A stretch of 59,570 nucleotides of DNA. It comes from Hyphomicrobiales bacterium (GTDB taxonomy: Bacteria; Pseudomonadota; Alphaproteobacteria; Rhizobiales; Xanthobacteraceae). Below, in pieces: positions 1 through 59,570 of this stretch (position 1 is its first letter; every line of letters begins with the position of its first letter). The notes beneath the pieces are model-generated. The model ran no database searches, was not told the DNA's origin, and was given only the letters and a program-made list of their open reading frames with translations. A program made the translations under genes and the position numbers. The stretch covers positions 1 to 59,570 of the forward strand of contig JAFKKM010000035.1 of NCBI GenBank assembly GCA_017305555.1. The letters are read 5' to 3'.

Positions 1-129
<129 letters not shown>

Positions 130-268
130 GCTGAGTTTCGTGATCGCATTCAAAGTCATCTAGGTGATCTTGGGGCACGATCGCCAACGCTCGGAACAAG
201 CGGCGTTTGTCCGACGGCGCGTTGTTATGCAGGCTTGCCCTTTCGGGGTGTCCCGATAAGGTCGGAGC

Positions 269-916
269 ATGTCTTGCGATATTCGGCACTCCGCAGCGAT
301 AGCTCGGACGCGTGTGGCGGTGGTGGTTCTGGCGCTTTCCGGGCTCACGCTTGCTCTGTGCGATGAATCGTGGTCGCAGGCGCCGGCGGCCGGTCCGCAA
401 GGCGGCAGCCAGAACAATTCCCAAGCCGTAGACACTGCGCCGTCCGCTGCGACCCCTGCGCCTCCGCCGCCACGCACTGAAAATCCAGGGCTCATCAATG
501 AAATCGGCAAATTGCTGGAACGACGCCAGCCGTTGTTTCCGGCACTGACGCTGCCGTCGTCCGAACTGTCGCCACCATCGCCCCAGCCGTCGCCGCCCGC
601 TGCCGATCGCGCTGGATCTGGTGGTGAACCTGCGTCGAGCGGCAAGCCCGAAAGCAGCGGCCTTCCGCGCCTCGACCTGAAGATTCCGTCGATGCAGACG
701 GGGCGGGAGAAATGCCCCGTGGCCGCGAACGGTGCCTCCGATTGCAAGGCTGCCGCCGACGCGCTCTGCCGCGCCCATGGTTACAAGGAAGGCAAGGGCA
801 CCGACACCGACGCCACGCAGAAGTGCTCGGCCGAGGCGTTGCTGTTGTCCGGCCGGAAATCCCAGCCGGGCGCCTGCCGCACCGATTATTTCGTCACGCG
901 GGCATGGTGCCAGTAG
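269..916 (+). CDS. Exported proline-rich, cysteine-rich protein of unknown function
   Basis: This 215-residue protein starts with a signal-peptide-like segment: basic residues, then a hydrophobic stretch at about residues 15-31. A long low-complexity middle rich in Ala, Pro, Ser and Gln follows (about 35-140). The C-terminal 70 residues are compact and carry six cysteines, which could form disulfides in the periplasm. I recognise this as a conserved but uncharacterised type in rhizobial relatives and assign no function. The ATG at 269 has AAGG about seven bases upstream. It stands alone, about 190 bp before the nitronate monooxygenase. Export is inferred from sequence composition only. Confidence 0.7.
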   Translation: MSCDIRHSAAIARTRVAVVVLALSGLTLALCDESWSQAPAAGPQGGSQNNSQAVDTAPSAATPAPPPPRTENPGLINEIGKLLERRQPLFPALTLPSSELSPPSPQPSPPAADRAGSGGEPASSGKPESSGLPRLDLKIPSMQTGREKCPVAANGASDCKAAADALCRAHGYKEGKGTDTDATQKCSAEALLLSGRKSQPGACRTDYFVTRAWCQ

Positions 917-1108
917 TCGAATTTCAGCCCCGCTCCGCAGCGTCCGGTTTGCAGCGTCTTGGCACAAGACAACGCCTGCGGCTTGGCGCGGATTGCTTTC
1001 CGACAGGAATATCTGGCAACGTCCGCCGCCCGCGGACCGATGGCGTGGTCTTGTTCGGACCGTGCCGTCACGCGACGTGTTGCCGTCAACAGAGAGAGGA
1101 TTTGCCGT

Positions 1109-2077
1109 ATGTCCATGCCTGCCTTGTTCAAGGGCCGACTGTCGATTCCCGTGATCGGTTCGCCGCTGTTCATCGTTTCGGTGCCGGATCTGGTGATCGC
1201 CCAGTGCAAGGCCGGCATCGTCGGTTCGTTCCCGGCGCTGAATGCGCGGCCGGCGGCGCTGCTCGACGAATGGCTGGCGCGCATCAAGGAAGAGCTGGCG
1301 GCCTACGACAAGGCGCATCCGGAGCGGCCGTCGGCGCCGTTCGCGGTCAACCAGATCGTGCATAAATCCAACAACCGGCTCGATCACGACCTTGCGGTTT
1401 GCGAGAAGCACAAGGTGCCGATGATGATCACGTCGCTCGGCGCGCGCGAGGAGTTGAATCAGGCCGCACATAACTGGGGTTGCATCACCTTTCACGACGT
1501 CATCAATCAGAAGTTCGCCCACAAGGCGGTCGAGAAAGGCGCCGATGGTTTGATCCTGGTCTCGGCCGGCGCGGGCGGCCATGCCGGCGAGATTTCGCCG
1601 TTCGCCTTCGTCGCCGAAACGCGGCGCTGGTATGACGGACCGATCGCGTTGTCAGGCGCCATCGGCACCGGGCGCGCCATCCGCGCGGCACGGCTGCTCG
1701 GTGCTGACTTCGCCTATATCGGCTCGGCCTTCATCGCCACGGCGGAAGCCAATGCGGTCGAGAAGTACAAGGAAATGATCGCGGGTTCGTCGGCGGAGGA
1801 CATCGTCTATTCGAATTTGTTTACCGGCGTGCACGGCAATTACCTGAAGCCGTCGATCGTCGCCGCCGGAATGGATCCGGACAATCTGCCAGTGTCCGAT
1901 CCGAGCAAGATGAACTTCGGCACCGACGCCAATGGCGAACGTCCCAAGCCGAAGGCGTGGAAGGAAATCTGGGGCAGCGGTCAGGGCATCGGCAGCATCG
2001 ACAAGGTGGTGCCGGCTGCCGAACTGATCGGGCGGCTGAAACGCGAATACGACGAGGCCGTCGATCCGCCGCTGTAA
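1109..2077 (+). CDS. Nitronate monooxygenase family flavoprotein (NMO/2-nitropropane dioxygenase)
   Basis: This is a 322-residue soluble TIM-barrel flavoenzyme of the nitronate monooxygenase family, which oxidises alkyl nitronates with FMN and O2. The N-terminal substrate/FMN segment (PVIGSPLFIVS), the glycine-rich SAGAGGHAGE segment near residue 150 and the phosphate-binding GAIGTGRAI near 185 fit the family. The reading frame stays open upstream to 959, but the ATG at 1109 is chosen because AGAGAGAGGA lies just before it and homologous proteins begin with MPxLFKGRL. Physiological substrate is unknown; many members are annotated only by fold. A strong hairpin follows the gene at 2110-2148. 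Confidence 0.88.
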   Translation: MSMPALFKGRLSIPVIGSPLFIVSVPDLVIAQCKAGIVGSFPALNARPAALLDEWLARIKEELAAYDKAHPERPSAPFAVNQIVHKSNNRLDHDLAVCEKHKVPMMITSLGAREELNQAAHNWGCITFHDVINQKFAHKAVEKGADGLILVSAGAGGHAGEISPFAFVAETRRWYDGPIALSGAIGTGRAIRAARLLGADFAYIGSAFIATAEANAVEKYKEMIAGSSAEDIVYSNLFTGVHGNYLKPSIVAAGMDPDNLPVSDPSKMNFGTDANGERPKPKAWKEIWGSGQGIGSIDKVVPAAELIGRLKREYDEAVDPPL

Positions 2078-2109
2078 GACGAGCGCACTTATAGGTCATG
2101 ATCGATTCC

Positions 2110-2148
2110 AATCGGCCGCGGGCAATCCGACATTGCCCGCGGCCGATT
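2110..2148 (+). terminator. Perfect 17-bp stem-loop after the nitronate monooxygenase gene
   Basis: Bases 2110-2126 and 2132-2148 form a perfect 17-bp GC-rich inverted repeat with a 5-base loop, 33 bases after the stop codon. There is no proper T-run after it, so it may act as a transcript-end stabiliser rather than a classical intrinsic terminator. Confidence 0.6.
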
Positions 2149-2171
2149 CAAGTGAAGTTGGATACTGAACA

Positions 2172-2948
2172 ATGGATGCCATTTTCCGCATCGATGGCGA
2201 GCGCGCTATCACCAGCCCGAACGCGGCCGGGCCGTGGTCGCCGGACATGCAGCATGGCTCGGCGCCGGCCGGGCTTGTGACGTGGGCGGCCGAAGCGATG
2301 CCGACGCCGGTGCCGATGCAGATCGCACGGCTCACTATCGATCTGATGCGGCCGGTGCCGCTGGTGCCGCTCGCGATCGAGACCGAGGTGCTACGGCAGG
2401 GCCGCAAGATTCAGCTTTGCGAAATACGGCTCAAGGCAAACGATGTCCTCGTCGTTCGTGCCACGGTGTTGAAGATCAGGGTGAATGCCCCGAACGATTT
2501 GCCGGCCGGGATCGCGGACGCGCCGATCGATCTTCCGGGGCCGGAGCAGTCTCGCGTCGAACCGGCGGATTTCTCCAGCAGTCCCTTCGTCAGCGGCATG
2601 TCGTTGCGCGCCGCGCGCGGCGGTTTCGCGCATCCGGGCTCCAGCGCGATCTGGTACCGGGTCGACCGGCCGCTGGTGGAAGGCGCGCCGATCTCGCAGG
2701 TGACGCGGGCTGTGGTCGCTTCCGATTTCTGCAACGCCACCTCCGTCGCGCTGGATTTCAAGCACTGGACCTTCCTCAACGCCGATCTGACCATCTCCTT
2801 GTCGCGGGAGCCGGTCGGCGACTGGATACTGCTCGACGGCGACTGCAATATCGGGCCGGACGGGGCGGGGTTGGCGATGGCGCGGATTGGCGACCAGCGC
2901 GGCTATTTCGGACGCGCGGTCCAAAGCCTGGTGATCGAGAGACGCTAA
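2172..2948 (+). CDS. Acyl-CoA thioesterase-like (hotdog fold) protein
   Basis: This 258-residue protein resembles the thioesterase-like superfamily of tandem hotdog domains (TesB-like). The first half has the pattern MQHGSAPAGLVTWAAE followed by strands rich in aliphatic residues (RLTIDLMRPVPL), typical of the N-terminal hotdog of this family. The second half ends in a strand with RIGDQRGYFGRAVQSL, as in the C-terminal hotdog. It is expected to hydrolyse acyl-CoA esters in the cytosol, but the substrate cannot be inferred. The start at 2172 has no strong Shine-Dalgarno sequence. It is separated from the preceding gene by the 2110 hairpin and is probably transcribed alone. Confidence 0.75.
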   Translation: MDAIFRIDGERAITSPNAAGPWSPDMQHGSAPAGLVTWAAEAMPTPVPMQIARLTIDLMRPVPLVPLAIETEVLRQGRKIQLCEIRLKANDVLVVRATVLKIRVNAPNDLPAGIADAPIDLPGPEQSRVEPADFSSSPFVSGMSLRAARGGFAHPGSSAIWYRVDRPLVEGAPISQVTRAVVASDFCNATSVALDFKHWTFLNADLTISLSREPVGDWILLDGDCNIGPDGAGLAMARIGDQRGYFGRAVQSLVIERR

Positions 2949-3163
2949 GCTGCCGCTCGGCCAATGGCCGACCGGGATCGTGCCGGCACGCCCGGCAAAG
3001 AATCTTCATATTGCGAGGGAACTGGTTGAGACGACGGACGTTTCGCTCATCTTGAAGCGTGCGGATTGTTCGACGTGCTAACCATTTCAGGACAAACGAG
3101 GTCATTCCTTCGGGCCTCCAGTCACCTCATTCCCCCCGCGGTGCAGGCGTATTCGCCGCAAGG

Positions 3164-5227
3164 ATGCCACCGGTGAGACCCGGCCCATCCTCCGAGCGCG
3201 CGGTGATTTTCACGCCCGACGGGCGCGACGCCGAGGCGGCCGCCGAACGGATTCGCGCAGCCGGCCTCTATGCCAACGTCTGTGCTGATTTCCCCGCGTT
3301 GGTGCAAGAGATCGAAAGCGGTGCCGGAGCGGCGGTGATCTCCGGCGCGGCGATCAAGTCCGTGGACTTGCGACCGCTGGTCGGGTGGCTGGCGGAACAG
3401 CCGTCATGGTCTGACTTCCCCATTGTGCTGCTGATGGATCAGATCGGCGGACCGGATAGCGATCCGGAAGCCGCGCGGCTGGTGCAACTCCTCGGCAACG
3501 TCTCCTTCATCGAGCGGCCGTTCCATCCGACCACGCTGATCAGCATTGTCGGCTCCGCCATCCGGGGGCGGCGGCGGCAGTATCAGACCCGCGCGATTCT
3601 CCGGAACCTGATCGAAAGCAAGACCACGCTGCAAACCGCGCTCGATGTCGGGCGGCTCGGTGCGCTCGAAATGAAGATTCAGGAGCGCCGGCTCGAGGCG
3701 TCCGACACGTTCAAATCGTTTTTCGGAAGAGGGCCGGATGAGCCGCTGACGCTCGAGGACATGGAAGCGGCAGTTCATCCCGAGGATCGCGAACGCCGCC
3801 GCGAAGCATTCGAGACCGCCGTGATGAGCGGTCAGGACTACAGCGTCGAATATCGGGCGATCTGGCCGGATCGATCGGTTCGCTGGGTCAACACCCATGC
3901 GACGATCTTTCGCGGCCTCGATGGCCAGCCCGCGACATTGATCGGCGTGGCGTCCGATGTCACGGCCCGCAAGATCGCCGAGATCGAGAGTGAGAAACTA
4001 GTGTCGCAGCTTGCGGCCGAACGTAGCGCGCTCGCCGAACTGACCGCCACGCTTGAACAGCGCGTTGGCGAACGCACCGCCGAATTGATGAAGGAAGTTG
4101 CCGCGCGCGAAAAGGCGCAGGAGCAGTTGCGTCAGGCGCAGAAGATGGAATCGATCGGGCAACTCACCGGCGGCGTTGCGCACGACTTCAACAATTTGCT
4201 GATGGCCGTGGTGGGCAATCTGGAATTGCTGCGCAAGCGCGTGCCAAGCGATCCGCGGCTGCATCGCCTGATCGACGGCGCGTTGCAAGGGGCCGAGCGC
4301 GGCGCGTCACTGACGCAACGGCTGCTCGCCTTCGCGCGGCAGCAGGATCTTAATCCGGCGCCCGTCGATCTCGGCGGATTGGTGCGCGGCATGAGCGAAC
4401 TTCTGGAGCGGTCGCTGGGTTCGCGCATCGTCTTGCGGTTGGCCGTCGCCGACGATCTGCCGCCGGCTGCGATCGACGCCAACCAGTTAGAACTCGCCGT
4501 CCTCAATCTTGCGATCAATGCGCGCGATGCGATGGCCGATGGCGGCACCATTGAGATCAAGATAGCGAAATCGCGAGTCACGCGAGACCCGGCCTTGCCG
4601 TCTGGCAACTACCTCAAGCTTTCGGTGCGCGATACCGGTGCTGGCATGTCGCCTGAGGTTCTCGCCAAGGCGATCGATCCGTTCTTCTCCACCAAGCCGC
4701 TCGGGAAGGGCACCGGGCTTGGGCTGTCGATGGTTCACGGCCTCGCGGTTCAACTCGGCGGCGCGTTGCAATTGGTGAGCACGGTCGGCAAGGGCACCAC
4801 AGCCACGTTGATCCTGCCGATCGCGACCGCGCCGGTAGAGGTTGAAAGCCCCGCGCGCCCCGCTCCGAAGCAACCCCGTTCGGCGGTGATTTTGTTTGTC
4901 GACGACGATCCGCTGATCGCGATGTCGACCATGGAGATGCTGGAAGATCTCGGGCATCGGGTCATCGGTGCGTCCTCGGGACTGCACGCGCTGGATATCC
5001 TGCGCAGCGACCAGCAGATCGATTTGATGATGACCGATCATCTGATGCCCGGCATGACCGGCATCGAGCTTGCGGCGGCCTCGCGCGAGGTGCGGCCGCG
5101 GCTGCCGGTGTTGCTCGCGACCGGATATGCCGATCTTCCCGAAGGTGCTTCAACCGACGTGCCTCGTCTGGCCAAGCCTTATCATCAGGATCAGTTGCGC
5201 GACCGGCTTGAGCAACTGCTCGGCTGA
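3164..5227 (+). CDS. Soluble PAS-containing hybrid histidine kinase with C-terminal receiver
   Basis: The product is a 687-residue cytosolic hybrid kinase without membrane segments. An N-terminal receiver-like region of unclear integrity (about 1-125) precedes a PAS/PAC region (about 165-275, ending QPATLIGVASDVTARK) and a coiled coil. The kinase core follows with an H-box (GGVAHDFNNLL), N-box (NLAINARDAM), G1 (DTGAGM), F-box (DPFFSTK) and G2 (GKGTGLGLS). A receiver domain with DDD acidic pocket and phospho-Asp in MMTDHLMPGM ends the protein. The frame is open to 3059; the ATG at 3164 is my choice, but the ribosome site is weak, so the start is uncertain. No dedicated response regulator lies next to it. 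Confidence 0.85.
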   Translation: MPPVRPGPSSERAVIFTPDGRDAEAAAERIRAAGLYANVCADFPALVQEIESGAGAAVISGAAIKSVDLRPLVGWLAEQPSWSDFPIVLLMDQIGGPDSDPEAARLVQLLGNVSFIERPFHPTTLISIVGSAIRGRRRQYQTRAILRNLIESKTTLQTALDVGRLGALEMKIQERRLEASDTFKSFFGRGPDEPLTLEDMEAAVHPEDRERRREAFETAVMSGQDYSVEYRAIWPDRSVRWVNTHATIFRGLDGQPATLIGVASDVTARKIAEIESEKLVSQLAAERSALAELTATLEQRVGERTAELMKEVAAREKAQEQLRQAQKMESIGQLTGGVAHDFNNLLMAVVGNLELLRKRVPSDPRLHRLIDGALQGAERGASLTQRLLAFARQQDLNPAPVDLGGLVRGMSELLERSLGSRIVLRLAVADDLPPAAIDANQLELAVLNLAINARDAMADGGTIEIKIAKSRVTRDPALPSGNYLKLSVRDTGAGMSPEVLAKAIDPFFSTKPLGKGTGLGLSMVHGLAVQLGGALQLVSTVGKGTTATLILPIATAPVEVESPARPAPKQPRSAVILFVDDDPLIAMSTMEMLEDLGHRVIGASSGLHALDILRSDQQIDLMMTDHLMPGMTGIELAAASREVRPRLPVLLATGYADLPEGASTDVPRLAKPYHQDQLRDRLEQLLG

Positions 5228-5337
5228 TGGTCGTACTGTCGTCGATTAACCAATCGTTAACCGGTTCCATTCCAACAATTGCCAAGCCTGTTCCGCGTGG
5301 ATGGCGTCAGACCATCCCCGTTATTCAGGGGTGTCGG

Positions 5338-5589
5338 ATGGACATTGCGGTTCTCGAGCAGTTGTTGTCGCGGACGCCCGCGACGCTGGATCAGATCACG
5401 GTGCGGATTTCGCGCGCATTGGAGCGGCATCCGCTTTGCCGGGGCATTCGGTTCGAGGTGGTTGAAACGCCGCGCCGGACCAATGGCGGCAATTGGACGG
5501 TCAGCCTGCACGCGTTCAATCCGGACGCCATTTCGGAAGCATCGGAAATCGTCGCCGATATCCAGGACGCCTACGATCTCGCCGCATAG
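5338..5589 (+). CDS. Small conserved-type hypothetical protein (83 aa)
   Basis: This is an 83-residue acidic soluble protein beginning MDIAVLEQLLSR. It follows the hybrid kinase by about 110 bp. The frame is open further upstream to 5227, but the ATG at 5338 gives a compact protein without the low-quality N-terminal extension. I do not recognise a named domain; the pattern of alternating helices and a central strand (IRFEVVETP, NWTVSLHAF) looks like a genuine folded alpha/beta protein. No function is assigned. Confidence 0.6.
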   Translation: MDIAVLEQLLSRTPATLDQITVRISRALERHPLCRGIRFEVVETPRRTNGGNWTVSLHAFNPDAISEASEIVADIQDAYDLAA

Positions 5590-5727
5590 GGGATCGTATC
5601 AGGTGAGGACCGTTGCCGGGAGCCGCGGGAGCCTTAGGTATCAATCGCCCTGTTCTGTGCTAGATTTGCTTCCGACTGCGATTGGAGAAACAGAAGCTTC
5701 GGTGCATCCGCGGCGACGGAGTCGGGC

Positions 5728-6360
5728 TTGACCAGAACGGTGGGCTATCTCGCGCTGGCATGTGTCATCATCGTCGGCGCAGCGGTGGCCGGTTTCGTCG
5801 TGGCGCGCGATGATGGACCGGTGCAGCCGGCCGAAAGCACTGATGCGCCGACCGCCAATCGCGACGCCAAGACCGACCGGCTTCAGGTTGCGACGGCTGC
5901 CGTCCCGCCGCTTGAGGATCGGCTGCGAGAGGTCGATGCTTTGCAAAGTCGGTTCGCCGATCCGCAAACAGATGCCCTTGGGCCCTCCGTCGCGCCAGTG
6001 GAAAATCCGCCGTTGCCGGTCTCGCGGCCGAAGGCTGCGGATCTTCCGCCGATACAAACCTCCTACACGTTGCTGAGCGATATCCAGATTGCCGCGATCA
6101 AAGAGCGTTTGCGCATGAGTGAAGCGCAAGCGAAGTATTGGCCGCCGGTCGAAGCAGCGTTGCGCGCGCTCGCGCGAAAGATGCACGAGACGCGGACCGC
6201 TGGCACTGCACGAGGAACGGTCGCGTTGACTGACGGCGATGCTGAACAATTACAGACGGCGGCCGGGCCGTTGCTGCGGCAGTTGCGCGAGGATCAGAAG
6301 CGTGAGGTGCGTGCCCTGGCACGCATCATCGGGCTCGACGTCGTGGCCTCGCGCATCTGA
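5728..6360 (+). CDS. Membrane-anchored or exported helical protein of unknown function
   Basis: This 210-residue protein has a single hydrophobic segment at about residues 6-26, a low-complexity linker rich in Pro and Asp, and a C-terminal helical domain (about 110-205). The segment containing MSEAQAKYWPPVEAALRAL recalls the LTxxQ-type helical repeats of CpxP/Spy-like periplasmic proteins, but the similarity is only in pattern. The start is TTG at 5728, supported by GGAG six bases upstream; no ATG is available before the hydrophobic segment. It lies tail to tail with the ArsB-like transporter gene, 10 bp apart. Confidence 0.65.
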   Translation: MTRTVGYLALACVIIVGAAVAGFVVARDDGPVQPAESTDAPTANRDAKTDRLQVATAAVPPLEDRLREVDALQSRFADPQTDALGPSVAPVENPPLPVSRPKAADLPPIQTSYTLLSDIQIAAIKERLRMSEAQAKYWPPVEAALRALARKMHETRTAGTARGTVALTDGDAEQLQTAAGPLLRQLREDQKREVRALARIIGLDVVASRI

Positions 6361-6370
6361 GGCGTTGATT

Positions 6371-7627
6371 TTAGAGCGGTGAGAAAGCCAGCACGAACAA
6401 CGCGGCGAGCAGGGCCGGCGGCATCACCACGATCCCGAGTCTCAGAAATTGCCACGCGGCGATCGACAGGCCCTCGCGCCGCAGCGCGATCAGCCAGAGA
6501 ATGGTGGCGAGCGAGCCAGTGATTGACAGATTTGGCCCCAGATCGACGCCGATCAACAGGCCACCGGTGACGTGCAGCGGCAGCTCCACGCTTTGCCCGA
6601 CGGTCGCCGCGAGCAGGCCGGCCGGCAGGTTATTCATCGCGTTTGATAGCAGGGCGATGGCGATGCCGGATAAAAGTGTGGTTTGACGCGGCGATGTCGC
6701 GGCGGCTTCGCGAAGATACGCGGCGAGCGCGTGCAGCACGCCGGTCTGCTCCACCGCATCCACCAGAATGAAAAGTCCGGCAACCAGCGGCAACACGCCC
6801 CAGGCGATATCGCGCAGCATCGGCAGTGGCGAGCGGCGACCGACGATCAGCACCGCGACGGTTGCGCCGGTGCCGCACAGAAACGTCGGCAGGCCGAGTG
6901 GCCGGTCGAATGCGGAAGCCGCCAGCAGTACGATGCCCGTTGCGGCGATCGCCGCGCCAACGCAATGGCCGGTCAGCGACAGCGGTTGCAAGGTGACGTC
7001 GTCATGCACCGGTTGTTCGAGCGCGCGACGTTGGGTCCATCGCAGGGCGAGGAAGGTGATCAGGATGGCGGCGATTGACGGCAGGGTGAAGAGAGACAGC
7101 CATTGCATCAGCGGCGGCATCTGCGCGCCGAAGATCACCAGGTTGGCCGGATTGGAGATCGGCAGCACGAAGCTCGCGGCATTTGCGACGAACGCGCAGA
7201 TCAAGAGATACGGCAGCGGCGCAACCCGCGCGGCAGTCGCCGCGGCATGGACGGCGGGCGTCAGCACCACGGCGGTGGCGTCGTTCGAGAGAAAAATCGT
7301 GGTCAACGTGCCGACCGCGTAGACGATCAGGAACAACCGTCGTGCCGAGCCGCGCGCGGCGCGGACGGCATGTGCCGCAAGCCAATCGAACAGCCCTTCG
7401 CGGCGCGCGGCTTCCGCCAGCAACATCATGCCGATCAGAAACAGATAAACGTCGGTGCCTTTGTTGGCGGCGGCGAGGGCGCTCTGCCATGGCACCAGTC
7501 CCGAGACGACCAGCACGGCCGCGCCGAGAACTGCCCAGATATATTCCGGAACCGACCACGGCCGGACGATGACGCCAAGCGTGGCGATGGCGGCGATGCC
7601 CAGCGTGAGAAGGGTGGCGTGATCCAC
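6371..7627 (-). CDS. ArsB/NhaD-type (ion transporter superfamily) membrane protein
   Basis: This is a 418-residue polytopic inner-membrane protein with about 11-12 predicted hydrophobic helices. Motifs of the ArsB/CitM/DASS part of the ion transporter superfamily are visible: FLSNDATAVVLTPAV near residue 115 and the pseudo-symmetric LLSNAMNNLPAGLLA near 330, plus NAASFVLPISNPANL in the middle. The twin Asn/Pro-containing hairpins are the substrate-site signature of this family. Arsenite export is the usual annotation, but there are no arsR, arsC or arsA genes nearby, so other anions are possible. It is probably monocistronic. Confidence 0.82.
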   Translation of the reverse strand: MDHATLLTLGIAAIATLGVIVRPWSVPEYIWAVLGAAVLVVSGLVPWQSALAAANKGTDVYLFLIGMMLLAEAARREGLFDWLAAHAVRAARGSARRLFLIVYAVGTLTTIFLSNDATAVVLTPAVHAAATAARVAPLPYLLICAFVANAASFVLPISNPANLVIFGAQMPPLMQWLSLFTLPSIAAILITFLALRWTQRRALEQPVHDDVTLQPLSLTGHCVGAAIAATGIVLLAASAFDRPLGLPTFLCGTGATVAVLIVGRRSPLPMLRDIAWGVLPLVAGLFILVDAVEQTGVLHALAAYLREAAATSPRQTTLLSGIAIALLSNAMNNLPAGLLAATVGQSVELPLHVTGGLLIGVDLGPNLSITGSLATILWLIALRREGLSIAAWQFLRLGIVVMPPALLAALFVLAFSPL

Positions 7628-7744
7628 GGGTGCCTATGGCGTTCGCGGGCGAAGCGCGACTCGGCTCGCGCGCCGAACGCGTCCATCCAAACGAGGTTCT
7701 TGCTGCCATCAGTTCGATAGCTGCGCAATGCCTTTGTGCGAATG

Positions 7745-8710
7745 TCAGTGCAGCCGCGGTGCCTTCAGCAGCTTGGCGCGATCGGTCGAGGCAAGTACGA
7801 CATCAAAAGTGATGCCTTCGTGCGAAACCGTCAGCGGCACGTCGACGCCGGCCAGACCAAGGGCCCAGACCTTGCGATAGAACTCGGCAAGGCTTGAAAC
7901 GGCATCGCCATTGACCGCGAGGATAACGTCGCCAGACTGGATGCCGCTGCGGCCAGCCGGCCCCTTGTCGGCGACGCCCATCACCACGACCTTGTCGTCG
8001 AAATCACTGGCGAAGAGGCCGAGCCATGGCCGCGCCGGCTTGTTGACACGGCCGAACGACCGAAGATCATCCAGGATCGGCTTCAGCAGATCGATCGGCA
8101 CGATCATGTTGAAATGCTGGTTCTTCCGCTCGCGCTCGAGTTGCAACGAGCCGATGCCGATCAGCTCGCCGCTTGTCGAGATCAACGCTGTGCCGCCCCA
8201 ATTCGGATGCGACGGCGTCGTGAAAATGGCGTCGTCGAGCAGGTACTCCCAATAGCCGGCGAACGGTTGCCGGGTCTCGATGCGTCCCGCGACCGAGCGG
8301 GTGCGCCCGCCCGCGCCGCCGACGATCACCGAGTCTCCAATTTGTGCGGCATCGGACGAACCCAGCGGCAGTGGATCGAGATCAATGGCGCCGAGCGCCT
8401 GGACCAGACCGAAGCCGGTTTCGGAATCGAAGCCGAGAGCGTGGCCTTGCACGACGCGCCCATCGCCGAGATGCAGCCAGACCGATTCCGCCTCGGTGAT
8501 CAGATAGCCGATGGTCAGTACCAGCCCGTCGTCGATCAAGACGCCGTTTCCGGCACGTTCGGTGCCGAGCGTCGCGGCGGTGAAGGCATCGGCGGGAATG
8601 ATCGCATGAAGGCCAACGACCGCGCTGAGGGCGCGATCGAGATCGAAATCGTAATCCTGCGAGCGCGGCTGCGCTGATAGCGGGACTTTCCATTCGGTCA
8701 GTGAGGGCAT
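7745..8710 (-). CDS. HtrA-like trypsin-fold protein with PDZ domain and lost catalytic triad
   Basis: The 321-residue protein has a trypsin-like domain (about 25-215) and a PDZ domain (about 228-315), the DegP/HtrA layout. The active-site landmarks are substituted: where HtrA has T-N-x-H-V the protein reads TIGYL (Tyr69 for His), the DLA motif is replaced by TGFGL (Gly99 for Asp), and the GNSGG nucleophile loop is PNWGG (Trp171 for Ser). It is therefore predicted to be a non-proteolytic scaffold or chaperone. The PDZ retains GRSGIQSGDVILAVNG. The start at 8710 follows GGAG; the open frame runs further upstream but is non-coding in composition. No signal peptide is visible, which is odd for this family. 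Confidence 0.82.
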   Translation of the reverse strand: MPSLTEWKVPLSAQPRSQDYDFDLDRALSAVVGLHAIIPADAFTAATLGTERAGNGVLIDDGLVLTIGYLITEAESVWLHLGDGRVVQGHALGFDSETGFGLVQALGAIDLDPLPLGSSDAAQIGDSVIVGGAGGRTRSVAGRIETRQPFAGYWEYLLDDAIFTTPSHPNWGGTALISTSGELIGIGSLQLERERKNQHFNMIVPIDLLKPILDDLRSFGRVNKPARPWLGLFASDFDDKVVVMGVADKGPAGRSGIQSGDVILAVNGDAVSSLAEFYRKVWALGLAGVDVPLTVSHEGITFDVVLASTDRAKLLKAPRLH

Positions 8711-8878
8711 GGCGCGGCTCCTTGTCGCACGTACGGCGTCCGGACGTTCAGGCGGTTCGATCGAGGCGCTCCACCAAATGCATTTGTAAGCATAGGGAAC
8801 TGACGGCTTGCGGCAAGCCGGTATTGCATCGGCGGGATGCCGGGAGTTGAATTCATGCGGGTTGCGCACGAGGCCATG

Positions 8879-8892
8879 TTGCTTTGGCGCAA
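8879..8892 (+). promoter_or_regulatory. Candidate FNR/NnrR-type operator upstream of nirK
   Basis: Bases 8879-8892 read TTGCTTTGGCGCAA, matching TTG-N8-CAA and differing at one position from the NnrR-type pattern TTGCG-N4-CGCAA known to control nirK in related bacteria. It lies about 117 bp before the nirK start in the 298-bp divergent spacer 8711-9008. That spacer also holds a small palindrome at 8804-8820 (7-bp arms, 3-base loop). Confidence 0.5.
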
Positions 8893-9008
8893 ACTACCGT
8901 GTGCGAAATTCGGTAGGCTTTCGCGAATGTCGGCGCGGGGCGCCGTCGGACAACAGCATTGATGCGTCGGTAGAAACCGATGGCATCATTCCGGCAGGAA
9001 GGTGAGGA

Positions 9009-11177
9009 ATGGCTTCTCCGTCTGATCGATCGAGCTTGAAGAACTGGTTGCCCGGTGTTGCCGGCGTGGTGATTCTGTTCGCACTGGCCGGTTACGCTGG
9101 CGTGTCGCAGGGGCAGCGCGAGCAGGCGCCGACGGAAACGGCGGCTGCGACGACATCCACCAAGCCTGAAGCAGCCAAGCCCGAACAGCCGACGGCCAAA
9201 GCTGTTGCCGTGACCAAGCCCGCCGCTGAAACAAAGACAGCGCCCGCCAAGGCCGCGCAGCCCGACACGAAGACCGCGCCACCCGCCTCGAAGACGGCGG
9301 CAGCCCCAGCGCCGGCTCCGGCAGCCTCAGCGCCCGCCGCGAAAGTTGCGACTGCGCCCGCTGCTCCGGCGCCCGCCGCTTCGCCTCATGCGCATGGCCA
9401 TGACATGTCCAAGATGGCGCAAGCGCCGGCGGCGAAGCCAGCTGTCGTCGCCAAGGTTGCCAGCACCGCCGTCGAGGGCGATGTCGCGCACGGCCGCCAG
9501 GTCTTCAAGAAGTGTCAAGCCTGCCATTCGATGCAGCCGAGCAAGAATTTGCTCGGTCCGAGCCTGGCCGGGATCGTCGGCACCAAGGCCGGCGAGGTCG
9601 CCAACTACAGCTTCTCCACCGCGATGAAGCAGAGCGGCATCACCTGGACTCCTGAGAAACTCGACGCTTATTTGCAGGATCCGCAGAAGGTCGTGCCCGG
9701 CAACAAGATGCCGTTCCCCGGCCTGAAGACCGATTCGGATCGCACCGACGTCATTGCCTTCCTGGCATCGTCGGCCGAGGCGGCTCCCGCGGCTGCTGCG
9801 CCGGCGGCCAACGCCGCAGCTCCAGCGCCCGCCGCCCAAGCACCTGGCGCACATGCGCCCGCGTCGCAGGCGGCCTCGCGTCCCGTCACGGCCTATCTGT
9901 CGGACGCCAAGTATACGCTGCGCTCGGGCATCGCCGAGGGACGCATGGTGTTCTTGGGCGTCGGCGGCACCATCGACGGCAAGGTCAATCCGATTCTCAC
10001 CGCCGTCGAAGGGCAGGTGGTGCAGGTGACGCTGATCAACGGCGAGGGCACCGAGCACGACATCGTCTTCCCGGATCAGGATGCCCGCTCGCCGCGCGTC
10101 ATCAACAAGGGCGCCAGCACCAGCATCGTGTTCCGTGCCGGCAAGGCCGGCGACTTCCTCTACTATTGCGATGTGCCGGGTCATCGTCTCGCCGGCATGG
10201 AAGGTCAGCTCCTGGTGACGGCGACGCCATCGGCTCAGACCATCGTCGAGGCCGATATTTCGCGGCCGCCGACCGATCTGCCGCCGCCGATCGGCAAGCG
10301 CGATCCGAAAACCGTGCGGCTGGACCTGCTCACCGTCGAGATGGAAGGCCGTCTCGCGGAAGGCACCACGTTCGGCTACTGGACCTTCAACGGCAAGGTG
10401 CCGGGTCCGTTCGTGCGCGTTCGCGTCGGCGACACCGTCGACGTGCATTTGAAGAACGCGGCCGAAAGCAACATGATCCACTCGGTGGATTTCCATGCGG
10501 CGACCGGTCCGGGTGGCGGCGCAGCGGCGTTGCAGGTCGATCCCGGCAAGGAGAAGTCGATGAGCTTCAAGGCGCTGAAGCCAGGGCTCTACGTCTATCA
10601 CTGCGCCACGCCGATGGTCGCCGAACACATCGCCAACGGCATGTACGGGATGATTTTGGTGGAGCCGGAAGAAGGGCTACCGCCGGTCGATCACGAATTC
10701 TACATCATGCAGGGCGAGATCTACACGGATGCGGCTTTTGGTCAGCGCGGCAGCCAGGAGTTCAGTGTCGAGAAGCTGCTCGCCGAAAAGCCGGAATACT
10801 TCGTGTTCAACGGTTCGGTCGGCGCCATCACCAAGCTGCATCCGCTGCACGCCAAGGTCGGCGAGACGGTGCGGCTCTACTTCGGTGTCGGTGGTCCGAA
10901 CTTCACCTCGTCGTTCCACGTCATCGGTGAGATCTTCGACAAGGTCTACAACCTCGGCGGCGTCACCAGCCAGCCGCTGCACGACATCCAGACCGTGACG
11001 GTGCCGCCGGGCGGCGCGGTGATTACCGAGTTCAAGCTCGACGTGCCGGGCGGTTACACGCTCGTCGATCACGCGCTGTCGCGCGCCGAGCGCGGCCTCG
11101 CCGGAATGCTGGTGGTCGAAGGTGCGCCCAACCCCGACATCTACAACGGCGTTGTCGAGCCGGGGATGGGACACTGA
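9009..11177 (+). CDS. nirK: Four-part copper nitrite reductase: anchor + cytochrome c + cupredoxin + NirK
   Basis: The 722-residue protein reduces nitrite to NO outside the cytoplasmic membrane. Residues 12-33 form an uncleaved-looking N-terminal membrane anchor, followed by an Ala/Pro/Lys linker. A class I cytochrome c has CQACH at 169-173 and Met ligand M234. After a second Ala/Pro linker comes a cupredoxin with type 1 copper ligands H350, C387, H392 and M397. The NirK module (about 430-720) keeps type 1 ligands H491, C532, H540 and M545, type 2 ligands H496, H531 and H688, and catalytic D494 and H637. Tethered electron donors of this kind are known from a Bradyrhizobium NirK, so the architecture is rare but not new. 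No nirV or nor genes are adjacent. Confidence 0.95.
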   Translation: MASPSDRSSLKNWLPGVAGVVILFALAGYAGVSQGQREQAPTETAAATTSTKPEAAKPEQPTAKAVAVTKPAAETKTAPAKAAQPDTKTAPPASKTAAAPAPAPAASAPAAKVATAPAAPAPAASPHAHGHDMSKMAQAPAAKPAVVAKVASTAVEGDVAHGRQVFKKCQACHSMQPSKNLLGPSLAGIVGTKAGEVANYSFSTAMKQSGITWTPEKLDAYLQDPQKVVPGNKMPFPGLKTDSDRTDVIAFLASSAEAAPAAAAPAANAAAPAPAAQAPGAHAPASQAASRPVTAYLSDAKYTLRSGIAEGRMVFLGVGGTIDGKVNPILTAVEGQVVQVTLINGEGTEHDIVFPDQDARSPRVINKGASTSIVFRAGKAGDFLYYCDVPGHRLAGMEGQLLVTATPSAQTIVEADISRPPTDLPPPIGKRDPKTVRLDLLTVEMEGRLAEGTTFGYWTFNGKVPGPFVRVRVGDTVDVHLKNAAESNMIHSVDFHAATGPGGGAAALQVDPGKEKSMSFKALKPGLYVYHCATPMVAEHIANGMYGMILVEPEEGLPPVDHEFYIMQGEIYTDAAFGQRGSQEFSVEKLLAEKPEYFVFNGSVGAITKLHPLHAKVGETVRLYFGVGGPNFTSSFHVIGEIFDKVYNLGGVTSQPLHDIQTVTVPPGGAVITEFKLDVPGGYTLVDHALSRAERGLAGMLVVEGAPNPDIYNGVVEPGMGH

Positions 11178-11189
11178 GCGAAACGTCTC

Positions 11190-11270
11190 GTCTTTGCGAG
11201 GAGCGTGAGTGACGAAGCAATCCAGACTCAAAAAGAAGTTTGGATTGCTTCGCTTTGCTCGCAATGACGG
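11190..11270. repeat. GTCATTGCGAG-type dispersed hairpin repeat, copy 1
   Basis: This is an imperfect inverted repeat whose arms read GTCTTTGCGAGGAGCG and CGCAATGACGG, with internal GAAGCAATCCA/TGGATTGCTTC. It directly follows nirK. The same element recurs at 51514-51598 and 58515-58600. This family is widespread in alphaproteobacterial intergenic regions. Confidence 0.8.
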
Positions 11271-11332
11271 TAGATCGTTTTGCAGATGACCCGCGAGAAG
11301 TGGCGCGGATACTCAATCCGCGCCGTGCTATC

Positions 11333-12190
11333 TCAGGCCGACTTGCCGTAGTCGTAGAAACCCTTGCCGGTCTTGCGGCCGAGGTGGCCGGCGGCGACCA
11401 TCTCCTTGAGAAGCGGTGCGGCGCGATACTTCGGATCGTTGAAGCCGTCGTAAAACACCTCCATCACCGACAGCATGGTGTCGAGGCCGATCATGTCGGC
11501 CAGCGCCAGCGGTCCGATCGGATGGTTGCAGCCGAGCTTCATGCCGGCGTCGATGTCCTCGGCGCTGGCGATACCTTCCTGCAACGCGAAGATCGCTTCA
11601 TTGATCATCGGGCACAGGATGCGGTTGACGGCGAAGCCGGGGCTGTTCTTCGCGGTGATCGCAACCTTGCCGACCCGCTTGGCGAAGTCGACGGCCTTGG
11701 CGTGGGTATCGTCGGAGGTCTGCAAGCCACGGATCAATTCCAGCAGTGCCATCAGCGGCACCGGATTGAAGAAGTGCATTCCGATGAAGCGATCGGGGCG
11801 GTCGGTCGCCGCCGCAAGCTTGGTGATCGAGATCGACGAGGTGTTGGTGGCGATCACCGTCTGCGGTCGCAGCGATGCGCAGAGGTCCTTGAGGATCTTG
11901 ACCTTGAGGTCTTCGTTCTCGGTCGCGGCCTCGATCACCAGATCGCAATTCGCAAGCTTTGCCTTGTCGGTGGTGCCGGTGATGCGCTTGAGCGCGGCGT
12001 TGCGGTCGGCGTCGCTCATCTTCTGCTTGTTGACGAGGCGCTCGAGGCTCTTCTCGATCACCGACGTGCCCCGCGCGACCGCTGCGTCGGAGATATCGGT
12101 CATGACGACGCTCAGCCCGGCGGCCGCGCAGACCTGCGCGATGCCGTTGCCCATGGTGCCGGCGCCGATGATGCCAACGGTTTCGATCAT
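11333..12190 (-). CDS. hbd: 3-hydroxybutyryl-CoA dehydrogenase
   Basis: The 285-residue enzyme oxidises (S)-3-hydroxyacyl-CoA with NAD+. The N-terminal Rossmann fold has GIIGAGTMG at 6-14. The substrate region contains NTSSISIT and [10 protein letters not shown], which carries the catalytic His; the C-terminal helical domain has NSPGFAVNR and [19 protein letters not shown] and ends [12 protein letters not shown]. Length and motifs fit the short monofunctional dehydrogenase (Hbd/PaaH). ATG at 12190 is chosen; an open frame extends upstream without coding character. It could serve beta-oxidation of products of the box pathway located 20 kb away. The 321-bp spacer 12191-12511 holds no other gene that I can see. 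Confidence 0.93.
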
Positions 12191-12511
12191 GTTCGTCCTC
12201 TGCTCCTGTCTTGCGCGCGCGGATGCCCGGCGGCGTTTGATTCCGAGGGCATGATTACCAGAGCGGATCGGCCAGGGCAAAAGCCCAAGAATCCGCGCGG
12301 CGTACCGGCGGCTGGGTGAATGTTTTCCGCCGGAGCATCTCGGGCCGTGCCGACATGCGACGATTCGGCGACTTTTGGTCAGGGTTCGCCGGCGGGTGGT
12401 TTCCTTGGTCCCCGTGATGGATTGCAATATGATGCACGTCGCTCCTGCGCGACGGTCAGATCGTCCGGCATGTTGTAGCGGGCCGATCGAGACTGAAGGA
12501 GAATCATCGAT

Positions 12512-13444
12512 ATGAACTCCCACGCGAGCGAACCCGTGTCCCGCGCGCCGGTACAACGCGCAGACTTCGGCCGGGTTTCGGTCTTCTTCGGCGAGAAGAA
12601 TGGCAAATACCCCGACGGAAACCAGGTGCTCGTTCGCGGCTCGGATACGCGCGCGGCGCTCGACGCTCCGCTCGTTTCCAATTTCATTGGGCCGGAATTC
12701 GACGCCTCCGAACTGGTGGTGATGGGCCATATTCACGAAGATCACATGGCCGGCCTGCATCGTCTTCCCAATGCGCCGGTGTATGTGCATGAGGCGGATC
12801 TGGAGGCGGCGCGCAGTTGGGACGGCCTGGTCGCTGCCTTCGGGGTGACCGATCGGAGGCGCATTCCGGAAATGGAAACCCGGTTCAAGCGCGACTTCTT
12901 CTACGCACCGCGGCCCGATGCGCGGAGCTATGTTGACGGCGCGTCATGGGATCTTGGCGGGGTGACGATCCGCGCCTTCCACATGCCGGGTCACACCGCC
13001 GGTCATTGTGTTCTGCTGGTTGAACCGGAAGGCGTGGCCTTCATCGGTGATATCGATCTCACTGGCTTCGGGCCATACTACGGCGATGCGTCCTCCAGTC
13101 TGTCGGGCTTCCGCAACAGTCTGGCGCGGCTGCGGGATATTCCGGCGAAGGTATGGGTCACCGCGCATCATCGCGGCGTCTACACTGACCGGGAGCACTT
13201 CATGCAGGATCTTACGGCCTACACCGCCAAGCTCGACGAACGCGAAAAGCGATTGTTGGTGATGCTGAAAGAGGCGCCGAAGACGCTCGCGCAATTGGTG
13301 ACGCAGCGGCTGATCTATCCGCAGCACTATGAGAGTCCGTGGGTAGACGCGTCGGAGACCCGCACCATTTCGCAGCACCTCGCCGAACTCGTTGCCGACG
13401 GGCGGGTGCAAGTGGACGAACAGAACGCCTACCGCGTGGCTTGA
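12512..13444 (+). CDS. Metallo-beta-lactamase-fold hydrolase
   Basis: This 310-residue protein has the MBL metal-site motif HIHEDH at residues 73-78, a further His in MPGHTAGHC near 160, the bridging Asp in FIGDIDLTG near 180 and a late His in VTAHHRG near 218. The C-terminal 80 residues are helical and winged-helix-like, as in several MBL hydrolases of the LACTB2/glyoxalase II type. It probably hydrolyses a thioester or lactone; the substrate is unknown. GAAGGAG lies about 11 bases before the ATG. The gene is divergent from hbd. Confidence 0.85.
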
Positions 13445-13452
13445 CGCGTGAG

Positions 13453-14490
13453 CTACCGGATCGGCGGAGCGTATTGGATGCCGCCCTCGTTCCACAGGTG
13501 ATTGAGGCCGCGCGGAATGCCGAGCTTGGAGCCGGTGCCGACATTGCGGTTGTAGGATTCGGCATAATTACCGACCTGCCGGATGATGCGCACCGCCCAG
13601 TCCTTGGTCAGGCCGATCTGCTCGCCATAGGTGCCCTCGTTGCCGACCAGACGTTTGACGTCCGGCTTCTGCGACTTCAGCGCCTCGTCGATGTTCTTCG
13701 AGGTGATGCCGAGTTCCTCGGCGTTGAGCATGGCGAAGTGCGACCACTTCACGATTTCCAGCCATTGACTGTCGCCCTGCTTCACCGCCGGTCCCAGTGG
13801 CTCCTTGGAAATCACGTCAGGCAGAATGACGTGATCGTTCGGCGCCGAGAGCGTCAGCCGCTCGGCGTAGAGCTGCGAGATATCGCTGGTGAAGACGTCG
13901 CAGGCGCCGGTGTCATAGGCCTTGAGCGTGTCGGCGACGTTGGAGAACGCCATCTCCTGGAACTTCATGTTGTTGGCGCGGAAGTAATCGCCGAGATTGA
14001 GTTGCGTGGTGGTGCCGGACTGCACGCAGACCTTGCTGTTGTCGAGCGCCAGCGCCGAATCCTTGCCCGCGCTCTTGCGGATCATGAAGCCCTGACCATC
14101 GTAGTAATTCACCGCGGCGAAGCTTAAATTGAATTCGGCCTCGCGTGACATCGTCCATGTCGAGTTGCGCGATAGCAGATCGATCTTGCCGGATTGCAGC
14201 GCCTTGAAGCGATCCTCGGCGTTGAGTGGAACGTACTTCACCTTGGTAGCGTCGTTGAATACGGCAGCCGCGACCGCGCGACAGAGATCGACGTCGAGAC
14301 CTGACCACACGCCCTTGTCGTCGGCATTGGAGAAGCCTGGCAGGCCGGTGCTAACGCCGCAGATCAGATTTCCCCTGTCCTTGACCGTCTTCAGCGTTTG
14401 CGCATCGGCTTTATCGAGAGCACCGAAGGCAACAACGGTGGCAGCGATGGCGACGGCGGTGCGCGCGAGGGGAAGACCGAAGTTCAGCAT
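13453..14490 (-). CDS. aapJ: General amino-acid ABC transporter periplasmic binding protein (AapJ/BztA type)
   Basis: The 345-residue protein carries a clear signal peptide (residues 1-30, ending ADAQ) and a class 3 solute-binding domain. The start TLKTVKDRGNLICGVS, the segment GVWSGLDVDLCRAVAAAV and the ligand-site stretch LLSRNSTWTMSREAEF are characteristic of the AapJ/BztA general L-amino-acid binding proteins. The permease and ATPase genes (aapQMP) that normally follow are absent: the next genes are unrelated, so this copy must work with components encoded elsewhere or act on its own. It ends 8 bp from the convergent MBL gene. Confidence 0.9.
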   Translation of the reverse strand: MLNFGLPLARTAVAIAATVVAFGALDKADAQTLKTVKDRGNLICGVSTGLPGFSNADDKGVWSGLDVDLCRAVAAAVFNDATKVKYVPLNAEDRFKALQSGKIDLLSRNSTWTMSREAEFNLSFAAVNYYDGQGFMIRKSAGKDSALALDNSKVCVQSGTTTQLNLGDYFRANNMKFQEMAFSNVADTLKAYDTGACDVFTSDISQLYAERLTLSAPNDHVILPDVISKEPLGPAVKQGDSQWLEIVKWSHFAMLNAEELGITSKNIDEALKSQKPDVKRLVGNEGTYGEQIGLTKDWAVRIIRQVGNYAESYNRNVGTGSKLGIPRGLNHLWNEGGIQYAPPIR

Positions 14491-14552
14491 GATGATGTCT
14501 CGCTCATGACGAAAGGGTGACGGGCAAGGATCGACGAAGGATCGGCGGCGAA

Positions 14553-15155
14553 TTACAAGGATGGGCGCTGCTTGACGACGACTTTGGTGCCGACGGGGAC
14601 ACGGCCGTAAAGATCGATGATGTCGGAATTGACCATGCCGAAGCATCCCGACGATACGGCCTTGCCGATGGTGTCGGGCTGATTGGTGCCGTGAATGCGA
14701 TAGACCGTGGTGCCGAGATACATCGCGCGCGCGCCGAGCGGATTGCCGGGACCACCGGCCATGAAACGCGGCAGATAGGGTTGGCGCTGGATCATTTCCG
14801 GCGGCGGCGTCCAGTCGGGCCACTCAGCCTTGCGCGTGATCTTCAGCAGACCCTGCCACTGAAAGCCTTCGCGGCCGACGCGGACGCCGTAGCGAATGGC
14901 GCGGCCGTTGCCCTGCACCAAATAGAGAAAGCGTTCCGATGTGTGGACGATGATGGTGCCCGGCGGCTCGGTGGTGCGATAGAGCACCATCTGCCGCTGG
15001 AACTGCGGTGGCAATTGCACCGATTCGTCCGGCACGCGCCCCGGCTCGTCGCCGATATTCATGTCTTCGTCCTGGCTGAAACCCTGTGCGGCCGGCAGAA
15101 CGACGAACATGACGGCCAGCAACGGCATCCACAGCAAGCGTCGAAAGCGAAGCAT
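14553..15155 (-). CDS. L,D-transpeptidase (YkuD/ErfK family)
   Basis: The 200-residue exported protein has a signal peptide (about 1-28) and a YkuD catalytic domain at about 60-195 that would cross-link peptidoglycan or attach proteins to it. The catalytic region reads YRIHGTN and then SSGCFGMVN, with the nucleophile Cys in place. The Arg that usually follows at +2 from the Cys (GCxR) is Gly here, which is unusual. The downstream PVGTKVVV strand closes the domain as normal. The start at 15155 is chosen because it directly precedes the signal peptide. Confidence 0.9.
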   Translation of the reverse strand: MLRFRRLLWMPLLAVMFVVLPAAQGFSQDEDMNIGDEPGRVPDESVQLPPQFQRQMVLYRTTEPPGTIIVHTSERFLYLVQGNGRAIRYGVRVGREGFQWQGLLKITRKAEWPDWTPPPEMIQRQPYLPRFMAGGPGNPLGARAMYLGTTVYRIHGTNQPDTIGKAVSSGCFGMVNSDIIDLYGRVPVGTKVVVKQRPSL

Positions 15156-15312
15156 CGGCAATCCTTGTTGTCGGTGGCGCGAACCGTCGGACGATGTCGC
15201 GATATCGGAGGGTATCAAACCGTACCCTCGCATGGATGGCAAGCCGGCCCGTGATGCCGAATCAATCGTGACCGGATACGATCAAATCAACACGATCCGA
15301 TTTCATGAGAGG

Positions 15313-15441
15313 TTAATGTGGCGCGATCCACAGTCGCAGGCCGTAGGAGATGAGAGTCACGGCGCCGACACCGCCGAGCCACAGCAGCACGAACCACAAT
15401 AAGCGCTGCGGCAGCGACGATTTATCGTGGTGCGCGGTCAT
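15313..15441 (-). CDS. DUF2474-type small membrane peptide of cytochrome bd oxidase
   Basis: This 42-residue peptide has one transmembrane helix (LLWFVLLWLGGVGAVTLISY, residues 14-33) and fits the DUF2474 family, whose genes commonly follow cydAB and resemble CydX in position. Its ATG at 15441 shares one base with the cydB stop codon (TGATG), so translation is coupled. A structural or stabilising role in the oxidase is inferred from context. Confidence 0.8.
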   Translation of the reverse strand: MTAHHDKSSLPQRLLWFVLLWLGGVGAVTLISYGLRLWIAPH

Positions 15442-16456
15442 CAATGATATCCGCTTTGCGGATCGACCTTGCCGCGGAACACCCAATAGGCCCATCCGGT
15501 GTAGATGAGGATGATCGGAATCAGGATCGATACGCCGACCAGCATGAATATCTGGCTGCTCTCCGGTGCGGCGGCCTGCCAGATGGTGATGCTGCGCGGC
15601 ACGATGTAGGGATACATGCTGATGCCGAGTCCGGCATAGGATAGTGCGAACAAAACGAGAGACAGCACGAACGGCTTGTAATCCTGCCGCTTTGCCAGGC
15701 TCTGCAACAAAAGCGCGGTGACCGCCGCGACCGCGATCGGCACCGGCGCGGTGAACAGCAGGTTCGGCCAGGTGAACCAGCGCCGCGCATACTCGACGTC
15801 GAGGAACGGCGTCGCGAGACTCACGATGCCAATCGCGCCGAGCATGGCGAACAGCAGCCACCAACTCAGGTGATAGGCTTTCTCGCGCAGGTCACCAGTC
15901 GTCTTCATCACCAGCCACGTCGCGCCGAGCAGGCAGTAGCCGATGACGACGGCGATGCCGGTGAGAATGCTGAACGGCGTCAGCCAATCCCACCAGCCAC
16001 CGGCATAGGCGCGATTGGCGACCTGCACGCCTTGCAGGATAGCGCCGAGCGCGATGCCTTGCGCCAGCGCCGCGACCAGCGAGCCGCCGGCGAAGGCCAT
16101 GTCCCAGCGGTTGCGTTCACGTTGCGAGCGCCAGCGGAAGTCGAAGGCGACGCCGCGAAACACTAGGCCGAGCAGCATCGCAACGATCGGCGTATAAAGC
16201 GCCGGCATCAGCACCGCATAGGCCAGCGGAAACGCTGCGAACAACCCGCCGCCGCCGAGCACCAGCCAGGTTTCGTTGCCGTCCCACACCGGCGCGACGC
16301 TGTTCATCATCACGTCGCGGTCTTCTTTCTTCGGAAACAGCGGGAACAACATGCCGAGACCGAGGTCGAAGCCATCCATCACCACATAGACGAACACCGC
16401 AAAGGCGATGATGAAAGCCCAGATGGTCGCAATCGTTGACATCTGATCCATGACGC

Positions 16457-16460
<4 letters not shown>
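15441..16460 (-). CDS. cydB: Cytochrome bd-type ubiquinol oxidase subunit II
   Basis: The 339-residue polytopic protein is subunit II of a bd-type (CIO-like) quinol oxidase. It begins with the first helix and GFDLGLGMLFP, followed by the conserved WDGNETWLVLGGGGLFAAFP near residue 55. About eight hydrophobic helices are visible. GTG at 16460 overlaps the cydA stop codon (GTGA), so the two are translationally coupled; an in-frame ATG at 16451 is the alternative start. The oxidase reduces O2 to water at high affinity and conserves energy without proton pumping. Confidence 0.95.
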
Positions 16461-17863
<1,403 letters not shown>

Positions 17864-18024
17864 GAGGCGGTCTCCGGCGAAGCAACAATGAGAAGCTAGC
17901 ACATGCGGCCGACATGGAAAGCGGCGATGCGGCGGCTGTGACACGCTTGCACCGTAGGACGCACGCCTATGGCGACGTTGCGCTGGCGCAAGGTTCAACC
18001 CGTCACACATTCCATACAATTCGG

Positions 18025-18050
18025 CCCGGTCGAGAGGCACCCCGACCGGG
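18025..18050. terminator. Short GC-rich stem-loop upstream of cydA
   Basis: CCCGGTCG (18025-18032) and CGACCGGG (18043-18050) pair across a 10-base loop. It lies between the cydA start and the small exported-protein gene and could end transcription coming from the latter; no T-run is present. The 317-bp region 17864-18180 otherwise holds only the repeat at 18081. Confidence 0.35.
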
Positions 18051-18080
18051 TCGACAAGTTTGGGAGGTTGATCGCGGAAC

Positions 18081-18136
18081 TAGAGCATGATCCCGAAAGG
18101 TGGAAATCGGTTTTCGGAAAAGAGCATACTCAAACA
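18081..18136. repeat. Dispersed TAGAGCATGAT...CGGTTTTCGG element, copy 1
   Basis: An imperfect palindrome starts TAGAGCATGATCCCGAAA and ends TTTTCGGAAAAGAGCAT. Related sequences occur at 40976-41020, 56093-56146 and 59251-59294. This is a very common intergenic repeat in Nitrobacteraceae. A spurious 71-codon frame (17969-18184) runs through it. Confidence 0.75.
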
Positions 18137-18180
18137 AAAAGCCAAGCGATGGGTCTGATCCAACGTCGCTGGATCGGACC

Positions 18181-18384
18181 CTAGCGGAAGTGGGTGTCGC
18201 TCACGCCGGAAAGAATGCAGACATCGGCGACACGTTGTCGTGAACAATCTCTCACCTGTTGACGGTTCGAAATCATCGCGCCGTCGCGATCGGCGCGCGC
18301 CGGTGCATCTTGCAGGCCGAGTGCAATCAATGTGCAGACCGCGCCCAGCGGAACGATGAAGAAGCGGAAGGACATCATCTGCAT
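18181..18384 (-). CDS. Small exported protein linked to the ECF sigma gene
   Basis: The 67-residue product has a hydrophobic N-terminus (FFIVPLGAVCTLIALGL, about residues 8-24) ending in an ALA-type cleavage region (APARADRD), and a short mature part with two cysteines (RDCSRQRVADVCILSG). It follows the ECF sigma gene by 41 bp on the same strand, so co-transcription is likely. I recognise no family. It is too short to be a typical anti-sigma factor, but the position suggests involvement in the same response. Confidence 0.5.
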   Translation of the reverse strand: MQMMSFRFFIVPLGAVCTLIALGLQDAPARADRDGAMISNRQQVRDCSRQRVADVCILSGVSDTHFR

Positions 18385-18425
18385 GGTTCTGATCCGTCGT
18401 TACGCTTGGTCTCGCGTGTTGACCG

Positions 18426-19037
18426 TTACGCGGCCAGCGTGTCGACGCCATATGTCTTGAGCAGTTCGGCGAGTTGCTTGCGGGCATAGAACATGCGGGT
18501 CTTCACCGTGCTTTGCGGGATTCCGATGATCTTGCCGGCCTCTTCCACCGACTTCTCGTGGTAGTAGACCAGGTCGATGATCTCGCGATGCGCCGGCGAC
18601 AGCTTGGCGATGCAGGCGCGCAGGATCGCGCTGGTCTTGCTGCGCTCGAGCGCCGCTTCCGGCGTGTCGGCCTGGTCGGCGATTTCCAGCACGCCATCCT
18701 GATCGAGGTCTTCGTGCGAGCGCTGGCGCAACGCGGTCAGCGACTTGAAGCGGGCGATCGACAGGAGCCAGGTCGACACCTGCGCGCGGCCTTCGAACTG
18801 GCCGGCGGTGCGCCAAACGTCGAGAAACACCTGGCTGACAAGGTCTTCCGCGGTGGTGGTGTCGCGGACCATGCGCAGGATGAAGCGATACACCCGCACC
18901 CGATGGCGCGCGTAGAGGATGTGCATCGCGGGCTTGCTACCCTCGGAAATGCTTTCGAGCAGCATCTCGTCGGACGTCGCTTGGGCTGCAAGGATACCTT
19001 GCTGGGCGGCTGCGTTGATGGCGATGATGTTCTGCAT
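18426..19037 (-). CDS. ECF-type sigma-70 factor
   Basis: This 203-residue sigma factor has region 2 at about 40-105 (RFILRMVRDTTTAEDLVSQV, FLDVWRTAGQFEG, TWLLSIARFKSL) and region 4 at about 135-190 (LSPAHREIIDLVYYHEKSVEEA, GIPQSTVKTRMFYARKQL). Those are the only two domains, as in the ECF group; a 25-residue N-terminal extension precedes region 2. There is no recognisable anti-sigma gene next to it; a small exported protein follows and a two-component unit lies upstream. Four GTTTCGTC/GACGAAAC boxes lie in its promoter region (19131-19191), pointing to specific control. Confidence 0.92.
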   Translation of the reverse strand: MQNIIAINAAAQQGILAAQATSDEMLLESISEGSKPAMHILYARHRVRVYRFILRMVRDTTTAEDLVSQVFLDVWRTAGQFEGRAQVSTWLLSIARFKSLTALRQRSHEDLDQDGVLEIADQADTPEAALERSKTSAILRACIAKLSPAHREIIDLVYYHEKSVEEAGKIIGIPQSTVKTRMFYARKQLAELLKTYGVDTLAA

Positions 19038-19130
19038 GACCGGCTCCCTCTCGTCGCTTGTGCGGCGTTCGTTATGGGAATTTTTTAACCGGTGGCTGTT
19101 TCAGGACATCTGCACGCCAAGAGAAAAACG

Positions 19131-19191
19131 GTTTCGTCACTCAGAGAATTGTTTCGTCATGGCCTTCCTGGACGAAACATTTGGACGAAAC
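19131..19191. promoter_or_regulatory. Four GTTTCGTC/GACGAAAC boxes upstream of the ECF sigma gene
   Basis: The octamer GTTTCGTC occurs at 19131-19138 and 19151-19158, and its complement GACGAAAC at 19171-19178 and 19184-19191. The first three are spaced exactly 20 bp, about two helical turns. They lie 94-154 bp upstream of the sigma gene start and downstream of the response-regulator stop. They may be operator or promoter elements, or part of a terminator: on the minus strand the last box is followed by CGTTTTT. Confidence 0.5.
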
Positions 19192-19238
19192 AGCGGTGCT
19201 GCATCGCAATAAAATGTCCGATATGTGACGGCTGGACG

Positions 19239-19982
19239 TCAGGATTTGTCGCCGGTGGGGCTGAAAAGATAGCCACCGCCGCGAATGGTCCGGATCACCG
19301 ACGGTTTGGTGGGATCAGGCTCGATCTTGCGGCGGATTCGCATGATCCGCAGGTCGACGGCGCGGTCGAACGCCTCGGCGTCGCGGGCATTGGCCAGTTC
19401 CAGCAACCGCTCGCGCGACAACACGCGCTTGGGATTGGCGGCGAAGACCTTCAGCAGGCCGAATTCTGAGGCGGTCAACGGATGCTCGTTGCCTTCGTCG
19501 TCGCGCAGCGCCTGCGCCTCGAGGTCGAGCCATCGGGTTCCGAAGCGCACCAGGTGATCAGTGCTTTCCTTGGCGGCTGGGGCGGAAACGATCTCGGTTG
19601 CGGTTTTGCCGGGAATGGTGCGCCGCAGCACGGAACGGATTCGCGCCATCAACTCACGTAATTCGCACGGCTTGGCGACATAGTCGTCGGCGCCAAGCTC
19701 CAGTCCGACGACGCGATCGATCGGGCTTGCGGTAGCCGTCAGCATGATCACCGGCACATTGGTGCGGGCCTTGAGGTCGCGGATGATCGAGAGGCCGTCT
19801 TCCTCGGGCATGTTGAGGTCGAGCACGACAAGATCGGGCTGGTCGGTAGCGATCGCCTCGCGCAGGCTTTTGCCACCGTCGCAGAGCGTCACGGTGAAGC
19901 CATGCATTCGTAGATAGTCGCCGACCATTTCGCGGGCCGGGGCTTCGTCGTCGACAATGATGATGTGTTGGCTCTGGCTCAT
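19239..19982 (-). CDS. OmpR-family response regulator
   Basis: The 247-residue protein has a receiver domain (about 6-120) with the acidic pair DDE at 11-13, the phospho-Asp in VVLDLNMPEEDG and Lys in ADDYVAKPCE. A winged-helix DNA-binding domain follows (about 150-240), ending VIRTIRGGGYLF. Its start lies 1 bp from the stop codon of the upstream REC-DUF3369 kinase gene, so the two form an operon and probably a phosphorelay. Target genes are unknown; the box cluster before the neighbouring sigma gene is a candidate. Confidence 0.93.
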   Translation of the reverse strand: MSQSQHIIIVDDEAPAREMVGDYLRMHGFTVTLCDGGKSLREAIATDQPDLVVLDLNMPEEDGLSIIRDLKARTNVPVIMLTATASPIDRVVGLELGADDYVAKPCELRELMARIRSVLRRTIPGKTATEIVSAPAAKESTDHLVRFGTRWLDLEAQALRDDEGNEHPLTASEFGLLKVFAANPKRVLSRERLLELANARDAEAFDRAVDLRIMRIRRKIEPDPTKPSVIRTIRGGGYLFSPTGDKS

Positions 19983-19983
19983 G

Positions 19984-21729
19984 TCACGCTGCGGTCGTCA
20001 CCGGAAGTTTGATCGTGAAGGTAGCCCCTTGTCCGGGGCCGGGGCTATCGGCAGTGATGGTGCCGCCATGCATATCGACAATGCGCTTAACAATCGATAG
20101 CCCGAGACCGGTGGAGCTTTCGCCGGCAGTCGGCTTGGCGGAGAGGCGCTGGAAGCGGCCGAACAACCTGCCAAGGTCTTCGGGCGAAAGTCCCGCGCCT
20201 TGATCGGTGACGCGGATGATGACGTGCGCCGGATCGTAAGCAACAAGCAGCGCGATATTGCCACCGATAGGGCTGTACTTGATCGCATTGCTGACGAGAT
20301 TGTCGATGGCCTCGCGCATCCGGTCGGCGTCGCACATGGTCTGCTGGTCCGGCGGCGCGGAGACTTCGATCACCTGTTGCTTGTTGGCAGCGGAGAGCCG
20401 GTTCGCTTCCGCGACTTCGGTGACCAGCGCGGAGAGATCGACCGGTTCGCGCCGGATAGTGATATCGAACGCATCCGCCATGGCGTCGGAGATCAGATGA
20501 TCGACCATCGACGTGAGGCGCCGCGTCGCATCGCGAATGTGAGTGACTTGCGCACTGATGCTTTCGCGCGAGGCTTCAGTGCCGATCAGTTCGGTCAGCA
20601 TTTCGGTGCGGCCGAGGATCACGCCGAGCGGATTCTTCAGATCGTGCGCGACGGTGCCGAGAATTTCGTTCTTGAAGCCGTTGGCGCGCTGAAGCCGCAA
20701 CCACTGTGCCGACAGGCGGCGATTGGCCAGCATCAAGGCGCGCGTGCGTTGCGCCACGCGGTCTTCCAGTTGCGTGTTGGCCTCGTGCAGTTGCTGGTAG
20801 AGGATCACGTTGTCGAAGGCGATCGACAGTCGGCTGCCGAAGATTTCGACCAACGCGCGGTCGGTCTCAGACAGTGGACACTCGGCTTGCAACAATACCA
20901 CGACCTCGCGGCCGCTGCCGGTGCGGATATAGAGCACGGTGCGCTGGTCGGCGAATTCATGCGCGCGGCGGCGGAACGCTTCCTCGACCATCTGCCGCAG
21001 GTCGATGTCGAGCGATTTCGGTCCGGCATGGCCGATGAAGCGGCTGTAGCAGCCGGACCCCGCGAGTACCGCGAAATCGTCGCTGATCTCGCCGCCGTCG
21101 CGCAGCACGAGAATACCGGCGCAATCGACGTTGAGTAGCGATGCAATCTGCGTCAGCACGCCTTCGGCCAGACGTTGCATGGATTTGAAGTCGTACAGCG
21201 TCGAGGCCGCATCGATGATGATCTCGAGGCCGCGCCGGGTCTGCACCATGCGCTCGAGTTGCTGATAGCTGCGCAACGCGGCGGTGAGCGAGGTGAACAG
21301 CTTGTCGGCCGTCAGTTCGGTCTTCGCCTTGTAGTCGTTGATGTCGTAGTCGACGATGACGCGACGCTCGGGCGCCTGGCCAGGTTGGCCGGTGCGCAGC
21401 ACGATGCGGACGGTTTCGTTCTTGATCTCGTTACGGATGAACTCAACCAGGTCGAGACCGGCGGAGTCTGTCTCCATGATGACGTCGAGCAGCACGGCGG
21501 CGATGTCGGAATGCTGACGCATCAACTCGCGCCCTTCGGCGGCGGAATGCGCCGACAGGATCTCCAGCCCCTGACCGTTCAGGGAATAGTCGCTGAGCGC
21601 GAACCTGGTGCCGTCATGGACGGCCGGATCGTCGTCGATGACGGCGATTTTCCATTTGCGCGAGGTGGTCGAGGAGGTGGCGGGCTCTGTATCGTCGATC
21701 AGGTGGAGGACGTCGTCCTGGTCGGCCAT
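19984..21729 (-). CDS. REC-DUF3369-histidine kinase
   Basis: The 581-residue cytosolic protein has an N-terminal receiver (about 28-150; DDDPAVHDG, phospho-Asp in VLLDVIMETDSAG), a DUF3369 GAF-like region (about 170-330) and a C-terminal kinase. The kinase has the H-box TVAHDLKNPLGVI, N-box DNLVSNAIKYS, G1 DQGAGLSPED and G2 GLGLSI. A receiver placed before the sensor suggests control by another phosphorelay. ATG at 21729 is preceded by GACGGAACGAAATC; a longer frame to 21867 lacks coding character. It is translated just before the OmpR-type regulator. Confidence 0.92.
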   Translation of the reverse strand: MADQDDVLHLIDDTEPATSSTTSRKWKIAVIDDDPAVHDGTRFALSDYSLNGQGLEILSAHSAAEGRELMRQHSDIAAVLLDVIMETDSAGLDLVEFIRNEIKNETVRIVLRTGQPGQAPERRVIVDYDINDYKAKTELTADKLFTSLTAALRSYQQLERMVQTRRGLEIIIDAASTLYDFKSMQRLAEGVLTQIASLLNVDCAGILVLRDGGEISDDFAVLAGSGCYSRFIGHAGPKSLDIDLRQMVEEAFRRRAHEFADQRTVLYIRTGSGREVVVLLQAECPLSETDRALVEIFGSRLSIAFDNVILYQQLHEANTQLEDRVAQRTRALMLANRRLSAQWLRLQRANGFKNEILGTVAHDLKNPLGVILGRTEMLTELIGTEASRESISAQVTHIRDATRRLTSMVDHLISDAMADAFDITIRREPVDLSALVTEVAEANRLSAANKQQVIEVSAPPDQQTMCDADRMREAIDNLVSNAIKYSPIGGNIALLVAYDPAHVIIRVTDQGAGLSPEDLGRLFGRFQRLSAKPTAGESSTGLGLSIVKRIVDMHGGTITADSPGPGQGATFTIKLPVTTAA

Positions 21730-21987
21730 GATTTCGTTCCGTCGCTGGTCAGGTCGGGTTTGATGCGCGCCGCGGGGCTTTCCGCAGCATGATAGTCCGA
21801 AAGTTGGGGGCTTGTCGCGGCCTGAGGGCCGCAGGCCATATGTCGGCGAAAGGGCCGTCCGGTTCATGCCGTGACCGCTTTTCTGCGGATGACGGCCTTA
21901 AGCGCAGACGGTGACAGCCTTGCGGACGTGCCGGTTTTCCGCGTAGAGCAAAATCATAAGCAAGAAAATGCTGCCAGGAGGATCGTC

Positions 21988-23856
21988 ATGACACCCGCCC
22001 CCGCGCGTCTTGAAGACAGCGCGCCTTTGTTCGCGACGCCACAGATCGTCGCGGACCGTCACGCCGATGGCTCTATCTGGGTGCGATCCACCGTTCCGTT
22101 GCAGCCGTCCGCGCGCTGCGTCGGCGACTGGCTTGAGCAATGGGCGGCGCGTGCGCCGAATCGCATCTTCCTTGGCGAACGCCGGAGCGTCGATCAACCT
22201 TGGACGACGGTGACCTACGCTGAGGCACTGCACCGGGTCCGCAAGATTGGTGCTTGGGTGCTTGCCCGCAAGATGAGCCCGGAGCGGCCGCTGGTGATCC
22301 TGTCCGACAACAGTATCGATCACGCCTTGTTCGCGCTCGGCGCCATGCATGTCGGCGTGCCAGTGGCGGCAGTGTCGCCGGCCTATTCGCTGGTGGCCAA
22401 GGAGTTCGACAAGTTGAAGAGCATGATCGCGCTGCTCGATCCCGGAGCGATCTACGTCGCGAGCCTCAAGCCTTTCGCGGCGGCGCTCGCAGCCATTGCG
22501 CCCGCGCATAACGCCCAGATCGTCAGCGGCGAGGATGCGCCGGCCGGCGGGGCGATCGCCTTCCGCGATATTCTGGAGACTGCCGAAAGCGCGGATGTCG
22601 CGCAGGCTTTCGCCGCCGTCGGTCCGGACACGATCGCGAAATTCCTGTTCACTTCCGGCTCGACCGGCGTTCCGAAAGCCGTCATCAACACGCATCGGAT
22701 GCTGACCACCAGCCAGGCCGCAAAGGCACAGGTCTGGCCGTTCCTCGACGATACGCAACACGAACTGATCATTCTCGACTGGTTGCCTTGGAGCCATACC
22801 TTTGGCGCCAACCACAACTTCAATATGGTGCTGCGCAACGGCGGCTCGCTTTACATCGATGCCGGAAAGCCCGCGCCGGGCCTGTTCGCGACGTCGCTGG
22901 CGAATCTGCGCGATGTGGTGCCGACCGTCTATTTCAACGTGCCGCGCGGCTTCGACATGCTGATCGCCGCCCTGCGCGAGGACGCGGAGTTGCGCCGACG
23001 CTTCTTCAACGGCGTGAAGATCATCTTCTTCGCCGGCGCGGCGTTGCCGCAGAATTTGTGGGAAGCACTGGAGGAGATGTCGCAAGCGACCATCGGGCGA
23101 CGGCTGCCGATGGTCTCCGCCTGGGGCTCGACGGAAACCGCGCCGCTCGCCACCGACTGTCATTTTCAGGCGCAGCGATCCGGCAATATCGGCGTGCCGA
23201 TTCCCGGTACCGATCTGAAACTTGTGCCGTCGGGCGATAAACTCGAAGTCCGCGTGCGTGGGCCCAACGTTACGCCGGGCTACTGGAAATCACCGGAGCA
23301 GACTGCAACCGCTTTCGATGCCGATGGCTTTTATCAAATCGGAGATGCGGTGAAGTTCGCCGATCCCGAGCACCCTGAACTGGGCCTGTTCTTCGACGGC
23401 CGTGTCGCCGAGGATTTCAAGTTGACGTCGGGCACATGGGTCAGCGTCGGCACGTTGCGGGTTGCGGGCATCGCGGCGCTTGCGCCACTGGCGCAGGATA
23501 TCGTCGTGACCGGGCATGGCGGTGATCATGTGCGGTTTCTGGTGTTTCCGAATGTCGCCGCTTGTCGCGCGCTGGCGGGATTGCCGGATAGCGCGCCGCT
23601 CGACGATGTGCTGCGGCACGAACGTGTGCGCGCCGGCATCGCGGAAGGACTGGCGAAACTAAAGGCGCGCAGCGGAGGATCGTCGGGTCACGCCACGCGC
23701 GCGTTGCTGGTCGCTGAGCCGCCGTCGGTCGATTACGGCGAGATCACTGACAAGGGCTACATCAACCAGCGGGCAGTGTTGGCACGCCGCGTCGCCGATG
23801 TCGCGGCGTTGGAAGACGATGCGGCCTCGACGCGCTGGATTGCCTGCGCGACATGA
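21988..23856 (+). CDS. fcs: Feruloyl-CoA synthase (AMP-binding ligase)
   Basis: The 622-residue acyl-adenylate ligase activates ferulate/hydroxycinnamates to CoA thioesters. The P-loop LFTSGSTGVPKAVI is near residue 225, the A5 motif SAWGSTETAPL near 375, and the adenylation motif GFYQIGDAVKFADP near 447. The long C-terminal part, DGRVAEDFKLTSGTWVSVG, matches the feruloyl-CoA synthase branch, where the usual C-terminal Lys region is modified. The ATG at 21988 is chosen because AGGAGG lies seven bases upstream; the frame is open to 21871. No enoyl-CoA hydratase/vanillin dehydrogenase genes are adjacent, which is unusual for fcs. Confidence 0.88.
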   Translation: MTPAPARLEDSAPLFATPQIVADRHADGSIWVRSTVPLQPSARCVGDWLEQWAARAPNRIFLGERRSVDQPWTTVTYAEALHRVRKIGAWVLARKMSPERPLVILSDNSIDHALFALGAMHVGVPVAAVSPAYSLVAKEFDKLKSMIALLDPGAIYVASLKPFAAALAAIAPAHNAQIVSGEDAPAGGAIAFRDILETAESADVAQAFAAVGPDTIAKFLFTSGSTGVPKAVINTHRMLTTSQAAKAQVWPFLDDTQHELIILDWLPWSHTFGANHNFNMVLRNGGSLYIDAGKPAPGLFATSLANLRDVVPTVYFNVPRGFDMLIAALREDAELRRRFFNGVKIIFFAGAALPQNLWEALEEMSQATIGRRLPMVSAWGSTETAPLATDCHFQAQRSGNIGVPIPGTDLKLVPSGDKLEVRVRGPNVTPGYWKSPEQTATAFDADGFYQIGDAVKFADPEHPELGLFFDGRVAEDFKLTSGTWVSVGTLRVAGIAALAPLAQDIVVTGHGGDHVRFLVFPNVAACRALAGLPDSAPLDDVLRHERVRAGIAEGLAKLKARSGGSSGHATRALLVAEPPSVDYGEITDKGYINQRAVLARRVADVAALEDDAASTRWIACAT

Positions 23857-23875
23857 TGACGCGCTCGCACTTCTC

Positions 23876-24610
23876 CTAGGCGTTCGGCAAACGGAAGCTT
23901 GCGTCGAAGCCGAGGTCGCGGCGCGCCTTGTCGGTGGCGACGAGATCGTTCGGCTCGGCGATGTTGTAAATCCCCGGCGCGCCGCGATCGATGGCGAGCA
24001 GCGCCGCCTGAGCGGCGGCATCGACATGCACGGGCGCGGTGCCTTGCGGAGCGTCGCGGCCGGTGCCTGGTCCGTACAACTGGCCATAACGCAGCACGAT
24101 GCCGTCCAGCGGCGGCGATTGCAGCGTTTGCGTTTCCAGCGCGACGACGCCGGCAATGCTGACGTTGTAACTGCCGTCGGCCTCGACATTCAGCGGGTCG
24201 CTTTCGAGATGTGGCGTCGTGCCGGGCGCGTAGATCCACGCGATGCTTTGCGCGATCATTCGCCTGGCGCCGGCAAAAAGCGCGGCCTGCACAAGATTGC
24301 GCGTGCCTTCGTCGCGGATGCGCGCGTTGCGAACCAATGCATCCGCCATCTTCGCCGGATCTAGCCCCGGTGGAAGGTCGGTCAATTGATGGATGACGAT
24401 ATCCGGCTTTGCGGCCAGCACGGCCTGCTTCAAGGCATCCGCATCGAATACGTCCACCACGACGGGCTCAGCGCCCAGCGCGCGCAACGTCGCGGCCTTG
24501 GTTTGGAACCGTGTCGTGCCTGCGACATGATGACCGGCGGCGCGCAGCAACGGTACCAGTCGTTGTCCGATGGCGCCCGTGGCGCCGGCGAGGAAGATGC
24601 GATGGTTCAT
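23876..24610 (-). CDS. NAD(P)-binding epimerase/dehydratase-like protein
   Basis: This 244-residue Rossmann-fold protein begins with the nucleotide-binding motif LAGATGAIGQRL. It has the atypical extended SDR features DVFDADAL near residue 55 and HQLTDLPPG near 75. The usual YxxxK is not clearly present, which places it among atypical NmrA/epimerase-like members. The substrate is unknown. It is convergent with fcs, 20 bp apart. Confidence 0.82.
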   Translation of the reverse strand: MNHRIFLAGATGAIGQRLVPLLRAAGHHVAGTTRFQTKAATLRALGAEPVVVDVFDADALKQAVLAAKPDIVIHQLTDLPPGLDPAKMADALVRNARIRDEGTRNLVQAALFAGARRMIAQSIAWIYAPGTTPHLESDPLNVEADGSYNVSIAGVVALETQTLQSPPLDGIVLRYGQLYGPGTGRDAPQGTAPVHVDAAAQAALLAIDRGAPGIYNIAEPNDLVATDKARRDLGFDASFRLPNA

Positions 24611-24944
24611 CGAAGGTGCCCTTCTCGAGTGGCATTATGTTGCGACGCCGCGTAATTGCGCGCTTCCTTCAGTAACGCCATGCTTCAACTCAAGAAAGCA
24701 CTCGCCGCAAACCTGAATTATATTTCTTGCATTCGTGGAGAAGTACGAACTATGCTGCATGTAAGCTAGGGAGGGCGTTCGCGTGGAGGGACGCGGGCCG
24801 TCTAACTTCGGCGATCATGACCTTGCCGCTGCTCGCGGCCAAGGTGAAAAGTTTTAAGATTGAAATAATTCAGAGCGCAAGGAATACTGCTTCGCCTTCG
24901 CGCGCAAAAGGCTACGAGAAAAAACAGAGAGAGGGAGGAATACC
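24611..24944. promoter_or_regulatory. Upstream region of the aromatic ABC transporter operon
   Basis: This 334-bp spacer is AT-richer than its surroundings. It contains TGCA at 24728-24731 and 24756-24759, the partial palindrome TGAAATAATTCA (24861-24872, TGAA-N4-TTCA), which resembles a sequence before the ligase gene (TGAAATATAATTCA), and GGGAGGAATACC immediately before the transporter start. A box-regulon promoter is likely, but no exact sigma-70 pair is clear. Confidence 0.4.
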
Positions 24945-26144
24945 ATGTCGAGTCGTCTGATCGTCAGTCGCCGGACCTTGCTCACCGGAGCGGCTGGCGC
25001 TGCTACGCTTGCCGTCGCGCCCGGGTTGCGCGCACCGGCGATTGCGCAGAACGCGCCGCTCAAGGTCGGCCTGATGCTGCCGTACACCGGCACTTACGCC
25101 AAGCTTGGCAAATTCATCGACGATGGTTTCCGTCTCTATGTCGAACAGAAGGGCGGCAAACTCGGCGGCCGCGAGATCGCGTTCGTGCAGGTCGATGACG
25201 AATCGAAACCGGAAGCCGCGACCGACAACATGAACCGTCTGGTCGGGCGCGAGAAGGCCGACGTGGTGATCGGCACTGTCCATTCCGGCGTCGCGATGGC
25301 GATGGTGAAGGTCGCGCGCGACACCAAGACGCTGATGATCATTCCCAATGCCGGCGCCAACGATGCGACCGGCCCGGCCTGCGCGCCGAACATCTTCCGC
25401 TCCTCGTTCTCGAACTGGCAGACCACCTTCCCGATGGGCAAGGTGCTGGCCGATGCCGGCATCAAGAACGTCGCCACCATCACCTGGCGCTATACCGCCG
25501 GTTCGGAAATGATCGACGCCTTCGCCGAGAACTTCACCAAGCACGGCGGCAAGATCGCCGAGAAGATGACGGTGCCGTTCCCCGAAGTTGAATTCCAGGC
25601 GCTGCTCACGCGCGTCGCGACGCTGAAGCCCGACGCGGTGTTCAGCTTCTTCGCTGGCGGCGGCGCGGTGAAGTTCGTCAAGGACTACGCGGCGGCGGGG
25701 CTCGGCAAGACCATCCCGCTTTACGGCGCGGGCTTCCTCACCGACGGCACGCTGGCCGCGCAAGGCGATGCCGCCAACGGTATCAGGACCACGCTGCATT
25801 ATGCCGATAATCTCGATATTCCGGCCAACGTCGCCTTCCTCAAGGCGTTCAAGGAGAAGACCGGCAATGTCGGCGACATCTACGCGGTGCAGGGCTATGA
25901 CGCGGCGGCGCTGCTCGATGCCGGCATGACGGCGGTGGGCGGCGACGACAAGCAGCGCGACAAGATGATCGCCGCGATGGGTGCCGCGAAGATCGACAGC
26001 CCGCGCGGGCCGCTCTCCTTCAACAAGGCGCACAACCCGATCCAGAACATCTATCTGCGTGAGGTGCGCAATGGCCGCAACGAGATGATCTCGATCGCGC
26101 AGAAGGACGTCGACGATCCGGCGCGCGGCTGCAAACTGGCGTAA
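24945..26144 (+). CDS. ABC transporter periplasmic binding protein, probably for benzoate or related aromatic acid
   Basis: The 399-residue precursor has a Tat-type signal (SRRTLLTGAAGAATLAVA) and a Leu/Ile/Val-type periplasmic binding domain (Peripla_BP_6) beginning LKVGLMLPYTGTYAKLG. The family includes binding proteins for aromatic acids. A role in benzoate uptake is inferred from co-location with livHMGF homologues and the box genes. GGGAGG lies seven bases before the ATG. It is the first gene of a five-gene transporter set. Confidence 0.9.
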   Translation: MSSRLIVSRRTLLTGAAGAATLAVAPGLRAPAIAQNAPLKVGLMLPYTGTYAKLGKFIDDGFRLYVEQKGGKLGGREIAFVQVDDESKPEAATDNMNRLVGREKADVVIGTVHSGVAMAMVKVARDTKTLMIIPNAGANDATGPACAPNIFRSSFSNWQTTFPMGKVLADAGIKNVATITWRYTAGSEMIDAFAENFTKHGGKIAEKMTVPFPEVEFQALLTRVATLKPDAVFSFFAGGGAVKFVKDYAAAGLGKTIPLYGAGFLTDGTLAAQGDAANGIRTTLHYADNLDIPANVAFLKAFKEKTGNVGDIYAVQGYDAAALLDAGMTAVGGDDKQRDKMIAAMGAAKIDSPRGPLSFNKAHNPIQNIYLREVRNGRNEMISIAQKDVDDPARGCKLA

Positions 26145-26180
26145 GAGGTCGAGCCAACCTTACGCATTATATTAGTACAA

Positions 26181-26275
26181 TGATCGTCATGCGCGGGCTT
26201 GACCCGCGCATCCATCTGGCAAGAAAATCTTCGAAGCGATGGATTGCCGGGGCAAGCCCGGCAATGACACTCCGA
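26181..26275. repeat. Two adjacent GC-rich hairpins between binding protein and permease genes
   Basis: ATGCGCGGGCTTGACCCGCGCAT-like and ATTGCCGGGGCAAGCCCGGCAAT-like palindromes lie at 26188-26210 and 26244-26266, with conserved GATCGTCATG before them. A related core (GTCATGCCCGGGTCAAGTCCGGCAATGAC-like) recurs inside the elements at 36132 and 37744. Such hairpins between a binding-protein gene and its permease gene can stabilise the upstream transcript. Confidence 0.75.
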
Positions 26276-26320
26276 TTCTTGGCCGGGTTGTTGACTGTTC
26301 TGTTTCACGGAATGACTTGA

Positions 26321-27193
26321 ATGGACCTCGTCACCTTCGGCGTGCAGTTGCTCAATGCCATCCAGTACGGAATGGTGTTGTTCCTCGTCGCGAGCGGACT
26401 GACGCTGGTGTTCGGCATCCTCGGCGTGATCAATCTCGCACACGGCGCGTTCTATATGCTCGGCGCCTATCTGGCGTACTGGATCGCCGCCTACACCGGC
26501 AGTTTCTGGATCGCGATGGTCGCGGGCGTAGCGATCGCCTTCGTGGTTGGGCTGGTGCTGGAAAACGTGTTCATCCGGAGGCTTTACGGTCGCGACCATC
26601 TGGTGCAGGTGTTGCTGTCGTTCGGCCTGATTCTCGTCATCGACGAAGCGCGCGAAATCCTGTTCGGCAAGGATGTGCATTCGGTTGCGCCGCCGGCGTG
26701 GCTGTCAGGTTCGATCCAACTCACCGACAATCTATCCTATCCGGTCTATCGGTTGGCGATCTGCGGCTTCTGCCTGATCGTCGCGGCGCTGATCTTTCTC
26801 GTCATCACCCGCACCAAGATCGGCATGATCGTGCGCGCCGGCGCCGAGAACCGCGAGATGACGCGGGTACTCGGCATCAAGTTCGATGTGGTGAACCGCT
26901 ATGTCTTCGCCGTCGGCATCGCGCTGGCCGCGCTCGGCGGCATTGTCATCGCGCCGATCTCGACGGTGTTCCCCGGTATGGGCGACGGCATGTTGATCCT
27001 GTCCTTCGTCGTCGTCGTGCTCGGCGGTATCGGTTCGGTGGCGGGAGCGGCGGTCGGCGCGCTGCTGATCGGCCTTACCGATACCTTCGGCAAGGTGTTC
27101 TTCCCCAGCGTCTCCAGCATCCTGATCTACGTGCTGATGGCGGCGGTGCTGCTGTGGCGGCCCAACGGCATCCTTGGCCGGCGGGAGGTCTGA
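26321..27193 (+). CDS. livH: LivH-type ABC transporter permease
   Basis: The 290-residue polytopic inner-membrane protein (about eight helices) belongs to the branched-chain amino-acid permease family. The LivH signatures GLTLVFGILGVINLAHGAFYMLGAY near the N-terminus and GLALAALGG-like region plus GGIGSVAGAAVGALLIG near the C-terminus are present. It follows the binding-protein gene after a hairpin-containing spacer and precedes livM by 5 bp. In this context it probably imports benzoate or another aromatic acid. Confidence 0.93.
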   Translation: MDLVTFGVQLLNAIQYGMVLFLVASGLTLVFGILGVINLAHGAFYMLGAYLAYWIAAYTGSFWIAMVAGVAIAFVVGLVLENVFIRRLYGRDHLVQVLLSFGLILVIDEAREILFGKDVHSVAPPAWLSGSIQLTDNLSYPVYRLAICGFCLIVAALIFLVITRTKIGMIVRAGAENREMTRVLGIKFDVVNRYVFAVGIALAALGGIVIAPISTVFPGMGDGMLILSFVVVVLGGIGSVAGAAVGALLIGLTDTFGKVFFPSVSSILIYVLMAAVLLWRPNGILGRREV

Positions 27194-27198
27194 CGCCG

Positions 27199-28194
27199 AT
27201 GCGCGGATGGTTCATTCCCGTCGTGCTGCTCATCGCTGCGATCGCGCTGCCGTTCGCGGTGCCGACCTACTATGTCCAGTTCGTCAGCAAGGCGTTCATC
27301 ATGGGCATTCTGGCGATGGCGCTGAATCTCGCCGTGGGGCATGGCGGCATGGTCAGCCTGTGTCATGCCGCGTTCTTCGGTCTCGCCGGTTATGTCCTCG
27401 CGCTGCTGTCGCCGGGCTACGATCCTGCGTCGTTGTTACTGACACTACCGGCGGCGATGCTCGCGGCGGCCGCAGCCGCACTCATCATCGGTGCGTTGGC
27501 GCTGCGCACCCGCGGCGTCTACTTCATCATGGTGACGCTGGCGTTCGGCGAAATGCTGTTCTTTCTGTTTCACGACACCGGTATCGCCGGTGGGTCGGAC
27601 GGCGCTTACGTCAACGCCAAACCGGAGATTACCCTCGCCGGTCATCGACTGCTCGATCTCGCGTCTCCGACGGCGTTCTACTTCGTGGTGCTGTTCTTCC
27701 TGATCGCCACCATCGCGGTGCTGACCATGCTGGTGCAATCGCCGTTCGGCCATGCGCTGGCGGCGGCGCGCGACAACGAGCGCCGCGCGCGGTCGCTTGG
27801 CTTTCCGATCTATCGCATTCGGCTGATCGCCTTTGTGGTCTCGGGTGCGATCGCTGGCCTCGCCGGTTACTTCGCCGCTGCGCAGTTCGGATTCGTTGCG
27901 CCTCAGATGCTAGGATGGCATCTCTCCGCCACGGTGCTGGTGATGGTGCTGATTGGCGGCTTGCGCTCGGTGACCGGGCCGCTGATCGGCGCGCTGGTTC
28001 TGATCGTGCTTGAGGAGGTACTGAAAGCTTCCACGGATTATTGGAAGTTGATCGAGGGCCTGATCATCATCGTCATCGTGCTGGCGTTGCCGGGCGGCGT
28101 TCGTCAGTTGTGGCCGATGATTTTCGGCGAGCGTTCGGAGGAGCAGCCGGCGCATCAAGCGGCGCCTACCATCGCGGAGGGGCGCAATGGCTGA
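27199..28194 (+). CDS. livM: LivM-type ABC transporter permease
   Basis: This 331-residue permease pairs with LivH. It begins with a hydrophobic N-terminus and has the family segments ILAMALNLAVGHGGMVSLCHAAFFGLAGY and ARDNERRARSLGFPIYRIRLIAF, the latter being the cytoplasmic coupling loop. The ATG at 27199 is preceded by GGGAGG inside the livH end. A longer in-frame stretch upstream is out of register with livH and not coding. It overlaps livG by 8 bp. Confidence 0.93.
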   Translation: MRGWFIPVVLLIAAIALPFAVPTYYVQFVSKAFIMGILAMALNLAVGHGGMVSLCHAAFFGLAGYVLALLSPGYDPASLLLTLPAAMLAAAAAALIIGALALRTRGVYFIMVTLAFGEMLFFLFHDTGIAGGSDGAYVNAKPEITLAGHRLLDLASPTAFYFVVLFFLIATIAVLTMLVQSPFGHALAAARDNERRARSLGFPIYRIRLIAFVVSGAIAGLAGYFAAAQFGFVAPQMLGWHLSATVLVMVLIGGLRSVTGPLIGALVLIVLEEVLKASTDYWKLIEGLIIIVIVLALPGGVRQLWPMIFGERSEEQPAHQAAPTIAEGRNG

Positions 28195-28957
28195 TGCCGC
28201 GTCTCAGGTGGCGCTGCGTGCGAGCGGCCTGCACAAGCGTTTCGGCGGCCTCAAGGCCGTCTCCGATGTGTCGATCGATGTTCATGTCGGTGAGATTCAC
28301 GCGGTGATCGGCCCGAACGGTGCCGGCAAATCCACCTTGATCAATCTGTTATCCGGCGAGCTGTTCGCCAACGATGGCGCGATCACGCTGGAGGCCACCG
28401 ATATCACGCGGCTGCCGCCGGATCGCCGCGCGCGCCACGGCCTCGGTCGCGCGTATCAGAAGACCACGATCTTCCCGAAATTCACCGTGCATGAGAACGT
28501 CCGCCTCGCGGCGCAGGCGCGCTCGCCGGCGCCGTTGCGAATGTTCGGCTCGGCGCGTTCCGATGCAGCCGTTCGCGATCTCGCTGCGCAGGCCATCGCG
28601 AGAGTTGGTCTCGCGGCGCAAACGCAGATCGTCGCGAGCGACCTCAGCCATGGCGAACAGCGTCAGCTCGAGATCGCCATGGTGCTGGCAACCGATCCGC
28701 GCATCATCCTGCTCGACGAGCCGCTGGCCGGCATGGGGCAGGTGGAAGCGCGCGGCATCATCGGCCTCATCTCTTCGCTGAAAGTCGGTCGTGCGGTGCT
28801 GCTGGTCGAGCACGACATGGATGCGGTGTTTGAACTCGCGGATCGCCTCACCGTGATGCACGACGGCTGCGTCATCGCCAGCGGATCGCCGCAGGAGGTG
28901 CGGATGCATCCGGCTGTGCGCAGCGCCTATCTCGGCGATCACGGAGACGCGGCATGA
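28187..28957 (+). CDS. livG: LivG-type ABC transporter ATPase
   Basis: The 256-residue ATPase has Walker A GPNGAGKST near residue 43, the signature LSHGEQRQLEIAM near 155, Walker B IILLDEPLAGM near 175 and the switch His in LLVEHDMDAVFELAD. The order and overlaps (8 bp with livM, 4 bp with livF) show a tightly coupled operon. It energises the aromatic-acid importer. Confidence 0.94.
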   Translation: MADAASQVALRASGLHKRFGGLKAVSDVSIDVHVGEIHAVIGPNGAGKSTLINLLSGELFANDGAITLEATDITRLPPDRRARHGLGRAYQKTTIFPKFTVHENVRLAAQARSPAPLRMFGSARSDAAVRDLAAQAIARVGLAAQTQIVASDLSHGEQRQLEIAMVLATDPRIILLDEPLAGMGQVEARGIIGLISSLKVGRAVLLVEHDMDAVFELADRLTVMHDGCVIASGSPQEVRMHPAVRSAYLGDHGDAA

Positions 28958-29664
28958 GCGCGTTGCTCGCGGTGAATCGTCTCGAAGCCTTCTACGGTGC
29001 GAGTCAAATTCTGCATGGCCTCGATTTTGAGGTGACGCGCGGCGAGCAGGTGGCGCTGATCGGTCGCAACGGCATGGGCAAGACCACGCTGCTGCGCTCG
29101 CTGATGGGTCTGGTGAATGATTGTCGCGGAGAGGTTGGTTTCGCGGGGCGCAGCATTCGCGGCGCGGCGCCGGAAGATATCGCCCGCGCCGGTCTCGCGC
29201 TGGTGCCGGAAGGGCGCGGCATCTTCGGCGCGTTGACGGTGGAGGAGAATCTCACCATGGCGGCGCGGCCCGGAAGCGGCGGCCGACAAGCATGGACTTT
29301 GGCGCGCATCTATGAGCTGTTTCCGCGGCTGCATCAGCGGCGCGGCAATGGCGGGCATCAGCTCTCCGGCGGCGAGCAGCAGATGCTGACCATCGGCCGC
29401 GCGCTGATGACAAATCCCGATCTGATCCTGATCGACGAGGCGACCGAGGGGTTGGCGCCGCTGGTGGCGCAGGATATCTGGAAGACGCTGGGTGTCATCC
29501 GCGGCGAGGGCATCGCGACTATTGTTGTTGATAAGGATTTTCGCAGCCTGGCAAAGATCACCGACCGCGCCATCGTGTTGTCGAAAGGAATGGTGGTGTT
29601 CAACGGCGCGCCGGCGGACTTGATGGCGCAGCCGGAATTGCTGGAACGTCATCTCGGCGTGTAG
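28954..29664 (+). CDS. livF: LivF-type ABC transporter ATPase
   Basis: This is the second ATPase, 236 residues, with Walker A GRNGMGKTT near residue 33, signature LSGGEQQMLTIGRAL near 137 and Walker B LILIDEATEGLAP near 158. The position after Walker B where LivF normally has His/Asp reads VVDKDFRSLAKI, so the switch His is replaced by Lys-Asp; this degenerate ATP site is typical of one half of many heterodimeric transporters. It starts with ATGA overlapping livG and ends the transporter operon. Confidence 0.92.
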   Translation: MSALLAVNRLEAFYGASQILHGLDFEVTRGEQVALIGRNGMGKTTLLRSLMGLVNDCRGEVGFAGRSIRGAAPEDIARAGLALVPEGRGIFGALTVEENLTMAARPGSGGRQAWTLARIYELFPRLHQRRGNGGHQLSGGEQQMLTIGRALMTNPDLILIDEATEGLAPLVAQDIWKTLGVIRGEGIATIVVDKDFRSLAKITDRAIVLSKGMVVFNGAPADLMAQPELLERHLGV

Positions 29665-29678
29665 CGCGGATCGCGCTG

Positions 29679-30155
29679 TTACGATTCGATGACGATGATG
29701 CTTGCGTCGCCGGCCGCGCGAATATTCTCGTCCAACGGTTCCGGCCATCGCACAGTGAGTTTGCCGACGAGATCGTCGAGCGCGTCGAGATCGCGTGTAT
29801 CGTAAAATGTCGGCTGCGCCGCCCGGGCGATGAAGGCGTGCAGCAGCGGTGCGGCGTCGTAGTCGTAAACGATATCGCCGGGGACATTGCCGCGTTCGCG
29901 TCGCGTGAACCGGCGGAATGCCGTCAACCTGGCTCTGCCGTCTTCCGTCGCGATGAAGGACAGTACCTCGGCGTTGTCGCCAAGGCGCGGGCCGTCCTGC
30001 ATCCGGTCATAGGTCGAAAGCGCGGCGGCGCGCTGCACGTCGTCGATGGTGCAAAAATCGGACGACGCATCGTCGGGATGCAAGGTGTTGCGGATCGCGA
30101 TTGTGCCGCCGGATGAAAGTCCGCGTGCGCGCAACAGTTCGCCCAGCGTGGTCAT
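29679..30155 (-). CDS. Uncharacterised protein downstream of boxR
   Basis: The 158-residue soluble protein begins MTTLGELLRARGLSSGG, which recalls the N-terminus of a family of large uncharacterised proteins with a LxELLRxxGL start, but the body does not match a domain I can name. Acidic patches and a likely alpha/beta core (DAEVLSF, GRARLTAFRRF) are visible. It starts 1 bp after the boxR stop codon, so the two are co-transcribed; a role in sensing or handling aromatic CoA esters is possible but only from context. It is convergent with livF. Confidence 0.7.
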   Translation of the reverse strand: MTTLGELLRARGLSSGGTIAIRNTLHPDDASSDFCTIDDVQRAAALSTYDRMQDGPRLGDNAEVLSFIATEDGRARLTAFRRFTRRERGNVPGDIVYDYDAAPLLHAFIARAAQPTFYDTRDLDALDDLVGKLTVRWPEPLDENIRAAGDASIIVIES

Positions 30156-30156
30156 G

Positions 30157-31071
30157 TCACGATGCGACAGTGTGAGGCCGGAACGAGGCGTTGCCGGCCA
30201 GCACCGGCGCCACTGCGCCGAGCAAGCGCGCGGCCGCGCTGTCGACGCTTTGTCCGGCGGTATCGACCACCGTCGAGGCGCGCGCGTAAAGCGGTTCGCG
30301 GCTGAGCAGAATGGTGCGCAATTCGGCCATCGCCGAGCGATCGTCGGCCATCGGCCGCAGGTCGCCTTGCCGTCGCACCCGCGCCATGTGCTCCTCGGGC
30401 TCGGCCTTGAGCCAGATCGTGTAGAACGACGACAGGATCAGGTCAAAGGTCAGCGGCTCCGACACGATGCCGCCGCCGGTGGCAAGCACGATCAGCTCCT
30501 TGCGCGCAAGCAGCTTGCCGAGCGCGGCCTGCTCCATGCGGCGGAATCCTTCCTGACCGTAGAGCGCGATGATCTCTGCGACCGACAGGCCGTTCTCCTG
30601 TTCGATCTCCTTGTTGAGTTCGACGAAGCCCCAGCCGATCTGCTTCGCCAGCATCCGGCCGAGCGTCGATTTGCCGGCGCCGCGCAGGCCGATCAGCGCG
30701 ATGCCGGCAAACGGCATCTGGCCATGCGCCGCCATGTCGCTCGCGCTCTGGCCTGACAAAATGCTTTTCGCCTGCGCGATCTGGCTCGGCGTGGCCTGGC
30801 GCATCAGTTCGCGGATCACCGGCCAGTCCGGTGCCGGATCGTTGGACGGGATCAGGTCTTCGAGATGCGCGGCCATCGCGTTTGATACCCGGCGCAGCAA
30901 AACGATCGAGACGTTGCCTTTGCCGCTTTCCAGTTGGGCGATGTAGCGCTCGGAAATGCCGGACACTTTCGCCAGCACTTTGCGCGACATGCCGCGCAGA
31001 CCCCGCATGGTGCGGACGCGGCGGCCAAGTTCCTCAAGGAAGCTGTTTTCTGGATCGGGGTGCTCGGTCAT
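30157..31071 (-). CDS. boxR: BoxR-type regulator: XRE domain fused to shikimate-kinase-like domain
   Basis: The 304-residue regulator has an XRE helix-turn-helix (about 15-73; SRKVLAKVSGISERYIAQLESGK-like region) and a C-terminal shikimate-kinase-like domain (about 120-290) with Walker A GLRGAGKST at 128-136, the Asp/Glu-rich segment after it and the GGGIVSEP glycine motif. BzdR and BoxR of Azoarcus have this architecture, bind benzoyl-CoA in the kinase-like domain and repress benzoate genes. It is divergent from the ligase and upstream of the co-transcribed 158-residue gene. Probable targets are the sites near 31206, 34386 and 24728. Confidence 0.92.
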   Translation of the reverse strand: MTEHPDPENSFLEELGRRVRTMRGLRGMSRKVLAKVSGISERYIAQLESGKGNVSIVLLRRVSNAMAAHLEDLIPSNDPAPDWPVIRELMRQATPSQIAQAKSILSGQSASDMAAHGQMPFAGIALIGLRGAGKSTLGRMLAKQIGWGFVELNKEIEQENGLSVAEIIALYGQEGFRRMEQAALGKLLARKELIVLATGGGIVSEPLTFDLILSSFYTIWLKAEPEEHMARVRRQGDLRPMADDRSAMAELRTILLSREPLYARASTVVDTAGQSVDSAAARLLGAVAPVLAGNASFRPHTVAS

Positions 31072-31132
31072 GCGGCCTGATTGCGTTTCCCATCCGGGGT
31101 GAGCGGTTTTGGAACGATAATGCAGGGAGTCA

Positions 31133-31173
31133 TTGACATCAAGCGCGCCGAGTGTCTCTATATGAAATATAAT
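31133..31173 (+). promoter_or_regulatory. Candidate promoter of the ligase operon
   Basis: TTGACA at 31133-31138 is a perfect -35 hexamer. CTATAT at 31158-31163 (spacing 19) and a perfect TATAAT at 31168-31173 are possible -10 elements, though the latter is too far from this -35. TGCA tetramers that may belong to BoxR sites flank the region at 31121 and 31206. Confidence 0.45.
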
Positions 31174-31210
31174 TCAGAATAATTCGAGATTGGGAGGAGG
31201 GTCGGTGCAT

Positions 31211-31252
31211 ATGTGCTATTCAAATGAATGGTTGATTGAGGGTGCGGTATGA
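31211..31252 (+). CDS. Possible 13-codon leader peptide coupled to benzoate-CoA ligase
   Basis: ATG at 31211 is preceded by the strong ribosome site GGGAGGAGG (31192-31200). It opens a frame encoding MCYSNEWLIEGAV and stops with TGA that overlaps the ligase ATG (ATGA at 31249-31252). The ligase itself has only a weaker GAGGG. The layout looks like a leader that couples translation into the ligase. Reality of the peptide is uncertain. Confidence 0.4.
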   Translation: MCYSNEWLIEGAV

Positions 31253-32790
31253 CCGGGGCGCTGAATTCCTACAACGCCGTGACCTGGTTGCTCGATCGTA
31301 ATGTGGATGAAGGGCGGGGCGACAAGCTCGCCTTTACCGACACCGTCAATGACCTGACCTACGGCCAATTGCAATCGCAAAGCCGGCGCCTCGCCAATCT
31401 GCTGCGCCGTCTCGGTGTGCGGCGTGAAGAACGCGTCGCGATGGTCATGCTCGATACGGTGGATTTCCCCGTCGTGTTCCTCGGCGCGATCCGTGCCGGC
31501 GTGGTGCCGGTGCCGCTCAACACGCTGCTCACCGCCGAGCAATACGCTTACATCCTCGCCGATTGCCGCGCGCGCGTGTTGTTCGTTTCGGAAGAACTGT
31601 GGCCGGCATTGCGCGAGGTTGCGGGGCGCATGTCGGCGCTCAAGCATGTCGTGATTTCCGGCAAAGATGCTGACGGGCAATTGAAGTTCTCGGATGAGAT
31701 CGTCAAGGAATCGGATCAGTTCGCGACGGCCGAGACGCATCCGGAGGAGCCGGCGTTCTGGCTCTATTCGTCGGGATCGACCGGAATGCCGAAAGGTGTG
31801 CGCCATCTGCACGCCTCGCTCGCCGCGACTGCCGATACTTACGCCAAGCAAGTGCTCGGTATTCGCGAGGACGATGTCGGCCTGTCGGCGGCGAAGCTGT
31901 TCTTCGCTTACGGTCTCGGCAACGCGCTGACGTTTCCGATGTCGGTCGGCGCGACCACCGTGCTCAATGCGGAACGTCCGACGCCGGCGCGGATGTTTGA
32001 GTTGATGCAGCGATACAATCCCAGCATCTTCTTCGGTGTGCCGACGCTATTCGCGGCGATGCTCAACGACGAGACGTTGAAGAAAGCCAGCGGCGGTGCG
32101 CGGCTACGCGTCTGCACCTCGGCGGGCGAGGCGTTGCCGGAGTCGGTCGGCAATCATTGGCGCGAACGGTTCAACGTCGACATTCTCGACGGCGTCGGCT
32201 CGACCGAACTGCTGCACATCTTCCTGTCGAACGCGCCGGGTGACGTGAAGTACGGCACGTCGGGGCGGCCGGTGCCGGGCTATGACGTGCGGCTGGTCGA
32301 TGAGAGCGGCGACGATGTGGCTGATGGCGACGTCGGCGAGTTGCTGGTCAATGCGCCATCCGCCGGCGAGGGTTACTGGAATCAGCGCAGCAAGTCGCGA
32401 CGGACATTCGAAGGCGACTGGACCCGCACCGGCGACAAGTACGTACGCGATGCCGACGGTCGCTACACCTACTGTGGCCGCGCCGACGACATGTTCAAGG
32501 TCTCGGGCATCTGGGTGTCGCCGTTCGAAGTCGAGAGCGCGCTGATCACGCATCCCGCGGTGGCGGAAGCCGCGGTGGTGCCGGAAGCAGACGGCGAAGG
32601 GCTGCTCAAGCCGAAAGCCTTCGTGGTGCTGAAGCCCGGAGCGACGACCGATGGTTTGCACGAGTCGCTAAAGGAGCACGTCAAGCACGCGGTCGGCCCG
32701 TGGAAATATCCGCGCTGGATCGAGGTGGTGGACGCATTGCCGAAAACCGCAACGGGGAAGATTCAACGCTTCAAGTTGCGTGAGGGATGA
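31249..32790 (+). CDS. bclA: Benzoate-CoA ligase
   Basis: The 513-residue ATP-dependent ligase forms benzoyl-CoA from benzoate. The P-loop WLYSSGSTGMPKGVRHLH is near residue 165, the aromatic-site region LFFAYGLGNALTFPMSVGA near 220, the A5 motif DGVGSTELLHIF near 318, TGDKY near 395 and the catalytic C-terminal Lys in LPKTATGKIQRFKL. All are typical of the benzoate-CoA ligase group. It begins the operon bclA-hydrolase-DUF309-boxCBA; its divergent neighbour boxR and the TTGACA element upstream suggest benzoyl-CoA-induced expression. Its start overlaps the stop of a short leader frame. Confidence 0.95.
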   Translation: MTGALNSYNAVTWLLDRNVDEGRGDKLAFTDTVNDLTYGQLQSQSRRLANLLRRLGVRREERVAMVMLDTVDFPVVFLGAIRAGVVPVPLNTLLTAEQYAYILADCRARVLFVSEELWPALREVAGRMSALKHVVISGKDADGQLKFSDEIVKESDQFATAETHPEEPAFWLYSSGSTGMPKGVRHLHASLAATADTYAKQVLGIREDDVGLSAAKLFFAYGLGNALTFPMSVGATTVLNAERPTPARMFELMQRYNPSIFFGVPTLFAAMLNDETLKKASGGARLRVCTSAGEALPESVGNHWRERFNVDILDGVGSTELLHIFLSNAPGDVKYGTSGRPVPGYDVRLVDESGDDVADGDVGELLVNAPSAGEGYWNQRSKSRRTFEGDWTRTGDKYVRDADGRYTYCGRADDMFKVSGIWVSPFEVESALITHPAVAEAAVVPEADGEGLLKPKAFVVLKPGATTDGLHESLKEHVKHAVGPWKYPRWIEVVDALPKTATGKIQRFKLREG

Positions 32791-32853
32791 AGGGCGAAGC
32801 CGTGATGACGAATGTGAGTGATGGTTTCTGCGTGTGCGACGCCCGCAGTTATT

Positions 32854-32955
32854 CCCTCCCCCCTTGTGGGGGAGGGTTAGGGTGGGGGGTGAGCCGCGAA
32901 ATCTCTGCTTGTGAGCATCCCCCTCTCCACCTCTCCCCTACAAGGGGGGAGAGAG
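32854..32955. repeat. Paired G/C-rich inverted repeats (CTCCCCCTTGTGGGGGAGGG family)
   Basis: A left unit with CCTCCCCCCTTGTGGGGG (32854-32890) and an inverted right unit with CCTACAAGGGGGGAG (32918-32955) flank a 27-base loop between ligase and hydrolase genes. It is related in form to the CCCTCTCCCCTTGCGGGAGAGGG repeats near the DUF559 gene. Confidence 0.75.
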
Positions 32956-32989
32956 CAGGTTGCGTTTCGCGGAGAGGTGGACGCGCATC

Positions 32990-33808
32990 ATGACAACACT
33001 GTCCTCTCAAGGAACACTCGCCATCGGCGATGCGCGGATCGAGTATCGCATGATCGGGCCGATGCCTGACGCGGCGCCGACGCTGGTGCTGTTGCATGAA
33101 GGGCTCGGCTGCGCGGCGTTGTGGGGCGATTTTCCGCAGCGGCTCGCGGACGTCACCGGCTGCGGCGTGTTCGTCTATTCGCGTGTGGGTTACGGCGCGT
33201 CGAGTCCGGCAGCGATGCCGCGCGGGCCTGATTACATGCATGTCGAAGCGTTGGAGGTGTTGCCGCGTGTCTTGGACGCGATCGGTTTCAGGCGCGGCTT
33301 GCTGATCGGACATTCCGACGGCGCGTCGATCGCGGCGATCTATGCCGGCGGCATTCAGGATCACCGCGTGCGCGGCGTGGCGCTGATGGCGCCGCACTTC
33401 GTGATGGAAGACATGAATCTCGCAGCCATCGCCAAGGCGCGCGACGACTATCATGACGGTGAGTTGCGCGCGAAACTCGCGCGCTGGCATCAGAACGTCG
33501 ACAATGCTTTTCACGGCTGGAACGACACCTGGCTCAATCCGAAATTTCGCGATTGGGACATCTCGGAGTATCTCGCTTACATCCGCGTGCCGGTCGCCAT
33601 CATTCAAGGCGCGAACGATCAGTACGGCACCATGGTGCAGATCGAGGTCGCGCAAGAGGAATGCTATTGCCCGGTTGATGTGACGCTGATCCCGGGCGCG
33701 GGACACTCGCTGCATCGTGAAGTGCCGAACGAAACGCTCGCGGTGTTGGGTGAGTTTGTCGATCGGATTTTGCGCATGCACGAGAACGAAACGGATCGCG
33801 CGGCGTGA
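32990..33808 (+). CDS. Alpha/beta hydrolase of the box cluster
   Basis: The 272-residue serine hydrolase has the oxyanion segment LLHEGLGCAALW near residue 37, nucleophile elbow GHSDGAS near 115, acid Asp in IIQGANDQYG near 222 and catalytic His in IPGAGHSLHRE near 250. It probably hydrolyses a CoA thioester or ring-opened aldehyde derivative of the pathway, or removes excess benzoyl-CoA; this is inferred from position only. The start at 32990 follows GGAGAGGTGG in the preceding stretch; the frame is open 30 bases further. It lies between bclA and DUF309. Confidence 0.9.
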   Translation: MTTLSSQGTLAIGDARIEYRMIGPMPDAAPTLVLLHEGLGCAALWGDFPQRLADVTGCGVFVYSRVGYGASSPAAMPRGPDYMHVEALEVLPRVLDAIGFRRGLLIGHSDGASIAAIYAGGIQDHRVRGVALMAPHFVMEDMNLAAIAKARDDYHDGELRAKLARWHQNVDNAFHGWNDTWLNPKFRDWDISEYLAYIRVPVAIIQGANDQYGTMVQIEVAQEECYCPVDVTLIPGAGHSLHREVPNETLAVLGEFVDRILRMHENETDRAA

Positions 33809-33839
33809 CGAGCGCTGCGCGGCGCAATTATCAACGCGT

Positions 33840-34352
33840 GTGATCGTGTCGTCGGCTGAATCGTTTCCGATGCCGCATTGGACGCATGTGCCGGGTGACA
33901 CGCACGCGGCGGACCATGCGCGGCTTGTGCCGGTGAAGGCGTTGGTGCCGCATCGCTTCGAACGGTTCGTGCCGGCGGATCATCCGGCGTTGCGCCATGG
34001 TCTCGCGTTGAACGATGCCGGCTTCTTCTGGGAGTGCCACGAAATTCTCGAGGCGGTGTGGATGGTGGCGCCGCAAGGCGGGCGCGATCGGATTCTGTTG
34101 CGCGCCTGCATCCAGATCGCCAACGCCAATCTCAAATCGAAGATGCAGCGCGTTGCGGCGGCGACGCGACTCGATGCCGAGGCGATCGCGCTGCTGGACG
34201 AAGTGCAGGCGCGTGGACCGGCCGAGGAGGCGGAGAGTTTCGCGGCGCATTTCGACGCCAACGGGCTGTCGGGAGTCTTGCGGCGATCCCGTGGCGGATC
34301 TCCGGCGGGGGCAAGGCAGCCGATCGGGTTGGCGATTTTTGCCATGACATGA
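33840..34352 (+). CDS. DUF309 family protein
   Basis: This 170-residue protein contains the DUF309 signature: FFWECHEILEAVWMVAPQG around residues 59-77, then a helix with DRILLRACIQIANANLK. The family forms small helical proteins with a putative metal- or ligand-binding HExxE patch (H64, E65, E68). Function is unknown; linkage to box genes is seen here. The start is ambiguous: GTG at 33840 and ATG at 33870 are both possible, neither with a good ribosome site. The gene ends 89 bp before boxC, just upstream of the TGCA site cluster. Confidence 0.75.
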   Translation: MIVSSAESFPMPHWTHVPGDTHAADHARLVPVKALVPHRFERFVPADHPALRHGLALNDAGFFWECHEILEAVWMVAPQGGRDRILLRACIQIANANLKSKMQRVAAATRLDAEAIALLDEVQARGPAEEAESFAAHFDANGLSGVLRRSRGGSPAGARQPIGLAIFAMT

Positions 34353-34385
34353 AACAAAATGCATGTTTTTGGACTCGACAGCTAG

Positions 34386-34407
34386 TGCACCATGCATTAT
34401 GATGCAT
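34386..34407 (+). promoter_or_regulatory. TGCA-N6-TGCA site upstream of boxC (candidate BoxR operator)
   Basis: TGCA occurs at 34386-34389, 34393-34396 and 34403-34406; the last two form TGCA-N6-TGCA inside the palindromic pair ATGCAT-TATG-ATGCAT (34392-34407). The pattern corresponds to the operator of BzdR, a BoxR homologue. One more TGCA lies at 34360. The site is 35 bp before the boxC start, suggesting an internal promoter for boxCBA. Confidence 0.6.
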
Positions 34408-34441
34408 ATCAACGATAACTGACGTAGACAGGGTGGTCCCC

Positions 34442-36130
34442 ATGGCCGGTGAAGATCGGGTGCTCGCGAACGGCGCCAAGCATATTGATTTCCAGACCGA
34501 CCCCAGCCGCTACCGGCACTGGAAGATCGATGTGGCCGGCGATGTCGCGACCCTGACCATGGACGTCGACGAGAACGGCGGCCTGTTCGAAGGCTATCAG
34601 CTCAAGCTCAATTCTTATGACCTCGGCGTCGATATCGAACTCGCCGACGCCGTGCAGCGGCTGCGCTTCGAGCATCCCGAGGTGAAGGTGGTGGTGATGC
34701 GCTCGGGCAAGAACCGCGTGTTCTGCGCCGGCGCCAACATCCGGATGCTGGCGGGCTCCACCCACGCGCACAAGGTCAATTTCTGCAAGTTCACCAACGA
34801 GACGCGCAACGGCCTGGAAGATTCCAGCGAGAACTCCGGCCAGAAGTTCATCTGCGTCGTCAACGGCACCGCGGCCGGCGGCGGTTATGAGCTGGCGCTG
34901 GCGACCGATCACATCATCATGGCGGATGACGGCGCGGCGGCGGTGGCGCTGCCGGAAGTGCCGCTGCTTGCGGTGCTGCCCGGCACCGGCGGGCTGACCC
35001 GCGTGGTGGACAAGCGCAAGGTGCGCCGCGATCACGCCGATTACTTCTGCACGATTGAGGAAGGCATCAAGGGCAAGCGCGCGGTGCAGTGGCGGCTGGT
35101 CGATGAGATCGCGCCGAACAGCAAGCTTGAAGCCAAGCTCGCCGAGCGCGCCAAGGCATTGGCGGCGACCTCGACACGCAATGGCGATGGCAAGGGCATC
35201 GCGCTGACGCCGCTTCATCGCAAGATCGACGACAACGGACTGCACTACGATTTCGTCGATGTCGAAATCGATCGCGGCCAGCGCATCGCCACCATCACCA
35301 TCAAGGCGCCGGAAGGCGCGCCGCCGGCGGATGTCGCCGGGCTTCTCGCGCAGGGCGCGGACTTCTGGTCGTTGCAGGTCGCGCGCGAACTCGATGATGC
35401 TATCCTGCATCTGCGCATCAACGAACTCGAAACAGCGATGCTGGTGTTCAAGTCGCATGGCGATAGCGCCAACGTGCTTGCCTATGATGATTTCCTCGAA
35501 GCCAACAAGAGCCACTGGCTGGTCAACGAAATCCGCCATTACTGGAAGCGCGTGCTGAAACGCATCGATGTCACCTCGCGGACGCTGGTGACCCTGGTCG
35601 AGCCGGGCTCCTGCTTCGTCGGCACCTTGGCCGAACTCGTGTTCGCGGCGGATCGCTCCTACATGCTGGTCGGCCAACGTGACGGCGACAACCGCGCGCC
35701 GCCGGCGATCGTGCTCAACGCCATGAACTTCGGCCCCTATCCGATGAGCCACGGTCTGACGCGCTTGCAATCGCGCTTTCAGGCCGACCCGAACGATGTC
35801 GACGCCGCGCAGGCGAAGATCGGCGAGGCGCTCGATGCCGAGACCGCCGAGGAACTGGGCCTCGTCACCTTCGCGCTCGACGATATCGATTGGGACGACG
35901 AGGTGCGCGTGTTCATGGAGGAGCGCACCAGCTTCTCGCCGGACTCGCTGACCGGCATGGAAGCCAACCTGCGCTTCGTCGGGCCGGAGACGATGGAATC
36001 GAAAATTTTCGCGCGGCTCACCGCGTGGCAGAACTGGATCTTCCAGCGCCCCAACGCGGTCGGCGAAAACGGCGCGCTGCGCCGCTACGGTACCGGCGTG
36101 AAGGCACAGTTCGATATGACGCGGGTTTAA
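34442..36130 (+). CDS. boxC: Benzoyl-CoA-dihydrodiol lyase (2,3-epoxybenzoyl-CoA dihydrolase) BoxC
   Basis: The 562-residue enzyme hydrolytically opens 2,3-epoxybenzoyl-CoA to 3,4-dehydroadipyl-CoA semialdehyde and formate. It is two fused crotonase-like modules: the first has FCAGANIRMLA and CVVNGTAAGGGYELALA, with oxyanion-hole glycines; the second has TLVTLVEPGSCFVGTLAELVFAADRS. Length agrees with known BoxC (about 550). ATG at 34442 is chosen over GTG 34433 because AGGGTGG lies before it. A hairpin element separates it from boxB. Confidence 0.96.
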   Translation: MAGEDRVLANGAKHIDFQTDPSRYRHWKIDVAGDVATLTMDVDENGGLFEGYQLKLNSYDLGVDIELADAVQRLRFEHPEVKVVVMRSGKNRVFCAGANIRMLAGSTHAHKVNFCKFTNETRNGLEDSSENSGQKFICVVNGTAAGGGYELALATDHIIMADDGAAAVALPEVPLLAVLPGTGGLTRVVDKRKVRRDHADYFCTIEEGIKGKRAVQWRLVDEIAPNSKLEAKLAERAKALAATSTRNGDGKGIALTPLHRKIDDNGLHYDFVDVEIDRGQRIATITIKAPEGAPPADVAGLLAQGADFWSLQVARELDDAILHLRINELETAMLVFKSHGDSANVLAYDDFLEANKSHWLVNEIRHYWKRVLKRIDVTSRTLVTLVEPGSCFVGTLAELVFAADRSYMLVGQRDGDNRAPPAIVLNAMNFGPYPMSHGLTRLQSRFQADPNDVDAAQAKIGEALDAETAEELGLVTFALDDIDWDDEVRVFMEERTSFSPDSLTGMEANLRFVGPETMESKIFARLTAWQNWIFQRPNAVGENGALRRYGTGVKAQFDMTRV

Positions 36131-36131
36131 T

Positions 36132-36275
36132 GAGCGAATAGCGAATAGGGAGTAGCGAACAGAAAGAAGAATGAGGCCGTTTCACCGGGATCGTCATGCC
36201 CGGGTCAAGTCCGGCAATGACGCCCAGAAATGACTCACTGCTTACTATTCGCTACTTACTACTCGCTACTCGCTC
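36132..36275. repeat. Hairpin element in the boxC-boxB spacer
   Basis: Arms at 36132-36162 (GAGCGAATAGCGAATAGGG...) and 36245-36275 (...ACTACTCGCTACTCGCTC) pair over 31 bp with 26 matches. Inside is a second palindrome with GTCATGCCCGGG and CCGGCAATGAC (36190-36222). The spacer between boxC and boxB consists almost entirely of this element. A sister copy lies in the boxB-boxA spacer. Confidence 0.85.
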
Positions 36276-36293
36276 TCCCAAAGGGAGAGAAAA

Positions 36294-37739
36294 ATGAACA
36301 TCATGAACGTCGACTACACGACCAAGATTCCGAACAACGTCGATCTCGCCTCCGACCGTCAGGTGCTGAAAGCGCTGGAGGGCTGGCATCCCGGTTATCT
36401 CGACTGGTGGAACGACATGGGGCCGGATGGTTTCCAGGAGTCGCTGGTCTACCTGCGCACGGCGGTCAGCGTCGACCCAAAAGGCTGGGCCAAGTTCGAT
36501 TACGTCAAGATGCCGGACTATCGCTGGGGTGTGTTGCTGGCGCCGCAGGATACCGAGCGCAAGGTGAACTTCGGCGAGCACAAGGGCGTCGCCGCGTGGC
36601 AGGAAGTGCCGGGCGAATATCGCGCCATGCTGCGCCGTCTTGTGGTGATTCAGGGCGACACCGAGCCGGCGTCGGTCGAGCAGCAGCGCCATCTCGGCAA
36701 GACCGCGCCGTCGCTTTACGACATGCGCAACCTGTTTCAGGTCAACGTCGAGGAAGGTCGTCACCTGTGGGCGATGGTGTACCTGCTGCAAAAGTATTTC
36801 GGCCGCGACGGCCGCGAGGAAGCCGACGATCTGCTGCGCCGCCGCTCCGGCGACGAGGACGCGCCGCGCATGTTGGGCGCCTTTAACGAAGCGACGCCGG
36901 ACTGGCTGTCGTTCTTCATGTTCACTTTCTTCACCGATCGCGACGGCAAGATGCAGCTCGAGAGTCTGGCGCAATCCGGCTTCGATCCGCTGTCACGCAC
37001 CTGCCGCTTCATGCTGACGGAAGAAGCGCATCACATGTTCGTCGGCGAAACCGGCGTCGGCCGCGTGTTGCAGCGGACCTGCGAGGCGATGAAGGCGGCG
37101 GGCATCGAAGACCCGAATGAGATCGAAAAGGTGCGCGCGCTCGGCGTCATCGATCTGCCGACCATCCAGAAGAAGATGAACCTGCACTATTCGCTGTCGC
37201 TCGACCTGTTCGGCTCGGAAGTCTCCACCAACGCCGCGAACTTCTACAACGCGGGACTGAAGGGCCGCTTCCAGGAAACCAAGATCGACGACGATCATCG
37301 CCTCACCAACGATGTCTATCCGGTGGCGAAGCTGGTCGACGGCAAGATCACCATGGTGGACGAGCCGGCGCTCACCGCGCTCAACATGCGGCTGCGCGAC
37401 GACTACACGCAGGACTGCGCCAAGGGCGTCGAGCGCTGGAACAAGATCATCGAAAAGACCGGCGTGAATTTCCGGCTCGAACTGCCGCACACCGCGTTCC
37501 ATCGCGACATCGGCGAGTTCAAGGGCATCAACGCGACGCCGAAGGGCGTGCTGCTGGGTGACGCCGAATGGGCCAAGGTGCGCGACGATTATCTGCCCTC
37601 GAAGGCGGACGGCGACTTCATCGAATCGCTGATGACGCCGGTGAGCGAGCCCGGCCAGTTCGCCGGCTGGATCGCCGCGCCGAAAGTCGGCATCGACAAC
37701 AAGCCCGGCGATTTCGAATACGTGAAGATCGCGGCGTAA
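36294..37739 (+). CDS. boxB: Benzoyl-CoA 2,3-epoxidase, diiron oxygenase subunit BoxB
   Basis: The 481-residue class I diiron enzyme inserts oxygen into benzoyl-CoA to give the 2,3-epoxide, using electrons from BoxA. The ferritin-like fold carries the metal ligands: E124, E154 and H157 (EEGRH), D215, E244 and H247 (EEAHH), which correspond with a constant offset of four to the ligand positions I recall for characterised BoxB. Length is normal. GGGAGA lies before the ATG at 36294. It is flanked on both sides by sister hairpin elements. Confidence 0.96.
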   Translation: MNIMNVDYTTKIPNNVDLASDRQVLKALEGWHPGYLDWWNDMGPDGFQESLVYLRTAVSVDPKGWAKFDYVKMPDYRWGVLLAPQDTERKVNFGEHKGVAAWQEVPGEYRAMLRRLVVIQGDTEPASVEQQRHLGKTAPSLYDMRNLFQVNVEEGRHLWAMVYLLQKYFGRDGREEADDLLRRRSGDEDAPRMLGAFNEATPDWLSFFMFTFFTDRDGKMQLESLAQSGFDPLSRTCRFMLTEEAHHMFVGETGVGRVLQRTCEAMKAAGIEDPNEIEKVRALGVIDLPTIQKKMNLHYSLSLDLFGSEVSTNAANFYNAGLKGRFQETKIDDDHRLTNDVYPVAKLVDGKITMVDEPALTALNMRLRDDYTQDCAKGVERWNKIIEKTGVNFRLELPHTAFHRDIGEFKGINATPKGVLLGDAEWAKVRDDYLPSKADGDFIESLMTPVSEPGQFAGWIAAPKVGIDNKPGDFEYVKIAA

Positions 37740-37743
37740 GAAG

Positions 37744-37859
37744 GAGCGAGTAGCGAATAGGGAGTAGCGAATAGAAAGAATGACGCGGCGTTACCGGGAT
37801 CGTCATGCTCGGCAATGACACCCACAATCTATTCGCTATTCGCTACTTACTACTCGCTC
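37744..37859. repeat. Hairpin element in the boxB-boxA spacer, sister of the 36132 copy
   Basis: Arms at 37744-37774 and 37829-37859 read GAGCGAGTAGCGAATAGGG... and ...CTTACTACTCGCTC. The core ACCGGGATCGTCATGC...GGCAATGAC matches the boxC-boxB copy in the same orientation, but its inner palindrome is shorter (GTCATGCTCGGCAATGAC). It fills the space between boxB and boxA. Confidence 0.85.
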
Positions 37860-37878
37860 CACACCGAAGGTGTGAACC

Positions 37879-39072
37879 ATGAACGCTCCCCTCAAAAAGC
37901 AGCACCTGATCGATCCGGAGATCTGCATCCGCTGCAACACCTGCGAGGAAACCTGTCCGATCGACGCCATCACCCACGACGACAACAACTATGTGGTGAA
38001 CGTCGATATCTGCAACTACTGCATGGACTGCATCTCGCCGTGCCCGACCGGCGCGATCGACAACTGGCGCGTGGTCGCAAAACCGTATTCGCTGGAGGAT
38101 CAGTTTTCGTGGAGCGATCTGCCGGCGCAGGAGGAGGTTGCGAGCGAGGAGACCGGCGGCACTGTCGAGGCGCTTGAGGACGAGATCGGCGCGTTGCTCG
38201 ACGAGGCGCGCAAGGGGCTCGGCGGCAAGGCCGTCGCGCCGCATTCGGCGAGCAAACCGACGGTCAATCTCTATAATCGCGGCAAGCCTGCGGTGGCGAC
38301 GGTGACCGGCAACTTCCGGCTCACTCATGCCGACGCCGATTCCGATGTGCGTCACATTATCTTGGACTTTGGCGACCAGCCGTTTCCGGTGCTGGAAGGC
38401 CAGAGCATCGGCATCGTCGCGCCGGGTGTCGATGGTGAAGGCAAGCCGCATCTGGTGCGACTCTATTCGGTGGCGAGTTCGCGCGACGGCGAGCGGCCCA
38501 ACACCAACAATCTTGCGCTCACGGTGAAGCGCGAGCCGCAGGGCGTGTGTTCGAATTATCTGTGCGATCTGCCGCGCGGGGCGAAGGTGGAAGTGACGGG
38601 GCCGTTCGGCGCGACATTCCTGCATCCGAACGATCCGGCGGCGAATATCATCATGATCTGCACCGGCACCGGTTCGGCGCCGTTCCGCGGCTTCACCGAG
38701 CGCCGCCGCCGCGCCATGCCGGATGCGGCCGGGCGATTGCTGTTGTTCTTCGGCGCGCGGCGGCCGGAGGAGTTGCCGTATTTCGGGCCGTTGCAGAAGG
38801 TGCCGGAAAAGTTGCTCGGCAAGTATTTCTGCTACTCGCGCGTCGCCGGCGCGCCGCGCGTCTACGTGCAGGACCGTATTCGTTCGGAGTCGGCGCAGAT
38901 CGCGACGCTGCTCGGCCACGCCGGCACGCATGTCTACATCTGCGGACTCAAGGGCATGGAGAGCGGCGTCGACGAAGCTTTCGCCGACGTCTGCCGCAGC
39001 GCGTCGCTGAACTGGGCGGCGCTGAAAGCCGACATGCGCGACAACGGCCGCTATCACGTCGAGACGTATTGA
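37879..39072 (+). CDS. boxA: Benzoyl-CoA 2,3-epoxidase reductase subunit BoxA
   Basis: The 397-residue NADPH-dependent reductase feeds electrons to BoxB. An N-terminal 2x[4Fe-4S] ferredoxin has C16-C19-C22-C26 and C45-C48-C51-C55. A linker (about 80-130) leads to a ferredoxin-NADP reductase module with the FAD motif [14 protein letters not shown]-binding [14 protein letters not shown] and a C-terminal VETY, matching the FNR family tail. Length agrees with known BoxA. No pathway gene (boxD or others) follows it. A weak AAGGTG precedes the ATG. Confidence 0.95.
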
Positions 39073-39098
39073 TCCCGATCGTCGGTCCGCCGTTTCGC

Positions 39099-39383
39099 CT
39101 ACGACGCCTTGTTCTTGATCGCGCCGATGATTGCGGTCAGTACGGCACCGCCGGCGCCGCCGCCGATCACTTGCGTGATGATCGATCCGACATCGAGGTT
39201 GCCGCCTTGCAGCGATGCCGAAACGGCAGGCCAGACAAGTGTGATGATCTGCCCGAGGACGCCGCCGCCGACCAGGCCGGCGATGGTGTTGCCGAGCGTG
39301 CCAAGGTCGAATGTCGGCGAAGATTTGCCGGCCGCATTTCCGCCCAGCGCACCGGCGACGAGGTTAATCAGAATCTGTTCCAT
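39099..39383 (-). CDS. Small Gly/Ala-rich hydrophobic protein
   Basis: The 94-residue protein has hydrophobic, glycine-rich segments (LINLVAGALGGNAAG, IAGLVGGGVLGQIITLVW, IGGGAGGAVLTAIIGAIKN) and no clear catalytic residues; it may insert in the membrane. GGGGGTT lies upstream, which favours ATG 39383 (spacing about 10) over ATG 39389. Similar unnamed proteins are common in Bradyrhizobium-type genomes. I assign no function. It is convergent with boxA. Confidence 0.65.
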   Translation of the reverse strand: MEQILINLVAGALGGNAAGKSSPTFDLGTLGNTIAGLVGGGVLGQIITLVWPAVSASLQGGNLDVGSIITQVIGGGAGGAVLTAIIGAIKNKAS

Positions 39384-39541
39384 GAACATAACCCCCGATT
39401 GAACACTCCGGGAGTATGGCGTCAAAGTGGAGGCCGTCAATGGTGCCAGCGGTATCGTGACACGCCGTCCGGTTATGTTTCTTCGGAAAACCGTCGAGGG
39501 GAGATGGTGACAGGCGCGTCTGTTGCGTGGCGCGGCACGCC

Positions 39542-39603
39542 CCTCTTTCCCTCTCCCCTTGCGGGAGAGGGTGCCTTCGCGCAGCGAAGGTGAGTGAGGG
39601 GTC
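39542..39603 (+). repeat. CCCTCTCCCCTTGCGGGAGAGGG repeat, copy A
   Basis: This 62-base unit contains the palindrome CCTCTCCCCTTGCGGGAGAGG and a second palindrome CCTTCGCGCAGCGAAGG, ending AGTGAGGGGTC. It ends two bases from the stop codon of the DUF559 gene and is identical to 40060-40121. Confidence 0.9.
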
Positions 39604-39604
39604 A

Positions 39605-39967
39605 TCAAGGCCTCGGCGCAGTTAGTTTCGAAAGAATATCTTCAAGAACGGCTTGTGGCTGTTGCAAGACGTCGTTGTTCCAGTAGCGCGCAATATCGAA
39701 TCCAAGTTTCGTGAGTACGTCGCTTCTGATCGCATCGTGCTGCGACGATGCATGTTGACTACCATCGATCTCGACGACGAGGCGTTTTTCAAAACAGACG
39801 AAATCGAGAATGTAGTCTTCGAGTGGTGTTTGCCGGCGAAACTTGAACTGCGCGAGCTGTCGGGAGCGGAGTAGTCGCCACATCGCGGCTTCGGCATCGG
39901 TCGGGGCGTGACGCATTTCTTTTGCGAAGATGCGCAAGCGCTCCTTGGTCGGACGCTGGTTCGGCAT
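39605..39967 (-). CDS. DUF559 endonuclease-domain protein (Vsr/PD-(D/E)xK type)
   Basis: The 120-residue protein has the DUF559 core: ...EAAMWRLLRSRQLAQFKFRRQ... and ...YILDFVCFEKRLVVEIDGSQH, with the Asp and EIDGxQH residues of the PD-(D/E)xK/Vsr-like nuclease fold, then RYWNNDVL. It could be a standalone DNA nuclease. It is squeezed between inverted repeat copies, 2 bp from one and about 8 bp from the other. AGGGG supplied by the repeat lies upstream; GTG 39985 is an alternative start inside the repeat. Confidence 0.9.
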   Translation of the reverse strand: MPNQRPTKERLRIFAKEMRHAPTDAEAAMWRLLRSRQLAQFKFRRQTPLEDYILDFVCFEKRLVVEIDGSQHASSQHDAIRSDVLTKLGFDIARYWNNDVLQQPQAVLEDILSKLTAPRP

Positions 39968-39974
39968 GTGCGGC

Positions 39975-40030
39975 TTACCCCTCACCCGGCTCGCCTTCGG
40001 CGATCCACCCTCTCCCGCAAGGGGAGAGGG
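39975..40030 (-). repeat. CCCTCTCCCCTTGCGGGAGAGGG repeat, diverged inverted copy
   Basis: Read on the minus strand it has the same layout as copies A and B (GGGAGAGGG palindrome, central CCTTCGGCGA-like palindrome, GTGAGGGGT), but diverged in the middle. With copy A it brackets the DUF559 gene in inverted orientation; with copy B it forms a short pair around a 29-base loop. Confidence 0.8.
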
Positions 40031-40059
40031 TAACTAGCGACTGCTGCATCGTTGTGACG

Positions 40060-40121
40060 CCTCTTTCCCTCTCCCCTTGCGGGAGAGGGTGCCTTCGCGC
40101 AGCGAAGGTGAGTGAGGGGTC
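40060..40121 (+). repeat. CCCTCTCCCCTTGCGGGAGAGGG repeat, copy B
   Basis: This copy is identical over 62 bases to copy A at 39542-39603. It lies immediately downstream (3') of the short-chain dehydrogenase gene. Confidence 0.9.
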
Positions 40122-40142
40122 TTACGCACCCGTGATGCTCTC

Positions 40143-40946
40143 CTATTCTCCCGACACCGGCACGCTCAGGTTGGCGTAGACGATGCCGCCATCCACCGCG
40201 ATGGCGTTGCCGACCATGTAGTCGCCGGAGCGCGCGGCGAGGAAGATCGCAAGACCGGCCATGTCCTCCTCATTGCCGATGCGCTTGGCCGGAATCCATT
40301 GCGAGATATGGTCGGCCTGGTCGCGCGCGGCGCGGTTCATGTCGGAGGCGAACGCACCGGGGCAGATCGCGGTGACCGCAATGTTGTCCTGGATCAGCCG
40401 CGCCGCCATGCGCCGGGTCAGGTGGATCACCGCCGCCTTGCTGGCCTGATAGGAATAGGTCTCCATCGGGTTGACGGAGAGCCCGTCAACGGAGGCGATG
40501 TTGATGACCTTGCCGGGCTTCTCCTTCGTCGCCGCCGCGCGCAGCGGCTTCGCCAACGCCTTGGTCAGGAAGAACAGCGACTTGACGTTGAGGTTCATCA
40601 CCTTGTCCCAGCCGGCTTCCGGAAACTCGTCGAAGGTCGAGCCCCACGCCGCACCGGCGTTGTTGACGAGGATGTCGAGCTTTTGCTCGCGCTTCATGAA
40701 TTCCTCGGCGAGCTTGTTGCAGCCTTCCACCGTCGCCATGTCGATCGGCAGCGCGATGCATTCGCCGTCATAGGCGGCGGTCAGTTCTTTCGCCGTCTCC
40801 TCGCAGGGGCCGGCCTTGCGCGCGGTGATGTAAACCTTCGATGCGCCGTAGGCGAGAAAGCCGCCGGCGATCATCTTGCCGATGCCGCGCGACCCGCCAG
40901 TCACCAGCGCGACGCGGCCCTTGAGCGAAAACAGATCCTTGAACAT
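40143..40946 (-). CDS. Short-chain dehydrogenase/reductase
   Basis: The 267-residue classical SDR has the cofactor motif TGGSRGIG at about 16-23, NNAGAAWG near 93, the catalytic Ser in NIASVDG and YxxxK in SYQASKAAV near 161-165, and PGAFASDM near 196. An NAD(P)(H)-dependent oxidoreductase acting on an unknown hydroxy/keto substrate is expected. The start at 40946 follows GGAGG. Downstream of the gene is a repeat; upstream is a repeat-rich region without genes (40947-41303). Confidence 0.92.
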   Translation of the reverse strand: MFKDLFSLKGRVALVTGGSRGIGKMIAGGFLAYGASKVYITARKAGPCEETAKELTAAYDGECIALPIDMATVEGCNKLAEEFMKREQKLDILVNNAGAAWGSTFDEFPEAGWDKVMNLNVKSLFFLTKALAKPLRAAATKEKPGKVINIASVDGLSVNPMETYSYQASKAAVIHLTRRMAARLIQDNIAVTAICPGAFASDMNRAARDQADHISQWIPAKRIGNEEDMAGLAIFLAARSGDYMVGNAIAVDGGIVYANLSVPVSGE

Positions 40947-40975
40947 GGTGCCTCCGATTGATGACGGAGGATTTA

Positions 40976-41020
40976 TAGCCGTTTCAAGCGAAGTGGACAC
41001 CGGTTCGCGTCAAAATAAAA
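40976..41020. repeat. AAGCGAAGTGG...CCGGTTCGCG element, copy 2
   Basis: TTTCAAGCGAAGTGGACACCGGTTCGCGTCAAAA-like sequence belongs to the same dispersed family as 18081, 56093 and 59251. It lies in the promoter region of the short-chain dehydrogenase gene. Confidence 0.65.
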
Positions 41021-41098
41021 ACCCGGCCCCGCCCCGGGAGGCAAGTCGAGGTGAGGAACGAAGGCTGGATATCAACGACGTTGTCATCACACCTTGCC

Positions 41099-41272
41099 GT
41101 CGTCCCCGCGTAGCAGACCTTTCCGTCGTCATGGCCGGGACCATAGGCGAGCGAAGCGACGCCGTTCTTCGAACGGCTACGGGCGAGCGAAGCGACGCCG
41201 TTCTTCGAACGGGGCTATGCCCGGCCATGACGGAAACAATGGGTTACGGGTCCCCGCCTTCGCGGGGACGAC
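41099..41272. repeat. GTCGTCCCCGCG repeat pair (diverged) around a tandem repeat
   Basis: GTCGTCCCCGCG at 41099-41110 and the full inverted unit GGTTACGGGTCCCCGCC...GGGGACGAC at 41241-41272 form a pair of the same family as those at 48631, 53111, 54717 and 59301. The interior holds a tandem 31-bp repeat and a CATGGCCGG/CCGGCCATG palindrome. There is no gene in it. Confidence 0.7.
41146..41212 (+). repeat. Tandem 31-bp direct repeat
   Basis: Two identical 31-base units (41146-41176 and 41182-41212) start GGCGAGCGAAGCGACGCCG and end TTCTTCGAACGG, separated by five bases. A third unit with one mismatch is at 58770-58800. Confidence 0.9.
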
Positions 41273-41303
41273 GATTTTCGTGCGACGGCCTCAACGTGCG
41301 CCG

Positions 41304-41531
41304 TCAGCGCCAATAATTATTGGCGGCGGCGACTGTCTGGAAATGCACGGCGATGACGTGGGACGACGCGATCAGTTGCGTGGTGTCGTGGTCGTAGGCT
41401 GCGCGCAGGCTGGAGCGCACCGCGTCGGAGGGCTGGGTGTATTTGACACCGACGCGCGACAGTTTCACCGCCAGCTCGAAGCCGGCTTGCGGCGTGTCGG
41501 TTTTCAGGGAGGGCAACCAGGTATCGCTCAT
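41304..41531 (-). CDS. Small hypothetical protein (75 aa)
   Basis: The 75-residue protein starts MSDTWLPSLKTDTPQAGFE and has a mixed composition typical of a folded soluble protein. There is no known motif. The ribosome site is weak (GCGGA). It lies downstream of a perfect AT-rich hairpin and in line with the deacetylase gene. I assign no function; the coding status is likely but not certain. Confidence 0.55.
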   Translation of the reverse strand: MSDTWLPSLKTDTPQAGFELAVKLSRVGVKYTQPSDAVRSSLRAAYDHDTTQLIASSHVIAVHFQTVAAANNYWR

Positions 41532-41577
41532 GGGGAGAATCCGCGTTGAAAGGATTGGAACGGTTCTCATCAGAGCC

Positions 41578-41606
41578 AAAAAGATGTAGATAGTCTACAT
41601 CTTTTT
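41578..41606. terminator. Perfect 13-bp AT-rich palindrome (terminator or operator)
   Basis: AAAAAGATGTAGA (41578-41590) and TCTACATCTTTTT (41594-41606) are exact complements around a 3-base loop. On both strands the stem ends in a T-run, so it could be a bidirectional terminator after the deacetylase gene. The TGTAGA-N3-TCTACA core, 47 bp upstream of the small gene at 41531, also looks like a repressor operator. Confidence 0.6.
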
Positions 41607-41662
41607 TTATGAAGCCGCGCGGATCGTTCGGTTGCGGCGGATCGAACGGGTTCGATTGAAGA

Positions 41663-42721
41663 TCAGGCGACGTCGACGCGGCGGAATCTGTTCCACAAGG
41701 CGGTGGCGGCGCCGGAGGTCAGCACCGGCAGGAAGCGCTCGTCCTGATAATTGCCGTTGAGCGAGATGCGCGGCAGCGCGGTCGGGTGCGCAGCGTTGCC
41801 TTCGAACACCATGCCGGGCCGCGTGGTCACGGCGGTGGTGAAGCCTGCCCGTTTTGCCAGCGCGAATTCGCGCGGGCCGGCGGCGGCCTTGTCGCCGTAG
41901 GGATAAGCGAGATGCTCGACCGGTTGCTGCAACGCCGTCTCGATGTCGGCGCGGTTGACGGTGATCTCGCGCAGCGCGGAGGCCTCGCTCTGCTTGGCGA
42001 GATTGTCGTGGGTGATGGTGTGCGCGCCGATGGTGAGCAGCGGCTCCTCGGCGAAGGCTTTCAGCTCATCCCATGACAGGCAGAGTTCGCGGCTGATGGC
42101 GTCTTCGTCGACGCCGTGGCGCAGGCACAGCGATGTCATCTCGCGGCGGACTGCGGCGCTGTCGGGCAGCCGGCGCAGCCAGTCGTGCAGGATCGCGAAC
42201 GCCTCATGCTTGCCTTCGAGCGTCGAGGTGTCGAGGCGGGTGGCGATCTGGTCGATGATGGCATCGACGGTGTCGGCATAGGTCACCACCCGCTCCAGCG
42301 CCACCCACCACAGTCGGCCGATGCCGTCGGCGAAATCGCTGGCGACATAGACGGTGAACGGTGCGTCGAATTCGCGCATCACGGGTGCGGCATAGTCGCG
42401 GTTGTCGCGATAGCCGTCGTCGAAGGTGAAGCAGGCGAAGCGACGCGAGAAGTCGCGCGCGGCGAGCCGGCGCTGCATCTCGTCCAGCGTGACGATGTCG
42501 ATATCCAGCTCGCGGACGTGCTTTAGCGTCGCGCGCAGGAACTCCGGGGTGATTTCCAGATGATGGTTCGGCTGGAACGGCACGTCGCGACGCGGCCGGA
42601 CATGATGCAGCATGAAGATGTTGCCGACGCCGGCCAGCATCGGCCGCAGCCAGCGATGCGCGCCGGTGACATGCAATGCGTCGAGCCCTGAGCGGATCAC
42701 ACGATCGCGAAGTTGCTTCAT
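41663..42721 (-). CDS. Polysaccharide deacetylase family protein (NodB homology)
   Basis: The 352-residue protein has the NodB catalytic core: TFDDGYRDN near residue 105 provides the catalytic Asp and metal Asp, HTITH near 235 the metal-binding His residues, and LAYPYGDKAAAG near 273 the motif 3 region. It would remove acetyl groups from a sugar polymer. No signal peptide is visible. The ATG at 42721 is chosen; the frame remains open upstream to 42892. Glycosyltransferase neighbours are absent. Confidence 0.88.
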   Translation of the reverse strand: MKQLRDRVIRSGLDALHVTGAHRWLRPMLAGVGNIFMLHHVRPRRDVPFQPNHHLEITPEFLRATLKHVRELDIDIVTLDEMQRRLAARDFSRRFACFTFDDGYRDNRDYAAPVMREFDAPFTVYVASDFADGIGRLWWVALERVVTYADTVDAIIDQIATRLDTSTLEGKHEAFAILHDWLRRLPDSAAVRREMTSLCLRHGVDEDAISRELCLSWDELKAFAEEPLLTIGAHTITHDNLAKQSEASALREITVNRADIETALQQPVEHLAYPYGDKAAAGPREFALAKRAGFTTAVTTRPGMVFEGNAAHPTALPRISLNGNYQDERFLPVLTSGAATALWNRFRRVDVA

Positions 42722-42955
42722 CCCAGATTCTGGCCGTTCGAGAGCGTGGGCGTGCCGGTTGCGGCGATGTTGCCGTGAAAGCAGTTGGCTACGCGCGAAA
42801 CCGTAAAAAATACGGAACAACCCTACCTTGTTCGCCGCGATGGACAAACCCTTATAGCGGGTGCTGCCGCCGGCTGCGTCACCGCACCACATTTCGAAAT
42901 TGACAGCATCTCAAGCATTTGTTTTCACTCCGGTTCAGGACCCGTAGGGAATCGA

Positions 42956-44350
42956 ATGCGCGGACTTTTCAGGTGGAGCAGGAAGTGGTGGCCGGGTCTT
43001 ATTCCGCTTGCCGTGTTGTGGGGCCTTGCGGCGTGGTACGAGACCGTGCCGATGGAGCAGAATCTCGCGGCCGCGACGGCGGCTGCGCTCAAGAACGATG
43101 TGCTCGACAAGACCCGGATTGATGTCGCAGGTCGCGACGTCACCTTTTCCGCCGACGCGTTCTCCGAGGAAGGACGGCGCAGCGCGGTGACCTCGGTGGA
43201 GGGCGTGCCCGGCGTCCGGCTGGTCAACGACCGCACTCGCCTGGTGCCCGAGGCCAAGCCCTATGTGTGGACCGCGCAGCGTGACGTGGTGCGGGTGACG
43301 CTGTCCGGCAGCACGCCGCTGCCGGCGATCAAGGCGCGTCTCGCGGACGCGGCGAAAGCGGCGCTCAACGGCGTCGAGGTGGTGGATCACACCGGCTTCG
43401 CGCGCGGCGCACCGTCGCGGTTCGATGCCGCCGTGCTGCTGTTGATCGAACAGGTCGCCCGCCTGAAAGAGGGCAAGGTGACGCTGTCCGACAAGGCGGT
43501 CAGCCTGTCCGGCATGGCACGCGAACTCGGCGGCCGCGAAGCGATCTGGGCGAGCTTGCGCAATCTGCCCGAGGGCTATTCGGTCGCCGCCAATGACATC
43601 GCTGCGCCGCCTTATGTGTTCCAGGCCAACAAGGACCCTGTCGGCGGCACGCTGACCCTGAGCGGCTACGTGCCCGACAACAAGGTTCACGCGGCGCTGG
43701 TCGCAGCGGCGGAACGCAAGTTCTTCGGCGAGAAGGTGACGGACAACCTCAAGGCCAGCATCGGCGCGCCGAAGGGCTTTGCCGAAATGGTCACGCGCGC
43801 GCTCGGCGCGCTGTCGCGGCTCTCCACCGGTTCGCTGGAGGTGGCGGATCGCGAGGTGAAGCTTTCGGGCGATGCGCTGTTCGACGGCGCCGCCAACCAG
43901 ATCCGCCAAAGTCTCGCCAAGGACCTGCCGGAAGGCTGGAAGGCCAAGACCGAGATTTCGGTAAAGCCGGCCGCGGCCCCGGTCGACGCCAGCGTGTGCC
44001 AGCGGCTGTTCTCTGAGGTGCTGGGGCAGGGCCGCATCCGCTTCGAATCCGGCAGCGCCACCATCAACGCGGATTCCGCCGGGTTGCTGGATCGCCTCGC
44101 GGAGATCGCGCTGCGCTGCCCGGCCGCCGGGATCGAGATTATCGGCCACACCGACGGCGACGGTGACGCCGCCGCCAATCAGGCGCTGTCTGAGGCGCGG
44201 GCCAAGGCGGTGGCGGATTATCTGGTCAAGGCGGGGCTGCCCGCCGACCGCTTCAAGACCTCGGGGCAGGGCAGTTCCGTGCCGGTTGCCGATAACAGCA
44301 CCGAAGAAGGCAAGGCGAAGAACCGCCGCATCGATTTTCTGGTGAGGTGA
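42956..44350 (+). CDS. OmpA-family protein with N-terminal membrane anchor and BON-like repeats
   Basis: The 464-residue protein has an N-terminal hydrophobic segment (about 13-28) and then two or three BON-like modules (segments VTFSADAFSEEGRRSAVTSVEGVPGV and LTLSGYVPDNKVHAALVAAA are typical). A C-terminal OmpA peptidoglycan-binding domain follows (about 345-464) with IRFESGSATI, IIGHTDGDGD and RAKAVADYLVKAGL. It would link the inner membrane or periplasm to peptidoglycan. AGGGA lies nine bases before the ATG. It overlaps or abuts the small membrane-protein gene downstream. Confidence 0.85.
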   Translation: MRGLFRWSRKWWPGLIPLAVLWGLAAWYETVPMEQNLAAATAAALKNDVLDKTRIDVAGRDVTFSADAFSEEGRRSAVTSVEGVPGVRLVNDRTRLVPEAKPYVWTAQRDVVRVTLSGSTPLPAIKARLADAAKAALNGVEVVDHTGFARGAPSRFDAAVLLLIEQVARLKEGKVTLSDKAVSLSGMARELGGREAIWASLRNLPEGYSVAANDIAAPPYVFQANKDPVGGTLTLSGYVPDNKVHAALVAAAERKFFGEKVTDNLKASIGAPKGFAEMVTRALGALSRLSTGSLEVADREVKLSGDALFDGAANQIRQSLAKDLPEGWKAKTEISVKPAAAPVDASVCQRLFSEVLGQGRIRFESGSATINADSAGLLDRLAEIALRCPAAGIEIIGHTDGDGDAAANQALSEARAKAVADYLVKAGLPADRFKTSGQGSSVPVADNSTEEGKAKNRRIDFLVR

Positions 44351-44355
44351 CCGCG

Positions 44356-44691
44356 ATGACCGCTTTCCTGACCTTTCACTGGGGCTGGCTTACAGGCGCG
44401 GCTCTGCTCGGACTGGCGATGGGGTGGATTTCCGTGGTCCAGCACGGCGAGGGCCTGTCGAAGAAGGTTGCGCGGATCGTCGCACTGGTGGTGGTGGTGA
44501 TCGTCGGCGTGGCGGTGGCCCGCGTCGTTCCCGGCCGTCCCGGTTACTGGCTCGATCTTGGTCTGGTCATGTTTGCCGCCTATCTGATCGGGTGCGCCAT
44601 CGGCTCGGCGTTGCGCGACCGTTTGGTGGCGCGCCAGATGGCCGCCGGGCGCATCCCGGTGCGAACCGACCCGCCGGGCCCCGCCGCATAA
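44356..44691 (+). CDS. Small three-helix membrane protein
   Basis: The 111-residue protein has about three transmembrane helices (starting near residues 7, 35 and 65) and a basic C-terminal tail. The ATG at 44356 has GGTGAGGTG upstream; GTG 44347, overlapping the OmpA-family stop codon, is an alternative. It is probably co-transcribed with the OmpA-like gene and may assist it. I do not recognise a named family. The following 259 bp (44692-44950) hold no gene that I can see. Confidence 0.72.
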   Translation: MTAFLTFHWGWLTGAALLGLAMGWISVVQHGEGLSKKVARIVALVVVVIVGVAVARVVPGRPGYWLDLGLVMFAAYLIGCAIGSALRDRLVARQMAAGRIPVRTDPPGPAA

Positions 44692-44950
44692 GGGCTCCCC
44701 GCGCATGATGTCGCGCGGCTTCCCGCCGCCGGCGCGCTGTGCCGCAGGCCGGCAGGGTTGACGGCCGGATGGCCGGTGACGATGTTTTGACCACAAGCCT
44801 TTAACGGGATGCCTTTAAAAGGGGATCGGAAACTTCGTGTGATGCAGGCGATTTGATTTTCCTTCGCGCCAAAACACGCTACCACGGCAGAGGTGAGACG
44901 CGCGTCGTCGCGGGGGCAATTGCCGCGCGGGATCGCCATTTGAGGTCGAG

Positions 44951-46018
44951 ATGCAGGATCTAATTCGCAGGACGCTGGAGGTTCTGCGCGACAAGCAAGT
45001 CCTGCGCCGGCTGGGGGTGCTCGTCAGCCTCACCGTCATCGCCATCGCCTGTTACATCCTGTTCCACCTGCTGCGGACCATCGACGTCGACAAGGTGATC
45101 GATGCGCTCGGACGTGGCGACATGCACTCCATCGGGCTGGCGGCCCTGTTCGTCGCTGCGAGTTACTTCACCCTGACGTTTTACGATCTGTTCGCACTTC
45201 GAACCATTGGCCACCCCGAGGTGCCCTATCGAGTCAGCGCGCTGGCGGCGTTCACCAGTTACTCGGTCGGGCACAATGTCGGCGCCAGCGCCTTCACCGG
45301 CGGCGCGGTGCGCTACCGCATCTATTCGTCGTGCGGCTTGAGCGCGGTCGACGTCACGAAAATCTGCTTCGTCGCCGGGCTGACCTTCTGGCTCGGCAAC
45401 GCCGCGGTGCTCGGCATGGGCATTGCCTATCATCCGGAAGCGGCCTCAGCGGTCGACCAACTGCCGCCCTGGCTCAACCGCATCGTGGCCTTCGCGATCC
45501 TGCTCGCGCTCGGCGGCTATGTCGCCTGGGTGTCGCTGGTGCCGCGCACCATCGGCCGTGGCCCCTGGGCGGTGCTGCTGCCGGGCGGCGGCCTGACATT
45601 GCTGCAAATCGCCATCGGCATCATCGATCTCGGTTTCTGCGCGCTGGCGATGTACATGCTGGTGCCGGACGAACCCAATCTCGGCTTCGTGGTGGTGGCG
45701 GTGATCTTCGTGTCAGCCACGCTGCTCGGTTTCGCCAGCCATTCGCCGGGTGGGCTCGGCGTGTTCGACGCCGCCATGCTGGTCGGCCTGTGGCAGATGG
45801 ACAAGGAAGAACTGCTGGCCGGGATGCTGCTGTTCCGGTTGCTTTACTATATCGTTCCCTTTGTGATTTCCGTCATCCTGCTGACGCTTCGCGAGGTCAT
45901 ACTCGGTTCGCGATTCAAACGGGCGTGTCAGGGGACCGCGGCTGGCGATGCTGCCTCGAGTGCCGCCTCGAGCCTTGGAATGCCTCGATCGGGAAAATAC
46001 GGTGACACTGGCGCCTGA
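44951..46018 (+). CDS. UPF0104/lysylphosphatidylglycerol synthase-like membrane protein (YbhN family)
   Basis: The 355-residue polytopic protein (about eight helices) belongs to the flippase-like domain family of YbhN and the membrane part of MprF. Typical segments are SYSVGHNVGASAFTGGAVRYRIY near residue 105 and FASHSPGGLGVFDAAMLVGL near 258. Lipid flipping or transfer is presumed, but the catalytic synthase domain of MprF is missing. The last residues are low complexity. It ends 16 bases inside phoR, so the two may be co-transcribed. Confidence 0.85.
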   Translation: MQDLIRRTLEVLRDKQVLRRLGVLVSLTVIAIACYILFHLLRTIDVDKVIDALGRGDMHSIGLAALFVAASYFTLTFYDLFALRTIGHPEVPYRVSALAAFTSYSVGHNVGASAFTGGAVRYRIYSSCGLSAVDVTKICFVAGLTFWLGNAAVLGMGIAYHPEAASAVDQLPPWLNRIVAFAILLALGGYVAWVSLVPRTIGRGPWAVLLPGGGLTLLQIAIGIIDLGFCALAMYMLVPDEPNLGFVVVAVIFVSATLLGFASHSPGGLGVFDAAMLVGLWQMDKEELLAGMLLFRLLYYIVPFVISVILLTLREVILGSRFKRACQGTAAGDAASSAASSLGMPRSGKYGDTGA

Positions 46019-47333
46019 TCGTTCTGACGCTCCACCCGATATCGCCGCCGATCCGGTGGCGCCTGAGCAGTCGTCGCTGTTTGCGTCGTGGCCGGACCGG
46101 CTGCGTCACAACGCGCTGATCCTGCTGGTCGCGGGCCTGGTACTGGCGACGCTGACGATCTCCGACAATCTGTCGACGGTCCATGCCGGCATCGCTTTCT
46201 TCTGCATCGCCGGCGCGGCTCTGGTGCCATGGCGGCTGCACGATCCGAATGCATCCCGCGACGAGCCGCTTGATACCGATCCGGTCGAAGCGCCGGCGGT
46301 CAGCGCGGTGGTGTCCGGCATGTCGGAGCCTGCGGTGCTGCTCGACCGCGCCGGGCGCGTCATCCATCTCAACGTGGCGGCGGCGCAGCTCGCGCCGGCG
46401 CTGCGCCGGAAAGAGCTGGCGCAATTCGCGTTGCGTACGCCGGAGATCGTCGCCGCGCTGCGCGAGGCCATCGCCACGGTGACGCCGCGCCGCGTCACCT
46501 TTGTCGATCACGCCCCGGTCGCGCGCTGGATGGAAGTTGCGATCACGCCGATCGCGGTGCCGACGACGTTCGGCGGCGAGGATTCCTGCCTGCTGATGAC
46601 GTTCCACGATCAAACGCCGCTGCGGCGAATCGAGGAGATGCGCGCCGATTTCGTCGCTAATGCCAGCCACGAATTGCGCACGCCGCTCGCCGCGTTGTCG
46701 GGCTTCATCGACACGCTGCAAGGTCCGGCGCGCGACGATGCGAAAGCGCGCGAGCGCTTTCTCGGCATCATGCACGCGCAGGCGACGCGGATGGCGCGGC
46801 TGATCGACGACCTGCTGTCGCTGTCGCGCGTCGAACTGTCGGCGCATGTGCGGCCCGGCACGCGGATCGATCTGGTGCCGCTGCTGCGTCAGGTGATCGA
46901 CGGGCTGGAGCCTTTGGCAAAAGAACGTCAGGTCGTGATCGAGACCGAACTGCCGGCGGTGCCCGCGATCATTGCCGGCGATCGCGAGGAGTTGCTGCGG
47001 CTGTTCGAAAACCTCGTCGAGAACGGCTTGAAGTATGGCGCGTCCGGCGGCCGCGTGGTGGCATCGCTGACGCAGGGCACGAGTCCCGAAGGCGCGCTGG
47101 AGTGGCAGGCGCGGGTGCGCGACTTCGGCCCCGGCATTCCGCCAGAACATCTGCCGCGCCTGACCGAACGCTTCTATCGCGTCAACGCCGGCGACAGCCG
47201 CGCGCAGGGCGGCACGGGGCTGGGGCTGGCGCTGGTGAAGCATATCCTCAACCGCCATCGGGGCCGTCTCGTGATCGAGAGCGTGGCCGGCGAGGGCGCG
47301 ACCTTCACCGCGGCTTTTCCCCAGCCGCGCTGA
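46002..47333 (+). CDS. phoR: Phosphate regulon sensor histidine kinase PhoR
   Basis: The 443-residue membrane-anchored kinase has two N-terminal hydrophobic helices (about 35-75), a PAS domain (about 105-200) and a kinase core with NASHELRTPLAALSG (phospho-His), ENLVENGLKYGA (N-box), DFGPGIPPEHL and GGTGLGLALVKHIL. It partners with PhoB encoded downstream of the pst genes. GTG 46002 with GGGAAAA upstream is my choice of start; an open frame goes back to 45948. It overlaps the UPF0104 gene by 17 bp and precedes the Pho box. Confidence 0.93.
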   Translation: MTLAPDRSDAPPDIAADPVAPEQSSLFASWPDRLRHNALILLVAGLVLATLTISDNLSTVHAGIAFFCIAGAALVPWRLHDPNASRDEPLDTDPVEAPAVSAVVSGMSEPAVLLDRAGRVIHLNVAAAQLAPALRRKELAQFALRTPEIVAALREAIATVTPRRVTFVDHAPVARWMEVAITPIAVPTTFGGEDSCLLMTFHDQTPLRRIEEMRADFVANASHELRTPLAALSGFIDTLQGPARDDAKARERFLGIMHAQATRMARLIDDLLSLSRVELSAHVRPGTRIDLVPLLRQVIDGLEPLAKERQVVIETELPAVPAIIAGDREELLRLFENLVENGLKYGASGGRVVASLTQGTSPEGALEWQARVRDFGPGIPPEHLPRLTERFYRVNAGDSRAQGGTGLGLALVKHILNRHRGRLVIESVAGEGATFTAAFPQPR

Positions 47334-47374
47334 ATCGTCTCCCTATAAAATCCTGCGATTACAGAGCGTTAACG

Positions 47375-47403
47375 CTGTCATCCAGGTGTCATCAAACCCT
47401 CAT
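47375..47403 (+). promoter_or_regulatory. Pho box with three 7-bp repeats before pstS
   Basis: CTGTCAT (47375-47381), GTGTCAT (47386-47392) and CCCTCAT (47397-47403) follow one another at an 11-bp period, each separated by four bases, exactly the PhoB-binding pattern. The site is 87-115 bp before the pstS start, so the pst operon is expected to be PhoB-activated under phosphate starvation. Confidence 0.92.
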
Positions 47404-47489
47404 AAAAGCGCAGTCGCGGGCTCTTAAAGAGCCGCGTGCAGGCGCGATCGAGGGCGATCGGCGCCGTGTCCACAGGATGGAGAACACCA

Positions 47490-48551
47490 GTGAAACTGTT
47501 TCGCACCCTAGCAGCCGCGGGTTTCGTGGCAGCGGTCGGCCTTGCTACCGCCCCGACCTCGACCTTCGCCGCCGACATTTCCGGCGCAGGCGCGACCTTC
47601 CCTTATCCGGTCTACGCTAAGTGGGCGGAGGCCTATAAGAAGGAGACCGGCAACGGCCTCAACTATCAATCGATCGGCTCCGGCGGCGGCATCAAGCAGA
47701 TCACCGCGCGCACCGTGACTTTCGGTGCCTCGGACATGCCGCTGAAGCCGGAAGACCTCGACAAGAACGGCCTGATCCAGTTTCCGACCGTGATGGGCGG
47801 CATCGTGCCGGTGGTCAATCTCGATGGCGTTGCCTCCGGCGACCTCACCATCGACGGCGCGACGCTCGCGAAGATCTTCCTCGGCGAGATCAAGACCTGG
47901 AACGATCCGGCCATCGCCAAGCTGAACCCGAACGCGAAGCTGCCGGCGCAGGCCATCGCGCTGGTGCATCGCTCGGACGGATCGGGCACCACCTTCATCT
48001 TCACCAACTACCTGTCGAAGGTGAGTGCGGACTGGAAGGGCAAGGTCGGCTCGGCGACCGCGGTGGAATGGCCGGCTGGCATCGGCGCCAAGGGCAACGA
48101 AGGCGTCGCCAACAACGTCAAGCAGACCAAGGGTTCGATCGGTTACGTCGAAACTGCTTACGCCAAGCAGAACAACCTGACCACGACCAAGCTCGTCAAC
48201 AAGGACGGCAAGGCCGTCGCCGCGACCCCCGAAACCATCGCCGCCGCTGCGGCCGGTGCCGACTGGGCCAAGGCGCCGGGCTTCTACATGATCCTCACCG
48301 ACGAAGCAGGCGAGAAGGCCTGGCCGATTGCCGGCGCGACCTTCATCCTGCTGCCGAAGCAGCCGAAGAATGCCGCTGAAGCCGGTGTCGCGCTCAACTT
48401 CTTCGCCTGGGCCTACAAGAATGGCGACAAGCTGGCGGAAGACCTCGACTACGTCGCGCTGCCCGACAACGTCGTGCGCCTGATCGAGGCGACCTGGGCC
48501 AAGGACGTCAAGGACGCCGACGGCAAGGCGATCTACAGCGTCACCAACTGA
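47490..48551 (+). CDS. pstS: Phosphate-binding periplasmic protein PstS
   Basis: The 353-residue precursor has a signal peptide (about 1-25, ending TFAAD) and the PstS fold: [37 protein letters not shown] and [16 protein letters not shown], which bind phosphate through main-chain and Ser/Thr contacts. GTG at 47490 follows GGAG; an upstream ATG is out of family. It is first in pstSCAB-phoU-phoB and is separated from pstC by a repeat pair. Confidence 0.96.
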
Positions 48552-48630
48552 TGTGAACGATGCGATGGCACGCCATCGTGGATGTCTGATCGGACATCTG
48601 TTTTGGCGGGTGGATTTGCAACACGAAAGG

Positions 48631-48750
48631 GTCGTCCCCGCGAAGGCGGGGACCCATACGCCGCAGCGCTTCGGCTCCATCACCCAGGGCGAGTTTGTTC
48701 TTCACGACCAACGCCAGGGGTTATGGGTCCCCGCCTTCGCGGGGACGACG
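48631..48750. repeat. GTCGTCCCCGCGAAGGCGGGGACC repeat pair in the pstS-pstC spacer
   Basis: A left unit (48631-48660) GTCGTCCCCGCGAAGGCGGG and an inverted right unit (48717-48750) GGTTATGGGTCCCCGCCTTC face each other over about 55 bases. Each unit is itself a small palindrome. In the transcript this forms long hairpins just after pstS. Confidence 0.9.
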
Positions 48751-48824
48751 CTGGGGCGGGATGACGGCTTCCGCAAAGTTATCGCTTGAGTGCAGCAGAG
48801 AGTATACGCCAGGAGGCGGCTGTG

Positions 48825-49814
48825 GTGGACGTAACGTGGGGAGGCGCACGGGTGAGCGCTCAGGATGCGACGGAGCGCGCCAAGGCGCTGAACAAGCTGC
48901 GGCTCGGCGACGTGATCTTCCATGCCGTGACCCGGAGCGCGGCGCTCCTGGTGCTGTTGCTGCTCGGCGGCGTCATGGTGGCGTTGTTTCTCGGCTCGCT
49001 GCCGGCGCTGACGACTTTCGGTTTCGACTTCGTCACGACGCAAAGCTGGAATCCGGTCACCGAGAAATTCGGCGCGCTGGCGCCGATCTACGGCACGCTG
49101 ATTACCTCGTTTATCGCGATGCTGATCGCGGTGCCGTTCGGCCTGCTGATCGCGATGTTCCTCACCGAGCTCTGCCCGATGTGGCTGCGTCGCCCGATCG
49201 GTATCGCCATCGAGTTGCTCGCCGGCATCCCCAGCATCATCTACGGCATCTGGGGCCTGTTCGTGCTGGCGCCGTTCCTGCAACAATATGTGCAGCCGGC
49301 GCTGATCGCGACCTTCGGCAACGTGCCGCTGCTCTCCAGCCTGTTCGCCGGCCCGCCCTACGGCATCGGCGTGCTCACCGCGAGCCTGATCCTCGCCATC
49401 ATGGTGCTGCCGTTCGTCACCTCGATCTCGCGTGACGTGTTCGACGCGGTGCCGCCGGTGCTGAAGGAAGCCGCTTACGGGCTCGGCTGCTCGACCTGGG
49501 AAGTGATGCGCTACGTCGTATTGCCCTACACACGCGTCGGCGTCATCGGTGGCGTCATGCTCGGCCTCGGCCGCGCGCTCGGCGAAACCATGGCGGTGAC
49601 CTTCGTGATCGGCAACGCGCACAAGATATCGAGTTCGCTGCTGGCGCCCGGCACCACCATCTCGGCGACTATCGCCAATGAATTCACCGAAGCCGTCGGC
49701 GATCTCTACACCTCGTCGCTGATCGCGCTCGGCCTCATCCTGTTCGTCATCACCTTCATCGTGCTGGCGATCGCCCGTTACATGCTGCTCCGTATCGAGA
49801 AGAGGGTCGGCTGA
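48825..49814 (+). CDS. pstC: Phosphate ABC transporter permease PstC
   Basis: The 329-residue permease has about six helices and the PstC segments [42 protein letters not shown] and the cytoplasmic coupling loop [21 protein letters not shown], then [22 protein letters not shown] 48825 with AGGAGG at 48811-48816 is the best start; GTG 48822 and a TTG at 48786 are alternatives. It overlaps pstA by one base (TGATG). Confidence 0.95.
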
Positions 49815-50659
49815 TGGACCTCGCGATCTACAATTCGCGCCGCCGCCGCAACGTCGTTGCGACCGCCGCGTCCTACGGCGCCACCGGCGTCGGCCTCGCC
49901 GGCCTGGCGATGATCCTGATCGTGCTGTTCTGGGAAGGCTTCAGCGGCCTGTCGCTGGCGGTGTTCACCGAAATGACGCCGCCGCCGGGCTCCGCCGGTG
50001 GTCTGCTCAACGCCATCGTCGGCTCGATCCTGATGACGGTGATCGCCATCGCCATCGGCATGCCGATCGGCATGTTGGCCGGCACTTATCTGGCGGAATA
50101 CGGCCGCCACGACAAGGTTTCCAGCGTGGTGCGCTTCATCAACGACATTCTGCTCAGCGCGCCGTCGATCGTGGTCGGCCTGTTTATCTATGAGGTGATG
50201 GTGGTGCCGATGGGCCACTTCTCCGGCATCGCCGGTGCGGTCGCGCTGTCGGTGATCGTGATCCCGGTGGTGGTGCGCACCACCGAGGACATGCTGATGC
50301 TGGTGCCGAACACCTTGCGTGAAGCCGCGGCCTCCATCGGCCTGCCGCGCTCGCTGATGATCCGCCACATCGCCTATCGCGCGGCGCGCTCGGGCATCAT
50401 CACCGGCATCCTGCTGGCGGTGGCGCGCATCAGCGGCGAAACCGCGCCGCTGTTGTTCACCGCACTCAACAACCAGTTCTACAGCCACAACCTCAACGCA
50501 CCGATGTCGAGCCTGCCGGTGGTCATCTTCCAGTTCGCGCTCAGCCCCTATGAGGATTGGCAGAAGCTGGCGTGGACCGGCGCGCTGATCATCACCATCT
50601 CGGTGCTCGTCCTGAGCATTCTCGCCCGCGCCCTTACCGGAACAAGGAAAGCATCATGA
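49814..50659 (+). CDS. pstA: Phosphate ABC transporter permease PstA
   Basis: This 281-residue permease complements PstC. The conserved [20 protein letters not shown], the coupling loop [21 protein letters not shown] and [21 protein letters not shown] are present. Its ATG overlaps the pstC stop codon, and its stop codon overlaps the pstB start (ATGA), showing tight translational coupling. Confidence 0.96.
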
Positions 50660-51486
50660 GTATCGCCACCGCGATCCCTGCCACGATTCCTGCCGCCGTG
50701 ACCGGTCATCCGCCGGTCGACCCAAGCGCGCTGCGCGACAAGGTCGCGATTCGCAACCTCGAGTTCTTCTATGGCCAGTCCAAGGCGCTGAAGGGCATCA
50801 CGCTGCCGCTCTACGAGAACAAGGTGACGGCGTTCATCGGTCCGTCCGGCTGCGGCAAGTCCACCCTGCTGCGGGTGCTGAACCGGATGTACGATCTCTA
50901 CCCGAACCAGCACGCCGAAGGGCAGGTGCAGTTCGACGGCATCAACATCGTCGAACCGGGTCTCGATCTTAATCTGCTGCGCGCGCGCATTGGCATGGTG
51001 TTCCAGAAGCCGACGCCGTTCCCGATGTCGATCTACGAGAACATCGCCTTCGGCATCCGCCTTTATGAAAAGCTATCGAAGCGCGACCTCGACCAGCGCG
51101 TCGAGCAGTCGCTGCGCCGCGCCGCGCTGTGGGACGAGGTGAAAGATAAACTCAACGCCAACGGGCTCAGCCTGTCGGGCGGCCAGCAGCAGCGCCTGTG
51201 CATCGCGCGCACCGTGGCGGTGCGGCCCGAGGTGATCCTGTTCGACGAGCCGTGCTCGGCACTCGATCCGATTTCGACTGCGAAGATCGAGGAGCTGATC
51301 TTCGAGTTGAAGGAAGACTACACCATCGTCATCGTCACCCATAACATGCAGCAGGCGGCGCGCGTCTCCGACTACACCGCGTTCATGTATCTCGGCGAGT
51401 TGGTCGAGTTCGGCCCGACCGACAAGATATTCACCTCGCCGACCGACCGCCGCACGCAGGACTATATCACTGGACGCTTCGGCTAG
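50656..51486 (+). CDS. pstB: Phosphate ABC transporter ATPase PstB
   Basis: The 276-residue ATPase has Walker [10 protein letters not shown] near residue 62, the PstB-specific [23 protein letters not shown], signature [16 protein letters not shown] near 175, Walker [14 protein letters not shown] and the switch His in [10 protein letters not shown]. The ATG at 50656 overlaps the pstA stop codon, with AAGGAAAG upstream. Confidence 0.97.
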
Positions 51487-51513
51487 TTGCCGAACAACGC
51501 GAATTGAGCGCCT

Positions 51514-51598
51514 CCGTCATTGCGAGCGAAGCGAAGCAATCCAGAGGCCGGACAGGAAGGACTGGATTGCTTCGTCGCTATGCTCCTCGCAATGACGG
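51514..51598. repeat. GTCATTGCGAG-type dispersed hairpin repeat, copy 2
   Basis: The arms CCGTCATTGCGAGCGAAGCG and CTCCTCGCAATGACGG, with internal GAAGCAATCCAG/CTGGATTGCTTC, form a long hairpin between pstB and phoU. Copies also occur at 11190 and 58515. Confidence 0.85.
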
Positions 51599-51656
51599 TG
51601 CAATCATCCCAAGTAAGTCATGTTTCGAGACCTGATCGTCTCGATGGAGATTTAAA

Positions 51657-52370
51657 ATGGCTTTTGAACATACCGCCAAGGCTTTCGACAGCGACTTGCA
51701 GGAACTCACCCGGCTGGTCGCGGAAATGGGCGGCCTCGCTGAACGGCAGATCGTCGAGTCGGTCGATGCGCTGGTGCGCCGCGACGTCTCGACCGCGAGC
51801 CGCGTGGTGGCCTCCGACGGCGAGATCGACAAGCTGCAACGCGATCTCGAATCGCACGCGGTGCTGACCATCGCGCGGCGGCAGCCGATGGCGGTGGACC
51901 TGCGCCAGATCGTCGGCGCGATGCGCACCGCGACCGATCTCGAGCGGATCGGCGACCTCGCCAAGAACAACGCCAAGCGGGTGATGCAGCTCGACAGCGA
52001 TTTCAATCCGCTGCAACTGATCCGCGGCCTCGAACACATGACCGATCTGGTGGCGACGCAGTTGAAGTCGGTGCTGGACGCCTATGCCGCGCACGACGTG
52101 CCGGCGGCGATGGCGGTGTGGAAGGGCGACGAGGAGGTCGACGCGATCTGTACCTCGCTGTTCCGCGAACTCCTCACCTATATGCTGGAGGACCCGCGCA
52201 ATATCAGCTTCTGTATCCACCTGATGTTCTGTGCCAAGAATATCGAACGGATCGGCGACCACGCCACGAATATAGCCGAAACCGTGGTTTACATGGTGGA
52301 AGGCCAGCCGATCACCGACAAGCGGCCGAAAGCGGACCAGACGACGTTCGCCGCCGCCGTCAACAAGTAA
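51657..52370 (+). CDS. phoU: Phosphate transport regulator PhoU
   Basis: The 237-residue protein is the PhoU two-bundle helical regulator. Both metal-binding motifs are present: RQPMAVDLRQIVGAMRTATDLERIGDLAKNNAK-like (with ERIGD) and FCAKNIERIGDHATNIAE (ERIGDH). PhoU binds PhoR/PhoB and the Pst system to switch off the regulon at high phosphate. GGAG lies before the ATG. Confidence 0.96.
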   Translation: MAFEHTAKAFDSDLQELTRLVAEMGGLAERQIVESVDALVRRDVSTASRVVASDGEIDKLQRDLESHAVLTIARRQPMAVDLRQIVGAMRTATDLERIGDLAKNNAKRVMQLDSDFNPLQLIRGLEHMTDLVATQLKSVLDAYAAHDVPAAMAVWKGDEEVDAICTSLFRELLTYMLEDPRNISFCIHLMFCAKNIERIGDHATNIAETVVYMVEGQPITDKRPKADQTTFAAAVNK

Positions 52371-52383
52371 TGGAAAGACACTG

Positions 52384-53085
52384 ATGAAGGCTCGCATTCT
52401 GGTCGTGGAAGACGAGGAGGCGCTGACGACGTTGCTGCGCTACAACCTCGAGGCCCAGGACTACGAGGTCGAAACCGTGGCGCGCGGCGACGAGGCCGAC
52501 ACAAGGCTGAAGGAAAGCATTCCCGATCTGGTGGTGCTGGACTGGATGCTGCCCGGCCTGTCCGGCATCGAACTGTGCCGGCGGCTGCGGGCACGGCCGG
52601 AAACCAAACAGCTTCCGATCATCATGCTGACGGCGCGCGGCGAGGAAAGCGAACGCGTGCGCGGGCTCGCCACCGGCGCCGACGACTACATCGTCAAGCC
52701 GTTCTCGGTGCCGGAACTGCTGGCGCGCGTTGCCGCACTGCTGCGCCGCGCCGCCCCGGAGCGGGTGGCGAGTGTGTTAGCCTACGGCGACATCGAACTC
52801 GATCGCGAGAAGCGCCGTGTCGCGCGCTCGGGACGTCCGATCGATCTCGGCCCGACCGAATATCGGTTGCTTGAGTTTTTCCTCGAGCATCCGGGCCGCG
52901 TGTTCAGCCGCGAGCAACTGCTCAACAGCGTCTGGGGCCGCGACATCTACATCGACGAGCGCACCGTCGACGTCCATATCGGCCGCCTGCGCAAGCTGCT
53001 CAATCCGGCACAGGAAGAAGACCCCATCCGCACCGTCCGCGGCGCCGGCTACGCACTCGACGACCGGTTTCAGAAGGCGGGGTAG
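52384..53085 (+). CDS. phoB: Phosphate regulon response regulator PhoB
   Basis: The 233-residue OmpR-family regulator has a receiver (acidic EDEE, phospho-Asp in VVLDWMLPGLSG, Lys in DDYIVKPF) and a C-terminal winged helix (about 130-230; GPTEYRLLEFFLEHPGRVFSREQLL). It is 13 bp downstream of phoU and should bind the 47375-47403 Pho box. It completes phoR-pstSCAB-phoU-phoB. Confidence 0.96.
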   Translation: MKARILVVEDEEALTTLLRYNLEAQDYEVETVARGDEADTRLKESIPDLVVLDWMLPGLSGIELCRRLRARPETKQLPIIMLTARGEESERVRGLATGADDYIVKPFSVPELLARVAALLRRAAPERVASVLAYGDIELDREKRRVARSGRPIDLGPTEYRLLEFFLEHPGRVFSREQLLNSVWGRDIYIDERTVDVHIGRLRKLLNPAQEEDPIRTVRGAGYALDDRFQKAG

Positions 53086-53110
53086 ATTGTAATCGGGAAG
53101 TACATTCTGG

Positions 53111-53144
53111 TCGTCCCCGCGCAGGCGGGGACCCAGACTCCCTG
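53111..53144 (+). repeat. Left 34-bp inverted repeat flanking the GIY-YIG gene
   Basis: This unit has the family core TCGTCCCCGCG...CGGGGACC and ends AGACTCCCTG. Its reverse complement matches 53490-53523 at 33 of 34 positions. It is the same dispersed repeat as at 48631, 54717 and 59301. Confidence 0.95.
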
Positions 53145-53188
53145 CGATCATGATACGATCAGCGACCAGCCGCGGTCACGGTCACCTT

Positions 53189-53470
53189 ATGTACCATGTC
53201 TACATTCTCGCCAGCGGAAATCACGGCACCTTGTACATCGGTGTCACGAATTCGCTGCGCACGAGACTTGATCAGCATCGACGCGGCGAAGGCTCAACAT
53301 TCGTCAAGCAATACGGGGTGGATCGACTCGTTTATGTCGAGGTTTATGAGCGGCCGGATGAAGCTATCGCTCGCGAGAAGCAATTGAAGCGCTGGAATCG
53401 CGATTGGAAGATTCGACTGATCCAGGAAAATAACCCGGATTGGAGCGACCTCAGCCATCTTGTCGAGTGA
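53189..53470 (+). CDS. Small standalone GIY-YIG nuclease-domain protein
   Basis: This 93-residue protein is a minimal GIY-YIG domain of the UPF0213 type: VYILAS (GIY strand, residues 4-9), LYIGVT (YIG strand, 15-20), R24/R26, H30 and the catalytic Glu of REKQLKRWN (E63), all present. It could nick DNA. Nothing else is in the interval: the gene begins 44 bp after one repeat and ends 19 bp before the inverted copy, so the two repeats and the gene form one 413-bp unit (53111-53523). ATG 53189 is chosen from the family N-terminus; an open frame reaches 53150. Confidence 0.93.
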   Translation: MYHVYILASGNHGTLYIGVTNSLRTRLDQHRRGEGSTFVKQYGVDRLVYVEVYERPDEAIAREKQLKRWNRDWKIRLIQENNPDWSDLSHLVE

Positions 53471-53489
53471 GCATCGATCCAAACTGGGT

Positions 53490-53523
53490 CAGGGAGTCTG
53501 GGTCCCCGCCTTCGCGGGGACGA
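53490..53523 (-). repeat. Right 34-bp inverted repeat flanking the GIY-YIG gene
   Basis: CAGGGAGTCTGGGTCCCC... ends GGGGACGA; it is the reverse complement of 53111-53144 with one mismatch. No clear target-site duplication is seen just outside the pair. Confidence 0.95.
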
Positions 53524-53542
53524 CTCCGGTGATGGGATTTTC

Positions 53543-54679
53543 TCAATACTGCCGTGCTTCCGCGAGCCGCTCGGCATGATAATTGTCGTCGCCGAACAAT
53601 TCCTGGCAGACACGCGCGCGCTTCATGAACAGGCCGATGTCGAACTGGTCGGTCATGCCCATGCCGCCGTGCATCTGCACGCCTTCCTGCACCGCGCGGG
53701 TCGCAGTGGTGCCGGCGCGGGCCTTCGCCACCGAGACGGCATGGCTCGCCTTGGCGGCGTCCTGATCGAGCGTCTGCAACGCCTTCAAGGTCGCAGCGCG
53801 GCTGATTTCGATATCGATGTAGAGCGTCGCGGCGCGGTGTTGCAGCGCCTGGAATTCGCCGATCAGTTTGCCGAACTGCTTGCGCTCCTTGAGATAGGTG
53901 ACCGTGCGATTGAACACTTCTTCGCTGAGGCCCACCATTTCGGAGGCAACCGCGCCGCGGCCGATGTTCAGTACGGCGTCGAGCAGGTCGCTGCCCTGAT
54001 CGACTTCGCCGAGCACGGCGTCGGCACTGACCTCGACATTGTCGAAATTGATGCGCGCGGCATTGTGCGCGTCGACCATCACGGTGCGCTCGACGCTGAC
54101 GCCCTTTGCTTTCGGATCGACCAGGAACAGGGTCAGCCCACCGCGTTCGCCGGCGTTGCCGCCGGTGCGCGCCGCGACGATCAACAGGTCGGCGACGTGG
54201 CCGTCAACGACGAGGGCTTTCGCGCCGTTGAGTTTGAAACCATTGCCGGCGCGAACCGCCTGCATCGCGATGTTGAGCGGCCGGTGCTTGGCGCCTTCAT
54301 CGACGGCGAGCGCGGCGATCAGCGAGCCGTCGGCGATTTTCGGCAGGTAAGCCGCCTGCTGTTCGGCGTTGCCGCGCGTCAGCGCGGAGACGGCGAGCAC
54401 GGCGGTGGAGAGGAACGGCGAGGGCATCAGGTTGCGGCCGATTTCCTCCAGCACGATGCCGGCTTCGACCGCGCCAAGTCCGCTGCCGCCGAAATTTTCC
54501 GGCACCAGCAGGCCGGCGAAGCCCATCTCGGCAAAGCCTTTCCAGAGGTCGCGGGAGAAGCCGGTGGCATCGCGCTCGTCGCGCATCTTGCGCAGGTGCG
54601 CGACCGGAGCCTTTTCGTTGATGAAACCACGCGCGCTGTCGCGCAGCATGGATTGTTCTTCGGTGAGGACGAGGGGCAT
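53543..54679 (-). CDS. Acyl-CoA dehydrogenase, small-subunit type
   Basis: The 378-residue flavoprotein has the ACAD fold: N-terminal helices, FAEMGFAGLLVPENFGGSGLGAVE, a beta domain with GFKLNGAKALVVDGHVADLLIVAART, and C-terminal QALQHRAATLYIDIEISRAATL and GGMGMTDQFDIGLFMKRARV. The lack of a strong FAD/substrate signature in one half fits a heteromeric partner, like the small subunit of pimeloyl-CoA or steroid ACADs. It lies 166 bp downstream of the 394-residue ACAD; a repeat pair fills the spacer. Confidence 0.88.
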   Translation of the reverse strand: MPLVLTEEQSMLRDSARGFINEKAPVAHLRKMRDERDATGFSRDLWKGFAEMGFAGLLVPENFGGSGLGAVEAGIVLEEIGRNLMPSPFLSTAVLAVSALTRGNAEQQAAYLPKIADGSLIAALAVDEGAKHRPLNIAMQAVRAGNGFKLNGAKALVVDGHVADLLIVAARTGGNAGERGGLTLFLVDPKAKGVSVERTVMVDAHNAARINFDNVEVSADAVLGEVDQGSDLLDAVLNIGRGAVASEMVGLSEEVFNRTVTYLKERKQFGKLIGEFQALQHRAATLYIDIEISRAATLKALQTLDQDAAKASHAVSVAKARAGTTATRAVQEGVQMHGGMGMTDQFDIGLFMKRARVCQELFGDDNYHAERLAEARQY

Positions 54680-54716
54680 TTTTGATTCCGATCTCAGAGG
54701 TCAACGAAATCACAGC

Positions 54717-54834
54717 GTCGTCCCCGCGAAGGCGGGGACCTATACGCCGTGTCGTTCCGATTGAAAAATGATGTCGATGTCACGACAAACATGAGCTCTA
54801 GGGGTTATGGGTCCCCGCCTTCGCGGGGACGACG
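54717..54834. repeat. GTCGTCCCCGCGAAGGCGGGGACC repeat pair between the two ACAD genes
   Basis: Left unit 54717-54750 and inverted right unit 54801-54834 face each other across about 50 bases. This is the same family as at 48631, 53111/53490 and 59301, here without a gene inside. Confidence 0.92.
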
Positions 54835-54845
54835 AAGGAGAGGAA

Positions 54846-56030
<1,185 letters not shown>

Positions 56031-56092
56031 CGAAAAGGTTCCTGTTGGAATTTCGCACAATGGAATGGCCTTGCGCGCGTCGGCAGAACCTT

Positions 56093-56146
56093 AAAGCGTT
56101 TTCAAGCGAAGTGGAAACCGGTTCGCGTGGAGAAAACGCGTCAAAA
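56093..56146. repeat. AAGCGAAGTGG...CCGGTTCGCG element, copy 3
   Basis: TTTTCAAGCGAAGTGGAAACC and GGTTCGCGTGGAGAAAACGCG form the familiar imperfect palindrome of this dispersed family, just upstream of the large ACAD gene. Confidence 0.7.
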
Positions 56147-56234
56147 GGAGAGGTCACCTCCGGAATAGCAATATCCCGGTGCGCGCGATGCCCGCTGTGG
56201 TAGCGTGCGTCATTCTGAGCACCGAGAGAACGCC

Positions 56235-56783
56235 ATGCGCCTGAAACTGCTGTCGCCGGATGAAATGAGCGACGATCAACGCCAGACTTACGACGAGTCC
56301 ATCGCCAGCAAGCGCGGCAGTCCGCCGCCGCCGATGATGGCGTGGCTCAACAGCCCGGAGATGGCGCGGCACGCCACGCGGCTCGGCGCGATGCTGCGTT
56401 ACGACACCCAGTTTCCGGCGAAGCTGTCGGAGATCGCCATTCTGGTGACGGCGCGGCACTGGACCGCGCATTACGAATGGTACGCGCACAAGCGGCTGGC
56501 GCTGGCCGGCGGCATGGACCCGGCGATTATCGAGGACATTCGCTGCCGCCGCACGCCAAAATTCGACGACCCGCAGGCGCAGATGATTTACGACGTGGCG
56601 AAGTCGCTGCACGAGGGCAAGGGCATCGCGCAGCCGCTTTATGACGAGGCGGTGAAGATGCTCGGCGAGCGCGGCGTGGTCGAGATCATCGGGCTGTGCG
56701 GTTACTACACGCTGGTGTCGATGACGCTGAATGCGTTTCAGTTCGATCTGCCGGCGGGTGAAACATCCGAACTGGAGGCGTGA
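56235..56783 (+). CDS. Carboxymuconolactone decarboxylase family protein
   Basis: The 182-residue protein has the CMD/AhpD helical fold: FPAKLSEIAILVTARHWTAHYEWYAH near residue 58, which is the central helix pair. The CxxC of AhpD is absent, so it belongs to the decarboxylase-like branch rather than to the peroxidase-associated AhpD branch. Exact substrate is unknown; it may act on aromatic-derived lactones. GAGAG lies before the ATG at 56235. It is followed 4 bp later by the VOC gene, so the two are an operon. Confidence 0.88.
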   Translation: MRLKLLSPDEMSDDQRQTYDESIASKRGSPPPPMMAWLNSPEMARHATRLGAMLRYDTQFPAKLSEIAILVTARHWTAHYEWYAHKRLALAGGMDPAIIEDIRCRRTPKFDDPQAQMIYDVAKSLHEGKGIAQPLYDEAVKMLGERGVVEIIGLCGYYTLVSMTLNAFQFDLPAGETSELEA

Positions 56784-56787
56784 GGCG

Positions 56788-57300
56788 ATGACCGTGACAC
56801 CGCTCGAACGATCCGCGCGGCCCATCGCGGCAGGTACCCGCATCGGCCATGTCCATCTCAAGGTCGCCGACCTCACGCGTGCGCTCGGCTTTTATTGCGA
56901 TGTGCTCGGGTTCGAACTGATGCAGCGCTATGGCGATCAGGCTGCGTTCATCTCGGCGGGCGGCTATCATCACCACATCGGGCTCAATACGTGGGAGAGC
57001 AAGGGCGGCTCGCCGCCCGCGCCCGGCACCACCGGCCTGTTTCACACCGCGATTCTCTATCCCACGCGTGCGGCGCTGGCGGATGCGCTGGCGCGCGTGC
57101 TGGAAGCCGGCATCGAACTCGACGGCGCCAGCGATCACGGCGTCAGCGAGGCATTGTATCTGCGCGATCCGGATCAGAACGGCGTCGAACTCTATTGGGA
57201 TCGTCCCGAGGATGCGTGGCCGCGCAACGCCGACGGCACGCTCGCGATGTTCACGCGACGGCTTGACGTCGAGGGTCTGCTGCGCGCCCGCGAACCATGA
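56788..57300 (+). CDS. VOC (glyoxalase/dioxygenase) superfamily protein
   Basis: The 170-residue protein has two betaalphabetabetabeta modules. Possible metal ligands are H21 or H23 in IGHVHLKV, His in GLFHTAI near 87, and Glu in NGVELYW near 135. The arrangement resembles catechol-2,3-dioxygenase-like members. It is co-transcribed with the CMD-family gene; together they suggest breakdown of an aromatic or cyclic intermediate. Its last 50 bp overlap the convergent MFS gene. Confidence 0.88.
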   Translation: MTVTPLERSARPIAAGTRIGHVHLKVADLTRALGFYCDVLGFELMQRYGDQAAFISAGGYHHHIGLNTWESKGGSPPAPGTTGLFHTAILYPTRAALADALARVLEAGIELDGASDHGVSEALYLRDPDQNGVELYWDRPEDAWPRNADGTLAMFTRRLDVEGLLRAREP

Positions 57301-58489
57301 TCAGCGCGGCGGCAATCAGTTCCAGCGCGATACACATGATGAAGGGCGCGGTGTAGCTGCCGGTGAGATCGCGCAGCACGCCGATCACACCGGGGCCGAA
57401 GGCGTAGGTCACTTGCGCCACGGCGGTGTTGAGGCTGATGAGCACGCCGAAGGATTCGGCGGGGAAATCGCGCTGCACGATCAGCGCCGGCAGCGTGATC
57501 AGGTTGCCGACCGAGAAGCCGAACAGCGCGCAGGCGAAGTACACCGCGTAGGTGTTACTGAGGTTGATCAGGATCACCAGCGCGCAGGCCTGGCTCGCGA
57601 ACGACAGCGCCGAGACGAGGCGCTGGTTGAGCCGGTCGATGATAATCGAGAACAATAGCCGTCCGATCATCGCCATCGCCGTCAACAGTGCCACTGCGAT
57701 GGCAGCGTGCTCACGGCCGACGACGGGATCGAGGAACGCGATCAGGTGGACGATGACGCCGACCTGCGCGAACAGCACCAGCGCGAACGCGATCGCTAAG
57801 GTCAGGAACGCGACGTCGCGGAGCGCCATGGCGCGGATGCGCGCTCCGGACGGATTGCTGCTCGCGCCGGCTGCCGCGCGCGGCCGCGCCGGCGGTGTGC
57901 CGACCGCGAGCAGGATCAGCGGCACCAGCAGCAACGCGACTGCGGCGGCCGCCATCATCGCGCCCGTGAAGTGCCAATGGGCGACGGCGGCAGTGAGTAG
58001 CGGCACGCCGACGATGCCGCCGAAACTCGCGCCGTTCAGCGCCAGGCTGATCGCCATGCCGCGCTTGCGGTCGAACCACAGGCCGAGCGTGTTGGTGATG
58101 GCGCCGAGGCTGGTGCCGGCCCAGCCGCAGGCAAGCAGCGCATAGACCGCGTAGAGCTGCCACAGCGCATTGATGTGCCCGACCAGCGCGGTCGCGGTTG
58201 CCATGCAAAGTACGCCGGCGATCAGGCAGGTGCGCGCGCCGACCTTGCCGATGGCATCGCCGACGAACACCACCAGCGCCGCGCCGACGAGATAGTAGAT
58301 CGTCGTCGCAGCGGAGATCCACGACGTCTGCCAGCCGTGCAGGCGTTGCAGCTCCGGCAGGTAGACGCTCTGGCCGTAAAAGCCGAGCCCCCAACTGAAC
58401 GTCGCCATCACAAAGCACACCGCGACGATGCGCCAGCCGGGGTAGCGGATGGACGTTTCGTCGACGAGGGAGAGAGTCGTGGCGGTCAT
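57251..58489 (-). CDS. Major facilitator superfamily transporter
   Basis: The 412-residue protein has 12 predicted helices. MFS features include the cytoplasmic loop GDAIGKVGARTCLIAG between helices 2 and 3, FDRKRGMAISLALNGASFGG near helix 5 and a pseudo-repeat in the second half. Members of this branch often carry organic anions (monocarboxylate/oxalate:formate antiporter type), but the substrate is unknown. Tail-to-tail overlap with the VOC gene is 50 bp. A hairpin repeat lies upstream (58515). Confidence 0.9.
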   Translation of the reverse strand: MTATTLSLVDETSIRYPGWRIVAVCFVMATFSWGLGFYGQSVYLPELQRLHGWQTSWISAATTIYYLVGAALVVFVGDAIGKVGARTCLIAGVLCMATATALVGHINALWQLYAVYALLACGWAGTSLGAITNTLGLWFDRKRGMAISLALNGASFGGIVGVPLLTAAVAHWHFTGAMMAAAAVALLLVPLILLAVGTPPARPRAAAGASSNPSGARIRAMALRDVAFLTLAIAFALVLFAQVGVIVHLIAFLDPVVGREHAAIAVALLTAMAMIGRLLFSIIIDRLNQRLVSALSFASQACALVILINLSNTYAVYFACALFGFSVGNLITLPALIVQRDFPAESFGVLISLNTAVAQVTYAFGPGVIGVLRDLTGSYTAPFIMCIALELIAAALIMVRGRAADPRRQAVA

Positions 58490-58514
58490 GCGGGCCTGTT
58501 CGGGTGTTTGACGT

Positions 58515-58600
58515 CGTCATTGCGAGGAGCGAAAGCGACGAAGCAATCCAGTCCTTGCTTTATGGTTTTCTGGATTGCTCCGCCTTGCTTGCAATGACGG
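58515..58600. repeat. GTCATTGCGAG-type dispersed hairpin repeat, copy 3
   Basis: CGTCATTGCGAGGAGCGAAAG and CTTGCTTGCAATGACGG arms with internal GAAGCAATCCAG/CTGGATTGCTCC form a hairpin in the upstream region of the MFS gene. The 366-bp region 58490-58855 holds this and the next repeat and no gene. Confidence 0.85.
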
Positions 58601-58692
58601 TGATGTTGGATCTAGAGCGGCATCATAGTTGGAAGACGGCTGAAACAATTCGGCGACGGCCGAAGAATGAAATCAGGGAACAATCTCCCCTC

Positions 58693-58818
58693 CGTCATGG
58701 CCGGATTTATTCCGGCCATCCACGTCTTCATGGCGTGTCAGCAAGAAAGACGTGGATGGCCGCGACATAGGCGAGCAAAGCGACGCCGTTCTTCGAACGG
58801 CTATGCCCGGCCATGACG
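58693..58818. repeat. CGTCATGGCCGG pair with a 31-bp unit inside
   Basis: CGTCATGGCCGG (58693-58704) and its exact complement CCGGCCATGACG (58807-58818) bracket about 100 bases that include the GGCGAGC...GAACGG unit (58770-58800) also seen in tandem at 41146. Another palindrome inside pairs CATCCACGTCTT with AAGACGTGGATG. Confidence 0.75.
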
Positions 58819-58855
58819 ACGAGAGGGTGATGTTCGGATCGAGCCAACGCCCCTC

Positions 58856-59218
58856 TCACGTCCCCGGCTTGATCGGCTGATAGAAGAACCGCTCGCGGAA
58901 GATGCGGTCGCCGCGCCATTCCTGCCAGGCGATCTCATCGACCTTGAGCACTTTGCCGTCGTGGTCGGTGAGTTCTAATATCCAGTGGATCGCGACGCGG
59001 TCGCCGTCCACAGTCGAGCCGAGCGCCTTGGAATAGACGTGCTTCATTCGCGCCAGCACACCGCGCTCGTGCGCCACCAAGGTGTCGCGGCCGACGCGCG
59101 GCGGCGCGGCATTCTCCTGCATGGTGGCGTCTTCGGTGTAATAGCGCTCGATGGCGCCGGCATGATCGCCGCTCTCGACCACCGCGATGAATTCGTCCAC
59201 GCGCGCCCGCGTCGGCAT
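58856..59218 (-). CDS. SnoaL-like (NTF2-fold) protein
   Basis: The 120-residue protein has the NTF2/SnoaL pattern: RVDEFIAVVESGDHAGAIERYYTEDATMQENAAPP at the N-terminus, then HVYSKAL..VAIHWILELTDHDG and the C-terminal strand RGDRIFRERFFYQP. The fold binds small molecules and may be an isomerase or accessory protein. There is no specific catalytic pair that I can assign. The ATG at 59218 has GGGAGAGGCCG upstream. Confidence 0.85.
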   Translation of the reverse strand: MPTRARVDEFIAVVESGDHAGAIERYYTEDATMQENAAPPRVGRDTLVAHERGVLARMKHVYSKALGSTVDGDRVAIHWILELTDHDGKVLKVDEIAWQEWRGDRIFRERFFYQPIKPGT

Positions 59219-59250
59219 CGGCCTCTCCCTGTGCGTTTGATCACGACAGA

Positions 59251-59294
59251 GTAGAGCATGATTCCGGCGACCGGCACCCGCTTTTCGGACAACC
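59251..59294. repeat. TAGAGCATGATTCCGG element, copy 4
   Basis: GTAGAGCATGATTCCGG...CTTTTCGGACAA resembles the 18081 copy and lies just before the next repeat pair. Confidence 0.6.
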
Positions 59295-59300
59295 TCCGTT

Positions 59301-59428
59301 GTCGTCCCCGCGCAGGCGGGGACCCATACGCCGTGTCGCTCATGATGTGGGCGGCGATTATCGCAACCTTTAACAGGCGGTCCCGTTGATTATGGAGTCA
59401 GGGGTTATGGGTCCCCGCCTGCGCGAGG
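59301..59428. repeat. GTCGTCCCCGCGCAGGCGGGGACC repeat pair (right unit degenerate)
   Basis: Left unit 59301-59340 is intact; right unit 59401-59428 starts GGGGTTATGGGTCCCCGCC but diverges after GCGCGAG. The pair has a loop of about 60 bases. The 307-bp region 59219-59525 has no gene. Confidence 0.8.
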
Positions 59429-59525
59429 CCTCTGCGAAAGTATTTATTTGGCTGGGGCGTGATGTTTGGCCGGAGAGATCGCTGCTGAGGCGAGAGGGGT
59501 CTGTGTTCTGTGTTGGGTGGCGGCT

Positions 59526-59570
59526 TCAAGCAGGTCGTGCTGCGATCCGGTTGAGGTTGTAGGCGATGGC
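59526..59570 (-). CDS. C-terminal end of a probable transposase, cut by the window edge
   Basis: Only 14 codons are visible on the minus strand, AIAYNLNRIAARPA and a TGA stop. The AIAYNLNR ending is common at the C-terminus of DDE transposases of IS5/IS1182-like elements. The rest lies beyond the window, so the family is not certain. Confidence 0.45.
   Translation of the reverse strand, partial: AIAYNLNRIAARPA

Follow-up and report, generated by a model that had tools for sequence, protein, structure and literature searches.

We have found a gene for a small GIY-YIG nuclease that is enclosed by two inverted, tagged palindromic repeats (REPs) of the CGTC type, and genes of the same subfamily are enclosed in a like manner in many bacterial genomes. 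That this association of nuclease and REP is a real system we hold to be nearly certain. The unit described here is probably a RAYT-like element in which an unrelated, Slx1-like nuclease has the tagged hairpin as its substrate. The evidence for the association is good; binding, cutting and movement we infer from the analogy with RAYTs and from the Slx1-like fold of the protein.

Background

RAYTs are HUH tyrosine transposases, and the REPs linked with them are tagged GTAG. GIY-YIG enzymes hydrolyse DNA and are not known to religate it. Slx1 is a nuclease of branched DNA.

The CGTC REPs were surveyed in 2013 (Di Nocera et al., PMC3733652). According to the available excerpts of that survey, they consist of a CGTC or TGTC tag, a stem of 8-9 bp, a loop of 4-5 nt and a CCA tail, occur mostly as HH dimers, and almost always have AT as their first two stem pairs. 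The superfamily includes dRS3 of Neisseria as well as RPE-4 and RPE-6 of Rickettsia. These REPs "apparently lack a dedicated transposase"; the excerpts report no transposase genes flanked by CGTC repeats apart from isolated chance occurrences, and a broad spectrum of transposases is suggested there as their possible movers. GIY-YIG enzymes include homing endonucleases, according to excerpts of PMC1564403. The string "palindrom" does not occur in the available portion of that text, nor does "GIY" in that of PMC12306157. No paper linking GIY-YIG enzymes with bacterial REPs was found among the matches listed in a search of the open-licence PMC literature, a scope that leaves out subscription papers and most preprints.

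A nuclease gene between inverted REPs

The window is the whole stretch of DNA analysed, 59,570 nucleotides of a Hyphomicrobiales genome (contig JAFKKM010000035.1, hereafter C81). A preliminary description had placed a GIY-YIG gene alone between inverted repeats, and so it lies, within arms of 35 nt and a unit that is 2 bp longer than had been claimed (Table 1). The arms match at 34 of 35 positions (97% complementary) across a spacer of 345 nt, in which nothing recognisable was seen besides the GIY-YIG gene; an in-frame start at 53150 would lengthen that gene to 106 codons. Both arms have GTC on the outside, with the CCA tail and GACTCCCTG on the gene side, and the base preceding GTC is G at the left arm (GGTC) and A at the right arm read inward (AGTC). 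As single-stranded DNA, each arm is predicted to form a hairpin (z about -3.1). The unit is neighboured by a phoB-like response regulator gene that ends at 53085 and by a convergent acyl-CoA dehydrogenase-like gene, both named from their translations. A group I intron search of 52900-53750 gave no match. The single match to a known RNA at the unit, RsmY, was sub-threshold (15.7 bits against a gathering score of 57) and was set aside.

Table 1. Positions of the nuclease unit, its parts and further REPs in the window
Feature	Position	Strand	Remarks
Whole unit	53110..53524	+	415 bp; homology to the C169 paralogous unit bounded by GTC tags
Left CGTC-type REP arm	53110..53144	+	GTC tag, pointing away from the gene
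Build of left arm	53110..53144	+	GTC, 8-bp stem GTCCCCGC/GCGGGGAC, 4-nt loop, CCA tail, then GACTCCCTG
GIY-YIG nuclease gene	53189..53470	+	93 codons, ATG start, PF01541
Right REP arm, inverted, tag outward	53490..53524	-	
REP pair without gene, tags outward, same core	48631..48749	.	Cores at 48635/48728
REP pair without gene, tags outward, same core	54717..54833	.	Cores at 54721/54812
REP pair without gene, second arm degenerate	59301..59429	.	Cores at 59305/59412
Single REP core	41251..41268	.	

As had been described, the same repeat recurs in the window as pairs without the gene (Table 1). In the 5.17-Mb genome, the REP core TCCCCGCNNNNGCGGGGA occurs at 200 places (none for a reversed-pattern control) and a variant core at 44. 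The outer part of the arms, earlier taken to be unique to this pair, is so only inside the window: AGACTCCCTG has 2 matches there, both in this arm pair (mean of shuffles 0.09), but GCGGGGACCCAGACTCCCT has 6 copies genome-wide, of which the window unit and another nuclease unit, on contig C169, have 2 each and the remaining 2 lie elsewhere.

The nuclease protein

PF01541 matches the window protein with an E value of 9.4e-18 and is the sole profile to pass its cut-off; the HUH motif and catalytic tyrosine of RAYTs (IS200/IS605 type) are absent. Five residues, Y10, Y21, R31, E68 and N87, are invariant in 17 diverse members (alignment rows), and we take these to correspond to the conserved catalytic residues (Tyr, Tyr, Arg, Glu, Asn) of GIY-YIG enzymes. 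A structure model (pLDDT 94) has UPF0213 proteins and Slx1 as its nearest solved folds, followed by UvrC and I-TevI, with only the first UPF0213 match at an E value of at most 0.001. The gene is under purifying selection, with dN/dS among the window gene, the C169 paralogue and the orthologue in genome G002 of 0.05-0.10 (NG86) and 0.07-0.16 (YN00); for the window gene compared with the other two it is about 0.08-0.16. Such genes carry the annotation "GIY-YIG nuclease family protein".

Flanking across genomes

The source genome and 40 relatives (41 genomes) were searched, and GIY-YIG places were found in 40. From 36 genomes 98 loci were taken, namely every listed place except most UvrC-sized open frames, and a gene was called flanked when the 250 bp on each side of it reached an inverted-similarity score of at least 16. 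Subfamilies A to D are labels set by motif and by score to the profile of alignment A1. In this 98-locus set, 38 of the 49 genes of subfamily A, the window's own (GTLYIGVT motif), lie between inverted arms, as do 6 of 9 in a second subfamily, B. Subfamilies C (0/15) and D (0/11) have none, nor does UvrC (0/3), with flanks clipped in the frame used for 2 of the D genes and 2 of the UvrC genes; the remaining genes include one flanked case in 11, a truncated A-looking gene. Flanking is tied to certain GIY-YIG subfamilies. Orthologues lacking flanking repeats, which the preliminary description had named as evidence that would count against it, do exist as a minority (11 of the 49 subfamily A genes in this set). 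In a few of the 38 flanked A genes (e.g. L054, L083, L084, L086) the arms depart from the plain CGTC type or their tags point inward.

Two observations concern the other subfamilies. The six flanked subfamily B loci (CADGSYY motif; 6/9), L004, L018, L026 and L053, also L022 and L059, are bordered by different inverted repeats, CATCCTGAGG...CTCGAAGGATG or part of it. Upstream of L011, L012, L044 and L073, members of a non-REP subfamily with an HTAK motif, lies an apparent tRNA gene 3' end.

A wider set of named loci, drawn from a species-level collection, comprised the best 80 of 574 confirmed loci, ranked by similarity to the window gene and thus not a random sample. Of these 80 nuclease genes, 55 are flanked. 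The flank score is reached by 6 of the 932 genes that neighbour them and by 3 of 1056 random windows of gene size. By genus, these best 80 of 574 divide into Bradyrhizobium (21/26 flanked) and others (34/54). Flanked records among the latter include some titled Sphingomonas, Methylobacterium, Microvirga, Parvibaculum, Niveispirillum, Candidatus Nitrotoga, Flavobacteriaceae and other Bacteroidetes, Candidatus Saccharibacteria and Candidatus Omnitrophus; the non-proteobacterial ones come from metagenome bins or from a single-cell genome, for which mis-binning is possible. A phylum sample, limited to the 30 top-ranked loci from a search of 299 genomes, gave inverted arms in 21 of 30; its locus L117 is L002 again, and without it the counts are 20/29 inverted and 13/29 outward. 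The RAYT-like layout around a nuclease of another superfamily, which the preliminary description had read from the window alone, is thereby seen in relatives (38/49), named loci (55/80) and phylum sample (21/30) alike.

In a plasmid collection, 33 records matched, and a REP pair is clear in 7 of the 12 that were read, including those of Azospirillum lipoferum, Sinorhizobium meliloti and Neisseria gonorrhoeae, whose unit has CGTCATTCCCGCG repeats of dRS3 type. Azospirillum lipoferum, Sinorhizobium meliloti and Neisseria, with flanked units here, are also listed as CGTC-positive in the excerpts of PMC3733652. No REP pair was seen in the Rhizobium tumorigenes, Planktothrix and Spirosoma records; the Photobacterium record has a single REP and that of Aeromonas a partial match. 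Plasmid carriage of close copies was considered and found unsupported, all 33 records being below 60% identity, and phage matches amounted to 2 weak records at 39% identity. One REP-less GIY-YIG gene, on Planktothrix agardhii plasmid p1 (L242), has an MmeI-like restriction enzyme on one side and a DISARM drmA gene on the other.

Orientation of the tags

A direct-repeat control discriminated poorly, with 24 of 98 loci scoring at least 26 as direct repeats and 40 of 98 as inverted ones (random cross-genome pairing, 4/400 at that score). This control is weak because REPs are palindromic, and orientation was therefore tested by the asymmetric tag and tail. When arms were found without any assumption about the tag, 48 of 55 pairs in the best 80 of 574 loci started with GTC within 12 nt. 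A strict motif was defined as GTC, a stem of at least 7, a loop of 3-15 and CCA. In the same best 80 of 574 it matched 265 times, against 4 in reversed sequences, and pointed outward at 41 of 80 loci (4 of them also inward) and inward only at 1 of 80. Control neighbouring genes (n = 932) gave 3 outward and 5 inward, and random windows (n = 14164) 11 outward and 2 inward. Among the subfamily A relatives, 15 of 49 are outward by the strict motif and 1 inward only; many of their REPs have bigger loops or different tails, and in a few the repeats are of another kind altogether. At L015, L084, L086 and L093, all of subfamily A, the flanking inverted repeat is longer and GC-rich (TCCCGGGCGCGGTGC...CCCGGGA) and falls outside the strict motif.

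Presence and absence at orthologous sites

The window unit and the C169 unit are 88% identical over 53110-53524. Homology of the paralogous units L001 and L003 starts and stops at the GTC tags, and their flanks have no common sequence.

At the window site, the unit is present in 2 of 8 genus genomes, the source and G002. Between the same two genes, G003 and G004 have a different REP pair and G006 several REPs; in G001, G005 and G007 there is no unit and other DNA lies downstream. The C169 unit is missing from 6 of 8 genus genomes (G002 counted neither way), and three of its orthologous sites, read by eye, contain no REP. At the C95 site, also read by eye, the source has the gene between two REP pairs, where G003 and G006 have a single REP pair without it. 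A further case is Azospirillum lipoferum 4B (L235, 789-1082), where a nuclease gene between two REP pairs separates sufB from sufC; in four relatives the two genes are adjacent with no unit.

The unit behaves as a discrete element that is present or absent at orthologous sites. Presence and absence are clear at each of the phoB, C169, C95 and Azospirillum suf sites; no base-exact empty site and no target-site duplication was seen at these four, since the flanking intergenic DNA has diverged too far for exact junctions and target duplications to be read. The recent insertion suggested in the preliminary description stands in part: with paralogous units about 88% identical and the unit common to one congener, it was not very recent. 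Separately, at the C169-type site of G004 and G003 (L252 and L254), a HigB/HigA-like gene pair, as read from the sequence, occupies the place of the nuclease unit.

REP type and nuclease lineage

REP sequence varies between loci and follows the nuclease lineage. Over 82 units, protein and REP similarity are correlated (Mantel r 0.61, 0/2000 permutations), with L058 and L143, apparently one record, both counted. Thinning to 57 units left r at 0.43 (0/5000) and to 30 units at 0.26 (2/5000); with 18 very diverse units the signal was lost (r 0.04, 1531/5000). The source genome, which has 9 GIY-YIG matches, illustrates the pattern. Its paralogues on C81, C70 and C169 have CCCCGC or CCCTGC REPs, and the fourth, on C95, has ATGGCCGGG REPs, thus differing from its own-genome paralogues and matching its nearest relative, which belongs to another species. 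Of 111 other REPs in the named loci (best 80 of 574), 39 resembled the REP of their local unit and 6 that of a random other unit.

REP abundance with and without the nuclease

In the phylum sample, 25 of the 75 genomes that have the nuclease and 9 of the 224 that lack it contain at least 10 REP copies (Fisher 2.6e-10, phylogeny not accounted for). The pattern covers one stem group, presence of the nuclease means an E value of at most 1e-18 and so takes in a few partial matches among the 75, and some genomes are incomplete drafts. The highest count of one REP pattern was 574 matches in a genome. Equal abundance of the repeat in genomes lacking the nuclease, which the preliminary description had counted as adverse to its reading, is thus not the overall picture; it is seen in G077 (154 copies), G205 (110), G093 and G196, REP-rich genomes whose GIY-YIG genes are UvrC-sized only. 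G327 (11 copies) has only UvrC and one gene of a non-REP subfamily without arms, and G255, G258, G288 and G300 (10-13 copies) were classed as lacking the nuclease.

Within the genus, the cognate gene fails to predict the count of ATGGCC-type REPs, which is 33, 28 and 8 with the gene and 61, 30, 18, 1 and 0 without it; the 61 copies are those of G003, which has no subfamily A gene. Over 25 family genomes, the 9 with the cognate gene, including one truncated gene and one variant-tail unit, have the higher ranks (Mann-Whitney p 0.005, with no correction for phylogeny). Strict dependence of REPs on the nuclease is disfavoured, since REP-rich genomes without it exist; REPs therefore either outlast the nuclease or can be kept or moved without it.

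Discussion

With RAYT (TnpA-REP) systems, the REPtrons and REPINs, the window unit shares one small enzyme gene between inverted tagged palindromes and many further, gene-free REP pairs in the same genome. It differs in its enzyme and its repeats: RAYT systems combine an HUH enzyme with GTAG REPs (excerpts of PMC3733652), whereas the window unit combines a GIY-YIG enzyme with arms that start with GTC, lack the GTAG tag and have a CCA tail. Units of the window's type also differ from RAYTs in occurring as several patchy copies per genome. With the CGTC superfamily the unit shares the 8-bp stem, the 4-nt loop and the CCA tail. Many arms conform to the CGTC/TGTC tag, and the GGTC and AGTC of the window are one base off; the first stem pairs are GT/AC here instead of the usual AT, which many units elsewhere do have. 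No associated transposase was reported for the superfamily in the excerpted 2013 survey, whereas here an associated nuclease gene provides a candidate enzyme. The standalone Slx1 cluster and UPF0213 GIY-YIG proteins (PMC1564403) have the same fold, as modelled, and the same catalytic residues as the window nuclease.

We propose that the window unit is a CGTC-type REP element in its autonomous form, with a gene of its own, and that the gene-free REP pairs would be non-autonomous derivatives sharing its ends. The nuclease would most likely recognise the GTC-tagged hairpin formed by REPs of its own type, as a single strand or an extruded cruciform, and cut at or near the GTC tag. A stretch bounded by two outward tags, whether or not it contains the gene, could then be copied into, or moved to, new intergenic sites, and host replication or repair would complete the reaction. 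Reasoning by analogy, we lean towards a nuclease that acts on the REP in this way, and we infer that the spread of the repeat is driven by the nuclease.

Two other explanations are each unlikely. The gene might be a passenger, repeatedly captured between REPs that are moved by host recombination, by RAYTs or by other transposases, and might itself have no action on REPs. The abundance of REPs in some genomes without the gene is consistent with this, as is the broad spectrum of transposases suggested for CGTC REPs in the excerpts of PMC3733652; yet capture by such means does not sit well with the rarity of flanking at other genes (6/932 neighbours in the best 80 of 574 loci), with its confinement to particular GIY-YIG subfamilies, or with a REP type that tracks the nuclease. 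Equally improbable is a homing-like process in which the nuclease cuts REP-free or single-REP targets and repair from the unit installs a copy, in the manner of free-standing homing endonucleases. Such endonucleases are among the GIY-YIG enzymes (excerpts of PMC1564403); those of the I-TevI type share the catalytic domain in a mobile context, and the REP pair at the C95 site in G003 and G006 looks as if it were a target. Against this, the flanks of L001 and L003 share no sequence and so offer no allelic homology for repair, three C169-site orthologues read by eye have no REP, and the window unit is intergenic between two genes with no group I intron match and no allelic target seen; at 93 residues its protein is also too short for the DNA-binding extension of I-TevI-type enzymes.

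A host-serving Slx1-like enzyme that trims or resolves REP cruciforms, with the flanking REPs regulating or terminating its own gene, would suit the modelled fold, the purifying selection and the predicted hairpins, but is the least probable alternative given the patchy presence at orthologous sites, the several copies per genome with different REPs and the paralogue homology that stops at the tags.

Conclusions

For the reading of the unit as a mobile element driven by its nuclease, a broader form can be stated, to which we give even chances: CGTC-type REPs of several phyla may be non-autonomous copies of elements of about 400 bp whose nucleases cut tagged hairpins, and the second subfamily may do likewise on CATCCTGAGG-type repeats. 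If this is true, REP-driving enzymes had at least two independent origins, in the unrelated HUH and GIY-YIG nuclease folds, and these units are an unrecognised class of minimal mobile elements with a hydrolytic Slx1-like nuclease, not a transposase, as their driver. It would give a role to genes now annotated merely as GIY-YIG family members, and it offers a candidate partner enzyme for a large class of repeats, including dRS3 of Neisseria, with matched enzyme-repeat pairs that can be tested.
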